Positions 1 through 64,000 of a DNA stretch of 64,000 nucleotides are shown piece by piece. Both the position numbers and the translations under genes were made by a program. The notes below the pieces were generated by a model. The model was not told the origin of the DNA. It ran no database searches and saw nothing but the letters and a program-made list of their open reading frames with translations. Source of the DNA: Helicobacter sp. 16-1353 (lineage in GTDB: Bacteria; Campylobacterota; Campylobacteria; Campylobacterales; Helicobacteraceae); assembly GCF_003288815.1 (NCBI RefSeq), contig NZ_NHYM01000002.1, forward strand, positions 124,001 to 188,000, in the 5' to 3' direction. Each line of letters starts with the position of its first letter. Within the stretch, counting starts at the first letter, position 1.

Positions 1-614
1 AAATCAAGCTGGAGCATATACCAATCCATCAAATTAAAGCTTAAGATTCCAGTGGCACTATAATATAAATATGCAAAATATAAGATTCCAAATAACATCA
101 CAAGAGAGGCACTAAATGTATATAAAAAGAATTTAACCGAAGCATAGATTTTTCGTTCACTTCCCCACGCACCGATGATATAGAGCATAGGCACGAGCGA
201 AAACTCCCAAAATAAATAAAATAAAATCATATCAAGCGATATAAACACCCCAATCATAATGCTTTCTAAAAATAATAATGCGATAAGAAAATTCTTAATA
301 TTTTCGACATTATGGATAAAGATTACACAAATAAGTGTCATAAATGCACTTAAAATTACCAAAAATAGCGATATTCCATCTATTCCAATATAATAACTCA
401 CACCAAAACTAGGTATTAGGCTTATTTGTGTTACAAACTGAAAACCAGCATTTCCATCATCAAATAAAAGCCAAAGACACAATGCCAAACATAGCTCAAA
501 TATAGACACAGCTACAACAAAAGGTTTAGCAAAATTATTATCAACTCTCCTGCTAAACATAAACAATGCTGCTAATATTGGCAAAAATAAAACAATATTT
601 AATAAAAGTTCCAT
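1..614 (-). CDS. nuoM: NADH-quinone oxidoreductase subunit M (3' end outside window)
   Basis: Antiporter-like membrane subunit of respiratory complex I, part of the proton-pumping arm in the inner membrane. About 204 N-terminal codons are visible; the rest lies beyond the left edge. The start is the ATG at 614, with AGGGA overlapping the nuoL stop and a 9-nt gap. The protein shows an N-terminal transmembrane helix and further hydrophobic helices. The segment 'LFYLFWEFSLVPMLYIIG' contains Glu137, which aligns with the conserved Glu144 of E. coli NuoM. Order and orientation (after nuoL, last visible gene of the operon) support the assignment. nuoN would be expected next but is not in the window. 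Confidence 0.95.
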   Translation of the reverse strand, partial: MELLLNIVLFLPILAALFMFSRRVDNNFAKPFVVAVSIFELCLALCLWLLFDDGNAGFQFVTQISLIPSFGVSYYIGIDGISLFLVILSAFMTLICVIFIHNVENIKNFLIALLFLESIMIGVFISLDMILFYLFWEFSLVPMLYIIGAWGSERKIYASVKFFLYTFSASLVMLFGILYFAYLYYSATGILSFNLMDWYMLQLD

Positions 615-623
615 TTATTATCC

Positions 624-2462
624 CTAAAATATTAATAATAAAATAATTAATAGAGTGAATATTCCGCATATCATTAGTATTAATGATTGTGATAAATTTC
701 CACTTTGTGTTATTCGCGATTTCTCTCCACTCCATACAAAAATTCTTGCGATAAAATCCACTACAAAATCAATAATCCGTAAATCAATCTCCCTCCAAAA
801 GAAGCGTGAAAGCCCTTTATATGGCTTCATTATAAAATCATTATAAATTTTTGGGATATAGTATTGATTGAATAAAAGCTTATAGATTGGATTAGATTCT
901 GCTATTAATTTAAAGCCCTTTTTATAAGCAATAATTGCCATAATAATACCAGTTAATGCGAAAACCAAAGCAAATGCAATTAGCATTGCAAGAGTAGCAG
1001 AATCTATCTCCATAGATTTCAGTGGCAAATAATAGTTTTCTAAATAATGATGAAAATTAGATTCTACAAAGCCAATGAAAATAGCCAAGATTCCAAGTGG
1101 GAGAAGCGATAAAATCATAATGCTCGACGCCTCGTGCGGGTGGAGCGAATCCTCATATCGCTTTGGCGTAAAAAATACCAGCATTAATAATCTAAAGCTA
1201 TAAAATGCCGTAAGCAACGCCCCAAGCAACAATACCGCCCACAAGAAGCAGCTCCCATCGATAAATGCGGCTTCTAAAATCTTATCTTTGGAGAAAAATC
1301 CAGCAAATGGGTAGATTCCAGCAAGTGCGATAGAAGCGATAGTCATTAGAATCGCCGTCCATTTCATGGGCTTATAAAGTCCGCCCATTTTGGTAATATC
1401 CAAATTATCATTCATCGCGTGCATTACATTCCCAGCCCCAAGGAAAAGGAGGGATTTAAAAAATGCGTGGGTCATCAAATGAAATAACGCAATCCAATAA
1501 TACCCAAGCCCCGCAGCCACGAACATATAGCCCAATTGCGAGAGCGTGGAATATGCAATAATTCGTTTTAAATCGCGATTTACCAACGCCATAGTCGCAG
1601 CGAAAATCGCTACAAACGCCCCAAGATAGGTGATAAAAGTGCTTACATTTGGTATTAAGTCATAGATTGGATTTGCACGAATTACTAAATAAACCCCAGC
1701 TGTTACCATTGTAGCAGCGTGGATTAGGGCGGAAACTGGCGTCGGTCCCTCCATCGCGTCGGCTAGCCAAGTGTGGAGTGGGAATTGCGCGGATTTCCCC
1801 ATTGCACCGATAAACAATAAGATTCCAATTAAATTTAATGTAAATTGACTTATATCTCCAACATATGGGAAAATATCAATGTATCTAAGACTTCCAAATG
1901 AATAAAATATCAAAAAGATTCCAAGAAGCATTCCTAAATCCGCAATTCTATTCATTATAAAGGCTTCATTTGCCGCAAATGAGGCAGATTCACGCTTATA
2001 CCAGAATCCAATTAGCATCCACGAGCATAGTCCAACGCCCTCCCAGCCGATAAATAGCCCCAAGAAGTTATCGCTCATCACAAGCACAAGCATAGAAAAA
2101 ACAAATGCACTTAAAAATGCAAAAAATTTATTAAAGCACTCATCGTGGCTCATATAGCCGATAGAATAGATATGCACCAATAGCGAAACAACCAAAACGA
2201 CCAAAATCATAATCATCGTAACGCCATCTACCATAAAACCAAAGCTTGTATTTAGGCTACCTGCGATTATCCAATCACTTATATCTATATACTCAACATA
2301 ACCATCAACAATATTTGGAAATAACACAAATGCTGAGATTAGTGATATAGTAAGTGCAATTACAGGCACAATTGCTGCAATAAGCATTTTTTTCTTAAAA
2401 GCAAATAAACTTGCAAACAAACTCCCAAATAGAGGCGCAAAAAGTATAATAGCAAGTAACAT
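624..2462 (-). CDS. nuoL: NADH-quinone oxidoreductase subunit L
   Basis: Distal antiporter-like subunit of complex I, 612 aa, close to the usual family length. It is hydrophobic throughout. Residues seen: Glu141 in 'GWEGVGLCSW', Lys223 in 'GAMGKSAQFPLHTW', and His248 in 'ALIHAATMVTAG', equivalent to E. coli Glu144, Lys229 and His254 of the proton channel. The C-terminal part carries the long lateral helix region and a last hydrophobic anchor. ATG at 2462 is preceded by AAAGGGAA. It lies 9 nt after nuoK and 9 nt before nuoM, so it is cotranscribed. No insertion or frameshift was seen. Confidence 0.97.
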   Translation of the reverse strand: MLLAIILFAPLFGSLFASLFAFKKKMLIAAIVPVIALTISLISAFVLFPNIVDGYVEYIDISDWIIAGSLNTSFGFMVDGVTMIMILVVLVVSLLVHIYSIGYMSHDECFNKFFAFLSAFVFSMLVLVMSDNFLGLFIGWEGVGLCSWMLIGFWYKRESASFAANEAFIMNRIADLGMLLGIFLIFYSFGSLRYIDIFPYVGDISQFTLNLIGILLFIGAMGKSAQFPLHTWLADAMEGPTPVSALIHAATMVTAGVYLVIRANPIYDLIPNVSTFITYLGAFVAIFAATMALVNRDLKRIIAYSTLSQLGYMFVAAGLGYYWIALFHLMTHAFFKSLLFLGAGNVMHAMNDNLDITKMGGLYKPMKWTAILMTIASIALAGIYPFAGFFSKDKILEAAFIDGSCFLWAVLLLGALLTAFYSFRLLMLVFFTPKRYEDSLHPHEASSIMILSLLPLGILAIFIGFVESNFHHYLENYYLPLKSMEIDSATLAMLIAFALVFALTGIIMAIIAYKKGFKLIAESNPIYKLLFNQYYIPKIYNDFIMKPYKGLSRFFWREIDLRIIDFVVDFIARIFVWSGEKSRITQSGNLSQSLILMICGIFTLLIILLLIF

Positions 2463-2471
2463 ATTTTCCCT

Positions 2472-2774
2472 TTATCCGTGCATTTGATTTAGATTATCTA
2501 AATCTAGATTCTTATTTTTCCTATACCAAACGATAAGGAGTCCCAAGCCCACAGCCACCTCACTTGCGGCAATTGCAATGATAAAAAAGGCAAAAATCTG
2601 CCCACTTATATCATTGTAATAGCTACTAATGGCAACTAATCCTATATTTGCGGCATTTAGCAGAATCTCTGTTGAAAAAAACAACATTAAGAGATTCTTT
2701 CGCCTCATTATGCCAACTAAACCTATCACAAACACTAACACACTTAAAAGCAAGTAATGGTTTAATGTAATCAT
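2472..2774 (-). CDS. nuoK: NADH-quinone oxidoreductase subunit K
   Basis: Small three-helix membrane subunit of complex I (100 aa, the standard length). The two membrane glutamates needed for proton movement in E. coli NuoK are both present: Glu36 in 'FFSTEILLNAAN' and Glu72 in 'AIAASEVAVGLG'. The start overlaps the nuoJ stop by 4 nt (ATGA arrangement), which suggests translational coupling. The C-terminal tail is polar. Confidence 0.97.
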   Translation of the reverse strand: MITLNHYLLLSVLVFVIGLVGIMRRKNLLMLFFSTEILLNAANIGLVAISSYYNDISGQIFAFFIIAIAASEVAVGLGLLIVWYRKNKNLDLDNLNQMHG

Positions 2775-3328
2775 AGACTTTTCCCTTCATCTGGTATATT
2801 TTCATTATCTATTTGGTTTCCTATTTTTTTACTAGCAAGTGCAATCCCTGCAATCATAGCTATAAGAAGCATTAAAGCAGCGATTTCAAATGGAACTAAA
2901 AATTTTGTAAATAAAACAATACCTATTTGCTCGACATTACCTTCAATATTGGTATTATTAATAGAATCTATCTTATCTTGAGCTATACTTAAAAGTCTTG
3001 GAAGTGAAATAATAACAACAAGCATAACAGCAATGCCAAAGCTAAGAACACAAGCTATCTTATTCCATCTTATATTTTCTTCTACTTCTTTTGCACTATC
3101 AAAAAACATCATTCCAAAGGCATATAGTGCCATAACCGCCCCAGTATAAACGGAGATTTGCACCACACCAAGGAATTCTGCTCCAAGCGTGAAAAATATC
3201 CCAGAGATAAAAATCATTCCACTTGCTAACGCGGTCATCGCATATAAAATATTTGAGCTTAAAACCACCACGGCAAAGCAAAATATAATTAAAATGCTAA
3301 ATAAATAAAACGAGATAAATTCAAACAT
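2771..3328 (-). CDS. nuoJ: NADH-quinone oxidoreductase subunit J
   Basis: Membrane subunit of complex I (185 aa) next to the quinone module. The sequence has the NuoJ pattern: an N-terminal helix, then 'GAEFLGVVQISVYTGAVMAL', whose small residues correspond to the pi-bulge helix of TM3, followed by two more hydrophobic helices. A polar stretch rich in Asn and Ile, near residues 118-134, separates TM4 and TM5. ATG at 3328 follows AGGAGAGGA closely. It is coupled to nuoK by a 4-nt overlap and separated from nuoI by 8 nt. Confidence 0.95.
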   Translation of the reverse strand: MFEFISFYLFSILIIFCFAVVVLSSNILYAMTALASGMIFISGIFFTLGAEFLGVVQISVYTGAVMALYAFGMMFFDSAKEVEENIRWNKIACVLSFGIAVMLVVIISLPRLLSIAQDKIDSINNTNIEGNVEQIGIVLFTKFLVPFEIAALMLLIAMIAGIALASKKIGNQIDNENIPDEGKSL

Positions 3329-3336
3329 TTCCTCTC

Positions 3337-4080
3337 CTAATTTTGGGCGTTTTGGGCGTAGCCAAGCGGCGTTTGCTTGATGTTGCTGTCGGCATTTGGG
3401 CTAATTGAGCCATAGCCACTATATTCATCGATTTTCCCAGCGATTGCCTTATCAAGCGGGGTCAATAAATCCTCTTTTAGCTTGAAATGTGCCCTCTGCT
3501 CGCTTACATTCTCATATCTATCGCCATGCACTATGGCTAGTTCTGGGCATACCTCCGCACATAATCCGCAGTAAATGCAACGCCCAAAGTTAATACTATA
3601 GGATTCTATTGCTTTTCTACCGCCAAGTATTTTTGGATTCTTAAGTGGATTTTGCCTTGAATCTTGGGCGGAATCTGCACTTAAATCCGCATTTGAAACT
3701 GCACCAGATTCCCCAGATTCCCCAGATTCCCCAGATTCCGCGGAATCCGTGCTTCTAAACTCTATCGCCCTAGAATCTGGCTTATAAAAAGTGTTAATTT
3801 TAATGCAGTTACTCACGCAAATTTTCTCGCATAGCCCACAGCCGATACATCGCTCATTCCCACTCTCCAAAAGCCGCATAAGATTATGCACGGCTCTATA
3901 TCGTGGGGAAAGCGGGATTTTCTCTAGCGGATATTTTATCGTTACAATCGTGCGCGGTTTGAATAGCTCTTTTAGCGTGATTTTAAGCCCCGCGAATAAA
4001 TCCAGCCCAACACTTCGCTTAAAAAATCGCTTTAGCGATTTTGGCGGTGGGGCGGAGATAAGCTTATATTGAGTTTTCAT
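3337..4080 (-). CDS. nuoI: NADH-quinone oxidoreductase subunit I with a DS/ES-rich insertion
   Basis: Ferredoxin-like subunit that carries two [4Fe-4S] clusters (N6a and N6b) of complex I. Two ligand sets are visible: Cys78-81-84-88 ('[11 protein letters not shown]') and Cys168-171-174-178 ('[12 protein letters not shown]'). Between them, residues 109-141 form a low-complexity stretch of Ser, Glu, Asp and Gly that normal NuoI lacks. It is encoded by a cluster of GATTC/GAATC motifs at 3658-3756. This makes the protein 247 aa, longer than the family norm. The insertion lies between the two cluster motifs and keeps the frame, so the protein is probably functional. Start ATG at 4080, RBS AAAGGA. 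Confidence 0.96.
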
Positions 4081-4089
4081 ATCTGTCCT

Positions 4090-5070
4090 TTATATTAAAA
4101 CTAAGCCAGTTATTAAAATATTGATGATTGCAAGGGGCATTAGCACTTTCCAGCACACGCTCATAAGCTGGTCTGGTCGCACATGTGGGAAGGTCGCCCT
4201 AGTCCAAACAAATAAAAATATAAAAAACGCCACTTTAAGTAAAATTGCAATTCCCCCCGGGATAAAGCCAATTGGGTTAAATCCGCCGAAAAATACGATT
4301 GCGATGATGAAAGAAAGCGTGAACATATTGGCGTATTCGCCGATGAAAAACATTCCCCATTTTAGTCCGCTGTATTCGGTGATATATCCTGCGACGATTT
4401 CTGCTTCATGCTCTAGGAGGTCAAAGGGCGTTCGATTAGTCTCGGCATATCCAGCGATTAAAAAGAGTAAAAACGCCAATGGCTGGGAAAATATAAGCCA
4501 ATCAAAAATAGAATCTTGCTGGTAATTATTAATGTCAATTAGCGAGAGTGAGCCAACAATCATAATTGGAGCCAAAATCGCTAATCCGCTTACCACCTCA
4601 AAGCTTAAAAGCTGGGAAACTGCCCTTGCAGCACCGATTAGCGAATACTTGCTATTTGAGCTCATTCCAGCTAGAAGTGGTCCATACATTCCCACAGCCC
4701 CCACGCTAAGCACGAAAAGCAATCCCACATTTATATCTGCAACAATTGGGCGGATAGTCTCTCCAAAAAGCTTAAATTCAGGTAAAAACGGCACGGGAGC
4801 CATAGCGATAAATGCCGTAGCAACTGCCACAACTGGGGCTAACATAAAAATAAATCGATTGGCATTTTGTGGAGCTATATCTTCTTTTAAAAATAGCTTA
4901 ATCCCATCTGCTAAGACTTGCAAAAGTCCCCACGGACCGACATGTGTGGGACCAAGACGCTTTTGCATAAGTCCTAGAATCTTCCTATCTAAATATGTCC
5001 CATACCCAGCTAGAGCGGAAAATACCAGCAAAATCACAATGATTTTTATAATGATTTCTAAAAAACTCAT
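4090..5070 (-). CDS. nuoH: NADH-quinone oxidoreductase subunit H
   Basis: Membrane subunit that forms much of the quinone cavity of complex I (326 aa, family norm). Recognisable conserved regions are 'LGPTHVGPWGLLQVLADGIK' near residue 39 and the acidic quinone-site loop around residues 209-246 ('YAETNRTPFDLLEHEAEIVA', then 'EYSGLKWGMFFIGEY'). Eight or more hydrophobic segments are apparent. ATG at 5070 has TAAGGGAT upstream. It begins 3 nt after nuoG and ends 9 nt before nuoI. A run of six Cs at about 4251-4257 is short and the frame is intact. Confidence 0.97.
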   Translation of the reverse strand: MSFLEIIIKIIVILLVFSALAGYGTYLDRKILGLMQKRLGPTHVGPWGLLQVLADGIKLFLKEDIAPQNANRFIFMLAPVVAVATAFIAMAPVPFLPEFKLFGETIRPIVADINVGLLFVLSVGAVGMYGPLLAGMSSNSKYSLIGAARAVSQLLSFEVVSGLAILAPIMIVGSLSLIDINNYQQDSIFDWLIFSQPLAFLLFLIAGYAETNRTPFDLLEHEAEIVAGYITEYSGLKWGMFFIGEYANMFTLSFIIAIVFFGGFNPIGFIPGGIAILLKVAFFIFLFVWTRATFPHVRPDQLMSVCWKVLMPLAIINILITGLVLI

Positions 5071-5073
5071 TTT

Positions 5074-7572
5074 TTATCCCTTAATTTTAGCTATTTGCAC
5101 TTTTAGATATTTGACATCGCCAAAAAGCGTTTTTATGCCCTCAATTTGGGGCGAAATGGCTAGGAAATTATCCTCCATATTGGAATCCACATAGATTTTA
5201 GCGATGATTTGGGTGGAATCTCCAGCGTTTGCGACTTTTGTAGAATCCTTTGTGGTATCTCCAGCATTTGTGGCATTTGCAAGTTTCACGGAATCTCCAG
5301 CATTTTCGATAATAAGTTGCACCTCATCGCCCTCTTTAATACCAAGCGAATCTAGCTCTAAACTATATTCTTTTGAAGTATAGATTCCAATCTTAGAATC
5401 TAGATTCTTGCTATATCTCGTATATGGGTAAAAATGTGCGTTTAAGTCCTTTAGATAGGCATTAAAATCTGCTTTAGATTTTGCAGATTCTACAAACTCA
5501 ATCGCCTCTTTAGTTTCTGCCACTTTTTTAGATTCCGCCTTTTTGCCTCGTAAATCCGCCCCATCATTTCCAAAATCATTATTTAGATTCTGCTTTGGAA
5601 TCTTAAACTCAAATCCCAAAGATTTTGCTAGTTTTTCCAAATAATTAGATTTCGCCCCAAACACCGCATTTAGTGGGAGAATCTTATAATCAATATTTGT
5701 GATACTATCATTTAGGCTATGAAAATATGGGATTTTAAAATCCGCATTTATGCAATCAAGCCTAAAATCACCCCTCGCTCTAAAGCCCACGCTATAGCCA
5801 CTTCCAGCGGATTCCAAATCAAGCAACGAGCAAATCCCATTTGCATTCGCACTAGGCGGGATAACCAAAAGGCTAATCTTAGAATCCCTCACAAGATTCC
5901 CCAAGATTTTTGCCATAAATTTAAGGTTTGGATTTGCATAAATATCGCTGCCTACGATTATCAAAGGCTTTGATTTTTTTAGGGTGGATTCTAGCGATAA
6001 ATGGCTTTCATAATTTAAGCCAATATTTTCTAAAATCCCATAATATTCCCTATTTTCGACTACTTCAACTTGCTCTTTTACTTCCTTGATTACCTTTTTT
6101 TCTTCTCCATTTTCATCTTTTACTAATTCTTTAACTTGCGAAGTTTTCTCACCCATAGTTTTATATTCAATTGTTTTTTTGCTATTTTTTAGCGGATTTT
6201 TTTCTAACATCTCCGGAGCCAAAATATTTGCTATGGCTAAGGTTAAAATATCCTCGCTATTTGACGTAATCCCTACATAGGCGACATTTTTTGAGTATTT
6301 TTGAATTGCCTTATCCTTTAATGCGTGGGCGTAGATTAGCGAAGAATCTTTTTGCATTTTTAGGGCATTATTGATTTTATAAGAAATCAGCGGATTTTCG
6401 TCCCGCAAAGCCCCACCAAGCGAGAATAAAACCTTATGTTTGGAAATATCCTCTAAAGTAGCCAAAGATTCCACCTCGCACCCTAAAACGCCTAAGAAAT
6501 CGCTATATTTTTTTAAAAGCGGATTAACTAATGGAATCTTGAATTTTTGGCTTAAAATTTGCAAAAATCTTGCTTCATTATTCGTTACATTTCCGCCAAC
6601 TGCAATATAAGAAGCTTTTTTAATCGCATTTGTGGCTTTAATCATAGATTCGCCACACTCGCAAGATTCCGCAGAATCCGCCAAATCTAAAGAATCGCCA
6701 GAATCCGCTGAATCTACATCCCACGCAAATCTCCCTGCTCCACAAATTGGATTAAAGTTAAAGTCATTTGTTACGCGATAGATTTTGCGATTTCCGCTTG
6801 TATCTTTCTTGCTCTCATAGATAATTTTACAGCCACTAGGGCATAACGCACAAGTAGAACTCGTTTTATCCAGCTCCCACGCATTCGTGGTGTATTGGAA
6901 ACTTTTTACGCCCAAAGCACCCACAGGACACACGCTCACGCACTCCGCGCAGTCCTCACACTCGCTCTCCCCCACAAAGCCAATTATCCCCTTCTGCTTT
7001 CGATTCCACACGCTAAAAGCATCTTTTGGCATTCGCTCTTTCCAATAGCCAGAATCTGGGGCGTTTAAGTCCATTTTCACCATTTTTAGATTCGCCAAGC
7101 CCACATTGTCCTTGCAAGTCGTTACACATCGCTCACATAAAATACAAAGATTTGGGTCATACTTCACACTCCCCCACGAATCTAGGGCTTTTGGCGAATC
7201 TGCTACAAAATACTCTTGGTTGTCCACGCCCATTAAATGCGTAAAATCCTGTAGCTCACACTCGCCACTTTTATCGCACACACCGCATTCTAGCGGGTGA
7301 TTTATGACATAGCTTTGCATAATTGCTTTTCGCTCTTTGGCGATTTCTGGCGTGTTTGTGGTGATATTCATACCCTCTTTTGCTTTTGCATTACACGAAT
7401 ACACGCGTTTTCCATCAGCCTCCACCATACATAATTTACAAGCCAAAGTAGGCGAACACTTGCTAAGATAGCAAATAGCTGGGATAAAAATCCCATTTGA
7501 GCGAGCAATCTCAAGTATATAATCGCCCTCATTTACCTCTAAAACGACATTATCAATAGTGATTTTTGCCAT
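5074..7572 (-). CDS. nuoG: NADH-quinone oxidoreductase subunit G
   Basis: Large iron-sulfur subunit of the electron-input arm of complex I (832 aa). Visible ligand sets: [2Fe-2S] Cys34, 45, 48, 60; the His-Cys cluster His92, Cys96, 99, 105; two [4Fe-4S] sets Cys143-146-149-153 and Cys205-208-211-215; and an N7-type set Cys241, 244, 248, 277. The rest is a molybdopterin-oxidoreductase-like domain. There are DS-rich insertions at residues 286-309 (6646-6717), around residues 685-705, and a repeated 'NAGDS' stretch near residues 770-800, all tied to GATTC/GAATC clusters. RBS AGAGG before ATG at 7572. Its partner in this operon is not a normal NuoF (see next entry). Confidence 0.96.
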   Translation of the reverse strand: MAKITIDNVVLEVNEGDYILEIARSNGIFIPAICYLSKCSPTLACKLCMVEADGKRVYSCNAKAKEGMNITTNTPEIAKERKAIMQSYVINHPLECGVCDKSGECELQDFTHLMGVDNQEYFVADSPKALDSWGSVKYDPNLCILCERCVTTCKDNVGLANLKMVKMDLNAPDSGYWKERMPKDAFSVWNRKQKGIIGFVGESECEDCAECVSVCPVGALGVKSFQYTTNAWELDKTSSTCALCPSGCKIIYESKKDTSGNRKIYRVTNDFNFNPICGAGRFAWDVDSADSGDSLDLADSAESCECGESMIKATNAIKKASYIAVGGNVTNNEARFLQILSQKFKIPLVNPLLKKYSDFLGVLGCEVESLATLEDISKHKVLFSLGGALRDENPLISYKINNALKMQKDSSLIYAHALKDKAIQKYSKNVAYVGITSNSEDILTLAIANILAPEMLEKNPLKNSKKTIEYKTMGEKTSQVKELVKDENGEEKKVIKEVKEQVEVVENREYYGILENIGLNYESHLSLESTLKKSKPLIIVGSDIYANPNLKFMAKILGNLVRDSKISLLVIPPSANANGICSLLDLESAGSGYSVGFRARGDFRLDCINADFKIPYFHSLNDSITNIDYKILPLNAVFGAKSNYLEKLAKSLGFEFKIPKQNLNNDFGNDGADLRGKKAESKKVAETKEAIEFVESAKSKADFNAYLKDLNAHFYPYTRYSKNLDSKIGIYTSKEYSLELDSLGIKEGDEVQLIIENAGDSVKLANATNAGDTTKDSTKVANAGDSTQIIAKIYVDSNMEDNFLAISPQIEGIKTLFGDVKYLKVQIAKIKG

Positions 7573-7585
7573 AACTACCTCTTCT

Positions 7586-8362
7586 TTAATTGCTTTTATT
7601 AGTAATAATTACTTGTTTATATCTATAACCACAATCTATATCTTTTGTGTAGTTTAAGATTCCAATAACACCACCGAATTTATCATCTAATCTGCATTTA
7701 ACCAAAATATCAAAATCATCGAATTTTATCTTAATAATATCATTATTTTTTACTTTCCAAACCCTTGCGAATTCATTTGAAATTTTTAGTATTGCTTCAT
7801 TTTCCAATCTGTAATCAACATATATAATACAGCCATTATTTTCCGGAAGATTCCCTATAGGCTCTAATGCAATATTTGTAGTATTAATATTATAAGCCAT
7901 ATTATTATCCTTTGACAATAAAACAATATTTAGTTTTGAATGATTAAGGAGATTAGAAAAAATATTTATAATATTTTCATTTCTTGGATGTATATAGAAA
8001 TCGCTACCAATGAGTAAAAGTGGATTTCGTCTTTGACTTAAAAGTCCTTTTAGATGAAGCATCTCCTCTTCGCTTATATTTGTCTCGGAAGTCAAATATC
8101 CATAATCTAATTCATTAATATAATTTCTAAGTTTTACTCCATTATAAAATTCATATAAAAATAACGCCGCTACGCCCTCTTCTGTCCCTGCTTCATAGCG
8201 AATATATAAATTTGTAGAAACATCTAAAAACGGGTGAATACAAATATCGCTTTTAATATTTTTAGCAAAAGCACCAAGTGTTATAATAAAATCATATTTT
8301 TTTAGAAAATTCTCATCAATTGGGATTGGATTATGTTGAGTAAGAGAATCTAACTTAAACAT
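7586..8362 (-). CDS. Complex I protein in the nuoF position (HP1265-like), resembles part of NuoG
   Basis: 258-aa protein in the place where nuoF normally lies. It has no FMN/NADH-binding glycine motifs and no Cys ligand set, so it is not a NuoF. Known for the group: Helicobacter and Campylobacter lack NuoE and NuoF and have two short genes here, and C. jejuni complex I is reported to take electrons from flavodoxin rather than NADH. Seen here: residues near 110-150 ('NPLLLIGSDFYIHP' and what follows) resemble the NuoG segment 'KPLIIVGSDIYANP' in spacing and residues. The C-terminal 60 residues resemble the last beta domain of molybdopterin proteins. I infer a shortened NuoG-like paralogue. 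The gene is more AT-rich than nuoG and nearly free of GATTC motifs. RBS AGGAA before ATG. Confidence 0.8.
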   Translation of the reverse strand: MFKLDSLTQHNPIPIDENFLKKYDFIITLGAFAKNIKSDICIHPFLDVSTNLYIRYEAGTEEGVAALFLYEFYNGVKLRNYINELDYGYLTSETNISEEEMLHLKGLLSQRRNPLLLIGSDFYIHPRNENIINIFSNLLNHSKLNIVLLSKDNNMAYNINTTNIALEPIGNLPENNGCIIYVDYRLENEAILKISNEFARVWKVKNNDIIKIKFDDFDILVKCRLDDKFGGVIGILNYTKDIDCGYRYKQVIITNKSN

Positions 8363-8370
8363 TTTAATTC

Positions 8371-8664
8371 CTAGATTCCACTAGATTCACTAGATTTGAT
8401 GGATTCATTAGATTCCACATTTTCTGCAATCTTAGGTGGAGATTTTTTCACCACAATCGTCCAATCTAGCTCATTAAACCTAAGCGAATTCATCAGCGTC
8501 CAATTATTTTCTTTTACAAAATCTGCACTTTTTTGGATATTACTAAAATCCCCAACCTCAAATAGAAAAATCCCAACTTCGCCATCGCTCAAATCGCCCC
8601 GCACAAGCTCACCAAGTCTTGGCAAAAAATCCGCTTTAAGTTGCCTTAAATCATATCGTTTCAT
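8371..8664 (-). CDS. Complex I small protein in the nuoE position (HP1264-like)
   Basis: 97-aa soluble protein between nuoD and the NuoF-position gene. It lacks the four cysteines of the NuoE thioredoxin-like [2Fe-2S] fold (no Cys is visible), so it is a replacement, not a NuoE. Position and size match the HP1264/Cj1575 type of protein known in this class. The core is residues 1-75. The last about 20 residues are Ser/Glu-rich ('ESNESIKSSESSGI') and are encoded by a run of GATTC motifs at 8371-8420, so this tail looks like a recent motif-driven extension. 8 nt separates it from the next gene. Function beyond complex I assembly or docking is unknown. Confidence 0.8.
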   Translation of the reverse strand: MKRYDLRQLKADFLPRLGELVRGDLSDGEVGIFLFEVGDFSNIQKSADFVKENNWTLMNSLRFNELDWTIVVKKSPPKIAENVESNESIKSSESSGI

Positions 8665-8687
8665 CGCCTACCTTTATCTATCAATTT

Positions 8688-9917
8688 CTACCTATCAATT
8701 TCGCCAAAAATAATATTCGCCGAACCAACTATCGTAACAACATCAGCCAAATAATGCCCCGGTAATAAATCTTGCAATAAACCTGTATGAAAAAAGCTTG
8801 GGGTGCGAATCTTTAATCTATATGGATATGGCTCACCTATAGAATTGATAAAAAATCCTAATTCTCCCTTTGGAGATTCAGTAGGGACATACACTTCTCC
8901 AATTGGCGGACGCATTCCTTGTGCAACTAACACAAAATGCTCCATTAGCGAATAATTTTGTGTCATTATTTGCTCTTTTGGGGCTGAGATATATTGCGGA
9001 CAATCCGCCATAATCTCTGGGCTTGTATCTTTATACATTTTTATTAATTGGCGTAAGATTCTGCTTGATTGCCGAATCTCCTCCATATATAATAAATATC
9101 TAGCGTAGCTATCTCCATCATTAGCATAGGGAATGTCAAACTCAACCTCATCGTATAACTCATATGGCTCTTCTTTTCTAATATCCCATTTATACCCACA
9201 ACAGCGAAGCATAACACCACTTAAAGCCCACTTTTTAGCTAAGTCCTTTGTTACCACGCCCACATTTTCTAATCTCGCCCTCCAAATTCTATTTTTTTCT
9301 AGCAAACCCTCTATTATCCCTATCTCTTTTGGTAATCTATCCAAAAAAATATTTAGATGTTCACACCAATCTTTTGGTAAGTCAAGTGGAACGCCACCTA
9401 TTCTAATACTTGAGTGGGTTAATCTAGCCCCACAATAATCTTCTATCAAATCTAACCCATATTCTCGCTCTTTAAAGCCATAAAGCATAATGGATAATGC
9501 TCCAACATCCATTCCATGAACAGATATAAAAAATATATGAGAAATAATGCGATTTAATTCTAATAACATCATTCTAATTATTTGTGCTCTACGCGGTATT
9601 TCTAATCCTAGAAGTTTTTCTACACTTAATGCAAAAGCATAATTATTAGAAGTGGCATTGATATAATCCAATCTATCTGTGGTTGGCAGAAATTCATTAT
9701 AAATCATATTTTCTGCCATTTTCTCAACACCCCTATGGAGATAGCCAATATCCGGCGTAGCCTTTACTACTATCTCGCCATCAAGCTCTAAAATGAGCCT
9801 TAACTGCCCGTGTGCACTTGGATGCTGGGGACCGAAATTTAATATCATTTTATCATCATCGCGTTCAAAGGCGATATTTTCAAACTGCGGTTTTAATTTC
9901 GTATAAATTTGTGCCAT
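8688..9917 (-). CDS. nuoD: NADH-quinone oxidoreductase subunit D
   Basis: 49-kDa-type subunit of complex I (409 aa), related to the large subunit of NiFe hydrogenases, and forms the quinone site with NuoB. Conserved blocks: '[20 protein letters not shown]' near residue 26, '[14 protein letters not shown]', '[12 protein letters not shown]'-like region (here '[15 protein letters not shown]'), and the C-terminal 'GEIDR' end. ATG at 9917 follows AAAGGCGATAG and starts 1 nt after the nuoC stop. NuoC and NuoD are separate genes here, not fused as in E. coli. Confidence 0.97.
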
Positions 9918-9918
9918 T

Positions 9919-10674
9919 CTATCGCCTTTTAGTTAGCTGTTTTTGCTTATCAAATTTGGTTACTGCAAATACGCCTTTGTTTTCTTGATATGTTATTTCT
10001 TTTGGAGTATTGCTTGGGGGTGTTCCATATGGGACTTCAAATCCCATATGTGCGAAGTTAAAAGTATCTTCCGGATTAATATATGAAGAATCCCTCTGCT
10101 CTGCCCCAATCTCCTCTCTATAATCCTTGCCAAAAATCTTATCAACCTCATACCATTTGGCATTCTCGTCGCCTTGAAGTGGATAATCTTTCCTTAGTGG
10201 ATGTCCACTCCAATCATCTGGCATTAAGATTCGCTTTAAAAAAGAGTGATTTAGGAATCTAATCCCAAACATATCATAAGCTTCCCGCTCCGACCAAATC
10301 GCATTTCTATATATTAAACTTACAGAATCTATACTATCTTTAGTATTGCTTTTTACTCTAATTCTTAGAATCTTATCCATCGATAAAAGTTGATAAAAAA
10401 CATCAAAACTGTCGTCATTTAGGTGAATAGCACTCATCTCGCTTAATATATCAAAAGTGGAATCTTTTAAAAATTGCAATACTTCTAAAATATCACTTTT
10501 AGTTACATAAATGACTAAATTACCATTCTCCACATAAGATTGCAGAATCTTAAACCTAGAATCTAATTCGCTAAAAATATCACTAAATTTAGAATCTTTA
10601 GGATTTATTCGAAGTGTTTGTGGTGCTTTATAAAAACGATTCTTATGATAAACTTTTTTTTGTAAATCCTGCAT
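9919..10674 (-). CDS. nuoC: NADH-quinone oxidoreductase subunit C
   Basis: 30-kDa-type peripheral subunit of complex I (251 aa). The family signature is clear: '[16 protein letters not shown]', then '[19 protein letters not shown]' near residues 151-169. An N-terminal extension of about 60 residues precedes the domain and a basic C-terminal tail follows it. Start ATG at 10674, RBS GGGGTTA. It lies 14 nt after nuoB and 1 nt before nuoD. Confidence 0.96.
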
Positions 10675-10688
10675 ATTAACCCCTATTT

Positions 10689-11198
10689 TTAAACTAATCG
10701 CTTTTTAATCGGCTTAATAATCGCCTTTTTAGAGCGAATATGTTGCTGTAAAACCATAACTGCATATTGCAGAGTTTCCGGACGCGGAGCACAACCGGGG
10801 AGATAAATATCCACTGGAATTATCCTATCTACGCCTTGAACGGTGGCATAGGTATTAAACATTCCCCCAGTGTTCGCACAGCTCCCCATAGAAATCACCC
10901 ACTTTGGTTCTGGCATTTGGTCGTAAAGGCGGCGGACAAATTCTGCGTGTTTTTTAGTAACTGTGCCAGCTACAATCATAACATCGCTTTGTCTAGGTGA
11001 AGCACGGAAAATCACGCCAAATCTATCAAAATCATATCTCGAAGCACCACTTGCCATCATCTCAATAGCACAACAAGCAAGTCCATAAGTCATAGGCCAA
11101 AGTGAATTCGCCTTAGCCCAATTTAGGACATTATCCAATTTTGTTAGCGTTACTGGAATATCATTGTTTTTTAGATAATCTACTTTATACTTTGCCAC
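10689..11198 (-). CDS. nuoB: NADH-quinone oxidoreductase subunit B
   Basis: PSST-type subunit that holds cluster N2, the last iron-sulfur centre before quinone. Ligands visible: Cys42-Cys43 in '[10 protein letters not shown]', Cys107 in 'GSCANTGG', Cys136 in 'LPGCAPRPE'. A GTG at 11219 gives a longer frame, but AAGGAG lies at the right distance (7 nt) before a second in-frame GTG at 11198, so I use that start (169 aa). It then overlaps nuoA by 19 nt. The first 20 residues are family-variable. Confidence 0.95.
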
Positions 11199-11569
11199 AA
11201 GAATGCTCCTTTTTTCCACGCATAAATAAATCCTATAGACAATAAAAAAATAAATAATATCATCTCGACAAAGCCAAACATTCCTAATATTTTAAAATCA
11301 ACAGCCCAAGGAAACATAAAAATAATCTCAACATCAAATAAAATAAAAAGCAAAGCCATAACATAATAACGAGAAGAAATTTTATTTTGCTGTTTATTTG
11401 CTATAACACCACATTCATATTGGCTAAGTTTAAGCTTTTCTCGGCTTTTGCTTGCGATTTTTGTGCTTATTAATCGCTGTAAATATAATGTCAAACCAAA
11501 GGCGACAAATGTCCCAATAAATAGGGCAAAAACACCAAAATAAGGATATGCAAATGTAGAATGACTCAT
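11180..11569 (-). CDS. nuoA: NADH-quinone oxidoreductase subunit A (first gene of nuo operon)
   Basis: Small membrane subunit of complex I (129 aa) with three hydrophobic helices. The loop after the first helix contains the conserved '[11 protein letters not shown]' (ECG motif) and the second helix has '[16 protein letters not shown]' with the conserved membrane Asp and Glu. ATG at 11569 is preceded by GGAGTTAAG. It is the promoter-proximal gene of the operon and overlaps nuoB. Confidence 0.97.
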
Positions 11570-11788
11570 AAACTTAACTCCAAAAAATTATTTTACTTCT
11601 TTCCATTATTATTTGCAGACAACTGCATATAAACGCTTTAGCATATTGCTTTAAAATCTTTTAGCTTAAGAAATTCCGCTTTATCTCCAAAGATTCTTAA
11701 AAATCAACATTCTAAATTAAAAGAATCATTTTAAAATAAAAAACTTAAATAAAAATTATTATTTACTAATATCTTTTATTTAAAATCA
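11570..11788 (-). other. AT-rich region upstream of nuoA
   Basis: 219 bases between the nuo operon and the short-chain dehydrogenase gene, both on the minus strand. It must hold the nuo promoter unless the operon is read from upstream. No clear -35/-10 pair stands out. A small inverted repeat (TGCAG-N4-CTGCA) lies at 11614-11627, about 45-60 bases before nuoA, and could be an operator. Two isolated GATTC/GAATC motifs are present. No coding frame was recognised. Confidence 0.4.
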
Positions 11789-12541
11789 TTAAAGTCCTTT
11801 AGGTAATATAAATTGAAACATTCGTTTTATAGATATGGGTAATATATTATAAAACCTTGCTAAAAATACTATAAAGAATGGAAAAGATATTACTCTTTTT
11901 TTCCTAATTAAACCACTAAGAATAATTTTAGCTGCTTTTTGTGGTGAGATACTAGAAAATATCTTGTATTTTGCATTTTTTATAAGATTCGTATCTACAA
12001 AGCCCGGATTTATAATACTCACAGCGATATTAGAATCTTTAAGATTAAGATATAAACCTTCTGCCAAAGCATTACAAAAAACTTTCGAGCTAGAATACGA
12101 ATACGAGCTAGGCATAACAAAATATCCCGCAGCAGAGCCTGTTATAGCGATTTGTGAAGAAATACTTTGCATTTTTAAATAATTTATTGACGGCAAGATT
12201 GTATTAGCAACACCTAATATATTTACTTCTAAGACATTAAAATCGCTCTCCAATGCATTATTAGCTCTTGCTATACCTGCATTTGCAAGAACTAAATCAA
12301 TATTTTTATTGCTATTGAAAATAGAATCTAACCATTTGATTATAGAATCCCTATTACTTACATCACAAGCAAAAATACTAACCTCTTTTGCACCGATTTC
12401 TAAACATTTGGCTTTTAACTTTTCTAGTTTTTCTACACTTCTGCCATTTGCGTAGATTCTCGCTCCATATTGTGAAAATAGCAAACAAAGCTCATAGCCA
12501 ATGCCATCACTTGCACCAGTTATTATGATATTTTTAAACAT
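11789..12541 (-). CDS. Short-chain dehydrogenase/reductase family protein
   Basis: 250-aa NAD(P)-binding oxidoreductase of the classical SDR family. Motifs: cofactor loop 'TGASDGIG' at residues 8-15, 'NAG' near residue 87, and a catalytic set Ser136 ('TGSAAGY'), Tyr149 and Lys153 ('YSSSK'). The substrate cannot be inferred. The C-terminal part has a hydrophobic stretch ('VISFPFFIVFLARFYNI') that may attach it to the membrane, as in several lipid-modifying SDRs. It lies 15 nt after the ABC ATPase gene and is probably cotranscribed with it, though there is no functional link visible. ATG at 12541. Confidence 0.9.
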   Translation of the reverse strand: MFKNIIITGASDGIGYELCLLFSQYGARIYANGRSVEKLEKLKAKCLEIGAKEVSIFACDVSNRDSIIKWLDSIFNSNKNIDLVLANAGIARANNALESDFNVLEVNILGVANTILPSINYLKMQSISSQIAITGSAAGYFVMPSSYSYSSSKVFCNALAEGLYLNLKDSNIAVSIINPGFVDTNLIKNAKYKIFSSISPQKAAKIILSGLIRKKRVISFPFFIVFLARFYNILPISIKRMFQFILPKGL

Positions 12542-12556
12542 AATTTTCCTTAGATT

Positions 12557-13369
12557 CTAATGCTTTATATGACTTAGAAAGTATTTTAATCGCTCACTTT
12601 TTGGATTATTAAAAAACTCTTTTCCATTATTTTTTTCTACAATTTTCCCATCTTCCATAAAAATGGCATAACTTGCAATATCTTTAGCAAAGCCCATTTC
12701 GTGCGTTACACAAACCATAGTCATACCATTTTGTGCTAATTTCTTTATCAAATCTAATACCTCGCCAACCATTTCTGGGTCTAATGCACTTGTAGGCTCA
12801 TCAAATAATAGAATCTCTGGCTTATTCATTAATGCCCTTGCTATTGCAACCCGTTGTTTTTGACCGCCGGATAATCTAGATGGAAATTCATCTTTTTTAT
12901 CGCTCAATCCAATTTGTTTTAAAAGTAGCAATGCCTCTGCTTCTGCCTCATCTTTAGAGTATTTTTTAAGCTTTATTGGAGCTAATGTTAGATTATCTAA
13001 AACATTTAGATTATTAAATAAATTAAAATGCTGAAAAACCATTCCCATTTTAGTTCTAGCTTCATCAAGATTCCATTTATAATATCTATCAAATTCTTTT
13101 ATTTTATGCTTTAAATCCCTATTATTTAAGCCCTTAAATTCATCATATAAGGAAATATCAATATTTGAGATTCTCTTATCTCTAAACCATATTTCACCAC
13201 TACTTGGAATCTCCAATAGATTCATACACCGAAGAAGGGTGGATTTCCCGCTACCACTTGGACCGATTATAACTACTTTTTCTTTATCTTTAATCTCTAG
13301 ATTTATATCATCAAGAACTAATTTATCCTTAAAAACCTTGCTTAAATGCTTAATATTTATCACTTGCAC
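12557..13369 (-). CDS. Polar amino acid ABC transporter, ATP-binding protein
   Basis: Cytoplasmic ATPase of an amino-acid importer (GlnQ/HisP type). Motifs: Walker A 'GPSGSGKS' near residue 36, Q-loop 'MVFQHFNLF', signature 'LSGGQKQRVAIARAL', Walker B 'ILLFDEPTSALDPE', and the switch His in 'VCVTHEMGFA'. The longest frame starts at TTG 13384, but AGGGGA precedes GTG 13369 by 6 nt, so that start is chosen (about 270 aa, overlapping the permease gene by 20 nt). A segment near residues 65-95 ('DKRISNIDISLYDEF' and following) is longer than in E. coli GlnQ. It works with the permease and probably with the binding protein at 21157. Confidence 0.93.
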   Translation of the reverse strand: MQVINIKHLSKVFKDKLVLDDINLEIKDKEKVVIIGPSGSGKSTLLRCMNLLEIPSSGEIWFRDKRISNIDISLYDEFKGLNNRDLKHKIKEFDRYYKWNLDEARTKMGMVFQHFNLFNNLNVLDNLTLAPIKLKKYSKDEAEAEALLLLKQIGLSDKKDEFPSRLSGGQKQRVAIARALMNKPEILLFDEPTSALDPEMVGEVLDLIKKLAQNGMTMVCVTHEMGFAKDIASYAIFMEDGKIVEKNNGKEFFNNPKSERLKYFLSHIKH

Positions 13370-14051
13370 GCAATTTCCCCTCAAATATTTTTACTAAATA
13401 TGATGCAATTAATACCAACATAAGATAACACAAAGCAAGGAAAAAATAAGGCACCATAAATTCATAACTCGCACTACCGATTGCTTTAAATGCATAAGTC
13501 AAATCATGCACAGTTATGTAATTTGCCACTGAAGTTTCTTTTAATAAAGCGATAAATTCATTTCCAAGTGGTGGGAGGGAATTTTTCAACGCTTGTGGAA
13601 ATACGACAAATCTCATTGCTTGTTTTTGATTTAATCCTAAAGCCCTTGCTGCTTCATTTTGTCCCACATCAATGCTTAAGATTCCGCTACGAACTATTTC
13701 GCTTACATATGCCCCACTATTTAATCCAAAAATAAATACTGCCACCATCAACGCACTAAGCCCACCAAGTCCAAAAAGAGGCAAAATTACAAAATAAATA
13801 AATAATAATTGAACGACTATAGGCGTCCCACGAAAGAAACCAACATAAGCTTTTGCAATAACAACTAGAATCTTATGCAATAAAGTTTTATCTTTTTTTG
13901 TAACCAAAATAGCTACTAAAGTCCCCACAATCAAACCAATAATCAAAGCACAAATGCTTAATATTATCGTCGTTCCAAGCCCCTCTAAAACTAGTTTATA
14001 ACCATCTTTCAGTATAAATTGATTATAAAAAATATCTATTTTATCACCCAA
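13350..14051 (-). CDS. Polar amino acid ABC transporter, permease
   Basis: 233-aa inner-membrane permease of the HisM/GlnP family with about five hydrophobic helices. Family motifs: 'LEGLGTTIILSICALIIGLI' at the N-terminus, 'GFFRGTPIVVQLLFIYF', and the EAA loop 'NEAARALGLNQKQAMRFVVFPQA' region (here near residues 142-165) that contacts the ATPase. The start is TTG at 14051 with AAGGG 7-8 nt upstream. The gene lies back to back with the trp operon. Together with the ATPase it forms the membrane part of an importer whose binding protein is 7 kb away across the trp genes. Confidence 0.93.
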   Translation of the reverse strand: MGDKIDIFYNQFILKDGYKLVLEGLGTTIILSICALIIGLIVGTLVAILVTKKDKTLLHKILVVIAKAYVGFFRGTPIVVQLLFIYFVILPLFGLGGLSALMVAVFIFGLNSGAYVSEIVRSGILSIDVGQNEAARALGLNQKQAMRFVVFPQALKNSLPPLGNEFIALLKETSVANYITVHDLTYAFKAIGSASYEFMVPYFFLALCYLMLVLIASYLVKIFEGKLRASDKY

Positions 14052-14146
14052 AATATAAACCCTTATAACTTCGATATTTAAAGAAATGTAAAAGTGTATT
14101 GTATAGAATTTATTTTATTTTTGATTACAAGTTATGCAAAACTCAT

Positions 14147-14152
14147 TATAAT
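14147..14152 (+). promoter_or_regulatory. Candidate -10 box of the trp operon
   Basis: A perfect TATAAT sits 31 nt before the chosen trpE start, with no convincing -35 (TTGATT lies 20 nt upstream, TTACAA 16 nt). Weak -35 elements are normal for the main sigma factor of this class. No Trp-codon leader peptide or attenuator hairpin was found between this box and trpE. Confidence 0.45.
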
Positions 14153-14183
14153 TCCAAACGAAATTTATAATAACGGAGATATT

Positions 14184-15782
14184 GTGGATAAGCGAAATGA
14201 TGCGATATATGAGAAATTATCAAGCGATAGATATACGCCATTTTCACTCGCTTTTAAGCTAGGGGCAAAAGCGATTTTGGAGTCTGCGAGTTTTTCGCAC
14301 GGAAAAGAGCGATATTCGATTCTAATGGTGGAGGAGGCGTTTAAGATATTCCAAGATAAATCTGGCGTGTGGTTTATCATCAATGGCGAGAAAAAACCGG
14401 CGAATCTTAATGTGGATTCTGCGGAATCTATGGCAGATTCTGCGACTAAGGCGGAATCTACGGAATCCACGACGGAATCTAGGGCGGATTCTAAGGATTA
14501 TAAAAACTCCCCGGACATTTTAGACATTCTATCCTACATCGCAGCACAAAATAAAAGAGCGAATAATAATATCCCGCTTCCAGCCTCCGGCATTGGCTAT
14601 CTTGGGTATGAGTTCTGTGCGAAATGCGACACGATTGTATTGGAAACACAAACAGACTCATTGGAGATTCCAGAATCTATCTTTATCGTGGGGCATATTT
14701 ATATCATTTTCGACCATTTTAGCGAGGAACTACATATCTTTGGGCTAAATTACAACGAGCATGAAATCGACCTAAATAAGGCAATTGAGCGATTAAAAAA
14801 ACGCATTAATGACCTTGATTTTTCATACTTGCAGATTCCCGTCGCACAAGATTCCGGGTCGCAAATCGCCCAGATTCCCGCTTCGCAAGATTCTAGCTAT
14901 CCAGTAGATTTTAAGATTCTAACTGATATTAAGGAATCTAAAAGCGAGTTTATCGCACAAGTTTTGCATTTAAAAGAGTGTATCACTAATGGCGACTTAC
15001 TCCAAGCTGTGCCGTCAAGGCGGCTTCAAATACAATGCGAGATTGACGCGCTAGAGGCGTATAGGCGACTTCGGCTAAGTAATCCATCGCCATATTTGTT
15101 TTACATAAATTTTGGGGATTTTGAGATTGTGGGGGCATCGCCTGAGAGCTTGGTTAGGGTGAGGGGTGGGAATGCCACTATCCGCCCAATCGCCGGAACA
15201 AGACGAAGAGGGAAAAACGACGCCGAAGATGAGAGGCTAAAACTAGAATTATTAAGCGATGAAAAGGAAAAAGCCGAGCATTTAATGTTAGTTGATTTAG
15301 CTAGGAATGATTTGGGGAAAGTGTGTGAAATAGGCTCGGTGGAGGTGGTTTCCTTTATGCAATGTGAGGTTTTTAGCCATGTGATTCATCTAGTCTCCCA
15401 AGTAAATGGCAAGGTGAAAAAAGATATTTCTTCTATGCAAGTGTTGCGTTCATCTTTCCCAGCCGGCACAGTTAGCGGAGCGCCTAAAATAAGAGCGATT
15501 GAGCTACTTTCCAGCATAGAAAAAACCAAGCGTAATTTCTACGCCGGAGCGATAGGATATGTGGATATAGAGGGCGGATTGGACTTTTGCATTGCTATTA
15601 GATGTGCACTAAGGCAAGAGAATATTTGGAATCTTCAAGCTGGAGCTGGGATTGTCTATGATTCAATCCCAGAGCGAGAGTGGGAGGAGACAAATGAGAA
15701 GCTAAACTCAATGATTTCCGTGCTAACACAAGCTTTAAACCCCGCAAACGCCCTTGCAAACACTATGGGAGAAATAAAATGA
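14184..15782 (+). CDS. trpE: Anthranilate synthase component I
   Basis: Makes anthranilate from chorismate with ammonia supplied by TrpG. Conserved blocks: 'ILESAS' near the N-terminus (tryptophan feedback site), 'VGASPESLVRV', 'RPIAGTRRRG', 'EHLMLVDLARNDLG', 'FPAGTVSGAPKIRAIELL', and 'LQAGAGIVYDS'. A longer frame starts at GTG 14094, but GGAG lies 5 nt before GTG 14184, so that start is used (532 aa). Two low-complexity insertions are present: residues about 74-105 (DS/ES-rich, coded by eight GATTC/GAATC motifs at 14402-14493) and about 221-240. The gene overlaps trpGD by 4 nt. It is GC-richer than the flanking transporter genes. Confidence 0.95.
   Translation: MDKRNDAIYEKLSSDRYTPFSLAFKLGAKAILESASFSHGKERYSILMVEEAFKIFQDKSGVWFIINGEKKPANLNVDSAESMADSATKAESTESTTESRADSKDYKNSPDILDILSYIAAQNKRANNNIPLPASGIGYLGYEFCAKCDTIVLETQTDSLEIPESIFIVGHIYIIFDHFSEELHIFGLNYNEHEIDLNKAIERLKKRINDLDFSYLQIPVAQDSGSQIAQIPASQDSSYPVDFKILTDIKESKSEFIAQVLHLKECITNGDLLQAVPSRRLQIQCEIDALEAYRRLRLSNPSPYLFYINFGDFEIVGASPESLVRVRGGNATIRPIAGTRRRGKNDAEDERLKLELLSDEKEKAEHLMLVDLARNDLGKVCEIGSVEVVSFMQCEVFSHVIHLVSQVNGKVKKDISSMQVLRSSFPAGTVSGAPKIRAIELLSSIEKTKRNFYAGAIGYVDIEGGLDFCIAIRCALRQENIWNLQAGAGIVYDSIPEREWEETNEKLNSMISVLTQALNPANALANTMGEIK
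14402..14493 (+). repeat. GATTC/GAATC cluster coding the DS/ES insertion in TrpE
   Basis: Eight GATTC or GAATC pentamers are counted in 92 bases. In the trpE frame they read Asp-Ser or Glu-Ser, usually followed by Ala or Thr. Both orientations are mixed, so this is a cluster of a short motif rather than a simple tandem repeat. Confidence 0.85.
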
Positions 15783-17386
15783 TTATTGTGATTGATAACT
15801 ACGATTCCTTTACATATAATATCGTGCAGAATCTCTCCAAGCTCACAAATGAGCCGATTAAAACACTCCGCTCTAAAGAATGCACTATCAAAGATATTGA
15901 ATCTTTTAAGCCTACTCGCTTGATAATCTCTCCGGGTCCAGGAAGTCCCAAGAGTGCTGGGATTAGCAATGATGCGATTTTATACTACGCTGGGAAGATT
16001 CCCATTCTTGGGGTTTGTCTAGGACATCAGGCGATAGGATATGCATTTGGCGCAAATATCATCAATGCCAAACATATAAAGCACGGCATAGTCGAGGAAA
16101 TAAAGCTCGATGGCAAGGGAATCTTCCGTCTAATTGGCAAAAAGGGAATATTCACACGATACCACAGCCTAGTCATTGAGGAAAGTAGCCTATCAAGCGA
16201 CTTTGAGATAACAGCCACTTCAAGCGATGGCGATATAATGGGGATTCGCCATAAGAAATACCAAATCGAGGGCGTTCAATTCCACCCGGAATCAATTGCT
16301 TCAAAAAATAGCGATGAGCTTTTTAAGGCGTTTTTAAATTATAGAAAGGAAAATCTCCCTACGACGATTATTTTAAACACCTTAATAAACAAAAAAGATT
16401 TGACAAAAGAGAGTGCAATGGCGTTTATGGAGGATTTGACAGACGGCTTTGCAAGTGAGGGAGCGAGTGCGGCGATATTAACGGCGATTGCTGCAAAGGG
16501 TGCGAGTGCGAGTGAAATCGCCGGGTGTGCGGAAGTTTTAGTTCGTAAAAAGCAGCCAATTCCACTAAAAGAAAATTTAGAATTAACAGACATCGTGGGC
16601 ACTGGGGGCGATGAAAAAGGCAGCTTTAACATTAGCTCAATGGCAGCAATTGTGGCTACTTCGTGTAACCTTGCCATAGCAAAGCACGGCAATAGAGCCG
16701 TTTCTAGCAAGTCTGGGGCAGCGGACTTCTACGAGGCACTCGGCATAAAAATAGACAATTCGCCCAAAAAAACCGCCCAAATCATTGAGAAAACAAACTT
16801 TGGATTCCTCTTTGCGCCAATCTATCATAGTGCGATGAGACACGCTTCAAGCGTTCGTGCCACTCTTGGCATTAAAACGATTATGAATCTTATCGGTCCG
16901 CTTTCAAACCCAGCAAATGCGACGTTTCAAATGATAGGCGTTTATTCCCCGACACTGCTTGATGTGGTCGCAGAGGCAGCTAAGATTCTAGGGGCGAAGC
17001 GCGTTATGGTCGTTTGTAGCGAAGATGGATTTGATGAGATTTCCCCGTGTGCTAGGACATTTATCACGGAAATTAGAGAGGATAATATCAAGCACTCTTA
17101 TAGCATAACGCCGAGCGATTTTGGGATAAGTGGCTGCACCACTGATGAATTGCAAGGCGGGAGTGCCGAGCATAACGCAAAAATCGCCCTTGAAATCCTA
17201 AATAATCCACTAGAAAATAAACATAAAACAATAAAAGAGGCGATTTTGCTAAATGCCGCTGCTACGCTATATATCGGGGGTAAGTCGCGTAGCCTAAAAG
17301 AGGGCTATGAAAATGCCAAAAATGCACTAGAAACAAAAAAAGCACTAGCAAAATTAAACGAAATAAAAGAGTGTGCTAATGAATAA
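15779..17386 (+). CDS. trpGD: Fused anthranilate synthase component II / anthranilate phosphoribosyltransferase
   Basis: Bifunctional enzyme of tryptophan synthesis (535 aa). Residues 1-185 form a glutamine amidotransferase: 'SPGPGSPKSAG' near 51, nucleophile Cys80 in 'LGVCLGHQAIG', and His169 and Glu171 in 'VQFHPES'. Residues 195-535 form the phosphoribosyltransferase: 'GTGGD' at 274-278, 'FNISSMAAIV', 'KHGNRAVSSKSGAADFYEALG'-type block (KHGN near residue 300), and 'RVMVVCSEDGFDEIS'. The two domains are joined without an insertion, like the E. coli fusion. Start ATG overlaps the trpE stop by 4 nt; the end overlaps trpCF by 8 nt. Confidence 0.96.
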   Translation: MIIVIDNYDSFTYNIVQNLSKLTNEPIKTLRSKECTIKDIESFKPTRLIISPGPGSPKSAGISNDAILYYAGKIPILGVCLGHQAIGYAFGANIINAKHIKHGIVEEIKLDGKGIFRLIGKKGIFTRYHSLVIEESSLSSDFEITATSSDGDIMGIRHKKYQIEGVQFHPESIASKNSDELFKAFLNYRKENLPTTIILNTLINKKDLTKESAMAFMEDLTDGFASEGASAAILTAIAAKGASASEIAGCAEVLVRKKQPIPLKENLELTDIVGTGGDEKGSFNISSMAAIVATSCNLAIAKHGNRAVSSKSGAADFYEALGIKIDNSPKKTAQIIEKTNFGFLFAPIYHSAMRHASSVRATLGIKTIMNLIGPLSNPANATFQMIGVYSPTLLDVVAEAAKILGAKRVMVVCSEDGFDEISPCARTFITEIREDNIKHSYSITPSDFGISGCTTDELQGGSAEHNAKIALEILNNPLENKHKTIKEAILLNAAATLYIGGKSRSLKEGYENAKNALETKKALAKLNEIKECANE

Positions 17387-19145
17387 TGTGAATGATATTT
17401 TAGCCACGATAATCGCCCAAAAAAGGCAAGATATAGCAAAAATGGGCTTTGGGCTGGGGAGTGAGATTCCGCTAAAAAGAGTGCGGAATATCGTGCCATT
17501 TATGCGTGAAAAAGGCACAATTTTAGAGATAAAAAGAGCCTCGCCCTCAAAAGGCAATATTGCAATAAATCTAAATCCGCTGACTCTGGCTCAAACTTAT
17601 AGGGAATCTGGCACAAAAAATATCTCCGTTTTGACCGAGCGGAACTTTTTCAAAGGCTCATTAGATGACTTGCAAAAGGTCGCAAAGGCTATGAGCGATA
17701 TTGCGATTTTAAGGAAAGATTTTATAATTTTTAGGGAAGAAATTAGGGTTTCCTATCTTTGTGGGGCTGATGCGGTTTTGCTAATCGCTCGAATCTTAAG
17801 TAAAGAAGAATTGCTCTCTTTTAGCGCGGAGTGCGTAAAATTTGGCTTAACGCCATTTATTGAAATTGCAAGTTTGGAATGTGTGGAGAAACTGCGATAT
17901 GTGGCGAGTTCGCTAGATTCGCTAGATTTTGCAGATTCGCCGGATTCTGCGGATTCGCTAGATTCGGCGGATTCTGTGCGGGATTCCGCCATTTCGTCCG
18001 CTCAAATTGTGGTTGGGATAAATAGTAGAGATTTGCGGAATTTTAGCATTGATACGCTAAAACCCTCTGTTTATCGCAATCTGCTCTATCAATACAAAAT
18101 GGGCGAAAAAATCGTGTTTGAATCTGGGATTGGGAGTGCGGAAGCTGCTAAATTTATCGCACAAAGGGACTTTTATGGAATCCTAGTTGGCGAATCTGTA
18201 GCAAAAAATCCAGATTTAGCAAAATCAATCGTTAGTAGCTTTTTATCAAATGTGCTAGATTCTGTGGAATCTGGGGATTTTGTGGATTCCAAAGATTCAT
18301 TAGATTTATTAGATTCGCTAGATTCTATAGATTCCGCGAAATTTATAGAATCTAACAAATCCCAAATCCCGCAATCCGCCCTATTTTGGGAGAAAATCGC
18401 AAATATAATTTATAAGCGAAAAATCCCAAATTCTCCGCTTATAAAAATTTGTGGTATAACAAATATAAATGACGCGCTTTTGGCTATAAATGCCGATATG
18501 CTGGGCTTTATTTGTAGCTTGAAAAGTCCTAGAAACATAGATTATGAGGCTATCAAACAAATAAAAATTGAGCTAGAAAAAAGCACTCAAAAGATTCCGC
18601 TATTTATTGGCGTCATCACGGAATCTAATTCCAAAGAGGGCAAAACTGCGATTCAACTCGCAAATGATGGGATTTTCGATGCAATACAATATCATAATTG
18701 TAGCTTGGAGGAATATAAAAATTTCACCGCCAAGCACCCAAATATCCCCATTTATGCGGCAAAGAGCCTAAAAAATGAAAGCGATATAGAATCTATCAAA
18801 GATTTTTTACATTTGGGGAATCCTAGAATCTTGGCAGATTCTATAAAGCCGGGCTTGGATTCGGCGAATTCCACGCATTTAAAAGATTCCGCGCACCCCA
18901 CAGATTCCACAAATTTACCGGATTCCACGCATTCCACAAGCGGAATCCAAATCAATAAAAATCTAGTAGAAAAAGCAAAGAGATTAGCTCCGCTTTGGCT
19001 TGCCGGTGGGATAAATGTGGAAAATATAGAAAATATCATTAATGCCTTTAAACCAGAGCTAATTGATATTTGCAGTGGGCTAGAACAACGGCCGGGCGTG
19101 AAAGATAGGGATAAAATCAAGCTATTATTTGAGAAATTGAAATAA
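17379..19145 (+). CDS. trpCF: Fused indole-3-glycerol phosphate synthase / phosphoribosylanthranilate isomerase with three DS-rich insertions
   Basis: Bifunctional enzyme for two consecutive steps of tryptophan synthesis (588 aa, well above the roughly 450 aa of E. coli TrpC). TrpC domain: catalytic Lys in 'LEIKRASPSKG' near residue 52, 'AILRKDFI', 'GINSRDL', 'FESGIGS'. TrpF domain starts at 'LIKICGITN' near residue 355 and ends with 'LDICSGLEQRPGVKD' type sequence. Low-complexity DS insertions lie at about residues 177-206 (inside the TrpC barrel), 293-327 (between domains) and 490-525 (inside TrpF). All three are coded by GATTC/GAATC clusters. GTG 17373 is possible, but ATG 17379 fits the AAGAG ribosome site better. 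Frame is intact, so the insertions are probably loops that tolerate length. Confidence 0.95.
   Translation: MNNVNDILATIIAQKRQDIAKMGFGLGSEIPLKRVRNIVPFMREKGTILEIKRASPSKGNIAINLNPLTLAQTYRESGTKNISVLTERNFFKGSLDDLQKVAKAMSDIAILRKDFIIFREEIRVSYLCGADAVLLIARILSKEELLSFSAECVKFGLTPFIEIASLECVEKLRYVASSLDSLDFADSPDSADSLDSADSVRDSAISSAQIVVGINSRDLRNFSIDTLKPSVYRNLLYQYKMGEKIVFESGIGSAEAAKFIAQRDFYGILVGESVAKNPDLAKSIVSSFLSNVLDSVESGDFVDSKDSLDLLDSLDSIDSAKFIESNKSQIPQSALFWEKIANIIYKRKIPNSPLIKICGITNINDALLAINADMLGFICSLKSPRNIDYEAIKQIKIELEKSTQKIPLFIGVITESNSKEGKTAIQLANDGIFDAIQYHNCSLEEYKNFTAKHPNIPIYAAKSLKNESDIESIKDFLHLGNPRILADSIKPGLDSANSTHLKDSAHPTDSTNLPDSTHSTSGIQINKNLVEKAKRLAPLWLAGGINVENIENIINAFKPELIDICSGLEQRPGVKDRDKIKLLFEKLK
17914..17985 (+). 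repeat. GATTC cluster coding a DS-rich loop in the TrpC domain
   Basis: Seven GATTC pentamers in 72 bases, spaced irregularly. The frame reads Asp-Ser followed by Ala, Leu, Pro or Val. The stretch falls between 'ECVEKLRYVA' and 'IVVGINSRDL', which are adjacent in ordinary TrpC proteins, so the insertion interrupts a catalytic barrel domain at a loop. Confidence 0.85.
18258..18352 (+). repeat. GATTC/GAATC cluster at the TrpC-TrpF junction
   Basis: Eight GATTC or GAATC pentamers in 95 bases, both orientations, coding Asp-Ser and Glu-Ser dipeptides in the linker between the two enzyme domains of trpCF. A third, more diverged cluster follows at 18836-18945. Confidence 0.85.
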
Positions 19146-19154
19146 AGGGCAAAA

Positions 19155-20393
19155 ATGCAAAATATAGAAAAAAATATGAGTGAAAACGGCTATTTTGGCG
19201 ATTATGGCGGGAAATATGTAGCCGAGGTGCTAAGAGCGCCCTTAGATGAGCTAGAAAACGCCTTTAAAAAAGCTATCAAAGATTCTAGCTTCCTAAATGA
19301 GCTTAACGCCCTAAGGAGCGAATACATCGGGCGTCCAACGCCACTAATATATGCCAAAAATATCACCGAAAAGCTAGGCGGTGCGAAAATTTATATAAAA
19401 TTAGAGGGACTTGCCAACACTGGGGCACACAAGATAAATAACGCCATAGCCCAAGCGTTACTGGCTAAAAAAATGGGGAAAAAACGCATAATCGCTGAGA
19501 CCGGAGCAGGTCAGCACGGCGTGGCGAGTGCGGCAGCTGCAGCAAAGCTAGGGCTTGAATGCGTCGTGTATATGGGCGAAGTCGATGTCGCAAGGCAGCA
19601 ACCAAATGTGCTTACAATGGAGATGTATGGCGCGGAGGTTAGAGCCGTAAATGTGGGGGCAAAAACGCTCAAAGACGCCATAAATGAGGCTATGCGCGAC
19701 TGGGCGAGCAGCTTTAAGGATACGCATTATTTGATAGGCTCAGCTCTTGGTCCAGCGCCATTCCCAGATATTGTCCGCACTTTTCAAGCAATAATTGGCG
19801 AAGAGGTTAAGGAACAGGCAAAATCGCTAGATATCGCGGCTCTATGTGCGTGTGTGGGCGGTGGGTCAAATGCCATTGGCTTTTTTTCGGCTTTTATTGA
19901 TGATGAAAATATCCGCCTAATTGCAGCTGAAGCCGGTGGCATTGGCAAGAATGTAGGGGAGAATGCCGCTCGTATGCAAGGAGGCGCAAAAGAGGGCATA
20001 GTGCATGGATATAAGAGTAGATTCTTACTTGATGGCGACGGGCAGGTGGCGGAGACTAGGTCGATTTCTGCGGGGCTTGATTATCCCGGGATTGGTCCCC
20101 AGCTGGCTGATTTAGGCAAAAAAGGCAGAGTTGAGTTTTATGCTATTAGCGACAAAGAGGCGCTAGAAGCACTAAATTTATTTGCCAAAAATGAGGGAAT
20201 TTTATTCGCACTAGAGAGTGCGCACGCTGGGGCTATTGCGATAAAATTAGCTAGAGAGATTGAGAAAGAAAAGGCGATTATTATCAATATGTCTGGGCGG
20301 GGCGATAAGGATATTTTCATCACTTCGCCTATTTTTCGCCCTAAAGAATGGGAAAATTTCCTACAAAATGAACTAAAAAATTTAAGGCAGTAA
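19155..20393 (+). CDS. trpB: Tryptophan synthase beta subunit
   Basis: PLP enzyme that joins indole and serine to make tryptophan (412 aa, typical TrpB1 length). The PLP lysine is Lys93 in 'GLANTGAHKINNAIAQ'. Other blocks: 'GYFGDYGGKYVAEVL' at the N-terminus, 'ETGAGQHGVASA', 'ARQQPNVLTMEMYGAEV', the phosphate loop 'CVGGGSNAIG', and 'GLDYPGIGPQ'. There is no DS insertion. ATG at 19155 follows AAAGGGC. It abuts trpA with no gap, consistent with coupling of the two subunits. Confidence 0.98.
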   Translation: MQNIEKNMSENGYFGDYGGKYVAEVLRAPLDELENAFKKAIKDSSFLNELNALRSEYIGRPTPLIYAKNITEKLGGAKIYIKLEGLANTGAHKINNAIAQALLAKKMGKKRIIAETGAGQHGVASAAAAAKLGLECVVYMGEVDVARQQPNVLTMEMYGAEVRAVNVGAKTLKDAINEAMRDWASSFKDTHYLIGSALGPAPFPDIVRTFQAIIGEEVKEQAKSLDIAALCACVGGGSNAIGFFSAFIDDENIRLIAAEAGGIGKNVGENAARMQGGAKEGIVHGYKSRFLLDGDGQVAETRSISAGLDYPGIGPQLADLGKKGRVEFYAISDKEALEALNLFAKNEGILFALESAHAGAIAIKLAREIEKEKAIIINMSGRGDKDIFITSPIFRPKEWENFLQNELKNLRQ

Positions 20394-21152
20394 ATGAAAA
20401 AGATAAATCTTATGACTCACCTAGTAGCCGGCTATCCAAGCGATGAATTAGCCCTAAGCGCAGCAAAAGCCCTAATCGATGGCGGAGCTTCTATCTTAGA
20501 AATCCAGCTCCCTTTTAGCGACCCCTCCGCCGATGGCAAGGCGATACAGAACGCCTGCTCTAGTGTCTTAGAAAGGGGCTATAAAACCAAAGATGCTCTA
20601 AATTTCATAGAATCTATCCATAATCTCTACCCAAAAATCCCCATTTTTATAATGTCCTATGCCTCGCTTATAGTAACTCCGGGGATAGAAAACTTTATAA
20701 AAAATGCTAAAAATGTGGGCGTTAGTGGGGTGATAATCCCAGATTTGCCATTTGATAATGACGAGGGGTTGGGGGCGATTTGCTCTAAATATGGGGTTTT
20801 AAATATCCCTGTGGCTGCCCCATCTATGAGCCAAAGCCGAATTTCAAAGCTAGTAAGTGCGAACTTCCCATATATTTACACCGCACTACGAAGCGGGATA
20901 ACTGGGGAGAAAACCATAATTAGCACTGAGACGCTAGAATTTATAGCAAAAATTAGGCAAAATAAAGCAAAGATTCTAGCTGGATTTGGAATCTCTAAAA
21001 GAGAACAATCTAGCCTATTAGCCCCGCATGTGTATGCCGTAGTCGCTGGGTCAGTTTTCGTTGAAATCATCGCTAAAAATCAAACAAACAGCGACAATCT
21101 CTACAACGCGCTAAAAAATAAAGCCCTAGAGCTAGTAAGCGCGGAATCTTAA
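20394..21152 (+). CDS. trpA: Tryptophan synthase alpha subunit
   Basis: Releases indole from indole-glycerol phosphate and channels it to TrpB (252 aa). Catalytic Glu36 and Asp47 are visible in 'ILEIQLPFSDPSADGKAI', equivalent to E. coli Glu49 and Asp60. The usual 'PLADGP' is 'PSADGK' here, a mild departure. Further blocks are 'GVIIPDLPFDN' and 'GFGISKREQ'. ATG follows the trpB stop directly. Only 4 nt separates its stop from the convergent binding-protein gene, and no terminator hairpin lies in between. Confidence 0.96.
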   Translation: MKKINLMTHLVAGYPSDELALSAAKALIDGGASILEIQLPFSDPSADGKAIQNACSSVLERGYKTKDALNFIESIHNLYPKIPIFIMSYASLIVTPGIENFIKNAKNVGVSGVIIPDLPFDNDEGLGAICSKYGVLNIPVAAPSMSQSRISKLVSANFPYIYTALRSGITGEKTIISTETLEFIAKIRQNKAKILAGFGISKREQSSLLAPHVYAVVAGSVFVEIIAKNQTNSDNLYNALKNKALELVSAES

Positions 21153-21156
21153 AATA

Positions 21157-21933
21157 TTATTGTGCATAATATTTATTGATAATTGCCTGCATACTGCCAT
21201 CTTCTTGCATTTTCTTTAATATGGCATTTATATTATCCAATAAATCTTTTTTATTTTTATTTACACCTATGGCATATTTCTCATCTGTTAAAGAAATATC
21301 GATTAATTTTGCACCTTTATTTGTTTGAACCAACACTCTAGCGGGCATCTCATCAATAATCACTATATCAATTTGATTATTTAGCATAGCAGTAACTGCC
21401 ATCGCTCCATTTGTAAAACTTAAGGTTTGTGCTTTTGGGAATCCATCAAACCCCCAATCCTTATCACCTTTAGCGTAAAATTCTCCTGTAGTGCCAACTT
21501 GAGCACCAATTTTTAGATTCTCCAAACTATTTATAGTTTTTACCACATCTTCTTTTGTTTTTAGATTTGCAAATCTAGCGTCATTGTCCCTTGTGATTAT
21601 CATTTGTGAAGCACTAAAATAAGTATCGCTAAAATCAATTACTTGCATTCTTGTATTATTTATAGTTAGTCCTGATATGCCTATATCTGCGTTATTTGAA
21701 GAAATGGACTGCACTACAGAATCAAACTCCATATCTTTTATTACCAATTCCTTATCTAAATCTTTAGCAATTCTTTGTGCTATTTCTATATCAATCCCCT
21801 TAAACTCTCCACCATCGATATATTCAAATGGAGCAAAATTTGCCGAAGTTGCCATCACTAAAGTATCTTTTTTATTACACCCGATGAATGCTATAACAGC
21901 AATTAAAGATACAATTAAGATTCTAAAATTCAT
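21157..21933 (-). CDS. Amino acid ABC transporter substrate-binding lipoprotein
   Basis: 258-aa periplasmic solute-binding protein of family 3. The N-terminus is a lipoprotein signal: basic start, hydrophobic core and lipobox 'FIGC' with Cys19. The ligand-binding fold is recognisable from 'ANFAPFEYIDGGEFKGIDIE', 'DADIGISGLTI' type sequence (here 'NADIGISGLTINNTR'), 'DFSDTYF' and 'VGTTGEFYA'. The ligand is not determined; polar amino acids are typical. It probably feeds the permease/ATPase at 12557-14051, although the trp operon lies between them. RBS AAGGTT before ATG 21933. Confidence 0.92.
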   Translation of the reverse strand: MNFRILIVSLIAVIAFIGCNKKDTLVMATSANFAPFEYIDGGEFKGIDIEIAQRIAKDLDKELVIKDMEFDSVVQSISSNNADIGISGLTINNTRMQVIDFSDTYFSASQMIITRDNDARFANLKTKEDVVKTINSLENLKIGAQVGTTGEFYAKGDKDWGFDGFPKAQTLSFTNGAMAVTAMLNNQIDIVIIDEMPARVLVQTNKGAKLIDISLTDEKYAIGVNKNKKDLLDNINAILKKMQEDGSMQAIINKYYAQ

Positions 21934-22043
21934 AAGCTAACCTTTTTATTGAAATCAAATTTATATAAATAAGATTCTACAATTTTAAAATGATTTTTTA
22001 CTTAGAAATGAGATTCTAAATATTGTATTTATGTTTTTTGCTA

Positions 22044-22049
22044 TATAAT
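22044..22049 (+). promoter_or_regulatory. Candidate -10 box of the ferritin gene
   Basis: TATAAT 41 nt before the ferritin start, in a T-rich stretch, with ribosome site ACGGAGAA at 22079-22086. No -35 consensus. In H. pylori the related pfr gene is iron-regulated through Fur; no specific Fur site can be claimed here. Confidence 0.5.
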
Positions 22050-22090
22050 CCCAATGTATCCATACTAAATTAATCAAACGGAGAAACACA

Positions 22091-22585
22091 ATGCTATCAA
22101 AAGAAGTTATTAAAAAGCTAAACGAGCAAGTTGTAAAAGAAATGTCAGCATCGAATCTATACTTAAATATGAGTTCTTGGTGCTATACTCATCGATATGA
22201 TGGAGCTGGTTTATTTTTATTTGAACACGCAAAAGAAGAAAACAGCCACGCAACAAAGCTTATAACATATCTAAACGAAACAGATTCTCTACTTACACTT
22301 GATAAAATAGACAAGCCAGAATCTAATTTTAAATCATTGCTTGATGTATTTGAGAGAACATACGAGCACGAATTAAAGGTTACAAAATCAATCAATGAAT
22401 TAGTTGAGCTTGCATTTACCACAAAAGATTATTCTACTTTTAATTTCTTACAATGGTATGTAGCCGAGCAACACGAAGAAGAAACATTATTTAGAGGCAT
22501 TAAAGATAAAATCAAACTTGCGGGTGATAGTGATACTAGCTTATATCTAATAGACCAATATATAAAAGGCTTAGCTGGACAATAA
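22091..22585 (+). CDS. pfr: Non-heme ferritin
   Basis: Iron-storage protein that forms a 24-subunit shell (164 aa). It is closely similar to H. pylori Pfr by eye, including 'SSWCYTH', 'DGAGLFLF' and 'TFNFLQWYVAEQHEEE'. The ferroxidase residues are present: Glu17, Glu50, His53, Glu94, Gln127 and Glu130. It has its own promoter candidate and a hairpin terminator behind it, so it is likely monocistronic. The gene carries almost no GATTC motifs. Confidence 0.97.
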   Translation: MLSKEVIKKLNEQVVKEMSASNLYLNMSSWCYTHRYDGAGLFLFEHAKEENSHATKLITYLNETDSLLTLDKIDKPESNFKSLLDVFERTYEHELKVTKSINELVELAFTTKDYSTFNFLQWYVAEQHEEETLFRGIKDKIKLAGDSDTSLYLIDQYIKGLAGQ

Positions 22586-22596
22586 TCCGCTATAAA

Positions 22597-22624
22597 TGTC
22601 CTTGAGATTAAAATCTTAAGGACA
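22597..22624. terminator. Hairpin between convergent ferritin and phosphate transporter genes
   Basis: 13-bp stem (TGTCCTTGAGATT pairing with AATCTTAAGGACA, one G-U pair in the plus-strand transcript) with a 2-nt nominal loop. It lies 12 nt after the ferritin stop and ends 3 nt before the opposing gene's stop, so it can serve both transcripts. There is no long U-run on either side; TTTAT follows on the minus strand. Confidence 0.6.
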
Positions 22625-22626
22625 AC

Positions 22627-24192
22627 TTAAAATTTATCTGCAAATTGCACAATTACATAAAAACAAAAAGCACCAACGATAGCTGATACAGGCACAGTTA
22701 CAATCCAAGCCATTACGATTTTAGTCATAGCTGCTCGTTTTACTATTTCACTTTTAACACTCTTTCTAAGTGCCTTTTTATCTTTTTTGTTTAATTTTAC
22801 ACCTTTACTATTTTCTTTTAAATGTTGCAAAATAGCTTGTTTTTGCTTTATGGATGCCTTTCTAAAATCATTTAAAAAATTCTCAACAATAATAGCATCT
22901 TTGCCTTTATGTGCTTGGATTATCTCTTGCTCCATCTTTTTATAATTACTTTTCAAATACTCTCTTAAGAATCCAATTCCAAATATCGCCCCTATAGCAA
23001 TGTGTGTTGAACTTACAGGAAGTCCTAATGCAGATGCAACTAAAACAGTTATAGAAGCAGATAATGCAATACAAAAAGCACGCATTTTATCAAGCTCTGT
23101 AATCTCACTACCAACAGTTTTAATCAATCTTGGACCATATAAAGCAAGACCGATTGAGATTCCAAGTCCACCTAAAACCATAATCCATATAGGAACATTA
23201 GACTTTGCCTCCATTACATTGCTTAAAGCTTGATTTATGGCAGCAAGAGGACCAATAGCATTTGCGACATCATTCGCTCCGTGTGCAAAACTAAGAAGTG
23301 CTGCTGCAAATATCAAAGGAATAGTAAAAAGCTCACTAATGGAATCTTTTGTATTTTGCAATAAATCAACTTTTTTATTTATTAGAGGTTTTGTAATGAT
23401 AAAAATAAGAATAGCAACTACAAAAGAAATGGCTATTTGAGATGGTAGATTGATATACAATATTTTTGATAGCCCTTTTTGCAAAAGATATAAACAAAAA
23501 GACCAAGACATAATAAATATTAAAATAGGCACATTCTTTTTTGCTGCAAGTTTTTTATCATTTTGATAAGTTATGGTTCGTTTTACAATATATAAAAAAA
23601 TAACTGCTATTAATCCACCAACTATAGGAGATATAATCCAACTTGAGGCGATTTCTAATACTGCACGCCAATTTACTATTCCAAATCCTCCAGCCGCTAT
23701 AGATGAGCCAAGAAGTCCGCCTACGATAGAATGCGTAGTTGAAACAGGAGCTCCAACAAATGTAGCTAAATTTAGCCACAAAGCACCTGCGATAAGTGCT
23801 CCAAGCATTACTGAGATAAAAACATTAATATCACTAAAGGCTTCTTGTGATACTATGCCAGAGCGTATAGTATCCACAACATCGCCACCTGCAATAATAG
23901 CTCCTGATGCCTCAAAAATAGCAGCTATTACAATAGCCAAACCCAAACTCATTGTATTTGAGCCGACTGCAGGTCCTACATTATTTGCAACATCATTAGC
24001 CCCAATATTCATAGCCATATACATACCGACAACAACACTTACTATAAGGAGAATATTATTATCACTTTCGCTGAAAAATATTGCAACTACTGAAGCAAAA
24101 AACATAAAAACCAAAACTATGCCTAGTTTTCTGGCATCTTTCATTCCAAATTGAGTGGCTTTTTCTATTGTGCCAATATTATTCATATCCAT
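22627..24192 (-). CDS. pit: Inorganic phosphate transporter, Pit family
   Basis: Inner-membrane phosphate permease (521 aa from the chosen start). Both halves of the PiT signature are present: 'MNIGANDVANNVGPAVGS' in the N-terminal half and 'SFAHGANDVANAIGPLAA' in the C-terminal half, each followed by 'PVSTTH'/'PVSSTH'. About ten or more hydrophobic helices and a long charged cytoplasmic loop near residues 410-475 are seen. The frame opens at 24216, but GAGGG lies 7-8 nt before ATG 24192, so the inner start is used. A TATAAT at 24229-24234 on the minus strand may be its -10 box. Confidence 0.93.
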   Translation of the reverse strand: MDMNNIGTIEKATQFGMKDARKLGIVLVFMFFASVVAIFFSESDNNILLIVSVVVGMYMAMNIGANDVANNVGPAVGSNTMSLGLAIVIAAIFEASGAIIAGGDVVDTIRSGIVSQEAFSDINVFISVMLGALIAGALWLNLATFVGAPVSTTHSIVGGLLGSSIAAGGFGIVNWRAVLEIASSWIISPIVGGLIAVIFLYIVKRTITYQNDKKLAAKKNVPILIFIMSWSFCLYLLQKGLSKILYINLPSQIAISFVVAILIFIITKPLINKKVDLLQNTKDSISELFTIPLIFAAALLSFAHGANDVANAIGPLAAINQALSNVMEAKSNVPIWIMVLGGLGISIGLALYGPRLIKTVGSEITELDKMRAFCIALSASITVLVASALGLPVSSTHIAIGAIFGIGFLREYLKSNYKKMEQEIIQAHKGKDAIIVENFLNDFRKASIKQKQAILQHLKENSKGVKLNKKDKKALRKSVKSEIVKRAAMTKIVMAWIVTVPVSAIVGAFCFYVIVQFADKF

Positions 24193-24366
24193 TAATACAC
24201 CCTCTTCTAATAGCATTTAGTTTTTATAATTATACTTTATATAATACTTAATTTATAATTTATACACTTTAAGAAATCTTAATGAATCATTCATATCAAC
24301 ATTTATTGTATTAAAAAATTAAATAATGTAAAATTTGCTATTTAATTTATAGCAAGGATTCTGCTT

Positions 24367-26028
24367 TTGGGCTTTATTATTCGTGATAATAGTTTTTTAT
24401 ATGTTGTTATATTAAATATTTTTATATCCTTATATCTAGCAATACAGGGTGATATATTAATCGCCTGTTCTGTAATTATCTTAAGTTTGATTATTGCACT
24501 TATAAAATATAAACACTATAAACAAACCAATACAAATCATAGTGAAAATCTTTCATTAGAAGATATTTCGCTATTAGTTCCCTATCTCCCTATAAATTTA
24601 GCAATAACAGATAAAAATGACAATCAAATAGCCACAAATATAAAAAATCGAATGGTATTAGAAACAATAGATATGAGCCAATATTGTGAGAATCTAAATA
24701 TAAACATTAATCTATTAAATCCTAAAAATGATATGAAAATCATAAAAGTTAAGGTTGATAATACAATAAAACAATATTTCACATATAAAGAAAGTATTAA
24801 AAATAAAAATGCACAAACTATAGGCTATGCCAATATTGAGCTTGATATAACAGCTTTGAATGAATACTTGCAAAAGATAATCGAGCGAAATAAAATGTTA
24901 GAATTTTTTGGCACACAATTAGAAATGCAAATGAGTAATGAGGTAAAAAATAGATTAGAAAAACAAAGGAGTTTTCAAGATTTATTAGATAATAACAAAG
25001 ATGGAATCTTAATCTTTGCATATAATTGCTCTAACAAGCAAGTATTGGGCTATATAGATTCTAATAGTATTATAAAAAATATACTTTATGGAGATAAAAA
25101 AGATTTAAGTAAATTAAATATTTATGATTTATTACATATCAGTGAAAAAGAAAGAGTAGAAGCAATACTTCAAAATATGGTAAATGAAAAACCTATATTA
25201 TTTGAAACATTAATGCTAGATAAAAATCGGGTTTTCCCGGTAGAAATTAATGCACATTTGTGTAAGGTTTATAATCAAGATTGCATATATTTAAGCATTA
25301 GAGATATTACACTAAGAAAAGAATTAGAAGCAAAACGAGATAAAAATAGAATAATTGCTATAAAAGATAATAAAATAGGATTAGTTGTATATCTACTACA
25401 TATTTTATTTGCCAGAATCTACAAAGCCACAAAAAACATAAACGAGCAAGCAAATATTATTAATAATATGTTTTCAAATATAAAAGATGAAACGCAAGAG
25501 ATTGTAGATTATTCGGAATTTATAAATAAAACTATAAAAGATTTGATTGCATTCTACACACCAGCAAATATAAAAACCTATGTGAATATTAAATCCTTAC
25601 TTGAAACCATACAACAAACAATATTTTTTAAAGAAATTATAAATAACACCATAATAACGATTATCCAAAAAGGCGATGTAAAAGAGGTTTATTGTGATGA
25701 AGATGCTATAAAATATGTCTTAATAACCATTATCAATAATTCTTTAAAAAGCATTGATATAAATAAAGGGACAAACTTTTATGGCAAGATTGATATTACA
25801 ATAGAAGAATTAAGCAATTATGTTTTAATTAGTATCGAAGATAATGCTGGTGGAATAGATAATAGTATCATTGGTAGAGTTTTTGATGCATTTTATCCAA
25901 CTAGAAATCATTCTACTGGACTTGGATTGCCGACTTGTAAGGTGCTAGTAGAAGAAATCTTATTTGGAAAAATTAATATTATGAATATTAATGAAGGCGT
26001 AAAAATCGACATACAAATAGCAAAATAA
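24367..26028 (+). CDS. Membrane-bound sensor histidine kinase-like protein with PAS domain and non-canonical H-box
   Basis: 553 aa. Two N-terminal hydrophobic helices (about residues 10-27 and 30-48), an extended region, a coiled coil near 155-200, and a PAS-like domain at about 200-315 ending 'IYLSIRDITLRKELE'. The C-terminal HATPase domain is clear: N-box 'IINNSLKSI', G1 'DNAGGID', G2 'STGLGLPTCK'. The dimerisation segment has one candidate His in 'VVYLLHILFARIY' but not the HEIRNP or HQWRQP consensus, so phosphorylation there is uncertain. No response regulator lies next to it. The start is TTG 24367 with AAGGAT 8 nt upstream. AT-rich. Signal unknown. Confidence 0.82.
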   Translation: MGFIIRDNSFLYVVILNIFISLYLAIQGDILIACSVIILSLIIALIKYKHYKQTNTNHSENLSLEDISLLVPYLPINLAITDKNDNQIATNIKNRMVLETIDMSQYCENLNININLLNPKNDMKIIKVKVDNTIKQYFTYKESIKNKNAQTIGYANIELDITALNEYLQKIIERNKMLEFFGTQLEMQMSNEVKNRLEKQRSFQDLLDNNKDGILIFAYNCSNKQVLGYIDSNSIIKNILYGDKKDLSKLNIYDLLHISEKERVEAILQNMVNEKPILFETLMLDKNRVFPVEINAHLCKVYNQDCIYLSIRDITLRKELEAKRDKNRIIAIKDNKIGLVVYLLHILFARIYKATKNINEQANIINNMFSNIKDETQEIVDYSEFINKTIKDLIAFYTPANIKTYVNIKSLLETIQQTIFFKEIINNTIITIIQKGDVKEVYCDEDAIKYVLITIINNSLKSIDINKGTNFYGKIDITIEELSNYVLISIEDNAGGIDNSIIGRVFDAFYPTRNHSTGLGLPTCKVLVEEILFGKINIMNINEGVKIDIQIAK

Positions 26029-26036
26029 AGGTAAAA

Positions 26037-26693
26037 ATGAATATTACAATTGACACTTATTTGATTTCTGATACACATTTTGGGCAGGATAGCATAATCC
26101 ATAAAGAGCCTTCAAGAAATATTATTGCTGGGCATTTGGGATATAAAAACCATTTTGAACTAATTGTTGATAATTGGAATAGAAAAGTAGGCGATGATGA
26201 TAATATCTTGCATTTAGGAGATGTGTATTTTAAAGATGGCTTATCATATGTCAAAAAACTAAATGGCAACAAACGGCTTATAATCGGCAATAATGATGTT
26301 AAAAGATTCGAGAATCTTAAGAAATTAGGTTGGAAAACAAAAAATAAGGTTATCTTAAAGATTCCAGAAAAACATCATATAAGGGAAAAAATCCGCCTAA
26401 AATATGGGGAAATCCAAGAAAAAATATTTCTAAATGGTATTATTGTAGATATAGAAAAAGAGAGAATCTTATTTAGCCATTTTCCCGTATTTAATCGCAA
26501 AATAAATGATAGATTTGATGCGATTAGAGATGTGTTAGATGATTATTTTCGATTTAGCAATTGCTCACTAAACATTCACGGACACACCCATTCAAAAGAC
26601 ACAAACAATAGATTCTGCATTAATCTATCTTGCGAAAAAACAATGCTTTCACCGATAAAATTAGGTAAAATTTTAAAAAATTACAAGGAGTGA
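26037..26693 (+). CDS. Calcineurin-like metallophosphoesterase
   Basis: 218-aa predicted phosphoesterase. The metal-binding blocks occur in the usual order: 'ISDTHFG' near residue 10, 'LGDVYF' near 60, 'GNND' near 83 (His of the common GNHD is Asn here), 'FSHFPVF' near 145 and 'HGHTHS' near 180. Substrate unknown; small single-domain members act on phosphodiesters or nucleotides. It starts 8 nt after the kinase gene and is followed 2 nt later by a DJ-1 family gene, so the three may form one transcript. Confidence 0.87.
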   Translation: MNITIDTYLISDTHFGQDSIIHKEPSRNIIAGHLGYKNHFELIVDNWNRKVGDDDNILHLGDVYFKDGLSYVKKLNGNKRLIIGNNDVKRFENLKKLGWKTKNKVILKIPEKHHIREKIRLKYGEIQEKIFLNGIIVDIEKERILFSHFPVFNRKINDRFDAIRDVLDDYFRFSNCSLNIHGHTHSKDTNNRFCINLSCEKTMLSPIKLGKILKNYKE

Positions 26694-26695
26694 AT

Positions 26696-27259
26696 ATGAA
26701 TGTTTTAGTTCCACTTATGCAGGGATTTGAAGAGATTGAGTTTGTAAGTATTGTAGATACATTAAGAAGAGCTGAGATAAATGTAGTAGTAGCCAAAGAT
26801 TCCGCTATAAATGAGGATTCCATAAAAGGAGCACATAATATAAGCATAAAAGCAGATTGTAAAATCGCTGATGTAAATCTAAAAAATATAGATGGAATAG
26901 TCCTACCCGGCGGATACGAAGGAATGATGAATCTAAAAAATAGCAAGGAAGTTTTGGATATTTTAGAGAATCTAAATAAAAATAATAAGCTAATAGCAGC
27001 AATTTGCGCTGCACCAATAGTGCTAGGAGCTGCCAATATCCTAAAAAATAAATTTTCCTGTTATCCGGGCTGCGAAAATGCAATAAAATCCAATGCCAAA
27101 CATATAGAAGATGTAGTTTGCATAGATGGGAATATAATAACATCAATAGGACCTGCAAGCGGAATCTTATTTGCCTTAGAAATCGTTAGACACCTAAAAG
27201 GCGATAAAACATATGATAAAGTAAAAAATGAGATGCTAGTGGATAAAGTATATGCTTAG
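26696..27259 (+). CDS. DJ-1/PfpI family protein
   Basis: 187-aa protein of the ThiJ/YajL/DJ-1 group. It has the conserved Glu near residue 14 ('GFEEIEFVSIVDTLRRA'), the 'GIVLPGGYEGMMNL' loop and the nucleophilic Cys in 'AAICAAPIVLG' near residue 102. Family roles include oxidative-stress protection and glyoxalase or deglycase-like activity; which applies here is not visible. A GTG at 26690 is in frame, but AAGGAG precedes ATG 26696 by 5 nt. Confidence 0.92.
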   Translation: MNVLVPLMQGFEEIEFVSIVDTLRRAEINVVVAKDSAINEDSIKGAHNISIKADCKIADVNLKNIDGIVLPGGYEGMMNLKNSKEVLDILENLNKNNKLIAAICAAPIVLGAANILKNKFSCYPGCENAIKSNAKHIEDVVCIDGNIITSIGPASGILFALEIVRHLKGDKTYDKVKNEMLVDKVYA

Positions 27260-27275
27260 ATTCTATTAGAATCTA
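27257..27275. terminator. Inverted pair of the GATTC motif between convergent genes
   Basis: TAGATTC-TATTA-GAATCTA forms a 7-bp stem with a 5-nt loop exactly where the DJ-1 gene ends, 30 nt before the convergent nusA stop. It could terminate either transcript but lacks a U-run. It is an inverted pair of the same motif found throughout the window. Confidence 0.4.
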
Positions 27276-27304
27276 GCCATCTATCGATAAAAGTTAATCT
27301 AAAA

Positions 27305-28468
27305 TTATGATTTGAATAACGATTCTAAGAGTTGCTTTCCGCTTTCTTTTATATCTTTTGTGTCTTTATTTTCTTGATTAGATGTTTCAAAATTTGCTAG
27401 ATTTTCAAGTGAAGGATTTAAACCAATATCATTTATTTCTAGCTCAAGTCCAAGTAGCATTGAAGCAAGGCGGATATTTACTCCGTCTTTGCCGATTGCT
27501 TTTGATTTTTGGTCGCTGTGTAAAGAGATTATGGCTTTTTCATTTCCTACTATTTTAACACTAGTGATTTTAGCAGGAGAGATGGCATTTGCAATAAAAA
27601 TCTCTGGAACATTTGAATACTCAATTGCATCTATGCTCTCACCACATATTTTTTTACTTACTGCATTAATCCTAACTCCCTTTACTCCTACAGTCGCACC
27701 AACAGCATCTACTCTTGGAGTATTTGATTGAACAGCAACCTTAGCCCTTACACCCGGAATCCTAGAACATTTAATAATACTAACTTCACCATCGCTAATT
27801 TCTGGCACTTCAAGTTTTAAAAGCTCTTCTAAAAACTTTGGCGTTGTCCTACTAAGCTCAATTTGAATACCATATTTTTTATCAATATAGATTTTTTTTA
27901 AAATACAAGAAATATTTTGTCCTATTTTGAAAGTTTCGCCTTTGATGCGATTTTTGCGTAATAATCTAGCCCTAATAGAATCTAATTCTATAATAGTATC
28001 TTCGCTATTTTGGTCAATATGAACAACCATTCCATTTACAATCTTATCTACGCTATTTTTTAGATTATCAAAAATCTGGGTTTCGATATTTTTCTCAATA
28101 TTATTTTCAAGGTCTTTTAAAAGATTGCTAATCGTGCTTCTATTAAAATCTAAATTATCAATATCCATCTCAAAAAGTATCTCATCTCCAACTAATACAG
28201 CTCCGCTTTGTTGTTTTGCCTCACTTAGTTTGATAATTTTCTTAGAATCCTCTTTGGATATATTTTCATCATCATCTACAACTTTTAGTTTATAAAATAA
28301 TTTAATATTTTTATCTTTCTTATCAAAATCAACAACAAAATTCATATCATTATCAATATTATTTTTAGCTAATTTTAAAATCTCATCTTTTACTATATTT
28401 TGGACTATGTCAATTTGCAACCCTTTTTCATAGGCAATAATCTCTATAATGTCTAAAATTTTATCCAA
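27305..28468 (-). CDS. nusA: Transcription termination/antitermination factor NusA
   Basis: 387-aa RNA polymerase-binding factor. The order is an N-terminal polymerase-binding domain, an S1 domain around residues 145-210 ('VNGMVVHIDQNSEDTIIELD'), then two KH domains with 'VPEISDGEVSIIKCSRIPG', 'VGVKGVRINAV' and 'SKAIGKDGVNIRLAS'. The C-terminal acidic repeats of E. coli NusA are absent, as in most bacteria. The start is TTG 28468 with AAGGA 8 nt upstream. Its promoter region is shared with the divergent HP0268-like gene. Confidence 0.96.
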   Translation of the reverse strand: MDKILDIIEIIAYEKGLQIDIVQNIVKDEILKLAKNNIDNDMNFVVDFDKKDKNIKLFYKLKVVDDDENISKEDSKKIIKLSEAKQQSGAVLVGDEILFEMDIDNLDFNRSTISNLLKDLENNIEKNIETQIFDNLKNSVDKIVNGMVVHIDQNSEDTIIELDSIRARLLRKNRIKGETFKIGQNISCILKKIYIDKKYGIQIELSRTTPKFLEELLKLEVPEISDGEVSIIKCSRIPGVRAKVAVQSNTPRVDAVGATVGVKGVRINAVSKKICGESIDAIEYSNVPEIFIANAISPAKITSVKIVGNEKAIISLHSDQKSKAIGKDGVNIRLASMLLGLELEINDIGLNPSLENLANFETSNQENKDTKDIKESGKQLLESLFKS

Positions 28469-28509
28469 TACAAATTTCCTTATTTTTATGAAGCTTAAAA
28501 AATCTTTGG

Positions 28510-28556
28510 ATTATAATCAAATTAGGCTTAAAGTTTTAAGCTAAATTTGCTAGAAT
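28510..28556. promoter_or_regulatory. Divergent promoter region of nusA and the HP0268-like gene with a palindrome
   Basis: Minus-strand TATAAT at 28510-28515 lies 42 nt before nusA. On the plus strand, an extended -10 TGCTAGAAT (TAGAAT at 28551-28556) lies 38 nt before the HP0268-like gene. Between them, 28526-28541 is a perfect inverted repeat, GCTTAAA-GT-TTTAAGC, suited to bind a dimeric regulator. No regulator is identified. Confidence 0.5.
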
Positions 28557-28594
28557 CTTTAATTTTAAACTTCTTATTAAACAAAAGGAATTAT

Positions 28595-28843
28595 ATGGAT
28601 TTAAAATTGGCTAGAAAAGATTCAAATGAAAAGCAAAAAATGATTTCTTTAGAAGAAATAGAAAAACAAGTTGAAGAAAAAGGAAGTGCGACTTTCTATC
28701 TTGATAAAGATAATTCCATAAAAGATATTCAAAAAATGCGAACCCAACTAGAGAAAAACTCAAAATCAGTTCATTGGAATGAGCTAAGATTCGGACTTGA
28801 CAAAGATAGTTTTTTATACGAATTGCATATTATTAATTATTAA
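28595..28843 (+). CDS. HP0268-like small protein
   Basis: 82-aa basic protein. The C-terminal 'VHWNELRFGLDKDSFLYELH' and the position directly before miaB match what I recall of H. pylori HP0268, which has been reported as a small nuclease with DNA-nicking and RNase activity. That activity is known for the family member, not shown here. The longest frame begins at 28547, but AAAAGGAA precedes ATG 28595 and fits best. It is 13 nt before miaB. Confidence 0.75.
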   Translation: MDLKLARKDSNEKQKMISLEEIEKQVEEKGSATFYLDKDNSIKDIQKMRTQLEKNSKSVHWNELRFGLDKDSFLYELHIINY

Positions 28844-28856
28844 AAGATTGTAGCAT

Positions 28857-30167
28857 TTGAGTAAAAAATTATTTATCAAAACCTTTGGTTGTGCTATGAA
28901 TACGCGAGATAGCGACCACATCATAGCAGAATTAAAAGAGAAAGAAAATTACTCCCTAACAGAAAATGCAAAAGAAGCAGATTTAATCATATTAAACACT
29001 TGCAGTGTGCGAGAAAAACCAGAAAGAAAACTTTTTAGCGAAATTGGAATCTATGCAAATATTAAAAAACCAAATGCAAAAATTGGAATCTGTGGTTGCA
29101 CGGCGAGTGCGTTGGGAGCGGAGATTATCAAAAAAGCCCCGAGTGTGGATTTTGTTTTAGGTGCTAGAAATGTATCTAAAATCACTAATATAATAAAAAA
29201 TCCAAAAGCAGTCGAAGTTGAAATAAATTATGATGAATCGAATTATGAATTTTGTATGAATACGGAATCCAATATAAGGGCTTTGATAAATATTTCTATA
29301 GGTTGCGATAAAAAATGCTCTTATTGCATTGTGCCACATACGCGGGGAAAAGAGATTTCAATCCCACTTGAAATGATTCTAAAAGAAGCTGAGATTCGAG
29401 TTAAAAACGGAGCAAAAGAGATAATCTTACTAGGGCAGAATGTAAATAATTATGGGGCTAGATTCTCCACACCGCCAAAAACCACAGATAAGAAAATTAA
29501 TTTCACATATTTACTACAAGAAATTAGCAAGATTAAAGAAATAAAACGAATAAAATTTGTCTCTCCGCATCCATTGCATATGGACGATGAATTTATAGAG
29601 GAATTTGCTAGAAATGAAAAAATCGTAAAATATATACATATGCCTTTACAAAGTGGCTCAAATAAAGTGCTAAAGGATATGAAACGAGGATATAGTAGAG
29701 AATGGTTTTTAGATAGAGTGAATAAGATAAAATCTCTCTGCCCTAATGTAGGCATTGGAACAGATATAATAGTGGCATTTCCAAATGAAAATGAAAATGA
29801 TTTTTACGATACACTTGAGATAGTAAAAGAAGTAGAATTTGACACAATGTATAGCTTCATATATTCACCGCGTAAGGACACTTTGGCGTTTCATCTCAAA
29901 GAAATAGATTCTAAAATAGCGACAAATAGATTAGAAATATTACAGAATCTACATAAGCAGATTTTAGAGAAAAAAGCAAAAAATGAGATTAATAAGATTC
30001 ACAAAGTTATGATTGAAAATATCAAAGATACAATGAGCGAAGGGCGAAGTGATAATGGGCGCGTAATAAAAATCCAAAATAAAAAACTAAATCTTGGCGA
30101 AATCTATAATGTAGTCATCACAAATAATGAAAATGGAAGCTTATTTGGTAGTTTAGTTAATGTTTGA
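28857..30167 (+). CDS. miaB: tRNA-2-methylthio-N6-dimethylallyladenosine synthase MiaB
   Basis: Radical-SAM methylthiotransferase that modifies A37 of tRNAs reading UNN codons (436 aa). The N-terminal UPF0004 domain has its three cluster cysteines ('TFGCAMNTRDSD', 'NTCSVREK', 'GICGCTA'). The radical-SAM motif is 'CDKKCSYCIVPHTRG'. A C-terminal TRAM domain follows residue 370. The start is TTG 28857; the ribosome site (AAAAGAT) is weak. It overlaps the next gene by 8 nt. Confidence 0.96.
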   Translation: MSKKLFIKTFGCAMNTRDSDHIIAELKEKENYSLTENAKEADLIILNTCSVREKPERKLFSEIGIYANIKKPNAKIGICGCTASALGAEIIKKAPSVDFVLGARNVSKITNIIKNPKAVEVEINYDESNYEFCMNTESNIRALINISIGCDKKCSYCIVPHTRGKEISIPLEMILKEAEIRVKNGAKEIILLGQNVNNYGARFSTPPKTTDKKINFTYLLQEISKIKEIKRIKFVSPHPLHMDDEFIEEFARNEKIVKYIHMPLQSGSNKVLKDMKRGYSREWFLDRVNKIKSLCPNVGIGTDIIVAFPNENENDFYDTLEIVKEVEFDTMYSFIYSPRKDTLAFHLKEIDSKIATNRLEILQNLHKQILEKKAKNEINKIHKVMIENIKDTMSEGRSDNGRVIKIQNKKLNLGEIYNVVITNNENGSLFGSLVNV

Positions 30168-30819
30168 TAAAGAAAAGCGTAAAAAAATAAAAAGAAAAAT
30201 CATTTTACTTATTGCACCAAGACTTGTTTGGATATTTTTATGGGTTTTATATATAAGTTGCAAAAATAGATTCTACATTCATAATGATATAAAAAAGTCA
30301 AATGCTATTCTTACATTTTGGCACGGAGAGTTTTTAATGCTCCCATTTTTATATCGTAAAATGCGAAAAATTCCAAAGATATTTGTTATCTCAAGTGAGC
30401 ATTTTGATGGGGAATTGATGGTGAAATTATATGGATATTTTGGATTTAAGACGATTCGAGGCTCAAGCTCAAAAGGTGGGAGGAGGGTGCTTATCCAAGC
30501 ATTTGAAAAGCTAAGAAATGGCTACGATACGGCAATAACACCCGATGGTCCAAAAGGTCCCTATCATAGCATTGCCGATGGTGTGGTAGCGATGGCACAA
30601 AAAACAAATATAAATATCGTAGTTGTGCATACTATTCCAAGTAGATTCTGGGAATTGAAAACTTGGGATAGATTCCAGATTCCAAAGCCTTTTTCCACTA
30701 TAAAATACTATTCAATGCCAAGTTTTAAGATAGATAAAGAAATGAATTTGGATAATGCAAAAGAATTAGTTTATAAAAAAATGACACTCAAACCAGAAGA
30801 TATTTTCAACGATACTTAA
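30160..30819 (+). CDS. DUF374 (LpxL/lysophospholipid acyltransferase-like) protein
   Basis: 219 aa with an N-terminal hydrophobic segment near residues 14-33. Family blocks: 'TFWHGEFLMLPF' near residue 52 (acyltransferase-type His, here HGE), 'TIRGSSSKGG' near 98 and 'AITPDGPKGPYHS' near 125. The family is predicted to add acyl groups to lipids at the inner membrane; the substrate is not known. It overlaps miaB by 8 nt and is followed by a 99-nt gap before the PilM-like gene. Confidence 0.88.
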   Translation: MFDKEKRKKIKRKIILLIAPRLVWIFLWVLYISCKNRFYIHNDIKKSNAILTFWHGEFLMLPFLYRKMRKIPKIFVISSEHFDGELMVKLYGYFGFKTIRGSSSKGGRRVLIQAFEKLRNGYDTAITPDGPKGPYHSIADGVVAMAQKTNINIVVVHTIPSRFWELKTWDRFQIPKPFSTIKYYSMPSFKIDKEMNLDNAKELVYKKMTLKPEDIFNDT

Positions 30820-30918
30820 AAATCGTATGCATTTGCAATAAGCTATATTTTTAATTAATTTTATCTTAAAATTACACACAACATTGTAGAATCTTAAATA
30901 AATTTTGAAGGATAGGTT

Positions 30919-31848
30919 TTGTCATTTTTTAGTAGAATGTATCAAAAAGTCATTATCTCGATTGATTTAGATATGAAAACTTGTAGATTGAGAATTACCT
31001 ATCATAATAATAAACATATGAAACAAGAAGAGCGTTCATATAAAACTATTAATGCAGATTTTCCAATAGAGGCTGCAAAATACATAAGACGAATTAAAAA
31101 TAAATATCCTTTTACTTATATTGGGACGATGTCAAGAAGTGCGAATCAAGGCTTAATAAATGGCAATAAAATAGATATATTTAATAAATTTGGATTAGAT
31201 ATAAATGCTCTTACAATTATGTTGATTAATAAAAAATGGTTTGTGTATATATCCAAAGAAAGCATACAAAACTATAAAAATAAATTCAATAAGGTAAATG
31301 GGGTTGATTTTATATTTTCACCTTTTATAATTATCTATGAAAAAATTAAAAATCGATTAGAAGAAGCAAAAAAATTATATATATTACAAGAAAAAACTTC
31401 TACATCATTGCTTGTAGCCGATAAAGATGGCATTTATTTTGGTAATTATATTATTTTTGAAGAAGATAATTTTGTAGATGAAATAAAAGAAAATGATACA
31501 AAACAAAATGATACAATAGAATTTGATGCTATAGATGATATTGATGAAAATATAATAATCAAGGATTTTGATAAAACAAATTATGAAATTTCTTCAACAG
31601 GTGGCTTGAGTGAGCTCTCCATTGCAAACCATATGATAGAAATCATAAAAGAAACATTAAATAATTTTTACAAAGATGATAGATATGCTAGTGATTTCAT
31701 TGATGAACTTTTAATATTAGATGGATATGGCATAAATGATAATGCACTAATACATTTAAAAAATAATACAATGATGGAAACGCATTTTTTACGAATTGAT
31801 ATTTGTGAGGAAATAGAAAAATTAGTCAAATTGGAATTAAAATTATGA
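30919..31848 (+). CDS. PilM-like cytoplasmic protein (weak match)
   Basis: 309-aa soluble protein, AT-rich. I do not recognise it by name. The N-terminus 'VIISIDLDMKTCRLRI' resembles the first phosphate loop of actin-fold PilM/GspL proteins, though it lacks their usual Gly, and 'DELLILDGYGINDNALIHL' near the C-terminus falls where PilM has its second glycine loop. A variable acidic stretch lies at residues 190-220. The main support is context: it is coupled by 4-nt overlaps to two genes with the topology of PilN and PilO. Start TTG 30919 with AAGGA 7 nt upstream. GATTC motifs are almost absent. Confidence 0.6.
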   Translation: MSFFSRMYQKVIISIDLDMKTCRLRITYHNNKHMKQEERSYKTINADFPIEAAKYIRRIKNKYPFTYIGTMSRSANQGLINGNKIDIFNKFGLDINALTIMLINKKWFVYISKESIQNYKNKFNKVNGVDFIFSPFIIIYEKIKNRLEEAKKLYILQEKTSTSLLVADKDGIYFGNYIIFEEDNFVDEIKENDTKQNDTIEFDAIDDIDENIIIKDFDKTNYEISSTGGLSELSIANHMIEIIKETLNNFYKDDRYASDFIDELLILDGYGINDNALIHLKNNTMMETHFLRIDICEEIEKLVKLELKL

Positions 31849-32354
31849 GATATAGCTTTACTTCACCATTACCAAAATCTATTATTTCACGATTAACAAA
31901 GATTTGGATTTTTTATATTATCTTAAGCGTTATGATAGTTTATCTAAGTGGGCTTTATCTAAATATAGAAAGAAATACATTAAGAAGTAATATGGAGATA
32001 GCAGAAAGCAATATAAACACGCAAGATGAGCAAATTGCGAAAATACAAGCAGATATAAATAGACTTCAATATGAACTAAATCTTGATAATACGAATAAAT
32101 TCTACAATAGTGAATTAAAATCCGCTCTCTTAAAGCTATTTGAACTCATACCAAACCAAATTACAATAACACAAATAAGTTTAGAAGAAAAGAGACTTGT
32201 TTTAAAGGGCATAACACCATCTAGAGAAATTTATTCATTCCTACTTCAAGCTCCATTAAAATCAATCTTTACAACAAGTAGGGTAGATTTCTTTCCACTG
32301 CCAAATGGTTGGTATAACTTCACATCAATTAGTGTGCTAAAAGAGGAACAATGA
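31845..32354 (+). CDS. PilN-like inner-membrane protein
   Basis: 169 aa: short cytoplasmic N-terminus, one transmembrane helix near residues 19-40, a coiled-coil stretch at 45-80, and a C-terminal periplasmic domain. The C-terminal part 'LFELIPNQITITQISLEEKR' followed by 'LVLKGITPSREIYSFLLQAP' fits the PilN/GspL-C pattern (a strand pair, then 'GxAxS', then a helix). This would be an inner-membrane platform protein of a type IV pilus or type II secretion-like machine. ATGA overlaps on both sides tie it to its neighbours. Confidence 0.65.
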   Translation: MRYSFTSPLPKSIISRLTKIWIFYIILSVMIVYLSGLYLNIERNTLRSNMEIAESNINTQDEQIAKIQADINRLQYELNLDNTNKFYNSELKSALLKLFELIPNQITITQISLEEKRLVLKGITPSREIYSFLLQAPLKSIFTTSRVDFFPLPNGWYNFTSISVLKEEQ

Positions 32355-32887
32355 GAATCTTAGAATTTTTGAATGATATTGATTGGAGTAAAAATATTAT
32401 ATTATTTATTGTATATATAATGGTTGTAGTATTTTGCATATTGTTTTATTTAATGCCAATTATTCAAAATCATAGAATGCAGACATTGGATTACAAAAAA
32501 ATACAGAATCTAGACTATACAATCAATAATAATGTCGAGATTCTAAATCATAATCTACAAACAATGCTAGAAAAAGATAAACAAGTTTATAAAAATATAA
32601 GAAATAAGATTGATGTAGAGGATTTGCAACAATATATTTCAAAATTTTTAAATAATGTAAAGATAGTTGATGAGGGGACAGAATCTAACAATGATAATAT
32701 AGAAATCAATAAAATATATATTAGCGGAGAGGCTAAAAACACACAAGAAATAATATCATTGATAGAAAACTTAAAATTGGTAAATAATAGTGTAAGGATA
32801 AATTTCCCTATAAATATAACAAAACAAAATAATATATTAAAAGTAGAATTTGGGATTAAGATTTATCATAGTAGTTATCAATTCTAA
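32351..32887 (+). CDS. PilO-like inner-membrane protein
   Basis: 178 aa: one transmembrane helix near residues 18-38, a coiled-coil region at 45-90, and a small C-terminal domain with 'INKIYISGEAKNTQEIISLI' and a final beta strand, as in PilO/GspM proteins that pair with PilN. Assignment rests on topology, gene order and 4-nt coupling. The gene ends 32 nt before the convergent polA stop. No pilin, PilQ or assembly ATPase gene is in the window. Confidence 0.6.
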   Translation: MRILEFLNDIDWSKNIILFIVYIMVVVFCILFYLMPIIQNHRMQTLDYKKIQNLDYTINNNVEILNHNLQTMLEKDKQVYKNIRNKIDVEDLQQYISKFLNNVKIVDEGTESNNDNIEINKIYISGEAKNTQEIISLIENLKLVNNSVRINFPINITKQNNILKVEFGIKIYHSSYQF

Positions 32888-32919
32888 TCTTAGATTGAAA
32901 CTAAAATAGATTCTACTTA

Positions 32920-35601
32920 TTATTTCAATTCTGACCACCGTTTGCCTATGTTTATCCCGCATTTAAGGGGAACATTTAGTTTATAGATATTATTCATTAT
33001 CTCTAGAATCTCTTTTGACACTACATCTATTTCATCTTCTTTTATCTCAAAAATAAGCTCATCATGAACTTGCAAAAGCAATTTAACATCACGATTTTTA
33101 AATTGTTTATAACACTCATTCATTGATAATTTTATTAAATCAGCAGCACTTCCTTGAAAAATAGAATTTACACCTTCGCGTAAAAATGCCAATCTCTCAT
33201 ATTCTGCAATATTATGAAAATCAAAGATTCTTCGTCTTCCTAACAGAGTTTGTGAATATCCATTTTCTAATATTATTGCTTCTTGTTTGTTTAGATAATC
33301 TTTAACTGTGGGAAAATTCTTAAAATAACTCTCTATGTATTCTTTGCTTTGCGTTTGTGAAATCTTTAATGTTTGGGCTAGTTTTTTAACCCCCATTCCA
33401 TAAATCAATCCAAAATTAATACTTTTTGCCACATTCCTTTTACTTTGAGCTAAAGATGCTCCAAAAATCTTTAGGGCTGTTTCTAAATGTATATCCTTAT
33501 CATTCATAAAAGCAGCTATTAGATTTGGGTCTTTTGAAAAATGTGCTAAAAGCCTTAATTCTATTTGCGAATAATCCGCAGATAATAATTTATATCCATC
33601 TTTAGCAATAAAGCCATAACGAATTTTTCTTCCAATATCAGTTTTAACTGGAATATTTTGTAGATTTGGATTCCTAGAGCTAAGTCGTCCTGTGCTAGTT
33701 CCTGTTTGTAAAAACGAAGTATAGATTCTATTATTATTTGCAAGATTTAGGATTGGTAAAACATAGGTGCTAAGCAACTTATTTAATTCTCTATATTCCA
33801 ATAAAAATGGAATAATTATATGAGTATCAATCAAAGATTCCAATGTTTTTTCATCAGTGCTATAACCACTATTTTTTAAAGCTCTGCCTTTTTTTAGACC
33901 TAATTTATTATATAGAATCTCGCCTAATTGTCTTGTGGAATTAATATTAAATTCCACTTCTGCAATCCTATAAATCTCATTGCTAACTTCTTTTAGCCTA
34001 TCTCCAAGCTCATTTTTAAGTAAAACAAAAAAATCTCTATCGATGCTAATGCCATTACTTTCCATTTCTATAATGGTTTTTACAAATGGAAACTCAACAT
34101 TCAAAGCAATGTCTAATTGCTCTTTACCTAAGGTATTTTGAAAAAAATAATATAGTGCTAGAGTGCAGATAGCGTCTTGTGCGGCATATTTAGTAGCAGT
34201 ATTAATATTTACACTAGAAAATGTATCACCTTTTTGGACAATCTCATCAAATTTAATCGTAATGTAATTAAAATTTTTCTTTACTTGATAATCTAAATTC
34301 AACACTTGAGAAGTATTTTCCAACCAAGCTAAAATCATAGTATCGCTATAATTTAAAATATCTAAATCAAAATTATGTGAAACTACTGCTATATCAAACT
34401 TAAGATTATGTCCTACTATGTGATGGTTTGAAAATAGTTTTTGTAGTGCAATTTTTGCATCGGATATTGAGATTTGATTTTCAACACCAAGATAAAAATG
34501 ATTTAATGGGACATAATATCCTATATCCAAATTAGATGCGAATGAAAACCCAATGATATTAGCACTCTTTGTATCAAGTGAATCTGTCTCTGTATCGAAA
34601 GCCACAACACAATCTTTACTCAATGCATTAATAATATCGAAAAGCTCATTTTTATCTAAGATTGCTTTTGTCGCAAAAGGTTTGATTGTATGAATATTAT
34701 TATTATCTTTAAGATTAAGGCTCTTATTTGGAACCTTAAAATTACTATTTTGAGTAAGTTTTGATAGTATATTTATATCATAGGATTTCAGCTCTTCTTC
34801 TATTAAAAATAATGGATTATGAGTTGGTTTAATCATAGATTCTAAATCAAAAAAATCCAATAAATTATCCCTTAAAATAACTAATTCTCTACTTCTATAT
34901 GCGGAATCCTTATCATTAATAATTCTATCAATTAACTTTGGGGTTAAAAAATGTTGTAATTCCTTTTTATTTTCATATATTGCATCAAGTGAGCCAAAAT
35001 GACTTATTAACTTTTGGGCGGATTTCGCACCAATGCCTTTGATTCCTGATATATTGTCGCTGGTATCGCCAACCAAACTTTGATAATCCACAAATTGCTT
35101 TGGATAAACGCCAAACTTCTCAAAGCACTCCGCCTCCCTAATATCTTTCTTTTTAATTGGGTCATAAATATAAGTATTAGAATCTATTAATTGATATAAA
35201 TCTTTATCAACACTAACAATTTTTACAATAATATTTTTTGAATTTGCTAGTTTATTTAATGAAGCAATAGCATCATCAGCCTCATATCCATCAATAGAAA
35301 TATATGCAAGTTTCATTTTTTTTATCCACTCGATTGAAACTTTGATTTGCTCAACTAATTCTTGGTCGGCTTCAGGTCTATTTGCTTTGTAATCTGGGGC
35401 AATTTGTCGTCTAATCTTATCCCCCTCTCCCTCTAATGCAAAAACGATATAAGAGGAATCATCATTATAAAGTTGATTAATGAGATTAACAAAGCCAAGC
35501 AAAACTCCAGTAGGTCGCCCATCTTTGCTTTTTAGTTTTGGCATAGCATAAAAGCTACGAAAAAAATAACCAAATGTATCAATAATGGATAAAGTTTTCA
35601 T
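32920..35601 (-). CDS. polA: DNA polymerase I
   Basis: 893 aa with all three domains. The 5'-3' exonuclease occupies about residues 1-290 ('SLVGDTSDNISGIKGIGAKS'). The 3'-5' exonuclease region contains 'VAFDTETDSLD' (Asp and Glu), 'GHNLKFDIAV' (Asp) and 'YAAQDAICTLALY' (Tyr and Asp), so the metal-binding residues look complete. The polymerase has 'LLSADYSQIELRLLAHFS' (motif A), 'KRNVAKSINFGLIYGMG' (motif B) and 'LLLQVHDELIFE' (motif C). ATG 35601 is 1 nt after the xth stop. Confidence 0.97.
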   Translation of the reverse strand: MKTLSIIDTFGYFFRSFYAMPKLKSKDGRPTGVLLGFVNLINQLYNDDSSYIVFALEGEGDKIRRQIAPDYKANRPEADQELVEQIKVSIEWIKKMKLAYISIDGYEADDAIASLNKLANSKNIIVKIVSVDKDLYQLIDSNTYIYDPIKKKDIREAECFEKFGVYPKQFVDYQSLVGDTSDNISGIKGIGAKSAQKLISHFGSLDAIYENKKELQHFLTPKLIDRIINDKDSAYRSRELVILRDNLLDFFDLESMIKPTHNPLFLIEEELKSYDINILSKLTQNSNFKVPNKSLNLKDNNNIHTIKPFATKAILDKNELFDIINALSKDCVVAFDTETDSLDTKSANIIGFSFASNLDIGYYVPLNHFYLGVENQISISDAKIALQKLFSNHHIVGHNLKFDIAVVSHNFDLDILNYSDTMILAWLENTSQVLNLDYQVKKNFNYITIKFDEIVQKGDTFSSVNINTATKYAAQDAICTLALYYFFQNTLGKEQLDIALNVEFPFVKTIIEMESNGISIDRDFFVLLKNELGDRLKEVSNEIYRIAEVEFNINSTRQLGEILYNKLGLKKGRALKNSGYSTDEKTLESLIDTHIIIPFLLEYRELNKLLSTYVLPILNLANNNRIYTSFLQTGTSTGRLSSRNPNLQNIPVKTDIGRKIRYGFIAKDGYKLLSADYSQIELRLLAHFSKDPNLIAAFMNDKDIHLETALKIFGASLAQSKRNVAKSINFGLIYGMGVKKLAQTLKISQTQSKEYIESYFKNFPTVKDYLNKQEAIILENGYSQTLLGRRRIFDFHNIAEYERLAFLREGVNSIFQGSAADLIKLSMNECYKQFKNRDVKLLLQVHDELIFEIKEDEIDVVSKEILEIMNNIYKLNVPLKCGINIGKRWSELK

Positions 35602-35602
35602 A

Positions 35603-36352
35603 TTACAATGTTAGCTCGATACCCACTGGGCAGTGGTCGCTCCCATAGATTTCGCTATAAATGGTAGCGGATTTTAGATGTTTCTCAAAACCCTTGGAGA
35701 CTAGAAAGTAGTCAATCCGCCAACCGATATTTTTCGCTCTAGCGTTCGCCATATACGACCACCAAGTGTAGGCTTCGGCTTTATCGGGGTAAAAGTGGCG
35801 GAAAGAATCCACAAAGCCAGAATCTAGCAAAACGCCAAATTTCTCTCGCTCCTCTGGGCTAAATCCAGCATTTTTTACATTCTGCTTTGGGTTTTTTAAA
35901 TCGATTTCCTTATGGGCGACATTTAGGTCTCCGCACACGATAACTGGCTTATTAAATGAGTGCAAATACTCGCGGAATGCGTCCTCCCAGCTCATGCGAT
36001 ATTCCAGCCTCGCTAATTCCCTCTGCGAATTCGGCACATAGACATTTACTAGGAAAAATTTATCATATTCGAGCGTTACTACTCTGCCCTCGTTGTCGTG
36101 CTTTTCGACATTTATGCCATAGGAGTGTGAGAGTGGCTCTTGCTTAGTTAAGATGAGCGTTCCGGAATAGCCCTTTTTAATCGCGCTATTCCAAAAGCTG
36201 TGGTAGTTTGGGAAGGTGAAGTCGGCTTGTTCTTTTTGCATTTTGGTTTCTTGTATGCAAAAAATATCAGCGTTCGCTTCGTCGAAAAAATCGCGGAATC
36301 CTTTATTTAAACACGCTCTTAAACCATTGACATTCCACGATATAAGTTTCAT
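35603..36352 (-). CDS. xth: Exodeoxyribonuclease III (AP endonuclease)
   Basis: 249-aa base-excision repair nuclease. Catalytic residues visible: 'SWNVNGLRA' (Asn7), 'IQETK' (Glu34), 'GDLNVAH' (Asp and Asn), 'WRIDYFLVS' and the final 'GSDHCPVGIEL' (Asp-His). Length matches the ExoA group. It is clearly GC-richer than polA next to it. The two genes are one transcription unit by spacing. Confidence 0.96.
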   Translation of the reverse strand: MKLISWNVNGLRACLNKGFRDFFDEANADIFCIQETKMQKEQADFTFPNYHSFWNSAIKKGYSGTLILTKQEPLSHSYGINVEKHDNEGRVVTLEYDKFFLVNVYVPNSQRELARLEYRMSWEDAFREYLHSFNKPVIVCGDLNVAHKEIDLKNPKQNVKNAGFSPEEREKFGVLLDSGFVDSFRHFYPDKAEAYTWWSYMANARAKNIGWRIDYFLVSKGFEKHLKSATIYSEIYGSDHCPVGIELTL

Positions 36353-36423
36353 AAAATTTAGATTCCGCTTTAGATTCGCTTAGATTCTTAAAAATGCACT
36401 AGATTTGGCAATTTTAGAGAATC

Positions 36424-38502
36424 TTAAGCCTGTCGCTTTTCAATAATTGCTTTTGCAATATTGCCCGGAACCTCGCCATAATGGTCGAACTCCATAGAGT
36501 AAGTCCCGCGCCCTTGCGTAGCAGAGCGCAAATCTGTGGAGTAGCCAAACATCTCGGCTAACGGCACAAATGCATTAACTAGCTTAATCCCCATTCTATC
36601 GTCCATTGAGTTAATCTGCCCTCTTCTTCGATTCAAGTCGCCGATAACATCGCCCATATATTCCTCTGGCACCTCAACTTCAACTTTTGTAATCGGCTCT
36701 AGGAGTGTTGGAGTAGCTGCTCTGCAAGCCTCTTTGAATGCCATTGAGCCGGCGATTTTAAACGCCATCTCTGAGGAATCCACATCGTGGTAGCTTCCGT
36801 CATATAGTGTGATTTGGAAATCAACCACTGGATATCCCGCTAGGACGCCACTTTGCATTGCCTCTTGGATTCCCTTATCAACGGCTGGAATGTATTCTTT
36901 TGGAATGACCCCGCCGCTAATTTCATTGATGAATTTATAGCCACTACCCGGCTCTGTCGGCTCAAGCTTGATAAATACATGCCCATACTGCCCTCTACCG
37001 CCAGATTGCTTGGCGTATTTATACTCTTTTTGAACGGGAGCTTTGATAGTCTCTCTAAATGCCACTTGTGGGGCTCCAACCTCTGCTTCGACCTTGAATT
37101 CTCGCTTCATTCTATCGACAATGATTTCTAGGTGGAGTTCGCCCATACCGGAGATTATCGTCTGCCCTGTTTCCTCGTCGGTTTTCACCCTAAAGCTTGG
37201 GTCTTCCTCGGCAAGCTTTGAGAGTGCAATTGACATTTTCTCTTGGTCTGCCTTGGTTTTTGGCTCAACGGCAATTGAGATAACTGGGTCTGGGAACTCC
37301 ATTCGCTCTAAAATCACTGGGTCTTTTTCCGAGCAGAGCGTATCGCCAGTAAGCGTATCTTTTAGCCCCACGAACGCACAAATTTCACCGGAATAAACTT
37401 CCTTAATATCCTCCCTTTTATTTGAGTGCATTTTAAGAAGTCGCCCTACTCGCTCTTTGGTCTTTTTGGTGGAGTTATACACATAGCTTCCGCTCTCAAT
37501 TGACCCACGATACACGCGAACAAATGTAAGCTGCCCTACGAATGGGTCTGTCATAACCTTAAACGCCAAGCCGGCGAACTCGCCCTCATCGCCAGACTTT
37601 ACGCGGATATCCTCGTCATTTTTTGGATTAATGCCCTTGATGTCGGCAACTTCCGTTGGCGAAGGCAAATAATCAATAACTGCATCAAGTAGTGTTTGAA
37701 CGCCCTTATTTTTAAACGATGAACCGCAAAGCATAGGGATAATTGACATATTAAGACAGCCGATTTTTAAGCCCTTTTTGATTTCCTCGACACTTAATTC
37801 CTCGCCGTTTAGATATTTTTCCATTAAAGTTTCATCTTGCTCGGCGGCTGCTTCAATCATCTTTTCTCTATATTTATTAGATATTTCTTTCATATCCTCT
37901 GGAATCTCGAGTGTGTCGTATTTCGCACCCATTGTTTCATCATTCCAAATATAGCTTTTCATCGCCACTAAATCAACTACGCCCTTAAAGGAATCTTCAG
38001 CTCCAATTGGCAGAGCGATTGGGATTGGGCGGGATTTTAAGCGTTGGGAAATTTGATTTTCCACACTATAAAAATTTGCCCCGATTCTATCCATTTTATT
38101 TACGAAAACAAGTCTAGGGACGCCGTATTTATTTGCTTGTCGCCATACAGTTTCACTCTGTGGTTGCACACCTCCAACCGAGCAGAATACCGCTATTGCT
38201 CCATCTAAAACCCTCATAGACCTTTCAACTTCAATAGTAAAGTCCACGTGGCCTGGAGTGTCGATTAAGTTTATTTGATAATCTCTCCAAAAGCAAGTAG
38301 TAGCCGCAGAAGTAATAGTAATCCCGCGTTCTTTTTCTTGCTCCATCCAATCCATTGTCGCAGCACCATCATGCACTTCACCTATTTTATGGCTAACACC
38401 AGTATAAAATAAGATTCTCTCAGATGTAGTCGTTTTCCCCGCATCGATATGAGCGGCAATTCCTATATTTCTCAACATATTTAAAGGTGTTTTTCTTGCC
38501 AT
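36424..38502 (-). CDS. fusA: Elongation factor G
   Basis: Translational GTPase that drives translocation (692 aa). G motifs: '[14 protein letters not shown]' near residue 17, 'DTPGHVDF' near 82 and 'NKMDR' near 136. The C-terminal domains III-V are complete, including '[14 protein letters not shown]'. It follows rpsG by 29 nt in the usual str order (rpsL-rpsG-fusA). tuf is not here but 13 kb upstream with the tRNAs. No DS insertion. Confidence 0.98.
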
Positions 38503-38531
38503 AATATAGTCCCCCTATTTATAAATTTTTA

Positions 38532-38999
<468 letters not shown>

Positions 39000-39009
39000 T
39001 CATACTCCT

Positions 39010-39396
39010 TTATTTTTTAGATTCTGCTTTTACTTTTTTAGCACCATATTTACTTCGCGAAACAGTTCTTTTCGCCACACCTGCAGTATCAAGTGCACCT
39101 CTTATAATATGGTATTTTACACCCGGTAAATCCTTTACCCTGCCGCCTCTAACTAATACTATAGAGTGCTCTTGTAGATTATGCCCCTCGCCCGGAATAT
39201 AGCTAATAACCTCAATCTTGCTAGTTAGCTTCACTTTTGCTACCTTTCTTAAAGCTGAGTTTGGCTTCTTTGGTGAAGTGGTATAAACACGAGTGCAAAC
39301 CCCTCTCCTTTGCGGACATTCCATTAATGCTGGAGATTTAGATTTCTTAGTAATCTTTTTTCTCTCGTTTCTTATCAATTGATTTATAGTTGGCAC
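39010..39396 (-). CDS. rpsL: 30S ribosomal protein S12
   Basis: 128-aa decoding-site protein. '[19 protein letters not shown]' and '[13 protein letters not shown]' contain the wild-type lysines whose change gives streptomycin resistance. The start is GTG 39396, with AAGGA 9 nt upstream. It lies 88 nt after rpoBC; that AT-rich gap contains TATATAAAAT-like sequence and may hold an internal promoter. Confidence 0.98.
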
Positions 39397-39484
39397 GACT
39401 TTATTTCCTTATCAAAAAATTTTAAAAACACTTATTTTATATAACAAAATCTTTTATTTCTCTTAAAATAAGCATTTTATAAGT

Positions 39485-48151
<8,667 letters not shown>

Positions 48152-48232
48152 CTATTGTAGTTTTAGATTCCTTAAATATTATAAATAAATATTTACAATA
48201 TTTAAAATATTTCATATTCAAAAGAATTATCT

Positions 48233-48261
48233 TTGAAATAGTCTTTGAGAGACTATTTCAA
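48233..48261 (-). terminator. Hairpin between rplL and rpoBC, probable attenuator
   Basis: A perfect 12-bp inverted repeat (TTGAAATAGTCT, 5-nt loop, AGACTATTTCAA) lies 52 nt after the rplL stop and 94 nt before rpoBC. In the transcript it is followed by an A/U-rich stretch rather than a clean U-run. E. coli also has a partial terminator at this place, which lets ribosomal genes be read more than rpoBC; the same role is inferred. Confidence 0.6.
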
Positions 48262-48312
48262 TTTAGAATATTCTTATAAATTTACACTTCTTTATATCTT
48301 AATTTTTTAGGG

Positions 48313-48690
48313 CTATTTTATTTCCACTTTTGCTCCAGCCTCTTCAAGCTTTTTCTTAATGCTCTCGGCTTCCTCTTTATTTATGCCCTCTTTTAGCGTA
48401 TGAGGGACTTGCTCTGTGGCATCTTTAGCCTCTTTTAGTCCAAGTCCTGTAACTTCTCTAACGACCTTAATTACATTGATTTTCTTTTCACCACTATTTG
48501 TGATAATTACGCTAAATTCTGTTTTTTCCTCTGCTGCAGCTGCTGCTCCAGCTCCACCACCTGCTCCAGCGACCACGGTTGGAGCGGCACTAACGCCGAA
48601 TTTTTCCTCAAATTCCTTAACTAATTCTGATAATTCCAATACTGAAAGATTAGAAATATATTCTAAAACATCTGCTTTTGTAATAGCCAT
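48313..48690 (-). CDS. rplL: 50S ribosomal protein L7/L12
   Basis: 125-aa stalk protein. Helical N-terminal dimer domain, an Ala/Gly hinge at residues 40-55 ('[17 protein letters not shown]'), and the factor-binding C-terminal domain '[20 protein letters not shown]'. Preceded by TAGGAG. It follows rplJ by 22 nt. Confidence 0.98.
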
Positions 48691-48712
48691 TTTTAACTCC
48701 TATTTTTAATTT

Positions 48713-49192
48713 TTATGCTTGTTCTTTTTGCTTTCTTAGGTTGTCAAGTCCAGTGACGAAATATCGTGCAGGAGCAGTCCAAACCGAAAGCAACATACCG
48801 ATTAACTCTTCTTTGCTTGGCAGTTTTGAAACAGATTCTATATGTTTAGAATCCACAACTTGCCCATCAAAAAAGCCGACCTTTATAACAAACTTGTCTT
48901 TGTTGTCATCTGCGAATTTCTGCGCACTTTTGGCAAGTGAAATTTGGTCTTTGCTCCACAAAAATATATTTGTGTCTTTGAGTGCGATGCCTTCGACTTT
49001 TGCGTTTTTAAATGCGATATTTGCTAGTTTGTTTTTTACAACTTGGACTTTTGCATCGACTTTGAGGGCGTTTCGCCTAAGGGTTTCTAAATCCTTAACG
49101 CTAAGTCCCTTGTAATCGCAAACTATAATACTAGAATCTAAAAAGCTAGAACTAAGATGCTCGACAAGCTTTGCCTTATCTTGCTTTGTCAT
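48713..49192 (-). CDS. rplJ: 50S ribosomal protein L10
   Basis: 159-aa base of the ribosomal stalk; it binds L7/L12 dimers through its C-terminal helix and 23S rRNA through its N-terminal domain. Recognised by '[20 protein letters not shown]' like sequence near residue 17 and '[20 protein letters not shown]'. Strong ribosome site AAAGGAGGAA before ATG 49192. The leader upstream is a probable autoregulatory site. Confidence 0.97.
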
Positions 49193-49203
49193 TATTCCTC
49201 CTT

Positions 49204-49331
49204 TCAGACTAACCTATACAAGGACTTTTTCGTGGGCTTTTGGCGAATCTTTAAAGAATCTTTTAGATTCTAGATTCTTGCTTTGGCTAAAAAAGAATTA
49301 AGGGAAATCCCCTTGTAGTCTTCAGTCTAAG
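49204..49331 (-). promoter_or_regulatory. L10 leader RNA
   Basis: In the rplA-rplJ spacer the transcript can pair AGACT (49324-49328) with AGTCT (49206-49210) and ACAAGG (49311-49316) with CCTTGT (49218-49223). That is the closing double helix of the known L10(L12)4-binding leader. A hairpin with AAGGG/CCCTT lies just inside (about 49299-49313). The inner part also carries an inverted pair AGAATCT-TTT-AGATTCT (49255-49271) plus a further AGATTCT, so the common window motif forms one arm of the leader. It should repress rplJ-rplL when L10 is in excess. Confidence 0.75.
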
Positions 49332-49404
49332 ATAAACGCTAGATTTGGGCTTTCAATAGAATCTGCAGAATCTCCAAAGCCCACTTTTAACGCTTTTAAC
49401 GCAA

Positions 49405-50106
49405 TTATTTAATATCCATTAATTCTTGGGAATCTATCTCCACAGATGGACTCATCGTTAGTGAAATACAAGTTCTTCGTATGTATTTCCCCTTTGCACT
49501 GGCTGGTTTTAGGCGATTAATATTTTTGATTAATTCCAATAAATTATCTTTGATTTTGCTCTGCTCGAAGCTCGCTTTACCAAGTGGGGCGTGGATATTG
49601 CCCTTTTTATCAACCCTAAAATTCACTTGACCGCTTTTTGCATTACTCACGGCTTTTGCAATATCCATTGTAACTGTGCCAGTTTTTGGGTTTGGCATTA
49701 GCCCTTTTGGTCCTAGAATCTTACCAACCTTACCTACCATTGCCATCATATCGGGGGTAGCTATAACCATATCAAAGTCGATATTGCCATCTTTTATAGA
49801 TTGCACCAAATCATCATCGCCCACGATGTCAGCTCCAGCATTTTTCGCCTCATCTGCTTTTATACCTTTTGCAAATACGGCTACTCGCACTTTTTTCCCA
49901 GTCCCATGTGGCAATACCACAGCTCCGCGAATCATTTGGTCGGCGTGGCGAGGGTCAACTCCAAGCCTAATCGCCACTTCCACCGTCTCATCGAACTTCG
50001 CAGAGGCAAGCGACTTCACCAAACTCGTAGCAGTGTCTAAATCATACACCTTGCCTTTTTCTACCTTTGAGTTAAGGTTTTGCAATCTTTTAGCAACTTT
50101 TTTCAT
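49405..50106 (-). CDS. rplA: 50S ribosomal protein L1
   Basis: 233-aa protein of the ribosomal L1 stalk and usual repressor of its own operon. Conserved: '[20 protein letters not shown]', '[14 protein letters not shown]', '[18 protein letters not shown]'. An ATG at 50118 gives four more residues, but GGGAG precedes ATG 50106 by 5 nt, so the latter is used. 11 nt after rplK. Confidence 0.97.
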
Positions 50107-50117
50107 ACGCTCTCCCA

Positions 50118-50543
50118 TTAATCAACTATTTCAATGCCCATACTTCTGGCACTTCCTGCTACAATCTTTTTAGCCGCTTCCAAATCATTTGCATTCAAAT
50201 CCTCTAGCTTCAAACTCGCAATAGATTCCACTTGCTTACTTGTAAGCTTACCTATCTTGTTTTTTAGCGGATTATCCGAACCTTTTTTAATATTCGCCTC
50301 TTTTTTTATTAGGTCAGTTACAGGAGGCTTTTTTGTGATAAATGTAAAACTTTTATCTTGATATACGGTGATTATAACAGGAATATTAAAATCTCCCATA
50401 TCTTTTGTTTTTTCATTGAAAGCTTTGCAAAATTCCATTATATTCACTCCTCTTTGACCAAGAGCAGGACCAACAGGAGGAGAAGGATTTGCCTTTCCTG
50501 CTGGGATTTGAAGCTTTAGCTCACCTACTACCTTTTTTGCCAT
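50118..50543 (-). CDS. rplK: 50S ribosomal protein L11
   Basis: 141-aa protein of the GTPase-associated centre. Recognised by '[20 protein letters not shown]', then '[15 protein letters not shown]', and '[13 protein letters not shown]' at the end. Follows nusG by 11 nt with an AAGGAGATAA ribosome site. Confidence 0.98.
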
Positions 50544-50554
50544 TTATTATCTCC

Positions 50555-51085
50555 TTAAACTATTTTTTCTACTTGAGAATCTGAAATCTCAATAGGTGTA
50601 TTTCTACCAAAAATAGAAATATTTAATTTCAATTTCCTATGCTCCATATCGTATTCCTCAACAGTGGCAGTGAAATTTAAAAACGCCCCATCAATAATAC
50701 GCACAAATTCGCCCGGAAAAAATGAAACTTTTGGCTTTGGAGCAGCACGATTATGCACCTTTTCCAAAATCACATCAATATCTTTTTGACTAAGGGGTGT
50801 GGGCTTTTTAGATTCGCCTATAAATCGCCCCACTCTAGGCAGAGATTGTATCATATGCCATAATTGAGTGTCTAAATCTATTTTGATGAAAACATATCCG
50901 GGATAAAGACTTCTTGCGGTTATTTTACGCTTATTATTTTTAAATTCCACTATATCTTCTGTGGGCACAACTATCTGTTCCATTTTATCTAACAATTTAG
51001 ATTCACGAAGTAAATTTTCAATTGCTAATTTTACTGATTTCTCACTACCAGAATATGTTTGAATTGCATACCATTCTAAAGCCAT
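50555..51085 (-). CDS. nusG: Transcription antitermination factor NusG
   Basis: 176-aa elongation factor that bridges RNA polymerase to Rho or the ribosome. The NGN domain starts 'MALEWYAIQTYSGSEKSVK' and contains 'RSLYPGYVFIKIDLD'. The KOW motif is 'FFPGEFVRIIDGAFLNFTAT'. Directly after secE (10 nt), the usual pairing. Confidence 0.97.
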   Translation of the reverse strand: MALEWYAIQTYSGSEKSVKLAIENLLRESKLLDKMEQIVVPTEDIVEFKNNKRKITARSLYPGYVFIKIDLDTQLWHMIQSLPRVGRFIGESKKPTPLSQKDIDVILEKVHNRAAPKPKVSFFPGEFVRIIDGAFLNFTATVEEYDMEHRKLKLNISIFGRNTPIEISDSQVEKIV

Positions 51086-51095
51086 TTAAAAACCT

Positions 51096-51275
51096 TTACA
51101 AAATGCTAGACATAATAGCACCAAGTATCACATCAACCAATGCTAAAAATAAGGCTATCACGGTAACAACAATAAGAACGGATATGGAAGCACTTCTTAT
51201 CTGCTCTTTAGTAGGAAAAATAACCTTATCTAATTCTTCCCTTGCCATTCTATAAAACACAAATAGCTTTTTCAT
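51096..51275 (-). CDS. secE: Preprotein translocase subunit SecE
   Basis: 59-aa inner-membrane subunit of the SecYEG channel. Translation shows an N-terminal amphipathic part 'MARREELDKVIFPTKEQ'-type sequence (read here as FYRMAREELDKVIFPTKEQI), then one transmembrane helix from about residue 31 to 55. The 'VIFPTKEQ' block before the helix is the family hallmark. ATG 51275 with GGAGAT 6 nt upstream. It sits between tRNA-Trp and nusG as in most relatives. Confidence 0.93.
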   Translation of the reverse strand: MKKLFVFYRMAREELDKVIFPTKEQIRSASISVLIVVTVIALFLALVDVILGAIMSSIL

Positions 51276-51378
51276 TAAATCTCCAAAATCAATATTACTA
51301 AAAACATATAGCTGTATTCACATATTTATTCAACTTAATAATCATTTAATTAATTCAAATAATATATTACAAATATAA

Positions 51379-51454
51379 TGGCAGGCCAGGAGGGACTCGA
51401 ACCCCCAACAGTCGGTTTTGGAGACCGATGCTCTACCATTGGAGCTACTGACCT
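51379..51454 (-). tRNA. tRNA-Trp (CCA)
   Basis: 76 nt including an encoded CCA end. Acceptor AGGTCAG pairs with CTGGCCT (one T-G). Anticodon arm TCGGT-CTCCAAA-ACCGA gives anticodon CCA. The T loop is TTCGAGT. It lies between rpmG and secE, an arrangement conserved in many bacteria. Confidence 0.97.
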
Positions 51455-51490
51455 AAAATACTTAAAGAAAAATATTCTTTAAGTATTTTT

Positions 51491-51649
51491 TTAACTCTTT
51501 AACTTAACCTCTTTATGAACGGTTCGTTTATTTAATCTAGGACAGAATTTTTTGAGCTCCAGTTTTTCTACATTTGTTTTAGCATTTTTTGTCGTGCTAT
51601 AGTTTATATCACCACATTCAACACATTTCAGTCCAACTTTTATTTTCAT
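51491..51649 (-). CDS. rpmG: 50S ribosomal protein L33
   Basis: 52-aa ribosomal protein. Translation begins '[20 protein letters not shown]' and ends '[15 protein letters not shown]'. It has the first zinc-type pair CVEC, but only one Cys in the second half (FCPRLNK), so it is not a full zinc-binding form. It lies 12 nt after tuf with AAGGGAA before ATG 51649. Confidence 0.96.
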
Positions 51650-51661
51650 AAGTTAATTCCC

Positions 51662-52861
51662 TTATTGGATAATCTTAGTTACAACACCCGCACCTACAGT
51701 TCGTCCACCTTCTCTAATGGCGAATCTTGTCCCATCTTCGAGGGCGATTGGATTGATTAGCTCAACTGTGATTTTGATATTATCACCCGGCATAACCATC
51801 TCTACGCCATCAGGTAATTGTATAGAGCCTGTAACATCGGTAGTTCGCACATAGAATTGCGGTCGATAACCATTGAAGAATGGAGTATGTCGTCCGCCCT
51901 CATCTTTTGAAAGCACATAAACTTCGCCCTCAAACTTCGTATGTGGAGTGATTGAACCCGGTTTACATAAAACCATACCTCTCTCAACTTCCTCTTTCTT
52001 TGTGCCTCGTAGTAATACGCCAACATTGTCCCCAGCCTCGCCTTTGTCTAGCTCTTTTCTAAACATTTCAACGCCAGTAACAGTTGTTTTTTGAGTATCT
52101 CTAATACCTACGATTTCAACCTCATCGCCTACCTTTACCACGCCTCGCTCGATTCTTCCTGTTACAACAGTTCCTCTACCAGCGATTGAGAAGACATCTT
52201 CTACAGGCATTAGGAATGACTTTTCAGTATCTCTTTGCGGAGTTGGGATAAATTTATCCACTTCTTCCATAAGCTTTAGAATCTTTTGTCCCCATTCGCC
52301 TACTTGACCTGTTTTAGCCTCTTCTAGTGCCTTTAGTGCAGAGCCTGCAATAATTGGAGTATCATCTCCCGGGAATTCATACTTACTTAGCAATTCTCTA
52401 ACTTCCATTTCAACCAACTCAAGCAATTCGGCATCATCAACCATATCTTGCTTATTCAAAAATACCACGATGTATGGCACACCAACTTGGCGAGATAGCA
52501 AGATATGCTCTCTAGTTTGTGGCATAGGACCATCCGCGGCAGATACAACCAAAATCGCACCGTCCATTTGAGCTGCACCTGTAATCATATTTTTTACATA
52601 GTCAGCGTGCCCCGGACAATCCACATGAGCGTAGTGTCGGTTTTCTGTTTCATACTCGATGTGAGAAGTAGCGATTGTAATACCTCTCTCTTTTTCCTCT
52701 GGTGCGTTGTCGATATTGTCATAGTCTTTTAGCTCAGCTAGACCTTTTAGCGACAAAACAGCAGAAATTGCTGCACTAAGTGTAGTTTTACCGTGGTCTA
52801 CATGCCCGATTGTTCCCACATTGACATGCGGTTTGTTTTTGACAAATTTTTCTTTTGCCAT
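51662..52861 (-). CDS. tuf: Elongation factor Tu
   Basis: 399-aa GTPase that carries aminoacyl-tRNA to the ribosome. G motifs '[10 protein letters not shown]' near residue 19, 'DCPGHADY' near 81 and 'NKQDM' near 136; C-terminal '[13 protein letters not shown]'. Apparently the only tuf gene in the window and placed with tRNAs rather than with fusA. AAGGAG precedes ATG 52861. Confidence 0.98.
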
Positions 52862-52892
52862 CGTTTTCTCCTTAAATTTTTAGAATATAAAC

Positions 52893-52967
<75 letters not shown>

Positions 52968-53059
52968 GAAATTATCGTAAAGTTAAATTATATTGAATCT
53001 AGTTTAAAGAAGCTATTAATAAATACTAAATCAGCTCCCAGATACAATATAATCTTTTT

Positions 53060-53136
53060 TGGAGCGGGAAACGGGGCTCGAACCCGCGACCCTCAGCTTG
53101 GAAGGCTGATGCTCTAGCCATCTGAGCTATTCCCGC
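53060..53136 (-). tRNA. tRNA-Gly (TCC)
   Basis: 77 nt with encoded CCA. Acceptor GCGGGAA pairs with TTCCCGC. Anticodon arm TCAGC-CTTCCAA-GCTGA gives anticodon TCC. Part of the four-tRNA cluster before tuf. Confidence 0.97.
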
Positions 53137-53206
53137 ATCACTCATTTAAGATTTAGATTCTGCTAGATTCTAATATTCTAGGATTCTATAAAACCATCTT
53201 AAATAA

Positions 53207-53292
<86 letters not shown>

Positions 53293-53347
53293 CAAAAAAA
53301 CATTAAAACTGGTAGAACACTGAAAAATCAAACATCTAAAAGTGTTA

Positions 53348-53423
53348 TGGAGCTGGTTAAGGGACTTGAACCCCCGGCCTGCTGCTTACAAGGCAGCTGC
53401 TCTACCAACTGAGCTAAACCAGC
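53348..53423 (-). tRNA. tRNA-Thr (TGT)
   Basis: 76 nt with encoded CCA. Acceptor GCTGGTT pairs with AACCAGC. Anticodon arm GCTGC-CTTGTAA-GCAGC gives anticodon TGT. First gene of the tRNA-tuf transcript. Confidence 0.97.
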
Positions 53424-53490
53424 ATAGTTACAATTTAAAACACTAGCAAATGACAAATTAAACGGAATTTTTCTAAAAGTAAAAATCTGT

Positions 53491-53519
53491 ATTCTACAAA
53501 ATACTCCCTTAAGTGTCAA
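53491..53519 (-). promoter_or_regulatory. Strong promoter of the tRNA-tuf operon
   Basis: On the minus strand TTGACA (53514-53519), 17 nt, TAGAAT (53491-53496). The first is a perfect -35 and the spacing is ideal, which is rare in this class where -35 boxes are usually poor. Predicted start near 53484, about 60 nt before tRNA-Thr(TGT). It probably drives tRNAs, tuf, rpmG and perhaps genes beyond. Confidence 0.85.
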
Positions 53520-53728
53520 GCAAAGAAATAAATTTTTTAATCTTGCTACGCAAAAATGGCAAACTATTACTTAGTAATAAGTCAATTTATTCCTTTGAAA
53601 TGCATTAATTTTAAAACTAAGAGAATCTAGAATCCTTAAGAATCGTAATATGGAATCTTGGCTAATTCTACAGGTTTTAGTTTACAAGAATATCCATAAT
53701 TCAATGAATTACCAAAAATTATAAATTG
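53520..53728. other. AT-rich spacer between the tRNA promoter and the DUF4149 gene
   Basis: With the promoter and 5' leader this makes a gene-free stretch of 305 bases (53424-53728). It holds several GATTC/GAATC motifs (about 53623-53660) and a short inverted repeat ATTAC-TTA-GTAAT near 53566-53578. The part just upstream of the -35 box is AT-rich and could act as an UP element. No coding frame or clear terminator was seen. Confidence 0.4.
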
Positions 53729-54220
53729 CTACATTCTAACTAAATTGCGATAGATTAGATTTATACTTAGGGCGAAAAACAGCACATTAAAGACAAATTC
53801 GCTTTGCTTATGCATTGCGTTAAACTCACTTGTGGCGATTGTGCCTAATTCTTGGGATTCTAGTATAAATGGCGTGTAATACAAGGCAAAAAGCAATATA
53901 CAAACCACGCTAATCCCACCACTTACGAATAAAATGGCTTTTTGAATTCTCGTGTGAGAAGAGAGCCGAAGCGAGAAAATCTCATAAACTGCGATGATGA
54001 AAGCCACAAATAATAATAATGCATTGAGTTTTAGAAATATCGCAGTCATAAGAATCCCGCTCTGTGCTAAATCCAACTCCACGCCAAAATTACTCGCTCT
54101 AAAAATCACAGGGGCGACAAATGCACCAGAAGCGATAATTGCACCGATGGAAAGCCCTAGAATCCAATTGTAAAACGCATTGATTGAGTTAATAAAAACC
54201 TTAGAAAAGAAAAAAACCAT
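53729..54220 (-). CDS. DUF4149 family membrane protein
   Basis: 163-aa inner-membrane protein with four hydrophobic helices (about residues 15-38, 55-80, 92-115 and 138-158). The layout and the N-terminal 'GLSIGAIIASGAFVAPVIF' followed by 'SGILMTAIFLKLN' resemble the DUF4149/TMEM205-like family of unknown function. AAAGG precedes ATG 54220. No operon partner. Confidence 0.75.
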   Translation of the reverse strand: MVFFFSKVFINSINAFYNWILGLSIGAIIASGAFVAPVIFRASNFGVELDLAQSGILMTAIFLKLNALLLFVAFIIAVYEIFSLRLSSHTRIQKAILFVSGGISVVCILLFALYYTPFILESQELGTIATSEFNAMHKQSEFVFNVLFFALSINLIYRNLVRM

Positions 54221-54432
54221 TTTTTAAACCTTTAAATTTATTGATAAAAATTACAAAATTAATTGTGGAATCTTAGCCATAAATCACGGAAATTTTAGTA
54301 ATTTTTAGAAAACTATAATTTAATATTTTTTGAGATTGCGAATTGTAGCAGAATCTAAAAAATTCTTAAATTCAGCCAAACCAAAATAGAATCTTTAAAG
54401 AAAGCGTTTTCTTGCCTATTTCTAGATTGGAT

Positions 54433-54678
54433 TTAACACTCTTTTATATAGAGTTCTTTTTGATTTTTGGGGATATTTTTGGATTCTGGTATTTTTAGCA
54501 CTTGGTATTTTTTAATAGTTTCTAGGAATCTAACCTCGATTATATCGCCCACTTTTACCTCTCGGCTGGACTTTACGACCGCTCCATTGATAAAAATTAG
54601 CTTATTTTCAATCATATCTTGGGCGATTGTGCGTCGCTTTAGGATATTTGTGGTGTTTAAAAATTTATCAATTCGCAT
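54433..54678 (-). CDS. S4-domain RNA-binding protein (RqcP/Hsp15-like)
   Basis: 81 aa consisting mainly of an S4 RNA-binding domain: 'MRIDKFLNTTNILKRRTIAQ' and 'KLIFINGAVVKSSREVKVGD'. Family members bind 50S subunits carrying stalled nascent chains. The frame extends 11 codons further upstream, but the run AAAGGGGG lies inside that extension just before ATG 54678, so this is the start. It follows the next membrane protein by 10 nt. Confidence 0.85.
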   Translation of the reverse strand: MRIDKFLNTTNILKRRTIAQDMIENKLIFINGAVVKSSREVKVGDIIEVRFLETIKKYQVLKIPESKNIPKNQKELYIKEC

Positions 54679-54688
54679 TCTGCCCCCT

Positions 54689-55156
54689 TTAATTTTTGGC
54701 TGGATTCTCATCTGGATTTATAGCCTTACTAGCTGGTATATCCAGCCTTTCTACCTTTTTATTGTCTTTCGTGTTGTAATAAATCTTGTATTTATCTCTA
54801 TAAATTACATTAATATTATAGGTTTGGGCGTTTATGATAATCCTCGTATTTGCCTTGTAAAAAAGCTTTGTGCCAATATTCTGCCCGATACTTGGGATAA
54901 AAGCAAGGGAGGAAAAAATAAGTAAAGCCAAGTATAGAATCTTTAAAAAATCCCATTTTGAGATAATGGCAAATCCACTAAAAAGCCCCACTATCGCATA
55001 AAATAGCAAGTTAAAATTTGCCATAAAAAAGCTATTAAAAAACTCTTTTATCTCAAAATATGAAAAATAAGTGCTAAAAATCCCACCATAGAATAAAATC
55101 AGTGGAAATATCCCAAACAACGCCCCAAAGCCAATAATCGAAACTATAAAATTCAC
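54689..55156 (-). CDS. Small membrane protein of unknown function
   Basis: 155 aa. Three hydrophobic helices at about residues 3-30, 45-65 and 70-90, followed by a polar C-terminal domain ('YKANTRIIINAQTYNINVIY' onwards) with alternating beta pattern. I do not recognise a family. It is coupled to the Sua5-like gene by a 1-nt stop/start overlap and precedes the S4-domain gene, so the three probably share a transcript. Confidence 0.7.
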   Translation of the reverse strand: MNFIVSIIGFGALFGIFPLILFYGGIFSTYFSYFEIKEFFNSFFMANFNLLFYAIVGLFSGFAIISKWDFLKILYLALLIFSSLAFIPSIGQNIGTKLFYKANTRIIINAQTYNINVIYRDKYKIYYNTKDNKKVERLDIPASKAINPDENPAKN

Positions 55157-55767
55157 TATCTTATCTTTTTTATTTTATTTTTTTTGATTTGAAAAATATG
55201 CGATGAAATATATTCAAAAATCCCACGATTATCATAGATTATAACATCTGCTACGCTCTCCGCCCAAGATTTATCAAAACTTTTATTATGTAAATTCGCT
55301 GAAGATGAGTAGAGAATCCCAAAGTTTTTTAGGAATTTTAGGTGGAGATTTTCGCCTAGATTCTGCGGATTCCAGCTCGGACTCGCCTCTAGATTCTCGC
55401 TTAGATTTGTATTTCCATTTGGATTCTGCGGATTCTCGCCCATTTCGTGCCTAGTTTGTGGATTCCCACCCATTTCACGCCCATATTGCGGATTCTTGCT
55501 CCATTCACAAAAAAAATGCGAATTTTCAAGCACCACGCGGAAAGATTTGGCATTTGGAAAAATAAATGTGGTTTTTTTCCGCCTACGAATGGCTTTATTT
55601 AAAACTTGCGGAATCCTTGATATTTCTTTTATCGCCCCAATTGAGGCAGATTCCCTTAATAGATTTTTATTTTCCCCGTTTTGCTTTGCCCTAATTATTT
55701 TTTTAGAATCTGCACTTAAAAAACCCGCAGTTGTGTCGCTTTGAGCTAAAAATAATGCGTTTTTCAC
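55156..55767 (-). CDS. Sua5/YciO/YrdC-like protein with a repeat insertion
   Basis: 203 aa. 'LAQSDTTAGFLSADSKKIIR' at the N-terminus and 'GILYSSSANLHNKSFDKSWA' near residue 150 resemble the substrate-binding blocks of the YrdC fold (TsaC makes threonylcarbamoyl-AMP for tRNA t6A). The Lys-x-Arg pair of TsaC is not clear ('AKQNGENK') and TSAN is SSAN, so enzymatic activity is uncertain. Residues about 90-142 are an Asn/Pro/Gln/Gly-rich insertion coded by repeated GATTC-containing units. ATG 55767. Confidence 0.7.
   Translation of the reverse strand: MKNALFLAQSDTTAGFLSADSKKIIRAKQNGENKNLLRESASIGAIKEISRIPQVLNKAIRRRKKTTFIFPNAKSFRVVLENSHFFCEWSKNPQYGREMGGNPQTRHEMGENPQNPNGNTNLSENLEASPSWNPQNLGENLHLKFLKNFGILYSSSANLHNKSFDKSWAESVADVIIYDNRGIFEYISSHIFQIKKNKIKKIR
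55438..55497. repeat. Two 30-bp direct repeats inside the Sua5-like gene
   Basis: Two imperfect 30-base units (55438-55467 and 55468-55497) that begin with CCCATTTC and end with GGATTC. On the minus strand they code the repeated peptide NPQ-x-x-x-x-EMG. Flanking sequence carries further partial copies. Confidence 0.75.
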
Positions 55768-55798
55768 TTTTTTTCACCTTAAAATATTAGATTCTGCA

Positions 55799-55847
55799 AG
55801 ATTCCACGCACGAATACCAGATTCCACACACGGAGATTTCACGCACA
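55799..55847. repeat. Three copies of AGATTYCACRCAC in the carB-Sua5 spacer
   Basis: Copies at 55799-55812, 55819-55832 and 55834-55847, spaced by 20 and 15 nt, just behind the carB stop. Each contains the window-wide AGATTC motif, or AGATTT in the third copy, extended by CACRCAC. No stable hairpin is evident. Confidence 0.7.
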
Positions 55848-55855
55848 CAAACCAT

Positions 55856-58800
55856 TTACCCCAAATAATCCTGCAATGCCTTCGCCTTGTATGGCGATTT
55901 TTTCTTTAGCTCCTTTAGCGCCTCTAGCGCCCCATTTGTCCCAGAAATAGTCGTAAAATATGGCACAGATAGGCGGATAACCTGCTCTCGAATAATCTTT
56001 GCATCGTCCTTGCTAGACTTATTATCGCTCGTATTTACTAGCATATCGATTTCCTTATTTGCGAGTAAATCGTGGATATTTGGGCGTCCCTCGCTTATTT
56101 TTAGCACCTTTGTAGCTGGAATCTTGTGGGATTCTAGCATTGCATAAGTCCCACCAGTGGCGTATAGATTGAAGCCTAGCTCGATAAACTTCCTTGCAAG
56201 GGGCGGGATAAGCTTCTTATCACTATCTTTTATCGATAGCAACACATTTCCAGCCTTTGGCAATGTGTAATTACACGCAATTTGGCTCTTTGCAAAACTA
56301 ATGCCAAAATTATCGCTAATCCCCATAACCTCGCCCGTGCTTTTCATCTCAGGTCCCAAAATCACATCAGCTCCGCTTAATTTGCTAAATGGAAAGACAG
56401 ATTCTTTTACCGAAATATGAGTGCTTAATTTTGGTTTAAAAATATGATTTTCTTTTGTAACGACCCCAAATTTATCGTAGAAATCTAGCGATTCCTTAAG
56501 CGTTTTCCCACACATTACAAGCGTGGCGACTTTGGCGAGTGGGATTCCAGTTGCCTTGCTTACAAATGGCGTCGTGCGGGAGGCTCTAGGATTTACCTCG
56601 ATGATATAAACTTGGTCGTTAAAAATAGCATATTGGATATTCATAAGCCCTATTACGCCCAGTTTCAAGGCAATTGTGTGCGTGATATTTTCTATCTCTT
56701 TTAGCGTTTTTGTGGGGATTGAAATAGTTGGAATGACGCATGTCGAATCCCCAGAGTGAATCCCAGCCTCTTCAATATGCTGCATAATCCCTGCCACATA
56801 CACATCGCTCCCATCGCTTATGGCGTCCACATCAAGCTCGATTGCACCGTCCAAAAACTTATCAATCAAAATTGGATTTTTCTCGCCCACATTTATCGCC
56901 TCCTCCATATACACGCGGAGTTCCTCCTCGTTATACACGACCTTCATCGCTCGTCCGCCAAGCACATATGATGGGCGCACGAGGATTGGAAAGCCGATTT
57001 TAAAGGCGATTCCATAAGCGTCATCTTTGGTAAAGGCAATGCCATTTTGTGGCTGGAGGAGGTTATTCTCCTCTAGGAATTTGGCGAATTTCTCCCTGTC
57101 TTCTGCCATATCAATCACTTTTGCACTCGTGCCGATGATTTCTACATCAAGGAGCGAGAGATTTTTAGCGAGTTTTAGTGGCGTTTGTCCGCCAAAATGC
57201 ACGATAATCCCGCTTGGCTTTTCCCTCTCAATCACGGAGCGGACATACTCAAATGTGATTGGCTCGAAATACAAAATATCGCTTGTGTCGTAATCTGTGC
57301 TAACTGTCTCTGGGTTGCAGTTATACATCACGCTTTTATAGCCCAAATCATTTAGTGCAAAACTCGCATGAACGCAACAATAATCAAACTCGATTCCCTG
57401 TCCTATGCGGTTTGGACCACTACCCAATATAAGAATCTTTTTAGATTCTTTAGAATCTCGTGCTTTTTTGGAATCTACGGAATCTGCGAAATCTTTAGAA
57501 TCGTGCGAGTTTGCGGAATCTAGATTCGCAGAATCCAAAACATTTAGATTCTTAAAATTCATAGTTGAGTATAGATAAGGAGTTAGGCTTGGGAACTCCC
57601 CAGCGCAGGTATCTACCTCATTGTAATCATATTTTATACCAAGCTTTTCTCGAGCTAAGAAAATATCATTTTCACGCAGCTCCAAATTGTCGTTTTTATT
57701 AATTATAAAGGCAATCATCTCATCGCTAAAACCATTGATTTTTAAGTCTCTAAGGGCATTTTCATCGCTTAATACGCTTGCATTTATGCTCGATTCTAGA
57801 CTCACTAAAAATGCGATTTTCTCCAAAAACCACTTATCAATAAAGCACAGCTCATAAATCTCCTCCACACTCAAGCCATTCCGCAGTCCATCGGCGATAT
57901 ATAGGATTCGATTCGCATTTGGGCGACGAATCTCCTTTTTAATTAGCTCGATATCATTTGTAAGTGCCTTTAGCCCGAAAGTGCCGTTCTCAAGGCTACA
58001 AAGCGCCTTTTGCAAGCTCTGCGTCCAAGTCGTGCCAATCGCCATAACCTCGCCAATGCTTTTCATCGATGTGCTAAGCGTAGAATCCGCCCTTGGAAAC
58101 TTCTCAAAGGCAAATCGCGGAATCTTTGTAACGATATAGTCAATCGTAGGCTCAAAACTCGCCGGCGTGCCTGTAATGTCGTTTTTAATCTCATCAAGGC
58201 TAAAGCCCACCGCAAGGAGCGTGGCAACCTTAGCGATTGGATAGCCAGTGGCTTTACTGGCAAGTGCGGAGCTTCGGCTTACACGCGGATTCATCTCAAT
58301 CACAGTCATTCGCCCATTTTTGGGATTTATGGCAAACTGCACATTGCTTCCGCCCGTATCTACGCCGATTTCACGCAAGATTTTAAAGCTCGCATCTCGC
58401 ATTCGCTGATATTCTTTATCTGTAAGCGTGAGTGCTGGGGCAATGGTGATAGAATCTCCAGTGTGAACGCCCATAGGGTCGAGATTTTCAATACTGCAAA
58501 CGATAATGCAATTATCAAGTTTGTCGCGGATAACTTCCATTTCGTATTCTTTCCAGCCAAGTAGCGATTCTTCGATTAGAATCTCCCCAATGGGCGACGC
58601 CTCAAGCCCCTTTTGTGCGAGAATCTTAAACTCATCGATATTATACGCCACGCCACTTCCGCCCCCAGCTAGGGTGAAACTAGCACGAATAATGAGCGGA
58701 AAGCCGATATTTTCGGCAATTTCTGTGGCTTGGGAGAGATTGTAGGCATAGCCACTTTTTGGCACATCAATGCCAATTTTTATCATCGCTTCCTTAAAAA

Positions 58801-59185
58801 TCTTCCTATCTTCGCCCTTTTCAATCGCCTTTGGATTCGCCCCTAGGAATTTTATCCCCTCGAGCATTCCCTTATTATGCATACTCATCGCCACATTTAG
58901 TGCCGTCTGTCCGCCCATAGTAGGCAAAATCGCATCGATTTTTTCTTTTTTTATAATATCGCTTATGATTTCCTCGCTAATTGGCTCAATGTAAGTGCGG
59001 TGGGCGAACTCTGGGTCAGTCATAATGGTAGCTGGATTGGAGTTGATAAGCACCACTCGGTATCCTAGCTCTTTTAGTGTCTTTGCAGCCTGTGTTCCAG
59101 AGTAGTCAAACTCGCAAGCCTGCCCGATTACAATCGCTCCAGAGCCGATTAGTAAAATATTTTGTATATCATCTCGTTTTGGCAT
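55856..59185 (-). CDS. carB: Carbamoyl-phosphate synthase large subunit
   Basis: Makes carbamoyl phosphate for arginine and pyrimidine synthesis, using ammonia from the small subunit CarA (not in this window). 1109 aa versus 1073 in E. coli. Two ATP-grasp halves are visible: '[20 protein letters not shown]' at residue 14 and '[20 protein letters not shown]' near 590, each with 'EVNPRASR' or '[20 protein letters not shown]' type blocks. The C-terminal MGS-like allosteric domain begins near 980 ('[20 protein letters not shown]'). Residues about 547-582 are a DS-rich insertion between the halves. Ribosome site AGGGA is close to ATG 59185. Confidence 0.96.
57430..57545 (-). repeat. GATTC/GAATC cluster coding the DS-rich linker in CarB
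   Basis: About ten GATTC/GAATC pentamers lie in this stretch. In the carB frame they code Asp-Ser and Lys-Asp-Ser units between the two synthetase halves, the one place where extra length would disturb the fold least. The same feature occurs in TrpE, TrpCF, NuoI, NuoG, Res and Mod. Confidence 0.8.
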
Positions 59186-59395
59186 ATTCCCTCGATAAAT
59201 TTAAAGTGCAAAAAATTTTCAGATTCTACATAAAAGCACTTAAAAGGAAGTTTAGAAAAGTGGCATTAAGTTTTTTTCGTTAAAATTTGACTTTATTTTT
59301 AAATTTTGATTCTATAAATTGGCGGAATCAAAAGGCGAAAATTGACAAAAAAGCAAAATCGCGCAATCAAGCTAAAAAACTAAAAAGGAATTTAT
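59186..59395. promoter_or_regulatory. Divergent carB/res promoter region
   Basis: 210 bases. For carB, a minus-strand TAGAAT at 59223-59228 preceded by TG is a candidate -10. For res, TATAAA at 59313-59318 is a candidate -10, with TTGACT 20 nt upstream (too far for an ideal pair). The res ribosome site AAAAAGGAA is at 59382-59390. Confidence 0.35.
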
Positions 59396-62300
59396 GTGAT
59401 TTTTGAAAAGCAAGGCTATCAGCAAGAATGCATTGATAATATAATAAATCTTTTGGAAAATTTTGATTTTAAAAATCCAAATGCGGAGATGCTAAAAAAT
59501 TGCTTTGAATCTTCGCCTCCAAAAGTGCCATTTCAAAACCTAAATAATGGGCTAAATGTAGATATTTTAATGGAGACTGGCACGGGTAAAACTTTTACAT
59601 ATTTAAATCTAATTTTTGAGCTAAATAAAAAATATAAGCAAAATAAATTCATCATTTTTGTCCCACGCAAGGCGATTTTAGAATCTATCAAGCAAAATAT
59701 CGCCTTGACTACGAGCTATTTTTATAACGAGTATAAAAAGCACCTAAAAACTTATATTTATGCAGATTCCAAAAGCCCAAATGAGATTGTAAATCACTAT
59801 ATTAAAAACACCGATGAGCTAGGCGTCCTAGTGCTTACAAATAGCGCGATTGATAAAAAAGATAATATCCTAAATAAAAATAGCGAGAATCTATTTGACA
59901 CAAAAAGCATTTTTGAAAATATCGCGGCACTAAAGCCTATAAGCATTATTGATGAGCCGCATTTGCTAAAAGGCGATGCGTTTAATAAGTATTTTAGCAA
60001 GATAGATTCCCTATATTTCCGCTTTGGAGCGACTTTCCCAAAAGCACCGCCAACGCCTAGAAAATCTAAAAATACCAAAGATTCGGCGGAATTTATGGAA
60101 TCTAAAATCTCCACAGATTCCAAAAACGCACTAGATTCCACAGATTCTAAAACCGCCACAGATTCCGTGCAATTATCAACCGACGCGCCTTCTACAATCG
60201 CCACGCCAAAATCTTTTGAGCTTTCAAATGTCGCATATTGCTTGGATTCTATCAATGCATTTAGCAATTATCTTGTAAAGCAAATTAGCGTTCATACGAT
60301 TAGCAAAATCGGCGAGAAGCCATATTTAGATTCCACAAATAGCAAGGGAAAGGGCGCGAAATTCATATATTTTAGTGACAATGTAAAGCAAGAGGCAACT
60401 ATAAAAGTGGGCGAAAGCGTGGGAATTTTAGGGAGCGAATATAGCGGATTTTCTCTAACTAGCCTTAAAAATCAAATAGCATATTTAAGCGATGAATCTG
60501 GCAATTTCGCCACCATAGAAAAAAGGGAATCTTATGTGCTAAGCGAGAGTGAAATTACCCATATGCTAAGCAAGGCGATTGATTTGCATTTTGAAAAAGA
60601 AGAGCGACTTTTTAAGCAAAATATCAAGGCATTAAGCCTATTTTTTATACCAAGTATTGAGAGCTTTCGCGGCGAGAAAAACCGCACAGAAAATGGCGTT
60701 ATAGATTCTCATAATATCGCGCAAATAGCACAAAATGGGGGGGGGGGAATCCCAAGCCCACGCTTGAGCCGGGATTTATAAGAAATGAATTTATAAGACT
60801 TTATAAAATCAAGCGAGACAAAAAGCTAAGCGAAAATATAAGCGATGAATATAGGCAATATCTAAAAAGAGATTTTGACAAAAATGGGAATCCAAAATTT
60901 TTAGAGGGCTATTTTAGTGGCGATAAGGGAAGTAGCGAGGATAAAGAGGCTGAGGGCGTCCGGCTAATTTTAAGGGAAAAGGAAGAATTACTATCTTTTG
61001 AGACGCCACTAAGATTTATTTTTAGCGTGTGGGCGCTCCAAGAGGGCTGGGATAATCCAAACATTTTCACACTTACTAAACTAGCTCATTCCAGCTCCAT
61101 TTCAAGTCGCCATCAGCAAGTAGGGCGCGGACTTAGAATCTGCGTCAATAGCGAGGGAAAGCGACTTACGCATAAGCATTTAGATTTTAACGATGAAAAA
61201 TTCCTTAATACAAATTCCCTTGATGTCGTAGTGAGTGGCTATGAGGCGGATTATATTGAGGGGCTACAAAAAGAAATTATAGATTCTAGCTTTATGATTA
61301 CTGGGAAGTTTTTTGATGAGGAAAAATTAGCCGAGCTAGGATTAAATAAAAATGAGATTTTTCAGCTAACAATGCATTTAAATAATGCAAACGCCCTAGA
61401 ATTTGATGAGGAAAGTAATTCTTACAAAATCATCACGCCTATTTATGAGGCAATGCAAAATAATGAGAGTATAAAAAAGGCTTTGGGCGATAAATTTGAA
61501 AGAATCCTAAATTCATTTAAGCCACGCGATTTAAGAGAGCGAATAAAAAACGCCGACAATCCCAGCATAAAAGTAGCAATCCGCAAAGAAAACGCCAAAA
61601 GATTCAAAGAGCTATGGGAGAAAATAAACAAAAACGCAAAATTAGTGTATAAAAACTTGCAAGAAGAACAGCTTTTAGATGATATTGTGCGTGAATTTAG
61701 CAAAGTAAATATACCAAAGGAATATATCACCTACGAGCGTAAAGACTACGAGAGCAAAACAAATAGAATCTTGCTTAAATCCAAAGAGAGACTAGAACAA
61801 GATTCTATTGAATATAACAACGCCATTACTAATGATATACAAAACTTACTTTTAGATTTTGCAAAAAATAATAAACTCCCACTTCATTTTTTATTAAAAA
61901 TCTACAATAGGCTAGATAAAGAAAAATTTCAAAACTCCCCTAAAAAAGCATTCAAAGAACTAGAATCTATCATAAAAGAATCCTTACATAAAAATCTAAT
62001 TTCTAGCATTAGCTACGATTTTGCCGAACATGCTTTTAGTAATGATGACCCACTTTATGAGACAGACGGCACCCCAAAGGAATTTATCGCTAAAAGTATG
62101 CTAGGCAGGGAAATTAGCCAATCTAGCGAAACTCCAGCTAAAAACTATCTTTATAGCCAAGCGGTATGGGATTCCCAAATTGAAAAAAATGCGATTATAA
62201 ATGAATATGAAAAAATAGATGGAGCCAGTATAGAAGTTTTTGCCAAATTGCCAAAGTTTAGAATCCAAACGCCATATAAATCCTACGAGCCGGATTTCGC

Positions 62301-62544
62301 ATACTTGATAAAAGTGGCGGATAATAAAACGATATTTTTCATATGCGAGACTAAGGGATATGATGATTTACGCGAGATTCCGCTACAAGAGCAAGTGAAA
62401 ATTGACTATGCCGAGAAATTTTTTATTTGCCTAAATAAAATGCTTCCGGATATTGAAGTGGTGTATAAAACAAGGATAAACAACAAAGATTTAAGAGAAT
62501 TGCTAGATGAAGTTATAAATCAAAACAAAAAGGACGCAAAATGA
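59396..62544 (+). CDS. res: Type III restriction enzyme Res subunit, frameshifted at a poly-G tract (phase off)
   Basis: Helicase-nuclease subunit of a type III restriction system. Piece one (GTG 59396 to stop 60781) has Walker A 'METGTGKT' near residue 59 and 'IIDEPH' near 186. The second piece continues in another frame from the poly-G tract to 62544, with 'ALQEGWDNPN', 'HQQVGRGLRI', and a C-terminal nuclease motif 'YEPDF...CETKG'. Reading is broken by 11 Gs at 60737-60747. With 9 or 12 Gs the two frames join and translation stays open through the whole gene (about 1048 codons). Thus this copy is off, not decayed. It has a DS-rich insertion at 60079-60166 and overlaps mod by 4 nt. The first in-frame ATG after the break is 61027. 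Confidence 0.9.
60737..60747 (+). repeat. Poly-G tract of 11 in res
   Basis: Eleven consecutive G residues inside the coding region. Homopolymeric G tracts of this length slip during replication in Helicobacter and Campylobacter and cause reversible on/off switching. Length here puts the downstream part out of frame; adding one G or losing two restores it. Confidence 0.9.
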
Positions 62545-64000
62545 TAGATAAAGAAATAGCAAAAAAACATAATGTAAAAATTATAGATTCCGCGCAATCT
62601 ATATCCAAAGATTCCAAAGCGGCGTTTATAGAAATGCTTAAATCGCACTTTCCACAAGTGATAAAAGATAGTAAGCTAAATGTAGAAACTATTACAAATC
62701 TTTTGGATTTTGAAAATAAAATTGCGGAATCTAAAAAGGCGGAATCCGCGAAAGAATCTGCCGCACAAGATTCTAAAAATAGCGATTCTGGGGATTCTGG
62801 CGATTCCAAATTGACGCAATCCCAAATAGATGATTTAAAAAACATTCAAGGCTACGAGCTGACTTGGACTGGTAAGGGAATAGCAAATGCGATGTATTCC
62901 GCGCCCACACAAGAGCTATTAAAGCTAGAATCCACCCAAAGCAAAGAGGCAGATTCTACAAATAATGCCATAATTATCGGCGATAATATAGACGCCCTAA
63001 AGCTACTCAAAGCCGCATATTATGGCAAAATAAAGATGATTTACATTGACCCGCCATATAATACGAAAAATGAAAATTTTATTTATCCGGATAATTTTAG
63101 GGAGGATTACATAGAGACTTTGCGAAAATCTGGGCTACTAAAATATGATGATAATGGCAAAGAGGTAGAATCTAGCGAGCTAAATTTTTTAAAAAACATA
63201 CTAGGCACAAAGAGCCATAGCGGCTGGCTTAGCTTTATGCTACCGCGACTAAAATTAGCAAGGGATTTACTAAAGAGTGACGGCGTGATATTTATCAGCA
63301 TTGATGATAACGAACAGGCGAATCTAAAAATACTTTGCGATGAGATTTTCGGCGAGGATAATTTTATTGAAACTTTTTTGTGGAATAAAACCCAAACGCC
63401 CCCATCGGCTTCAAATAAAACAAGAAAAACGCATGAATTTATAATGTGCTATCAAAAATATAAAGATAATAAAAAAATGGTGGCAAGATTCGCAGGTGGT
63501 GGCGACGCTCCATTATGGAATGAAACAAATAGCGAACGGATTTTATCGTTTCCGGGAAATTATGTTGCGACAAATTTGCCAAACGGAATCTATAAAAAAG
63601 GCGTAAGAGATAAAATAGAATTATTAGACAATGTGGAAGTTGTGGAGGGAAAAATTACAAATCTTTTTAGGCTTAAAGGGCATTTTAGGTGGAAGCAAGA
63701 AACGCTAGAAAAGGAAATTGAGAACAATGTTTATCTTGTGGTTAAGAGCAATAAATTTTCCATTAGATATTGTAGGGAAGAGGAAAGAATCGTTATGCCT
63801 ACAAATGAAATCTCAAAAAGAGACGGAGTTGGAACAAATGAAACCGCTTCAAAAGAATTAGAAAAATTAATGGGAGCAAAAGTTTTTAGTTTTAATAAAC
63901 CTACGAGCTTAATTGAATACCTAATTAAAATCGCCACAAATGCCGACACCAACGATATTGTTATGGATTTTTTTGCCGGGAGTGGCACCACCGCCCACGC
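62541..64000 (+). CDS. mod: Type III DNA methyltransferase Mod subunit (3' end outside window)
   Basis: Adenine methyltransferase and specificity subunit of the type III system. 486 codons are visible. The catalytic motif 'MIYIDPPYNT' is near residue 167 and the AdoMet motif 'MDFFAGSGTTAHA' is at the right edge. This order (DPPY first, FxGxG last, recognition domain between) is that of beta-class enzymes. An N-terminal DS/ES-rich stretch (62725-62810) is motif-coded. ATG overlaps the res stop (ATGA). The recognition sequence cannot be predicted. It lies downstream of res, the reverse of the usual mod-res order. Confidence 0.93.
   Translation, partial: MIDKEIAKKHNVKIIDSAQSISKDSKAAFIEMLKSHFPQVIKDSKLNVETITNLLDFENKIAESKKAESAKESAAQDSKNSDSGDSGDSKLTQSQIDDLKNIQGYELTWTGKGIANAMYSAPTQELLKLESTQSKEADSTNNAIIIGDNIDALKLLKAAYYGKIKMIYIDPPYNTKNENFIYPDNFREDYIETLRKSGLLKYDDNGKEVESSELNFLKNILGTKSHSGWLSFMLPRLKLARDLLKSDGVIFISIDDNEQANLKILCDEIFGEDNFIETFLWNKTQTPPSASNKTRKTHEFIMCYQKYKDNKKMVARFAGGGDAPLWNETNSERILSFPGNYVATNLPNGIYKKGVRDKIELLDNVEVVEGKITNLFRLKGHFRWKQETLEKEIENNVYLVVKSNKFSIRYCREEERIVMPTNEISKRDGVGTNETASKELEKLMGAKVFSFNKPTSLIEYLIKIATNADTNDIVMDFFAGSGTTAH

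Follow-up and report, generated by a model that had tools for sequence, protein, structure and literature searches.

A PilMNO-like gene trio behind miaB in Helicobacter sp. 16-1353 is very probably the fcpMNO operon of the flagellar cage

Three overlapping genes in Helicobacter sp. 16-1353 are very probably the miaB-linked fcpMNO operon of Campylobacterota, whose products, judged by orthology, would form a cage that stabilises the stators of the flagellar motor. The trio is essentially ordinary, as the set has already been described in H. pylori (2024) and C. jejuni (2025); the primary report on the H. pylori cage appeared in PNAS in 2024. The initial annotation had suggested a remnant or an undescribed envelope machine, a suggestion that gives way here to the described FcpMNO cage.

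The genes lie on the + strand within the window, the whole 64,000-nucleotide stretch of DNA that was analysed. The three open reading frames, the segments discussed below and the two upstream neighbours are as follows.

28857..30167, + strand: miaB, the upstream neighbour, an open reading frame named from its MiaB-type sequence
30160..30819, + strand: DUF374-domain gene between miaB and fcpM (Pfam PF04028, E 1.6e-25)
30919..31848, + strand: fcpM (PilM-like), predicted soluble actin-fold (ASKHA) protein of 309 aa with a TTG start
31465..31599, + strand: FcpM residues 183-227, acidic and modelled with low confidence (pLDDT <50, alignment A1)
31845..32354, + strand: fcpN (PilN-like), 169 aa, with a cytoplasmic tail, a membrane helix, a coiled coil and a ferredoxin-like C-terminal domain, as predicted
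31854..31877, + strand: conserved cytoplasmic FcpN motif SFxxPxxK, residues 4-11 (30-sequence alignment)
31881..31970, + strand: predicted FcpN membrane helix, residues 13-42 (Kyte-Doolittle scan)
32351..32887, + strand: fcpO (PilO-like), 178 aa, with a membrane helix, a coiled coil and a small C-terminal domain, as predicted
32378..32473, + strand: predicted FcpO membrane helix, residues 10-41 (Kyte-Doolittle scan, maximum 3.21)

The 4-nt overlaps noticed at first sight are present as ATGA at both the fcpM/fcpN and the fcpN/fcpO junctions, and the genes are indeed very AT-rich, with GC contents of 23.9% (fcpM), 29.2% (fcpN) and 22.0% (fcpO) against 35.5% for the window. A GAAGGA-like ribosome site precedes the TTG start codon of fcpM, and this start is credible because it is shared by close relatives (MSxFS..., family alignment A1). 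A promoter scan returned 42 sites compared with 33.1 (sd 5.5) in shuffles, which is no excess, and the same scan found no terminator.

The arrangement is well conserved. FcpN is present in 37 of 40 related genomes, and in all 30 related loci that were read the genes run M-N-O, overlapping slightly or leaving short gaps, indicating that the trio is not a chance arrangement. Identity to the window proteins in the related loci ranges from 20 to 71% for FcpM and from 29 to 69% for FcpN. We further inspected 49 organism-named loci, which came from several Helicobacter species, Sulfurospirillum, Campylobacter assemblies and uncultured Helicobacteraceae; the closest belonged to Helicobacteraceae genomes from gut metagenomes (66-69% identity), so that the window's species probably falls within this uncultured lineage and not with a well-known Helicobacter. 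An M gene stood directly upstream of fcpN in 45 of the 49, a DUF374 gene lay upstream in 32, and 29 had miaB upstream in the same orientation. miaB has been reported as the conserved gene upstream of fcpMNO (PMC11870540). Farther upstream in the window, between nusA and miaB, a small open reading frame (28547-28843) is matched at 30 of these 49 loci and by no curated family.

FcpM has no membrane segment in a Kyte-Doolittle scan, nor do 25 of the 30 first proteins of the family. Its AlphaFold model (mean pLDDT 81.8) adopts an actin-type fold, and a Foldseek search with the model placed solved PilM chains at ranks 1-7 (best E 1.2e-10). Structural alignment with VIA-align gave Z scores of 16.7 to PilM 2ych_A (rmsd 4.3 over 259 residues) and 18.7 to FtsA 7q6i_D; this places the model in the FtsA/PilM class, but Z by itself cannot pick between the two. 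The first protein had been read in the initial annotation as soluble with a weak actin-fold start, and both the missing membrane segment and the modelled PilM/FtsA-type fold bear this out. Residues 183-227, an acidic stretch whose length varies through the family (alignment A1), are probably disordered. By eye, the aligned sequences lack the DxG-type phosphate-binding glycines at residues 15-19 and 155-163, the two hairpins where type IVa PilM usually carries them. Because these glycines of the usual actin-fold phosphate motifs are missing in this inspection by eye, FcpM may serve as a structural adaptor and not act as an ATPase. A PilM_2 search of the whole host genome yielded a single match above the cut-off, in another frame of 460 aa, and did not recover FcpM.

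As first proposed, FcpN and FcpO each carry one membrane segment in the Kyte-Doolittle scan, and so do all 30 second and all 29 third proteins of the family. The FcpN model (mean pLDDT 85.7) consists of a long helix, residues 16-101, followed by a small domain that is of the PilN/GspL ferredoxin-like type in the model, in line with the PilN-like C-terminal pattern noted earlier. In VIA-align this domain reached Z 7.4 to PilN 4bhq_B (rmsd 3.1 over 64 residues) and 7.8 and 7.6 to GspL-type domains (GspL/PulL/XcpY), so that the two kinds are tied. Pfam PilN was matched by 12 of 30 FcpN family members, the most for any Pfam family (best E 7.5e-4). Single-sequence Pfam and NCBIfam scans of the trio gave nothing above cut-off, PilN appearing below its own, and sequence-profile searches of the PDB returned coiled-coil noise only. 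In the cytoplasmic tail of FcpN, S4 is invariant and F5 and K11 are at least 90% conserved among 30 sequences. The N-terminal tail of PilN binds PilM; the SFxxPxxK tail is placed like it, from which we infer a similar binding role. FcpO is assigned as PilO-like by profile comparison and predicted topology.

The tie between PilN and GspL in FcpN raises the question of a type II secretion platform of the GspL/GspM type, with which the trio would share a ferredoxin-like periplasmic and an actin-like cytoplasmic domain. GspL is a single chain that combines all of these, the actin-like part, the membrane part and the periplasmic part, whereas the actin-fold M and the membrane protein N are separate genes here. 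Moreover, no secretin, ATPase or pseudopilin gene was seen near the trio, which adjoins miaB, and FcpN shows a phyletic link with flagella (see below). We consider such a secretion platform extremely improbable.

To relate the trio to pilus proteins, we built reference families from a T4P-like cluster of the host and its relatives and aligned their profiles to those of the trio with hhalign. For every protein of the trio the best match was its own counterpart, with probabilities of 54.8% (M-M), 89.5% (N-N) and 76.4% (O-O), and off-diagonal pairs were lower. The observed scores of 39.7, 44.4 and 39.7 for M, N and O were reached by none of 60 column shuffles, whose tops were 23.7, 18.5 and 16.4, and reversed profiles scored 14.8-19.1. 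Because the diagonal matches beat both shuffles and reversed profiles, the comparison argues for a remote homology of the trio to PilM, PilN and PilO and at the same time for a family separate from the genome's own T4P-like M, N, O set. The resemblance to PilM/PilN/PilO that prompted this analysis is thus upheld by the Foldseek ranks, the PilN/GspL fold and the diagonal profile matches; profile-profile comparison and structure prediction, the checks put forward with the initial annotation, gave PilM and PilN matches for M and N, and a match by profile for O.

This homology would also fit a PilMNO alignment subcomplex belonging to a type IV pilus, either a functional one or a remnant. The trio has the M and N folds, the topology, the M-N-O order and the remote profile similarity of the type IVa PilM-PilN-PilO(-PilP) set, and PilB-, PilC-, PilT- and secretin-like genes are present in the same genome. 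However, the T4P-like cluster used above (L053; G000 contig C4, 20218-28988) is on a different contig from the trio and has M, N and O proteins of its own, namely a 578-aa PilMN-type fusion and a PilO-like protein, together with a PilP-like protein, a secretin, a TPR protein, a PilB-type ATPase and a PilC-type protein. The cluster was called by gene order around the PilB match, since the PilB model TIGR02538 could not decide alone: controls also stayed below its cut-off, which no genome searched reached. Beside the trio, by contrast, pilP and pilQ are absent, and polA follows fcpO on the opposite strand, at 32920. Nor is the presence of the trio tied to T4P genes. Within the host family FcpN occurs in 24 of 24 genomes, and T4P-like PilMN (scored at E <1e-8) in 6 of 24, from 2 of 13 genera (g1, g7); 18 members thus have FcpN with no T4P-like PilMN found. 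A pilus subcomplex is therefore very unlikely. Elsewhere in the host genome, a 527-aa PilT-type ATPase gene (L055 7769-9945; G000 contig C26) neighbours a small gene, read divergently, that has a pilin-like N-methylation motif. The coexistence of a T4P-like machine and the cage genes in a gut Helicobacteraceae lineage is mildly new.

We then return to the flagellar cage, for which co-occurrence is informative. The host genome has flagellar FliF and FlhA. Profile A2 was used to score FcpN, and FliF to score flagella, in 298 further genomes of the order, strong FcpN being the listed unfused-type matches; the matches in two families, f9 and f18, were weak, as were a few more. Strong FcpN was found in 197 genomes, and FliF in 196 of these (a tally of listed rows). 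FliF occurred without strong FcpN in 55 genomes, 33 of them in f9 and 16 in f18. Outside these two families, 196 genomes had both, 1 FcpN only, 6 FliF only and 45 neither (Fisher p ~1e-41, not to be taken literally as the genomes are related). FcpN thus tracks FliF closely outside f9 and f18. The tie to flagella is strong and not absolute, because four genomes with FcpN have no detected FliF or FlhA.

The two exceptional families carry fused versions. In f18 (L043-L046), FcpM and FcpN form one protein of 338-402 aa behind DUF374, and O is separate; in f9 (L145, L146, L149-L173), a single chain of ~525 aa has parts that match M and N plus the end of O, lies behind miaB and DUF374 and usually has a single predicted membrane segment after M. 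An fcpMN fusion in Nitratiruptor and an fcpMNO fusion in Arcobacter have been described (PMC11870540), and these probably correspond to the f18-like and f9 forms, respectively. We had considered the M-N (f18) and M-N-O (f9) fusions as possibly new and dropped this point, as such fusions are reported there.

The four genomes without detected FliF or FlhA bear on whether a second role in the envelope, unrelated to flagella, would explain why the trio is retained where flagellar genes are missing. Fcp-type trios persist behind miaB/DUF374 in three of them, G185 (L147), G262 (L148) and G034 (L042); in the fourth, G240, an FcpN match was seen. Three of the four are single-contig genomes, with 99-100% completeness. 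In hhalign, M, N and O of G185 and G034 match Fcp families (96.8-99.9%) above T4P-like families, and both genomes also carry a separate T4P-like PilMN. In G185 and G262, a tyrosine-recombinase-like gene is inserted before the trio. The existence of such trios is a mildly new point. Recent loss of flagella in these lineages is the simple reading and would give the same picture as a second role, and the 45 non-flagellated genomes, most of those sampled, have no strong FcpN match; we accordingly give very little credence to a second role as the reason for retention. It is likewise highly unlikely that an M-N-O platform with a second envelope role, allowing persistence without flagella, operates in the window's species.

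The flagellar cage accounts for the features seen here: the unfused M-N-O order with miaB upstream, the PilM-like modelled fold of M, the single predicted helix of N and of O, and occurrence with flagellar genes and not with T4P. The C. jejuni genes (CJJ81176_0481-0479) and their H. pylori homologues likewise follow miaB in M-N-O order as three separate genes, the unfused form being that of most of the phylum (PMC11870540). These sets also share the actin-fold M, the one-helix N and O and a flagellated host. The likeness was drawn from gene order, fold and published descriptions. Sequence identity between families, and between genera, is low. The position of the cage in the motor was imaged in C. 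jejuni.

In that species, deleting the three genes removes the peripheral (outer) cage of 34 units and leaves ~10% of motors with loaded stators, and the proteins, named FcpM, FcpN and FcpO, pull each other down and interact with PflD (PMC11870540). In H. pylori, PilM, PilN and PilO homologues are reported to form a cage around the stators, and cells without PilO show low early biofilm and normal rotation directions (PMC11237671). The sequence, the modelled folds of M and N, the remote homology of all three proteins, the synteny and the flagellar co-occurrence are established here; the motor location and the effect on stator occupancy come from relatives studied by other groups. By orthology with these relatives, we infer the same motor role in the window's species. 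FcpM, with its actin fold, would reside in the cytoplasm and probably bind the N-terminal tail of FcpN. One membrane helix each would anchor FcpN and FcpO, whose coiled coils and small domains in the periplasm would pair. The three proteins, joined by PflD in C. jejuni, would make up the units of a ring-like cage at the motor edge that holds the MotAB stators in place.

Taken together, the supposed mystery of a PilMNO-like platform in Helicobacter-type genomes is removed by its very probable identity as the flagellar cage, which would clearly exemplify how a different machine has co-opted components of a pilus. Whether the platform can persist after the flagellum is lost becomes testable with the few trio genomes in which no flagellar genes were detected. 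The window's species, which has the cage genes alongside a T4P-like cluster that includes M, N and O proteins of its own, is suited to a direct comparison of the two.
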